NCBI GenBank assembly: GCA_902783745.1
Contig: CACZRY010000187.1
Span: 1 to 14,460 of the forward strand
DNA: 14,460 nt
Source of the DNA: an uncultured Erysipelotrichaceae bacterium
GTDB taxonomy: Bacteria; Bacillota_I; Bacilli_A; Acholeplasmatales; Anaeroplasmataceae
Reading direction: 5' to 3'
Positions 1 to 14,460 of the stretch are shown in pieces. How positions within the stretch are numbered: position 1 is the first letter of the stretch; each line of letters opens with the position of its first letter. The notes beneath the pieces are model-generated. The model did not search any database, was not told the origin of the DNA, and worked only from the letters and a program-made list of their open reading frames with translations. The translations under genes were made by a program, and so were the position numbers.

Positions 1-676
1 CTTCTTCATATGATTTTTTACCAATCATATCATATAAAACTCTTAATCTCTTATGTACTAAAGCAGTAATTCCTGTTACTACTAAAGCTATTAATAAATT
101 AAATGGTAATACTGCAAATAATAAATAATACATCATAAAATTATTCGCATCAACATTGTCAACCTTACCAAATGTGATCATCTTTATTGCATCCTTACAT
201 GCATTAACGATAAACATATATCCATCCTCAACCTTATAACCAGATGAGAATGTATAACCAGTATAATATCTAGAATACATTGGGATGTTAAACCAAGCAT
301 TTGAGCCTAAACCAGCTAAAACCCATGCTGCAATCGCAACAAGGAATGAGAATAATGCCTTATGTTTCTTTGGCCCATAATGATACATCATTCCTGCTGA
401 AAATGCTGTTATAAAGCCAATAATTAAATCAGCTGTTTCTCCAATAAATCCTGTTGAGGAGAATGGTAGTTTCACTGCAAATCTTACCAAAACACAAATA
501 ACTGCATCAATAGGTCCTAACATGAATGCACAAATCAAGATAGGTAGCATTGAAAAGTTAATTTCTAGAAATGAGGGGAAGAATGGCAATGAAAACTTTG
601 GTCCTAAGTATAGTACAAATGATAATGCCGCAAATGTAGCTATAGAAACCATACGTTTAATTGTAAAATTTTTCAT
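1..676 (-). CDS. ribU: Riboflavin ECF transporter S component, RibU-like (3' end beyond window)
   Basis: Substrate-binding membrane subunit of an energy-coupling factor transporter, which would work with a shared EcfA/EcfA'/EcfT module not seen here. The frame is open from ATG at 676 to the left edge, giving 225 codons with no stop, so the C-terminus is missing. The start follows an AGAAAGGA ribosome site. Hydrophobic helices alternate along the protein. Family-typical stretches are GFIGETAD near residues 77-84, NxWFNIPMY near 129-137, and LPFNLLI near 195-201, which match RibU-type S components. The loop before the last helices (about residues 138-180) looks longer than in the roughly 190-residue RibU proteins. 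The FMN riboswitch directly upstream is the best evidence for riboflavin rather than another vitamin. Family assignment is firm; the substrate is inferred from the riboswitch and motifs. Confidence 0.88.
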   Translation of the reverse strand, partial: MKNFTIKRMVSIATFAALSFVLYLGPKFSLPFFPSFLEINFSMLPILICAFMLGPIDAVICVLVRFAVKLPFSSTGFIGETADLIIGFITAFSAGMMYHYGPKKHKALFSFLVAIAAWVLAGLGSNAWFNIPMYSRYYTGYTFSSGYKVEDGYMFIVNACKDAIKMITFGKVDNVDANNFMMYYLLFAVLPFNLLIALVVTGITALVHKRLRVLYDMIGKKSYEE

Positions 677-696
677 ATTTTTTTATTTCCTTTCTA

Positions 697-732
697 TAAA
701 ATGAAAAATATCCCCATATTTCTACGGGGATA
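697..732 (-). terminator. Intrinsic terminator of the FMN riboswitch expression platform
   Basis: On the minus strand TATCCCC (732-726) pairs with GGGGATA (715-709) in a perfect 7-bp stem with a 10-nt loop, followed by a run rich in T (TTTTTCATTTT). It lies between the aptamer and the ribU ribosome site, as expected for transcriptional attenuation when FMN is bound. Confidence 0.85.
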
Positions 733-766
733 CAAAAATAAATTCAATATCAAAAAATTTATTTCA

Positions 767-874
767 TTACTTCTCACATCCAGACTCTACTGTCGGTTAA
801 GGAATTACACCTTATCATGCATTACGCTCGCGGACTTTACCGCCGGTATGGAATTTCACCATGCCCCGAAGTAA
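767..874 (-). promoter_or_regulatory. FMN riboswitch (RFN element) aptamer
   Basis: The minus strand carries the conserved RFN blocks in order: CTTCGGGGCATGGTGAAATT, ACCGGCGGTAAAGTCCGCGAGC-type core (split here as ACCGGCGGT and AGTCCGCGAGC), AATTCCTTAACCGACAGTA, and GTCTGGATGTGAGAAG. Helix P1 closes with TTACTTC (874-868) against GAAGTAA (773-767). Family knowledge: the aptamer binds FMN and represses riboflavin synthesis or uptake genes. With a terminator and ribU downstream, FMN is expected to switch off riboflavin uptake. Confidence 0.97.
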
Positions 875-888
875 ATATGTACATTAAT

Positions 889-917
889 ATATTACATCTA
901 TTAAATAAAAATGACAA
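889..917 (-). promoter_or_regulatory. ribU: Sigma-A-type promoter of the riboswitch-ribU unit
   Basis: On the minus strand, -35 TTGTCA (917-912) and -10 TAATAT (894-889) are separated by exactly 17 nt. Transcription would begin just before the aptamer. Both hexamers are close to consensus. Confidence 0.75.
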
Positions 918-921
918 TAAG

Positions 922-952
922 TAAAATAAAAATCCGGTATTAAAACCGGATT
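922..952 (-). terminator. Intrinsic terminator of gpmI
   Basis: AATCCGGT (952-945 on the minus strand) pairs with ACCGGATT (938-931) in an 8-bp stem with a 6-nt loop, then TTTTATTTTAC. It starts 7 nt after the gpmI stop codon and lies just upstream of the ribU promoter, insulating the two units. Confidence 0.85.
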
Positions 953-959
953 TAAAATA

Positions 960-2486
960 TTACTTTTTGATAATAATTGATTCTGATGTCATATCAGCTG
1001 GCTTTTCAATTCCTAATAATTCTAGCATTGTTGGTGCTAAATCAGATAAAATACCATCACGAATCTTAATGTTCTTATCTGTAATAACTACAGGAACTGG
1101 ATTTGTTGTATGAGCTGTAAATGGCTTACCATCTGCATCTCTTAACTTTTCAGCATTACCATGGTCAGCAGTAATTACTGCAACACCACCAACTTGATCT
1201 AATGCTCTTACAACATCACCAACACATTGATCAACTGCTTCAACAGCCTTAACTGCAGCAGGAATAACACCAGTATGTCCTACCATATCGCAGTTAGCGA
1301 AGTTTAAGATAATCATATCATATTTTTCTTCTTTAATTGCAGCAACAACCTTATCTCTTACCTCAAATGCTGACATTTCAGGCTTTAAGTCATATGTTGC
1401 AACCTTAGGTGAGTTAACTAAGATTCTATCTGCACCCTTAATTGTTCTATCCTCACCACCATCATAGAAGAATGTTACGTGAGCATACTTTTCAGTTTCT
1501 GCAATTCTTAATTGAGTCATATTATTATTTGCTACAATATCACCCATTAAGTTAGTAAGCTTTTGTACACCAAATGCTAATTCACCTAAAACTGTATCAC
1601 TATATTTCATCATAGAAACAAAGAAAGTCTTCTTAGGTCCCTTTGTTGTATCAAGCTTATAAGGCTTTAATGGATTATAAACTAAACCATTTGGATTAGA
1701 TAATGCTGTTGCAATTTGAATTGCACGGTCAGGACGGAAGTTTGCAAATACAACTGAGTCACCATCTTCAATCATACCATTCTTATCAGAAATAAATGGT
1801 ACCATAAATTCATCTGTAACATCTTTTGCATAAGATGCTTTAATTCCTTCAAATGGATCACTATAATATTCACCAATTCCTTGAGTCATTGCATCATAAC
1901 CCTTTTGGATTCTATCATAGTTCTTATCTCTATCCATTCCATAATATCTACCTTGTACTGTTGCAACATGTACATTAGAACCATCAATTATTTCTTTAAT
2001 GTATTTAGCTGCAGACTTAGGTGCAACATCTCTACCATCTAAGAATGCATGGAAATATACATCCTTAATTCCCTTTTCATGTGCTAAATTAGCAATTGCA
2101 CATATATGAGGAATAGCTGCATGAACACCACCATCAGATGCTAAACCTAATACATGGAACTTCTTATTGTTCTTTATTGCGTTATCAATTGCATGATTTA
2201 TAGCTTCATTATTCTTAAAATCTCCACTCTTAATAGAATTATTTATTCTAGATAAAGACTGATAAACAATTCTACCTGCACCAAGGTTCATATGACCAAC
2301 CTCAGAATTTCCCATTTGACCTTCAGGTAATCCTACAGCTTCACCTGATGCTTGTAATTGATGAGTGTCATATTTAGAAAAAATTTCATCAAGATTTGGC
2401 TTCTTAGCAAGTGATACTGCATTTGAATCAGATGGAGCGGCAAGACCATATCCATCCATAATAATTAAACAAACTGTTTTTTTCAT
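960..2486 (-). CDS. gpmI: 2,3-bisphosphoglycerate-independent phosphoglycerate mutase
   Basis: Cytosolic glycolytic enzyme interconverting 3- and 2-phosphoglycerate through a phosphoserine intermediate, normally using two Mn ions. The 508 residues match the usual full length. Visible motifs are MDGYG with metal-ligand Asp at 11, GNSEVGHMNLGAGR with the nucleophilic Ser at 61, DGRD, GRYYGMDRD, NFRPDRA, GHTG, and ADHGNAE with FTAHTTNPVP near the C-terminus. These cover both the phosphatase-like and the inserted phosphotransferase domain. ATG at 2486 follows GGAAAGAGG at normal spacing. A TATAAT lies at 2515-2510 on the minus strand, but its -35 is poor, so a separate promoter is only possible. 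The enzyme may also be read from the gene upstream, which ends 36 nt away. A terminator follows the stop codon. Confidence 0.98.
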   Translation of the reverse strand: MKKTVCLIIMDGYGLAAPSDSNAVSLAKKPNLDEIFSKYDTHQLQASGEAVGLPEGQMGNSEVGHMNLGAGRIVYQSLSRINNSIKSGDFKNNEAINHAIDNAIKNNKKFHVLGLASDGGVHAAIPHICAIANLAHEKGIKDVYFHAFLDGRDVAPKSAAKYIKEIIDGSNVHVATVQGRYYGMDRDKNYDRIQKGYDAMTQGIGEYYSDPFEGIKASYAKDVTDEFMVPFISDKNGMIEDGDSVVFANFRPDRAIQIATALSNPNGLVYNPLKPYKLDTTKGPKKTFFVSMMKYSDTVLGELAFGVQKLTNLMGDIVANNNMTQLRIAETEKYAHVTFFYDGGEDRTIKGADRILVNSPKVATYDLKPEMSAFEVRDKVVAAIKEEKYDMIILNFANCDMVGHTGVIPAAVKAVEAVDQCVGDVVRALDQVGGVAVITADHGNAEKLRDADGKPFTAHTTNPVPVVITDKNIKIRDGILSDLAPTMLELLGIEKPADMTSESIIIKK

Positions 2487-2522
2487 AAAATACCTCTTTC
2501 CAAGTACAAATTATATAATAAA

Positions 2523-3458
2523 TTAATCTAATCTTCCATTAATTTTTAAAAGATAATAATTATTAACGCTTTCAGCGCCAACCCATTTAATCATTGCAGA
2601 ATCCTCTTCTGGATAATTGTTATATCCCCAAGTTCCAATATGATCCCAAAGTCCATGACTTTTAATATTATCTATAATAAAATCAAGTTCATCATTCTTT
2701 AAATTATTTAATTTTTCACTTTCTAAATATAAAGAAACATTTAAAGGTCTTATGCATTCTTCATTTGAAAAATCATTTGTAACAATTTCTTCTGCCTTTA
2801 AAATAAGCTTTTCTTCTAATTTATTAATCTTATCACTAAATAGACCTAAATCCTTAATTATTTTATAGAAAATATTAAAAGATTTCATTTCATATTTATT
2901 AAATGAAACCCTATCATTTAATATATCATCTATTAATATTTCACTAAATTTTAAAGCCTTCTTATAATATGCTTTAGTTGGATTATTAAATAATAATGTA
3001 TATCCAAATATTGCAGCTGTAGGATGATATCCTAATAATTCTTCATTTTCTTTTGTAAAAGAAAATATTTTTGCGTGTGCAAAATCATCATTTGTCTTTG
3101 TATTTGCATACCACTTATTATTATTAAAATCTGCTCTATTATATAAATAATTACATGCACGATTTACAATATTAAAAAACATTTCATTTTTAATATCATT
3201 ACTACTAAATCCTGCCATATATAATAAACGGAATGCTTCATAAATTTGATATACTGAAGTATTAGTATTGTAATTATCGATATAAAGACCTCCTTGGAAT
3301 CCACCATCAGATGCCTGATAAAACATTAAACCATCAAGTACATATTCCTTAGGCATTGTACCATCTAACGTATTCATCATAATCATATCGATATCTCTTG
3401 ATTTTAAAACCATTTGTGAAGCAATTACTTCTTGCTTCTCTTTCGATAATGTTTTCAT
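2523..3458 (-). CDS. Uncharacterised alpha/alpha-toroid protein, prenyltransferase/squalene-cyclase-like
   Basis: 311 residues, cytosolic, with no signal peptide. The pattern resembles a family of Bacilli/Clostridia hypothetical proteins with squalene-oxidase/prenyltransferase-like repeats: DGGFQGG (51-57) followed by DNYNTNTSVYQIYEAFRLL, then HAKIFSF...GYHPTAA (128-149), and a C-terminal GLWDHIGTWGY...KWVGAESVNNYYLL (269-304). These aromatic and Gly-rich turns are typical of an alpha/alpha barrel. No DDxxD or DxDD-type catalytic motif is visible, so terpene chemistry should not be assumed. The start is chosen at ATG 3458, which has AGAGG 8 nt upstream. A longer frame beginning at GTG 3479 has no ribosome site. 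The gene is divergent from the plus-strand operon at 3549, with gpmI 36 nt downstream. Function unknown. Confidence 0.7.
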   Translation of the reverse strand: MKTLSKEKQEVIASQMVLKSRDIDMIMMNTLDGTMPKEYVLDGLMFYQASDGGFQGGLYIDNYNTNTSVYQIYEAFRLLYMAGFSSNDIKNEMFFNIVNRACNYLYNRADFNNNKWYANTKTNDDFAHAKIFSFTKENEELLGYHPTAAIFGYTLLFNNPTKAYYKKALKFSEILIDDILNDRVSFNKYEMKSFNIFYKIIKDLGLFSDKINKLEEKLILKAEEIVTNDFSNEECIRPLNVSLYLESEKLNNLKNDELDFIIDNIKSHGLWDHIGTWGYNNYPEEDSAMIKWVGAESVNNYYLLKINGRLD

Positions 3459-3548
3459 CTTTAAAACCTCTACTTTCACAAATAGTATTTTACAATAAAT
3501 ATAGTAAAAATGAAATATTTATTTTATAATAAAATAAAAGGTGATTTT

Positions 3549-4400
3549 ATGAACAAAGAAATGATACATTATTATTTTTTTAAAAACTTAATAAATAGCC
3601 TACCTAATAATATAATTAGTGAATTATCTTTATCTGATGATAAGATTTTTTATTATGCAAATATAATGTCAATTGATAAATATTATTCTATATTTTCATT
3701 AAGACGTGATAAGGTTAAAATTCTATCTAAGATTAAAGAAAACTTTAATCAATTTTATACAAATTTATTAATTAATATATCTGAAAATAAAAATATAAAT
3801 AATTTAATTTTTGCTTATTCTTTTTTAGCATATAATATGTTAGAAGAATATATAGGAAATTATGTAAATACATTTAAACCTTATAAATTAAATTATTATG
3901 AAGCATTAAATATGATAGACCTATATTTTTATAAGAAAATATTTCCTAATCAAAAAAAGCCAAATATTAGAAGAGATTTTAAAGATTTATCATATGACTA
4001 TAAAGTAGATAAGCTTATGCATTCTGCAGTTGTTAAATCTATAAATCAAACAGCTGTTACACCATATTTTTATAGATGTAATAAAAAAAGAAATTTATTT
4101 TATAAGCATTATAATAAATTCTATATAAAACCATTTATTTATTTAATTGATATATTTAGAAAAAATAAAAGAAATAAAGCTTATTTTTATAAAAATAAAA
4201 TAGATGAGAATCTATTGAATAATTCTCATCAAGAATTTATTGTATCTGATATTAAATATAATTATTCAATTGATGAATTAATTGAATATCTAATTAAAGA
4301 AATGATTCCTACTTGTGAAATGATTAATAATTATTTAGCAGATGGAAATGATAAAGAAATAAGAATATATTTTAATATTCCTGATGAAAAGGAAATGTAA
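3549..4400 (+). CDS. Divergent zinc-dependent phospholipase C-like protein, possibly inactive
   Basis: 283 residues, helix-rich and strongly Asn/Lys/Tyr-biased, with no signal peptide. Its layout resembles the bacterial zinc-dependent phospholipase C (PF00882-like) family: MIHYYFFKNLINSLPNNI (5-22) fits the N-terminal THxxF segment; NIMSID (38-43) fits the GPD segment; IFAYSFLAYNMLEEYIGNYV (87-106) fits the CHYxLDxxxHPY segment; and NNSHQEF with SIDELIEYL (224-248) fits the C-terminal LNxxHxxW...SFxEL segment. His7 and possibly Asp43 remain, but the central His residues are replaced, so catalysis is doubtful. The assignment is by pattern only. ATG 3549 is preceded by AAGGTG 5 nt away; an in-frame ATG at 3510 has no ribosome site. 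It is first in a four-gene operon, 17 nt ahead of the DUF1538 gene. Confidence 0.55.
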   Translation: MNKEMIHYYFFKNLINSLPNNIISELSLSDDKIFYYANIMSIDKYYSIFSLRRDKVKILSKIKENFNQFYTNLLINISENKNINNLIFAYSFLAYNMLEEYIGNYVNTFKPYKLNYYEALNMIDLYFYKKIFPNQKKPNIRRDFKDLSYDYKVDKLMHSAVVKSINQTAVTPYFYRCNKKRNLFYKHYNKFYIKPFIYLIDIFRKNKRNKAYFYKNKIDENLLNNSHQEFIVSDIKYNYSIDELIEYLIKEMIPTCEMINNYLADGNDKEIRIYFNIPDEKEM

Positions 4401-4417
4401 TATTTTAGGAGTTTTAT

Positions 4418-5965
4418 ATGTTTTTTAAGTTTTTAGATAAGATAAAAGAGGCTATGACAACAGTATTACCTGTTAGTTTAATAATAATTATTTTATCATT
4501 TACTCCTCTTTACAATCTAAGTTTAACAGAAATTATAGTATTTATAATATCTTCTATCATATTAATGATAGGTATAGCATTATTCTCACTTGGTAGTGAG
4601 ATAGCAATGGAGCCAATGGGACAAGCAATTGGATCTTCTTTATTTAAAAATAAAAAAGTATTGATAATTGTATTAATATGTTTTGTATTTGGATTACTTC
4701 TTACATTATCAGAACCTGATGTATTTGAATTACAGGAGATGAGTGAAGGTATATCCCTACATTCTTTTACCCATTTTATGGGATTATATATTTCTATTGG
4801 TGCTGGTATATTTTTAGTTATAGGTATATTTAGAATTATATTTAAAATGGATTTAGGTATGATTCTATTCTTTAGTTATTTTGTTATCTTTAGTTTTATT
4901 ACTATCCTTATATATAATGGTAAGGAAGAAATGCTTGGAATGATATTTGATACTGGTGGTGTTACAACAGGTGCAATATCAGTTCCGTTCTTAATGGCAT
5001 TAGGTATTGGTGCTTCACAAACTATTGGTGGTAAGAATTTTAAAGACAAATCATTTGGTCTTTTAGCTTTATGTAGTATTGGACCTATTATTGTAATATT
5101 AGTAAGAGCTTTTTTTATTAAAGATAATGAAATCACCTTTAATTTAGATAAGATTGAATATGGTATTGAAGATAATGGACTTGAAGTATTAACAAAAGCT
5201 TTAAAAGAAATGGGAAAGCTAAGTTTAGAAATTTTTATTGGACTTGCGGTACTATTTATTATTTTCTTATTATTAAATAATAAATTTATTAAATTCCCTA
5301 AAAGTAAGATAAAAGTTATACTTATCGGATTAATAATAACATTTATAGGTACTGTTTTATTCCTTACAGCTTCTTCTATCGGATTCCATCCAATTGGATT
5401 TGAAATAGGATCTCAACTTGCAAATTATAATCCTATATGGTTAGTATTAATTGGGTTCTCACTAGGTATATTTGTATCACTCGCAGAACCACCAGTTCAT
5501 ATATTATGTCATAAGGTAAGTGATGTAACACAAGGCGGTGTTTCAAAGAAAAACCTACTTATTGCAATATCTATTGGTGTTGGTTTATCAATTGCGTTAT
5601 GTATGATTAGAATTATATTTAATTTTTCTATTTTATATTTCTTAGTACCTGGTTATTTTATAGCATTAGGACTTGCAATATTTATTCCAAAAATTCATAC
5701 TGCAATCGCATATGATGCAGGTGGTGTTGCATCAGGTCCTGTTACATTAAGCTTAATATTGCCACTCGCTATTGGTGCATCTTCTATCTTGCATAGTAAT
5801 AATGTTCTTGCAGATGCATTCGGAATTGTCGCAATGGTTTCTTTAGTTCCTTTAATAACAATTCAATTACTTGGTTTAAAAGATATATTAAAAAAGAAAA
5901 AAATAATGAAAAATAGATTAAAGAATATAATTTCTGCAGATGATGAAAGGATAATTCGCTTTTAA
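4418..5965 (+). CDS. DUF1538 integral membrane protein (two tandem repeats)
   Basis: 515 residues with about a dozen hydrophobic segments and no cleavable signal. The protein is an internal duplication. SEP (98-100) with the preceding MEPMG (64-68) in the first half corresponds to AEPP (356-359) with HPIG (324-327) in the second. DTGGVTTG (178-185) followed by LGIGAS corresponds to DAGGVASG (433-440) followed by LAIGAS. These paired motifs are characteristic of DUF1538 proteins, which are predicted channels or transporters of unknown substrate. Paired Gly-rich re-entrant-like segments suggest a pseudo-symmetric permeation path (inference). The C-terminus ends in a basic cytosolic tail (about 487-515). 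ATG 4418 has AGGAG 6 nt upstream. One base separates its stop from the first P-II-like gene, suggesting regulation by the P-II proteins. Confidence 0.88.
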   Translation: MFFKFLDKIKEAMTTVLPVSLIIIILSFTPLYNLSLTEIIVFIISSIILMIGIALFSLGSEIAMEPMGQAIGSSLFKNKKVLIIVLICFVFGLLLTLSEPDVFELQEMSEGISLHSFTHFMGLYISIGAGIFLVIGIFRIIFKMDLGMILFFSYFVIFSFITILIYNGKEEMLGMIFDTGGVTTGAISVPFLMALGIGASQTIGGKNFKDKSFGLLALCSIGPIIVILVRAFFIKDNEITFNLDKIEYGIEDNGLEVLTKALKEMGKLSLEIFIGLAVLFIIFLLLNNKFIKFPKSKIKVILIGLIITFIGTVLFLTASSIGFHPIGFEIGSQLANYNPIWLVLIGFSLGIFVSLAEPPVHILCHKVSDVTQGGVSKKNLLIAISIGVGLSIALCMIRIIFNFSILYFLVPGYFIALGLAIFIPKIHTAIAYDAGGVASGPVTLSLILPLAIGASSILHSNNVLADAFGIVAMVSLVPLITIQLLGLKDILKKKKIMKNRLKNIISADDERIIRF

Positions 5966-5966
5966 T

Positions 5967-6350
5967 ATGAAAAATGAAGAAAAAGATTTAAAGGCTCCTA
6001 AGAAGCTTGAAATATTATGTACTATAGTTCAAAGATCTAAAGCTGATTTTTATATGAATGCCTTAGAAGGATATGACATTAATTATCAGACATTATGTTA
6101 TGCAAAAGGTAGTGCTCCTACTGAGGCTTTACAAAAACTTGGTATAACAGATGATAGTAAAGCTATTATATTTAGTCTTGTAAAAGAAGAAAAAATAAAA
6201 GAAATAACAAATCTTTATGAGGAAAAGCTTTTTAAAACACATAATGGTAGAGGTATTGCATTCACAATACCACTAGATTCAATAATTGGTGTTATGGTAT
6301 ATCGCTTTTTAGCAAACATTAAGGAGGATGAAAATGGATACAAAATATAA
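5967..6350 (+). CDS. P-II-like regulatory protein (first of pair)
   Basis: 127 residues, soluble. A beta-alpha-beta pattern begins at LEILCTIV (14-21), followed by a helix, a second strand around TLCYAKG (42-48), a short loop, strand KAIIFSLV (65-72), helix KEITNLYEEKLF, and a final strand GIAFTIPLDSIIG (96-108). This is a ferredoxin-like P-II fold, and the last motif is nearly identical to one in the next gene. A charged N-terminal extension (1-13) and C-terminal tail (109-127) are extra relative to a minimal P-II. The region where classical GlnB has its long T-loop is short and has no clear uridylylation Tyr motif. The start is one base after the DUF1538 stop; the nearest AAAGGA is about 16 nt away, so translation by re-initiation is likely. 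Role inferred: ligand-dependent control of the DUF1538 protein. Confidence 0.75.
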   Translation: MKNEEKDLKAPKKLEILCTIVQRSKADFYMNALEGYDINYQTLCYAKGSAPTEALQKLGITDDSKAIIFSLVKEEKIKEITNLYEEKLFKTHNGRGIAFTIPLDSIIGVMVYRFLANIKEDENGYKI

Positions 6351-6648
6351 TTTAATAGTATGTATTGTTAATTCTGGATTTAGTGAATTAGTAATGGAAG
6401 CTGCAAGAAATGCTGGTGCAACAGGCGGTACAATACTAAACGCTAGAGGTACTGTTAAGGAAGAGGCTGCAAGTATATTCAATATACCAATTCATCCAGA
6501 AAAGGATATGATATATATTATTGTTAAAACTGAAATAAGAGATAATGTCTTACATGAATTATATAAAACAGTTGGATTATCTAAGGAATCAAATGGTATT
6601 GCATTCTCAATACCAATCGATAATCTTGTAGGACTTGGAAAAAAGTAA
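6334..6648 (+). CDS. P-II family regulatory protein (second of pair)
   Basis: 104 residues, close to the size of GlnB/GlnK. Strand YNLIVCIV (5-12), helix SELVMEAARNAGA, strand GGTILNARGT (31-40), a short T-loop region (41-56), strand DMIYIIVKTE, helix NVLHELYKTVGL and strand GIAFSIPIDNLVGLG (88-102) give the P-II order. The P-II family senses nucleotides and metabolites and gates membrane transporters and enzymes. The canonical T-loop Tyr is not evident. ATG 6334 is preferred because AAGGAGG (6321-6327) abuts an earlier in-frame ATG at 6328, leaving it no spacing; from 6334 the spacing is 6 nt. It overlaps the end of the first P-II-like gene by 17 nt in another frame. It is last in the operon, before the hairpin terminator. 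Confidence 0.85.
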   Translation: MDTKYNLIVCIVNSGFSELVMEAARNAGATGGTILNARGTVKEEAASIFNIPIHPEKDMIYIIVKTEIRDNVLHELYKTVGLSKESNGIAFSIPIDNLVGLGKK

Positions 6649-6649
6649 A

Positions 6650-6686
6650 GGGTATATAGCAACACGCTATATACCCATATTTTTTA
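6650..6686 (+). terminator. Bidirectional intrinsic terminator between convergent operons
   Basis: GGGTATATAGC (6650-6660) and GCTATATACCC (6666-6676) form a perfect 11-bp stem with a 5-nt loop. ATATTTTTT follows on the plus strand. On the minus strand a T6 run occurs 5 nt past the stem, inside the end of the P-II gene. It can therefore serve both the DUF1538/P-II operon and the minus-strand yqe operon. Confidence 0.88.
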
Positions 6687-6896
6687 TATTTTATTAAGCA
6701 TACCTTTTGAAGATAATACTAAGATACCTAAGAGTAATACAATAACAATATGTATAAAAATACCTAATCTTGCACCATTCTTAGTATAAGTTCTCCCATT
6801 TATTGCAAATGCAAATCCTAATACGCCAAAAAATAAGCATAAAAAGAATCCCCTAGAATAAGAACCTCTTTTCATTTGTAATTCTACATCATGCAT
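6684..6896 (-). CDS. Small two-helix membrane protein
   Basis: 70 residues, not recognised. A hydrophilic, basic N-terminus (MHDVELQMKRGSYSR) is followed by a hydrophobic segment at about 16-32, a polar turn with NGRTYTKNGAR (33-43), and a second hydrophobic segment at about 43-61. This predicts a two-pass membrane protein. ATG 6896 has a GGGGG ribosome site 8 nt upstream, and that site supports real translation. It begins 20 nt after the YqeK-RsfS stop, so it is probably the last gene of the yqe operon, ending at the shared hairpin. No function can be proposed. Confidence 0.7.
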   Translation of the reverse strand: MHDVELQMKRGSYSRGFFLCLFFGVLGFAFAINGRTYTKNGARLGIFIHIVIVLLLGILVLSSKGMLNKI

Positions 6897-6916
6897 TTTA
6901 ATTGCCCCCTACTAAT

Positions 6917-7816
6917 TTAGTCTTCTATTAATTTACTTGGAATATCCATATAAAGCTTTTCAATCTCAAAATGATTACGTTCTTCTTTTGTAAATACAGA
7001 TACTACAATTGAATTACAATCAACTAATACCCAACTTGAATTAAGACCTTCTACTTTTCTAATATTTAATCCAGAAGACTCTAAATCTTCTAAATATCCT
7101 ATAAATGATGAAGCTTGACGCTCACTTGATACTGAAGCAACAATCATAGTATCATAAAAAGGACTTCTTTCTTTCATATCATAAACTATAATATCTTCAC
7201 ATCTAACCTTTTTAAGTGCGTCTATAACCTTATCAATCATTTCATTCTCTACCTTTTCCTTATAAATATTAAATACCTCTACTTGACTTGGATGAGGTAC
7301 CTCATTATTTTTTAAAACTACATCTATAGTATACATAAGAGATTTATAAATTGCTAGATTAAATTTACCATCTAATAAAATTTTTCTACATTCTATACAA
7401 TTTTCATATGTTCTATTCTTTTCAGTATAATCAGAAATCATTATAATTTCTTCTAATGGTGACATATTTTTTCTACCAAAAACATGATATCTTATTGCAT
7501 TATAAATATCTATATCATCACCTATTAATTCCTTATACCAATATGCTGAAAGATATGCGTGATATAAAAATGGATATTTCTCACATTCTTCTATATCTTC
7601 TTTTGATAAATATTTATATGCCTCTTTAAAATCATCATATTTAGAATAATCATGCATCAAACCTGCAATTCTAGCCTTAATAGGATCTACTCCCATTTTC
7701 TTAGCTAAGAATTCAGCCATTTCTGCAACACCATAGATATGAGTTAATCTCTTATCATGGATACCTTTCATTTTATTAGTTATAATTTCATATGCTTTAT
7801 CGCTAGATGATTGCAT
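6917..7816 (-). CDS. YqeK-type HD phosphohydrolase fused to ribosomal silencing factor RsfS
   Basis: 299 residues with two domains. Residues 1 to about 190 are a YqeK HD domain: RLTHIYGV with His26, MHDYSKY with His55-Asp56, His86 in LYHAYLSA, AIRYHVFG with His111, and ISDYTEKNR with Asp129. The family hydrolyses diadenosine tetraphosphate symmetrically to ADP. Residues from about 192 are an RsfS/YbeB domain: IDALKKVRCEDIIVYDM, PFYDTMIVAS, SSWVLVDCNSIVVSVF and FEIEKLY. RsfS binds ribosomal protein uL14 and blocks subunit joining. The HVF and YxLExLW signatures of RsfS are changed (SVF, FEIEKLY). In Bacillus these are separate neighbouring genes, and here no stop or restart separates them. The start overlaps the yqeH end by 14 nt, with AGAGG about 12 nt upstream, suggesting coupling. 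Confidence 0.9.
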   Translation of the reverse strand: MQSSSDKAYEIITNKMKGIHDKRLTHIYGVAEMAEFLAKKMGVDPIKARIAGLMHDYSKYDDFKEAYKYLSKEDIEECEKYPFLYHAYLSAYWYKELIGDDIDIYNAIRYHVFGRKNMSPLEEIIMISDYTEKNRTYENCIECRKILLDGKFNLAIYKSLMYTIDVVLKNNEVPHPSQVEVFNIYKEKVENEMIDKVIDALKKVRCEDIIVYDMKERSPFYDTMIVASVSSERQASSFIGYLEDLESSGLNIRKVEGLNSSWVLVDCNSIVVSVFTKEERNHFEIEKLYMDIPSKLIED

Positions 7817-8897
7817 TTGTAATTAATACCTCTGTTCCTTTTATATATCTAACTTTTATCTTACATTTACCTAAAATAGTTATAAAACCAAAGCCACTAA
7901 ACCATATGGCTTTTTTCTTTTTACCATCAAATTCTATTTCTTTTGTTTCATATGATATATTTAAAACCTCTTCTTTTGTTGGAGGTAATAATACATCACC
8001 AATTCTATTATTTAATAAATCATCGACTCTTGATGTATTAGTCTTATGAATTTTAATATCATTTGATGCATAAATTATCGCAGCAGAATCACCTTTATCT
8101 AATACTTCAATTGATGCTAGGCCACCAATAAATAAAGCTAAATTATCATCTAAAGGATAAGTCTTAGGTTTTAATTCTGTTTTAGTCATAATCTTTTCAT
8201 AAGATTTAGGTAATAATTTACCTAAAACATCATAATCATTAATTAAGCCTGGAGTATCTACAAGCTTACCATTATCATTAAAGAATGGAATATTAATTTC
8301 ATTTAAAGTTGTACCTGGAATAACAGATGTTGAAATTGTATCTGTCTTTATAGAATATTCATCTCTTAAAATCGCGTTAATAAGTGATGATTTACCTACA
8401 TTTGCACTACCTACAAAATAAACATCGCTATCTTCTTTTCTAAACATTTCAATTAAAGAAACTAAATCTTTTATAAATAATCCGTTTTTAGAAGATACAA
8501 CCATAGATGCTAAAACCTTAAATGATTTTGACATACATTGATGATTTAACCAATCAACAATCTTTAAAGGTACTGTTGAATGAGGAAAAATATCAAATTT
8601 ATTTGCGACAAGAATTACATTTCTATCTCTTAGACGATTAATCATGTCATCTCTAAATGTATTTTTAAATTGGAATATATCAACAACATAAATTATTAAT
8701 CCATCTTTCTTTAATACATTATCGATTACTCTAATATAATCTTCATTAGTTGCGATAATTTTAGGTAATTCGTTATAATGAATCATTTTATAGCATCTCA
8801 TGCAATATTTTGTTTTATCATTAATTTTAGGTACAAATCCAGGCTTATTATCATCAGTATCCTGAATAATCGCACCACAACCATTACATTTAATCAT
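7803..8897 (-). CDS. yqeH: Circularly permuted GTPase YqeH, ribosome biogenesis
   Basis: 364 residues. An N-terminal zinc finger has Cys4, Cys7, Cys32 and Cys35. The GTPase motifs run in permuted order: G4 NKFD (99-102), G5-like SSKNG (135-139), G1 GSANVGKSS (163-171), G2 GTT (195-197) and G3 DTPG (214-217). A C-terminal domain follows that in the family contacts nucleic acid. YqeH is needed for 30S subunit assembly. Its ATG overlaps the yqeG stop codon by one base (TAATG), with AAGGAG about 14 nt upstream, so translation is coupled. It is the only gene in the window ending in TAG. Confidence 0.96.
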   Translation of the reverse strand: MIKCNGCGAIIQDTDDNKPGFVPKINDKTKYCMRCYKMIHYNELPKIIATNEDYIRVIDNVLKKDGLIIYVVDIFQFKNTFRDDMINRLRDRNVILVANKFDIFPHSTVPLKIVDWLNHQCMSKSFKVLASMVVSSKNGLFIKDLVSLIEMFRKEDSDVYFVGSANVGKSSLINAILRDEYSIKTDTISTSVIPGTTLNEINIPFFNDNGKLVDTPGLINDYDVLGKLLPKSYEKIMTKTELKPKTYPLDDNLALFIGGLASIEVLDKGDSAAIIYASNDIKIHKTNTSRVDDLLNNRIGDVLLPPTKEEVLNISYETKEIEFDGKKKKAIWFSGFGFITILGKCKIKVRYIKGTEVLITNAII

Positions 8898-9454
8898 TAA
8901 GCTTCATCAAACTCCTTAAGTTTAGTTTCATATATATCTTTATATTTTTTTCTTTTCTTAATTCTATTTAAAAAGAATTGTTCAATTCTTCTATTATTCT
9001 TTGTAATATTAATCTCTGTAGATTTATCCTTAGGATATATTAAACAAGTTTTAATCTTACATCTATTACCACCTAATATATCAGTCATTAGCTGATCACC
9101 CATAATCATGATTTCATCATTATTATATTTCTTTTTAGCAACTTTATTTATTGCTTTCTTAATACCTCTTTTTAAAGGCTTAGTTGAGAATTTAACACAA
9201 GGAATATTAAAAGCTTTCGCAAAATTTGTAACTCTTTCTTTTCTTGAATTAGAAACTAATATAAATTCAAATCCAATTGCTTCTACTTTGGCCTTAAATT
9301 CGAATAATTCTTCTGTAGGCATTGTTTCCTTATATGTAATTAGAGTATTGTCTAAATCTGTTAAAATAAGCCTAATTCCAGAATCATATAATTCTTGTAA
9401 AGGTATTTCATATATTGATTTGTAATAATATGTTGGTATTAGCTTTTTTAACAT
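8897..9454 (-). CDS. yqeG: HAD-superfamily phosphatase YqeG
   Basis: 185 residues. HAD motif I is LTDLDNTL with Asp33 and Asp35, motif II is VSNS with Ser68, motif III Lys lies within KFSTKPLKRG (88-97), and motif IV is GDQLMTD with Asp120 and Asp125. It has no cap domain of note, as in YqeG (subclass IIIA, DUF2010-like). The physiological substrate is not established in general, though the gene is usually next to yqeH. ATG 9454 has AAGGAG 6 nt upstream, and it is the first gene of the operon, with an extended -10 promoter just ahead. Confidence 0.92.
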   Translation of the reverse strand: MLKKLIPTYYYKSIYEIPLQELYDSGIRLILTDLDNTLITYKETMPTEELFEFKAKVEAIGFEFILVSNSRKERVTNFAKAFNIPCVKFSTKPLKRGIKKAINKVAKKKYNNDEIMIMGDQLMTDILGGNRCKIKTCLIYPKDKSTEINITKNNRRIEQFFLNRIKKRKKYKDIYETKLKEFDEA

Positions 9455-9482
9455 ATAAACTCCTTATTTAAAATTCTTTGAT

Positions 9483-9491
9483 ATTATAACA
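9483..9491 (-). promoter_or_regulatory. Extended -10 promoter of the yqeG-yqeH-yqeK/rsfS operon
   Basis: TGTTATAAT on the minus strand is a perfect TGnTATAAT extended -10 element, about 29 nt upstream of the yqeG start. The -35 region 17 nt further up is only a T run, which an extended -10 can tolerate. It lies directly after the upstream gene's terminator. Confidence 0.75.
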
Positions 9492-9502
9492 TAAAAAAAC
9501 AT

Positions 9503-9533
9503 ATAAAAAAATGGGTAAGCTTTTAACTTACCC
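9503..9533 (-). terminator. Intrinsic terminator of the four-helix membrane protein gene
   Basis: GGGTAAG (9533-9527, minus) pairs with CTTACCC (9519-9513) around TTAAAAG, followed by ATTTTTTTAT. It starts 9 nt after the stop codon of the gene at 9542. Confidence 0.9.
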
Positions 9534-9541
9534 GTAAATAA

Positions 9542-10051
9542 TTACTTTAAAGCTTCAACAACTGGTTGAGTCTTTATAGACTTTCTATAAATTACTTCAT
9601 CAATTGCTGTTAAACCTAAATTAATTGTTAATAATAGAATTGAAATATATGGACCTTGTGCTAAATAATATTCATTTAAATATTGTTTAGAAGCAAGTGT
9701 AGTTGTATTTAGCATTAAACCTGTTGCACCTAAAATAAAGAAAATTATAGATGCTAATAATAAAATACCAATTACTATATTAATATAGAAACGGAAATTA
9801 TATTTTAAGAAAAATCTTAATACTGTTAATAATACAATTGCAATAAAGAATATAATTATTAAAATTGCACCTACAGATACATTGAACCAATTATCAATTC
9901 CATAAAATGCTTCAAATCCTGTATAGAATGATCCTTCTGCTCCTTGATAACCAGGTAGTCTATAAATACAAGGTAAGAACATTAAGAAGAATGTACCAAT
10001 GATTAATAATGATTGAATTACTGGCATAATTAGTTTTTTAACTATTTTCAT
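9542..10051 (-). CDS. Uncharacterised four-helix membrane protein
   Basis: 169 residues, not recognised. A basic start (MKIVKKL) is followed by four hydrophobic segments near 8-27, 56-77, 85-106 and 131-150. The first loop (about 28-55) is rich in Gly, Tyr and Phe (RLPGYQGAEGSFYTGFEAFYG) and probably lies outside the cell. The short third loop contains NTTTLASKQYLNEYY. This is a compact four-pass topology with a long first loop, but I cannot tie it to a family. ATG 10051 is chosen because GGAGG sits 7 nt upstream; an in-frame earlier start at 10075 has no ribosome site. It is a single-gene unit with its own promoter and terminator. Confidence 0.75.
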   Translation of the reverse strand: MKIVKKLIMPVIQSLLIIGTFFLMFLPCIYRLPGYQGAEGSFYTGFEAFYGIDNWFNVSVGAILIIIFFIAIVLLTVLRFFLKYNFRFYINIVIGILLLASIIFFILGATGLMLNTTTLASKQYLNEYYLAQGPYISILLLTINLGLTAIDEVIYRKSIKTQPVVEALK

Positions 10052-10079
10052 GGTAAACCTCCAAATTACATACATTTTA

Positions 10080-10107
10080 ATTATATAATTTTATGAAATA
10101 AAATCAA
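10080..10107 (-). promoter_or_regulatory. Promoter of the four-helix membrane protein gene
   Basis: On the minus strand, -35 TTGATT (10107-10102) and -10 TATAAT (10085-10080) are spaced by 16 nt, about 28 nt upstream of the ATG at 10051. Confidence 0.7.
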
Positions 10108-10122
10108 CTAAAAATTACTTTT

Positions 10123-11766
10123 TTATGCCAATAAATTAGTTAATCCAATAAATGCTTCTTCATCAAATGGATTATTAAGGCCTGCATTTTCAATTCCGTC
10201 TTTAAATTTATAATTATTTGAATCAAACTCATATATAGATTTATATATATTTTGAGCATTATTATAATCTTTAATACCCTCTTCATACATATTAACTGCA
10301 GGAATTAATGATGTTGCATAAGAAATGTAATAGAATTGTGAATCAACTATTGCACGATGATAATATTCTAATGGATCTCCACCTTGTAAAGCTTGCTTAA
10401 TTTTTTCATATCCACCCATGTTTTCACATACATCTAACATTACATCATTTAACTGATCTTTTGTATAATTGCTTGAATTAGAATAAACCTCTTGTTCAAA
10501 TTGATCCATAAGTGTTGATAATAGAATGATTCTAAAACAATCTCTAATTTTATATTTCTTTATTGCATCTGTTAAATTAGCGCCTAGTTTATTTTCATTA
10601 TTAACTAAATATGCTAAAAATAACATTTCATTACATTGTGATTGAGATTCACTAATATCTAATGCAGGATTTGGTATATTATTTTTTCCTGAATAAATCA
10701 TTGCATTCATATGCCCAAATTCATGTACTTTAGTAAATATGTTTTGATATCCCATACCAAAATAACAAATTGCAGTTTTAGATTCAGCTAAATATGTTGT
10801 ATATGCTCCTTCTACTGAATTTAAAGTAGTGGCATAAAATGCATTTGTATTCTTAAATTTATAATAATTATTCTTAAATGAATTATCATCAAATGTGGAC
10901 ATATATGAATCAAAATATGTCATATTAGATGATTTATCACTAGATTTAAAAAAAGAATCAAATTTTTCTTTTTCAGTTACTGTTAAATCACTAGATAATG
11001 TATCTTTAGTATATTGGTTTTCATATAATGTAGGAACAATATATTGTGCTACATAATCAGCTAATTTATCAGCATCTTCTTCGTCATAATCTCTACCAAA
11101 ATAGTCATATTGATATTCTAAGACAGAATCATAGCCTGCTTCTTTAGCAAGTTCTTTATATGAATTAATTATTTTAATGTAGATTTCTTCAACATTACTT
11201 TGATAATTAGAATCTTGCTGAGATAAATCATTAAACTCTGTTTCATATTCATCAATATCATTTTGTAATTCATAATATCTATCAGAATAATCTTTACCAA
11301 TTATTTTTGAAATTTCTTCATCAGTTTTATCTCCAAACATTAATGTTCTTAAAATTGGAATATCTTTTGAAATAGTAAGATATTCTTTATATTTCAAAAA
11401 AGCAGTTTGAATTTTGTCTTGAATAGAAAAATATCTAGTAGTACCTCTTGATTTGTCTAAAGAATAACTTACATATTCCTTTGATCTACATGATGTAAGT
11501 TTATATATATAATTGATATATTGTTGCATATATAAAGTTATTCTATATTTTTCTAAATCAGATAATTCTTCTTTATCTTTCAAATCATTTGAGCTATTAA
11601 TCAAATAATCTATATTTGATATATTTGTATTGTATTCACTTTCACTTAATGTATAACTTAATAAAGATGATTCATTTCTATATAAAAAATCACTTAAGTT
11701 ACAACTACTTAATGTAAATATAGAAGCTACTATAATCCCTAATAATAAAAGTTTCTTTTTAAGCAT
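10123..11766 (-). CDS. Lipid-anchored M3-family (oligoendopeptidase-like) zinc metallopeptidase
   Basis: 547 residues. A lipoprotein signal runs from MLKKKLLLLGIIVAS to the lipobox LSSC with Cys22. A helical Asp/Glu/Tyr-rich region follows. The catalytic zinc site is KVHEFGHMNAM with His348, Glu349 and His352; Glu373 within DISESQSQCNE fits the third ligand, matching the AExASTxNE region of M3 peptidases. Length and helical content agree with M3 oligopeptidases, though most known ones are cytosolic and lack a signal. Role inferred: peptide trimming at the outer membrane face. ATG 11766 has AAGGAG 9 nt upstream. A longer frame reaching 11844 would run through the neighbour's terminator and is rejected. 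No hairpin is visible after the stop; the next promoter begins within 16 nt. Confidence 0.85.
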   Translation of the reverse strand: MLKKKLLLLGIIVASIFTLSSCNLSDFLYRNESSLLSYTLSESEYNTNISNIDYLINSSNDLKDKEELSDLEKYRITLYMQQYINYIYKLTSCRSKEYVSYSLDKSRGTTRYFSIQDKIQTAFLKYKEYLTISKDIPILRTLMFGDKTDEEISKIIGKDYSDRYYELQNDIDEYETEFNDLSQQDSNYQSNVEEIYIKIINSYKELAKEAGYDSVLEYQYDYFGRDYDEEDADKLADYVAQYIVPTLYENQYTKDTLSSDLTVTEKEKFDSFFKSSDKSSNMTYFDSYMSTFDDNSFKNNYYKFKNTNAFYATTLNSVEGAYTTYLAESKTAICYFGMGYQNIFTKVHEFGHMNAMIYSGKNNIPNPALDISESQSQCNEMLFLAYLVNNENKLGANLTDAIKKYKIRDCFRIILLSTLMDQFEQEVYSNSSNYTKDQLNDVMLDVCENMGGYEKIKQALQGGDPLEYYHRAIVDSQFYYISYATSLIPAVNMYEEGIKDYNNAQNIYKSIYEFDSNNYKFKDGIENAGLNNPFDEEAFIGLTNLLA

Positions 11767-11791
11767 TATCACCATCTCCTTATATATATTT

Positions 11792-11820
11792 ATTATATTT
11801 AATATTAAATTAAAAATCAA
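11792..11820 (-). promoter_or_regulatory. Promoter of the M3-peptidase lipoprotein gene
   Basis: On the minus strand, -35 TTGATT (11820-11815) and -10 TATAAT (11797-11792) are spaced by 17 nt. The -35 lies within the T-rich tail of the preceding terminator. Confidence 0.78.
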
Positions 11821-11850
11821 ATAAAAGAAGGTATGTAAAAACATACCTTC
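11813..11850 (-). terminator. Intrinsic terminator of the Ala-rich lipoprotein gene
   Basis: GAAGGTATGT (11850-11841, minus) pairs perfectly with ACATACCTTC (11836-11827) over 10 bp with a 4-nt loop, followed by TTTTATTTGATTTTT. It is about 32 nt after the stop codon. Confidence 0.88.
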
Positions 11851-11881
11851 AAATATAGTTTAAATTATCTTACTATAAATA

Positions 11882-13210
11882 TTATTTTCTTAATTCTGAG
11901 TCATTAAATTCGTAAGTGATACTAGCGTTTGGCTTCATTTCGAACTTAACAGCATCATCATACTTGAAATTTAAAGCAACACTTAAGTTTCCTTCTGTAA
12001 ATTCAACAGGAAGTTGAGCACCAGACATTCCCATAGCGACTTTAGCAATATCTCCAAGCTTTTCTGTAGATAATTCTAATGACTTAGGTAAAACATTTGC
12101 AACGTCGATTACACACTTAGCTGTTGCATAAACAGTCTTCTCATCAAATAAAGCAGCACTTGGTTCCACTGCACGGAAAGCATCACCAGATATCGCTTTT
12201 CTTGGAGCAAACATACTATAAGCTTGGTTTAATAACTTACCATTAGCATTTAATGTGAATTCAACATCTGTACCATTAACGCTAGAAATAGTTACACCAA
12301 CTGATTCAATTCCTTCAACAATTTGAGTGAACATTTCAGATTCATAGAAATCTTCTGAAGTTGAAATAGAAACTAATTCTTCATCATCAATTGAAGCATC
12401 TCCAGAAATACCAAATGAAGCTAATAATTCATTTAAAGACTTAGTTTGATAAGCATTTAAATAAGTAGAAATTTGTGCAGCTTTATCGCCTGAAATACTT
12501 TCAGATAATTTTTCATCACTTCTAATATTCTTCTTTAATTCAGTTGTAGTTTCTTCACCTGTTACACTAACACCCATCATTGAAGCTATAGTTGTAGGTA
12601 ACTTAGCACTTGCTTCAACATAACCATATCCTTCATCATAGAAAAGCTTAGCATTTCCATTAGCTTCCATATTTAACATTTTTTCAACGTTAGAAGCAGC
12701 TTCATCAATTGCTGTTTGATCAGTAATACCTAATTGTGTAGCTAATTCGCTTTTATCAACAGATGCCTTTAACTTTGCATTTGCAGATGCACTTGCTTCA
12801 AAATCAATATTATTTGCAAATTGATTAATTGCAGCTTGTTCTTGTTCTTCACTTAAACCAGTTTTTAAAGCTTCAGTATAATCAGTATATGTATTCTTAC
12901 CAATTGTAACCTTTGCTTCAGCAGATGCACTTGCTGTTAATTCAACATTAGCACCCATAGCTTTTCCCTTAACTTTTGCATTTACATCAAGATTTGCACC
13001 AACAGCATAAATCTTCTTTCCATCTTGTTGAGAAATAACAACTAAAGCCTTTGCTACATCTTCAGCCTTTTCAGTCTTTGCAATAACAACTTCGTTACCA
13101 TTAGCATCCTTTAATTTTGCTTCAGTAGCTGCGTTATTACATGCAGTTAATGATAATGCTGATACTGCTAAACCAGCAATTGCGCCCATACTTAAAAATA
13201 ATTTTTTCAT
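11882..13210 (-). CDS. Ala-rich surface lipoprotein, paralogue of the adjacent lipoprotein
   Basis: 442 residues. The signal MKKLFLSMGAIAGLAVSALS ends in lipobox LTAC with Cys24. The mature part begins NNAATEAKLKDANGNEV, then has repeated Ala/Ser/Lys-rich strand-like blocks (for example ELTASASAEAKVTIGKNTY and IDFEASASANAKLKASV), and later NAYQTKSLNELL, DFYESEMF and VNGTDVEFTLNANG. The same landmarks occur in the neighbouring gene at 13337, so the two form a family. Alternating small and charged residues suggest beta structure. No enzymatic motif is seen, and I do not recognise the family. ATG 13210 is preferred by the signal peptide. AAGGAG lies 13 nt away, rather far, and no better start intervenes. 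It has its own promoter and terminator. Confidence 0.82.
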   Translation of the reverse strand: MKKLFLSMGAIAGLAVSALSLTACNNAATEAKLKDANGNEVVIAKTEKAEDVAKALVVISQQDGKKIYAVGANLDVNAKVKGKAMGANVELTASASAEAKVTIGKNTYTDYTEALKTGLSEEQEQAAINQFANNIDFEASASANAKLKASVDKSELATQLGITDQTAIDEAASNVEKMLNMEANGNAKLFYDEGYGYVEASAKLPTTIASMMGVSVTGEETTTELKKNIRSDEKLSESISGDKAAQISTYLNAYQTKSLNELLASFGISGDASIDDEELVSISTSEDFYESEMFTQIVEGIESVGVTISSVNGTDVEFTLNANGKLLNQAYSMFAPRKAISGDAFRAVEPSAALFDEKTVYATAKCVIDVANVLPKSLELSTEKLGDIAKVAMGMSGAQLPVEFTEGNLSVALNFKYDDAVKFEMKPNASITYEFNDSELRK

Positions 13211-13249
13211 AATATTTAACCCACTCCTTCTTAATTTTAAGTCATTATA

Positions 13250-13277
13250 ATTATAAAACAAAATAAAATAAATTCAA
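13250..13277 (-). promoter_or_regulatory. Promoter of the Ala-rich lipoprotein gene
   Basis: On the minus strand, -35 TTGAAT (13277-13272) and -10 TATAAT (13255-13250) are spaced by 16 nt. A second TATAAT follows directly at 13249-13244 but is too far from this -35. Confidence 0.65.
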
Positions 13278-13336
13278 TATAATTTATGTGATTTTATGTG
13301 AAAATATCTCATTTTTTATGTTAAAACAATTCTTTT

Positions 13337-14460
13337 TTATACTATCCAATGTACTGACTCTTCTAAAATAGTATTTAAATCTGCTTCTTTATATTCCTTT
13401 TTACTATCCTTAGATAATGTAAATTTTACATCATCATTATATGTAATAACATTTTTTAAGTTTATTTTAAATTTAGTAGTATTGGTATCATCATCAAGAA
13501 TATCATTCATATCAATTTCAAGATTACAATCTTCTGATTTAATTAGACCTTCGTTTGAGAATACAATATTATATTCTCCAAGCTTTTTGTCTTTCAAATC
13601 TGAAGTTGTATTAATATCAGCAATACTTATAAAATTAGACATATCAGACATAGCTTTAGTTATTTCAGAATAAAAATTAGCATTAAAATTAATTTTAAAT
13701 GTTACATCATCATTTGATATTGATGTAATTTCAACGTCATTATCAGAAACAAACTTTTTTAAATAATTATAATAATCTGATTCATAGAAATTTTCTGTAG
13801 TATATTCAGATAATTCCAAATTTGTATATTTAGATAATAAAGTATAAAAATTAGAGCTTTGATATTCATTTAAAATACTTGTGATATATGTACAAGGTAG
13901 TCCCTCAAAAAAATTTGTACTAACATAATTATTACTAAAATTAGGTTCATCAGGATTATTTTTAGTACCTTCTAATTCTAAATATAAATTACCTGATTCC
14001 AAAAATCCTTTTATATCCATATTAATATTATTATTTGTTTCAGTACTAATATTTGGTATATTATTATAATCTACCCCTAGAGAAGAACAATACTGTATAA
14101 ATTCATCTCTATTAATAGTGCTTTTACTTTGTACATTTTCAGATAATTGAACTTCTAAATCAACATTGTTTTTTAATTCTTCTTTAGCTTTAGAAAAATC
14201 TTCTTCCGTTGTTATATCCTTTTCCGAAAAATTAGTGTATTTATTTTTACCAATTGTAAGTCTTACATCACCATTCATAGATGTTTTTGAATAATCACTT
14301 AAATAATTTACTTTATATTCTTGTTCAGTTTCACTTTCAGTATGAATGCCAACTGAATAAATATTTTTTTGATTTTCAAATGCTTTATTTGCATATGCTG
14401 CAAATGCTTTTGAAACCAATTCTTCATCGTTTGATTTTTTTACTGTTATTTCTTCACCAC
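13337..14460 (-). CDS. Paralogous lipoprotein-type protein, N-terminus beyond window
   Basis: The frame is open to the right edge: in-frame codons upstream of the TTG at 14419 read GEEITVKKSNDEEL, which aligns with GNEVVIAKTEKAED of the neighbouring lipoprotein. The true start and expected lipoprotein signal therefore lie outside. At least 373 residues are visible. Shared landmarks with the gene at 11882 are NIYSVGIHT versus KIYAVGANL, TIGKNKYTNF versus TIGKNTYTDY, NEYQSSNFYTLL versus NAYQTKSLNELL, FYESDYYNYL versus FYESEMFTQI, and ITSISNDDVTFKINFNANF versus ISSVNGTDVEFTLNANG. It differs in bias, being Asn/Ser/Asp/Glu-rich where the neighbour is Ala-rich. It lies directly upstream in the same direction. 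No clear terminator is seen after its stop, but the neighbour has a promoter. Function unknown. Confidence 0.8.
   Translation of the reverse strand, partial: GEEITVKKSNDEELVSKAFAAYANKAFENQKNIYSVGIHTESETEQEYKVNYLSDYSKTSMNGDVRLTIGKNKYTNFSEKDITTEEDFSKAKEELKNNVDLEVQLSENVQSKSTINRDEFIQYCSSLGVDYNNIPNISTETNNNINMDIKGFLESGNLYLELEGTKNNPDEPNFSNNYVSTNFFEGLPCTYITSILNEYQSSNFYTLLSKYTNLELSEYTTENFYESDYYNYLKKFVSDNDVEITSISNDDVTFKINFNANFYSEITKAMSDMSNFISIADINTTSDLKDKKLGEYNIVFSNEGLIKSEDCNLEIDMNDILDDDTNTTKFKINLKNVITYNDDVKFTLSKDSKKEYKEADLNTILEESVHWIV

Follow-up and report, generated by a model that had tools for sequence, protein, structure and literature searches.

The locus analysed here raises the question of what a DUF1538 membrane protein and two P-II-like proteins encoded directly behind it do together, and whether the gene in front of them belongs to the same unit. 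The window, which is the whole analysed stretch of 14,460 nucleotides, contains four plus-strand open reading frames spaced by 17 nt and 1 nt and then overlapping by 17 nt, as described in the earlier note; the features are listed in Table 1. The ORF list places the PII-B start at 6328 (106 aa), and the GGAGG motif fits the ATG at 6334 better. The strong hairpin claimed for the end of the cassette is borne out by its folding energy (-17.7 kcal/mol, z -6.4), which is equalled by none of 200 shuffles, and it is terminator-like in a scan of either strand. The promoter scan yields 25 sites versus 31.6 in shuffled sequences, that is, fewer, and no promoter is claimed.

Table 1. Positions and assignments of the cassette features in the window
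Feature	Position	Strand	Description
Gene 1	3549-4400	+	283 aa; alternative upstream start ATG 3510 possible
DUF1538 membrane protein	4418-5965	+	515 aa; PF07556 twice, 363.4 bits; UmpA/UmpB-like halves, fused
PII-A	5967-6350	+	127 aa; divergent P-II-like; PF00543 20.8 bits (below cut-off); profile match to PII-B; P-II fold
PII-B	6334-6648	+	104 aa from ATG 6334; PF00543 26.4 bits (above cut-off); Shine-Dalgarno GGAGG 6323-6327
Terminator hairpin	6650-6676	both	11-pair stem; 3' end of cassette

A survey of 295 genomes of the window's phylum reveals 60 DUF1538 loci, of which 58 are followed within 1.5 kb by a match to the PII-B profile. One exception is half a DUF1538 gene located 35 bases from a contig end (G262:C62), and the other (G211:C61) is a DUF1538 fragment that covers 78 of 211 domain positions and lies in the interior of a contig, where the search found no P-II next to it. 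In a second phylum, DUF1538 is present in 83 of 167 genomes, and a P-II-like gene lies behind it in all 83: 75 match the PII-B profile, one has PII-A followed by Ns, one has a single P-II and six have a longer protein (PII-B matches were listed at E <= 1e-12, and the seven divergent loci were inspected individually). A P-II ORF also follows DUF1538 in all of the best 80 of 538 genome-contig matches, and the nine plasmid records with DUF1538, from Bacillota and Alphaproteobacteria, are the same nine that carry a matching P-II. The linkage is thus beyond chance, real and nearly universal in the sampled genomes, and the three-gene unit is recurrent in gut and other bacteria. The link reported in the earlier note therefore stands, and DUF1538 homologues do not usually lack P-II neighbors; a literature search found no paper on it.

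The P-II part of the unit is variable. In 7 of 137 full-length loci, a single ORF of 215-237 aa encodes both P-IIs as a fusion, and these 137 loci, like the 123 rows with separate P-IIs considered below, include same-genome repeats (at least L005/L117, L010/L124, L024/L137, L012/L034, L013/L075 and L014/L033). L118 and L121, in which DUF1538 is shorter than 450 aa, fall outside the 137, with a P-II present in both, and L011 and L019, at contig ends, are uncounted. Double P-II proteins of 231-244 aa are also found in named species (P0045, P0060), and such fusions fit a physical partnership of PII-A and PII-B. The longer protein of the six second-phylum genomes G338, G339, G340, G361, G362 and G500 has 375-406 aa and follows a long DUF1538; one P-II-like domain is clear (E 1.9e-5 to 1.4e-14), another is weak, and a Pfam search of three of the six proteins gives no match in any of them. 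As a lead, this protein is a possible triple P-II, in which the putative third domain, the first in order, is suggested by eye from the sequence. The DUF1538 reading frame is broken in G361.

At the level of fold, the assignment of two P-II-like proteins is supported. With a PF00543 cut-off of 25 bits, PII-B scores as a P-II and PII-A falls below; the PII-A and PII-B profiles align with each other (hhalign 98%, E 1.4e-13), and structure prediction and fold searches give PII-A a P-II fold of the ferredoxin-like beta-alpha-beta-beta-alpha-beta type. The PII-B family profile matches 6310 of 8000 scored candidates at E <= 0.001. The classical ATP/2-oxoglutarate residues of P-II proteins include Q39, K90, R101 and R103 (PMC8395244). 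K90 is lost in all 123 rows, being I, L or V in every PII-B and never K in PII-A. Position 101 is G in 108 of 123 PII-B sequences, arginine at 103 is outside the six commonest letters of PII-B (94 rows), and both positions are gaps in all PII-A sequences; Q39 is kept in 10 of 123 PII-B. Conserved in PII-B (of 123) are T29 (122), G35 (114), G89 (119) and F92 (120), and the alignment is uncertain at K58. PII-A and PII-B are thus divergent P-II proteins without K90 and other classical ligand residues. Elsewhere in the window's own genome, a 607-aa open frame contains a canonical P-II, and a comparable frame in a same-genus genome reads as a putative Amt protein with a P-II at its end.

The identity of the membrane protein is secured by two PF07556 domains above the cut-off in the Pfam search. 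Its two halves are homologous (hhalign 99.9%, E 2e-35), and its AF2 model is confident (pLDDT 92.5). Four acidic residues, E99, D178, E357 and D433, are invariant in 75 sequences; in the model, they occupy equivalent places in the two halves and coincide with helix breaks or are only a few residues away from them. The earlier note had taken the DUF1538 substrate to be unknown, which overlooks that Na+(Li+,K+)/H+ antiport was demonstrated in 2017 for UmpAB, a split DUF1538 pair of Halomonas zhaodongensis (PMC5484666). Of the two options offered there, channel or transporter, an antiporter is accordingly the better founded. A tabulation of features of pH adaptation also includes PF07556 (PMC13255231), which counts in favor of a transport role.

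Taken with the gene order, the families, the conservation of the unit, the predicted folds and the lost ligand residues, these results lead us to favor, with moderate confidence, a cation/H+ antiporter of the DUF1538/UmpAB family that is controlled by two dedicated P-II regulators acting as a hetero-oligomer with a probably non-classical ligand. The UmpA/B-like halves in one chain would carry out cation/H+ antiport, and PII-A and PII-B would come together as a P-II-like (hetero)oligomer and dock onto the antiporter from the cytoplasm. The contact would probably involve the T-loop of PII-B and the C-terminal tail of the antiporter (...DDERIIRF), which is conserved and acidic-hydrophobic. The docked P-II may throttle or release transport as set by a small ligand between the P-II subunits, probably not Mg-ATP/2-oxoglutarate in the classical binding mode, in a manner resembling, by analogy, GlnK-AmtB or SbtB-SbtA. 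The action of P-II proteins on AmtB, SbtA and ABC importers provides a precedent for such control, and the same review counts against it in stating that P-II control seems limited to transporters able to work as trimers (PMC10710835).

Where the two P-IIs are separate, 107 of 123 loci have the tail motif; where they are fused, none of 7 does. A recount with a looser pattern gives 117 of 127 loci that are not fused versus 1 of 12 fused; this recount adds five plasmid rows, and L035, L061 and L109 were set by hand as not fused. The tail is lineage-bound and the fusion state changes just 2 times on the tree, so no correlation between tail and P-II fusion is claimed.

A somewhat unlikely alternative is that DUF1538 moves a substrate other than a monovalent cation, such as a metal ion or bicarbonate/Na+, and that the P-IIs sense this substrate in the manner of CutA or SbtB. 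The DUF1538 protein scores 142.5 and 106.5 bits against the UmpA and UmpB equivalog models (NF041627/NF041628), below their cut-offs of 490 and 500, and its separate halves score 54.6 to 82.5 bits; it is so far under these cut-offs that its substrate may differ from that of UmpAB. Structure searches with the DUF1538 model show no clear likeness to any solved fold, which fits this alternative, as does G152, in which a further PII-B-type gene lies before ABC ATPase and UPF0014 permease genes. CutA, CPII, SbtB and PotN are present, and GlnK absent, among the best 50 matches listed in the VIA fold search with PII-A, and in Foldseek CPII and GlnK1 rank together. However, the sole tested DUF1538 pair acts as an antiporter for Na+, Li+ and K+ (PMC5484666).

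It is unlikely that DUF1538 instead acts as a receptor that holds the two P-IIs at the membrane in response to ion flow, the freed P-IIs regulating another cytosolic target. Four genomes (G073, G221, G232 and G236) retain PII-A and PII-B with DUF1538 missing, and these, the gene beside another transporter in G152 and one weak, lone P-II match in G292 indicate that P-IIs can occur without DUF1538; given the four genomes, the pair may also be active elsewhere. However, the four exceptions are confined to two genera of one family, the linkage to DUF1538 is near-strict elsewhere and no second partner gene stood out in a non-systematic look.

Under the favored antiporter reading, DUF1538, PII-A and PII-B probably form one functional unit, and the four-gene cassette proposed earlier holds for these three genes; gene 1 is a neighbor only. 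The earlier suggestion of a phospholipase C-like accessory fails both on identity and on membership. Gene 1 has no Pfam or NCBIfam match at E <= 0.1, and PF00882 is absent from gene 1, from six relatives and from the window's own genome (82% complete). Gene 1 belongs to a small family present in its own genus and in one further genus, with 2 homologues at E <= 0.001 among 5.8 billion proteins. Among 60 genomes, 22 (the window's own included) have a gene 1 match, which adjoins DUF1538 in the window only; in two relatives both are on one contig, and they are 3.4 kb (G011) or 8.3 kb (G001) apart. It is highly improbable that all four genes are one functional operon: gene 1 shares the strand of DUF1538 at a 17-nt gap, but among 209 DUF1538 loci (overlapping ones counted) the sole ones with gene 1 are the window's own four and L075, where it lies 3.4 kb away on the opposite strand, and in the same-genus genome L158 it lies between the same flanking genes with the cassette absent. 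The L158 site and this scarcity rule out gene 1 as a cassette member and refute a conserved four-gene unit; co-transcription in this one genome is possible.

More broadly, though tentatively, DUF1538 antiporters of several phyla may be P-II-controlled as a rule and constitute a separate P-II/transporter class that has given up the classical site and senses ion homeostasis, not nitrogen. In such a class, the variable P-II part would be one protein, two paralogues, two fused or possibly three fused, and the replacement signal could be an ion, pH, a second messenger or bicarbonate. The cassette suggests a little-noticed bacterial on/off switch for an ion exchanger. If this is true, P-II signalling, so far mainly a matter of nitrogen and carbon uptake, extends to cation/H+ exchange, and a gene set that is widespread but has no name gains a role. 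Ready test material exists in the natural variants, which have single, paired or fused P-IIs, or P-IIs without the transporter. Given a confident DUF1538 model without a clear solved match in these searches, much would be learned from a structure of the complex whatever its outcome.

A comparison with known systems places the cassette among several precedents. NifI1 and NifI2 are two P-II paralogues that act on nitrogenase; PII-A and PII-B are likewise a pair of paralogues proposed as dedicated regulators, whereas their proposed target is a transporter. PotN, a P-II subfamily of Firmicutes (PDB 7o4x), is P-II-like and is matched by the PII-B profile and the PII-A fold search, and it is named together with a polyamine ABC transporter instead of DUF1538 (PMC9692440). 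UmpAB and the window protein belong to the same Pfam family and have two homologous seven-helix units each, but in the window protein the halves form a single fused chain, and two P-II genes follow. The main text of the UmpAB paper does not mention P-II; the cloned fragment comprises ORF1-4, of which umpAB is ORF3-4, so that a gene further on may have gone unnoticed (PMC5484666). SbtB-SbtA resembles the cassette in having a non-nitrogen P-II-like regulator in one operon with a transporter of two inverted repeats; unlike the cassette, SbtB is one homotrimeric protein with adenine-nucleotide ligands (PMC8352866), and SbtA is absent from the best 50 structure matches listed for the DUF1538 model. 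As in GlnK-AmtB, a P-II gene adjoins a membrane transporter gene (PMC8395244, PMC10710835), and T-loop docking would, by analogy, follow that system. Unlike GlnK-AmtB, the cassette combines another transporter family with two paralogous P-IIs in which K90 is lost and, in PII-B, R101 is mostly replaced by G.

All four plus-strand ORFs that the earlier note had read at 3549-6648 are present with their gaps, overlap and hairpin, on one contig of a 1.44-Mb draft genome. The four-gene cassette proposed from them stands in part: DUF1538 (an UmpA/UmpB-like membrane protein), PII-A and PII-B form a real and widely conserved three-gene unit, whereas gene 1, taken as its phospholipase C-like member, is a mere neighbour. 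PF07556 is found twice in the window DUF1538 protein by Pfam search. PII-B scores above the P-II Pfam cut-off and PII-A below it; the PII-A profile matches that of PII-B in a profile-profile comparison, and the predicted PII-A model shows a P-II fold.

A search of 60 genomes turned up relatives of gene 1, for which no family match was found, in 21 besides the window's own; one is a 71-residue piece, and in none of these 21 does the gene adjoin DUF1538. Across all collected loci, the two stand side by side solely in the window's own four loci; at a further locus, L075, they lie 3.4 kb apart on opposite strands. In G015, a genome of the same genus, the order at locus L158 is phosphoglycerate mutase, a weakly toroid-like gene, gene 1, a 70-aa ORF and a YqeK-RsfS gene. 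These flanking genes are the window's own neighbours, no DUF1538 cassette lies between gene 1 and the 70-aa ORF, and the DUF1538 cassette of G015 is on a different contig. The window cassette therefore separates gene 1 from its usual neighbour, and gene 1 was rejected as a fourth member.

Elsewhere in the window, one ORF fuses YqeK (an HD phosphatase) and RsfS. An M3-type peptidase with an HEFGH motif, lipoprotein-like by reading, matches TIGR02289 weakly (70.4 bits; cut-off, 442.35). Two adjacent proteins are distantly homologous (24% identity), the first lipoprotein-like in appearance, and no NCBIfam family was found for either.

Coordinates of the window genes and of the compared loci
Feature	Location	Remark
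Gene 1	3549-4400	plus strand
DUF1538	4418-5965	plus strand
PII-A	5967-6350	plus strand
PII-B	6334-6648	plus strand
Hairpin	6650-6676	
YqeK-RsfS fusion	6917-7816	
M3-type peptidase	10123-11844	
Homologous pair	11882-13261; 13337-14419	
Long DUF1538 + 375-406 aa protein	L229:1282-4539; L230, L232, L234, L235, L241	P-II-like domains
DUF1538 fragment	L237; G211:C61:4923-5156	
PII-A/PII-B pair without DUF1538	L187-L190; L193-L197	four genomes, two genera
PII-B-type gene with ABC ATPase and UPF0014 permease	L191:3192-5291	G152
Canonical P-II	G000:C64:11599-11913	window's own genome

Of the loci L003-L032, 30 in number and including the window's own genome, 28 have PII-A and then PII-B behind DUF1538; the remaining two stop at contig edges. 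The gap between DUF1538 and PII-A ranges from -41 to 13 nt, and that between PII-A and PII-B from -23 to 5 nt, when the start is taken as the first ATG, GTG or TTG. Among contigs of named genomes, a P-II ORF lies immediately 3' of DUF1538 in all of the best 80 of 538 matches. DUF1538 is present in 58 of 295 genomes sampled from the window's phylum, and a PII-B profile match lies within 1.5 kb downstream in 58 of 60 loci, so that the P-II neighbours expected of DUF1538 homologues are indeed found. The two exceptions are a half gene lying at a contig end and, in genome G211, a contig-internal fragment covering 78 of 211 domain positions, beside which no P-II was found and which is probably a remnant.

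A second-phylum sample comprised 167 genomes centred on a genome with a Fibrobacter-labelled locus. It was taken as distinct on two grounds: the group has 167 members in all, and the listed genomes, the centre apart, are absent from the earlier samples. DUF1538 occurs in 83 of these genomes, and PII-B lies behind it in 75 of the 76 best-listed loci, the single miss showing PII-A and then Ns. The remaining seven genomes hold divergent forms, namely one single P-II (G366) and six proteins of 375-406 aa. Nine of 72,556 plasmid records contain DUF1538, and the P-II of Methylocystis is matched in exactly these nine; in Methylocystis and Chelativorans (Alphaproteobacteria), two short DUF1538 genes precede one P-II gene. 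The cassette flanks vary among the loci compared. Loci labelled Bacteroidota (n=7) and Fibrobacterota (n=3) form their own groups amid Bacillota-labelled rows in a fast tree, which suggests cassette transfer between phyla. Draft-genome labels may be wrong, but the second-phylum sample backs such transfer for one of the two non-Bacillota groups.

The roles of the P-II ligand residues were taken from excerpts of PMC8395244 and PMC4316997. In the 123 loci aligned, no PII-B or PII-A protein keeps K90, and both classical arginines (R101 and R103) are gaps in PII-A; in PII-B, R101 is changed to G in 108 of 123 and Q39 is retained in 10, while T29, G35, G89 and F92 are retained in 114 to 122, the alignment near K58 being uncertain. 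Judged from these replacements and gaps, PII-A and PII-B are unlikely to bind ligand classically. The two are separate in 123 of 137 full-length loci and fused in seven; what remains are loci cut by a contig end, frames that overlap or run longer, and L139, where there are three P-II ORFs. Double P-II proteins also occur in the named species Bacillus aquiflavi and Evansella cellulosilytica. The six second-phylum proteins contain one clear P-II-like domain, one weak and perhaps a third, and may each amount to a P-II trimer within a single chain. Taken together, the paired, fused and 375-406 aa forms can be read as a regulator composed of multiple P-II units; this would fit an oligomer but is no proof of one.

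According to PMC5484666, UmpA and UmpB of Halomonas zhaodongensis, with one DUF1538 domain each, form a heterodimer that exchanges Na+, Li+ and K+ for H+. The window protein, by comparison, carries both halves, which are homologous (hhalign 99.9%), fused into one chain. No variation is seen at E99/E357 or D178/D433 across 75 DUF1538 sequences, and these residues lie at or a few residues from helix breaks in the predicted model, a confident one (pLDDT 92.5). Because the window protein fails the UmpA/UmpB equivalog score, we can only infer that the ions moved are of the Na+/Li+/K+ type. An acidic-hydrophobic C-terminal tail, DDExIIxF, is conserved after the last helix, with its last F nearly invariant in the 75 sequences; it is a candidate docking peptide.

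P-II genes also occur apart from DUF1538: in the phylum sample, eight of the 92 matches to the PII profile are not near it. In family f9, five genomes read have the order pseudouridine synthase, DUF1538, PII-A and PII-B; in four f9 genomes (G073, G221, G232 and G236), DUF1538 is missing from its place behind the pseudouridine-synthase gene and was not found elsewhere in those genomes, and the PII pair is intact (an extra ORF lies between in G221). A further PII-B-type gene in genome G152 passes PF00543 and directly precedes an ABC ATPase and a UPF0014 permease, which indicates that the PII-B kind also accompanies another transporter; the ORF ahead is P-II-like by eye only. The pair may serve some other function, or persist for a while after its target is lost.

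P-II proteins are known to act directly on AmtB, SbtA and ABC importers (PMC10710835; PMC8352866). The window's own genome has a canonical P-II within a 607-aa frame, and an ORF in a same-genus genome (L184) looks, on reading, like an Amt transporter with a canonical P-II as its last part. No mention of P-II was found in the two DUF1538 papers searched for it, and no link between a DUF1538 antiporter and P-II in titles and abstracts, a coverage that mostly leaves out subscription journals. As far as seen, the adjacency is visible in public annotation, where 'DUF1538 domain-containing protein' and 'P-II family nitrogen regulator' stand as neighbouring entries, and its discussion was not found. 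On balance, the somewhat favoured reading is that P-II proteins directly control a cation antiporter. The principle of a P-II protein acting with a transporter is known; the novelty here lies in an antiporter as its partner, in the presence of two paralogues and in the loss of the ligand site.
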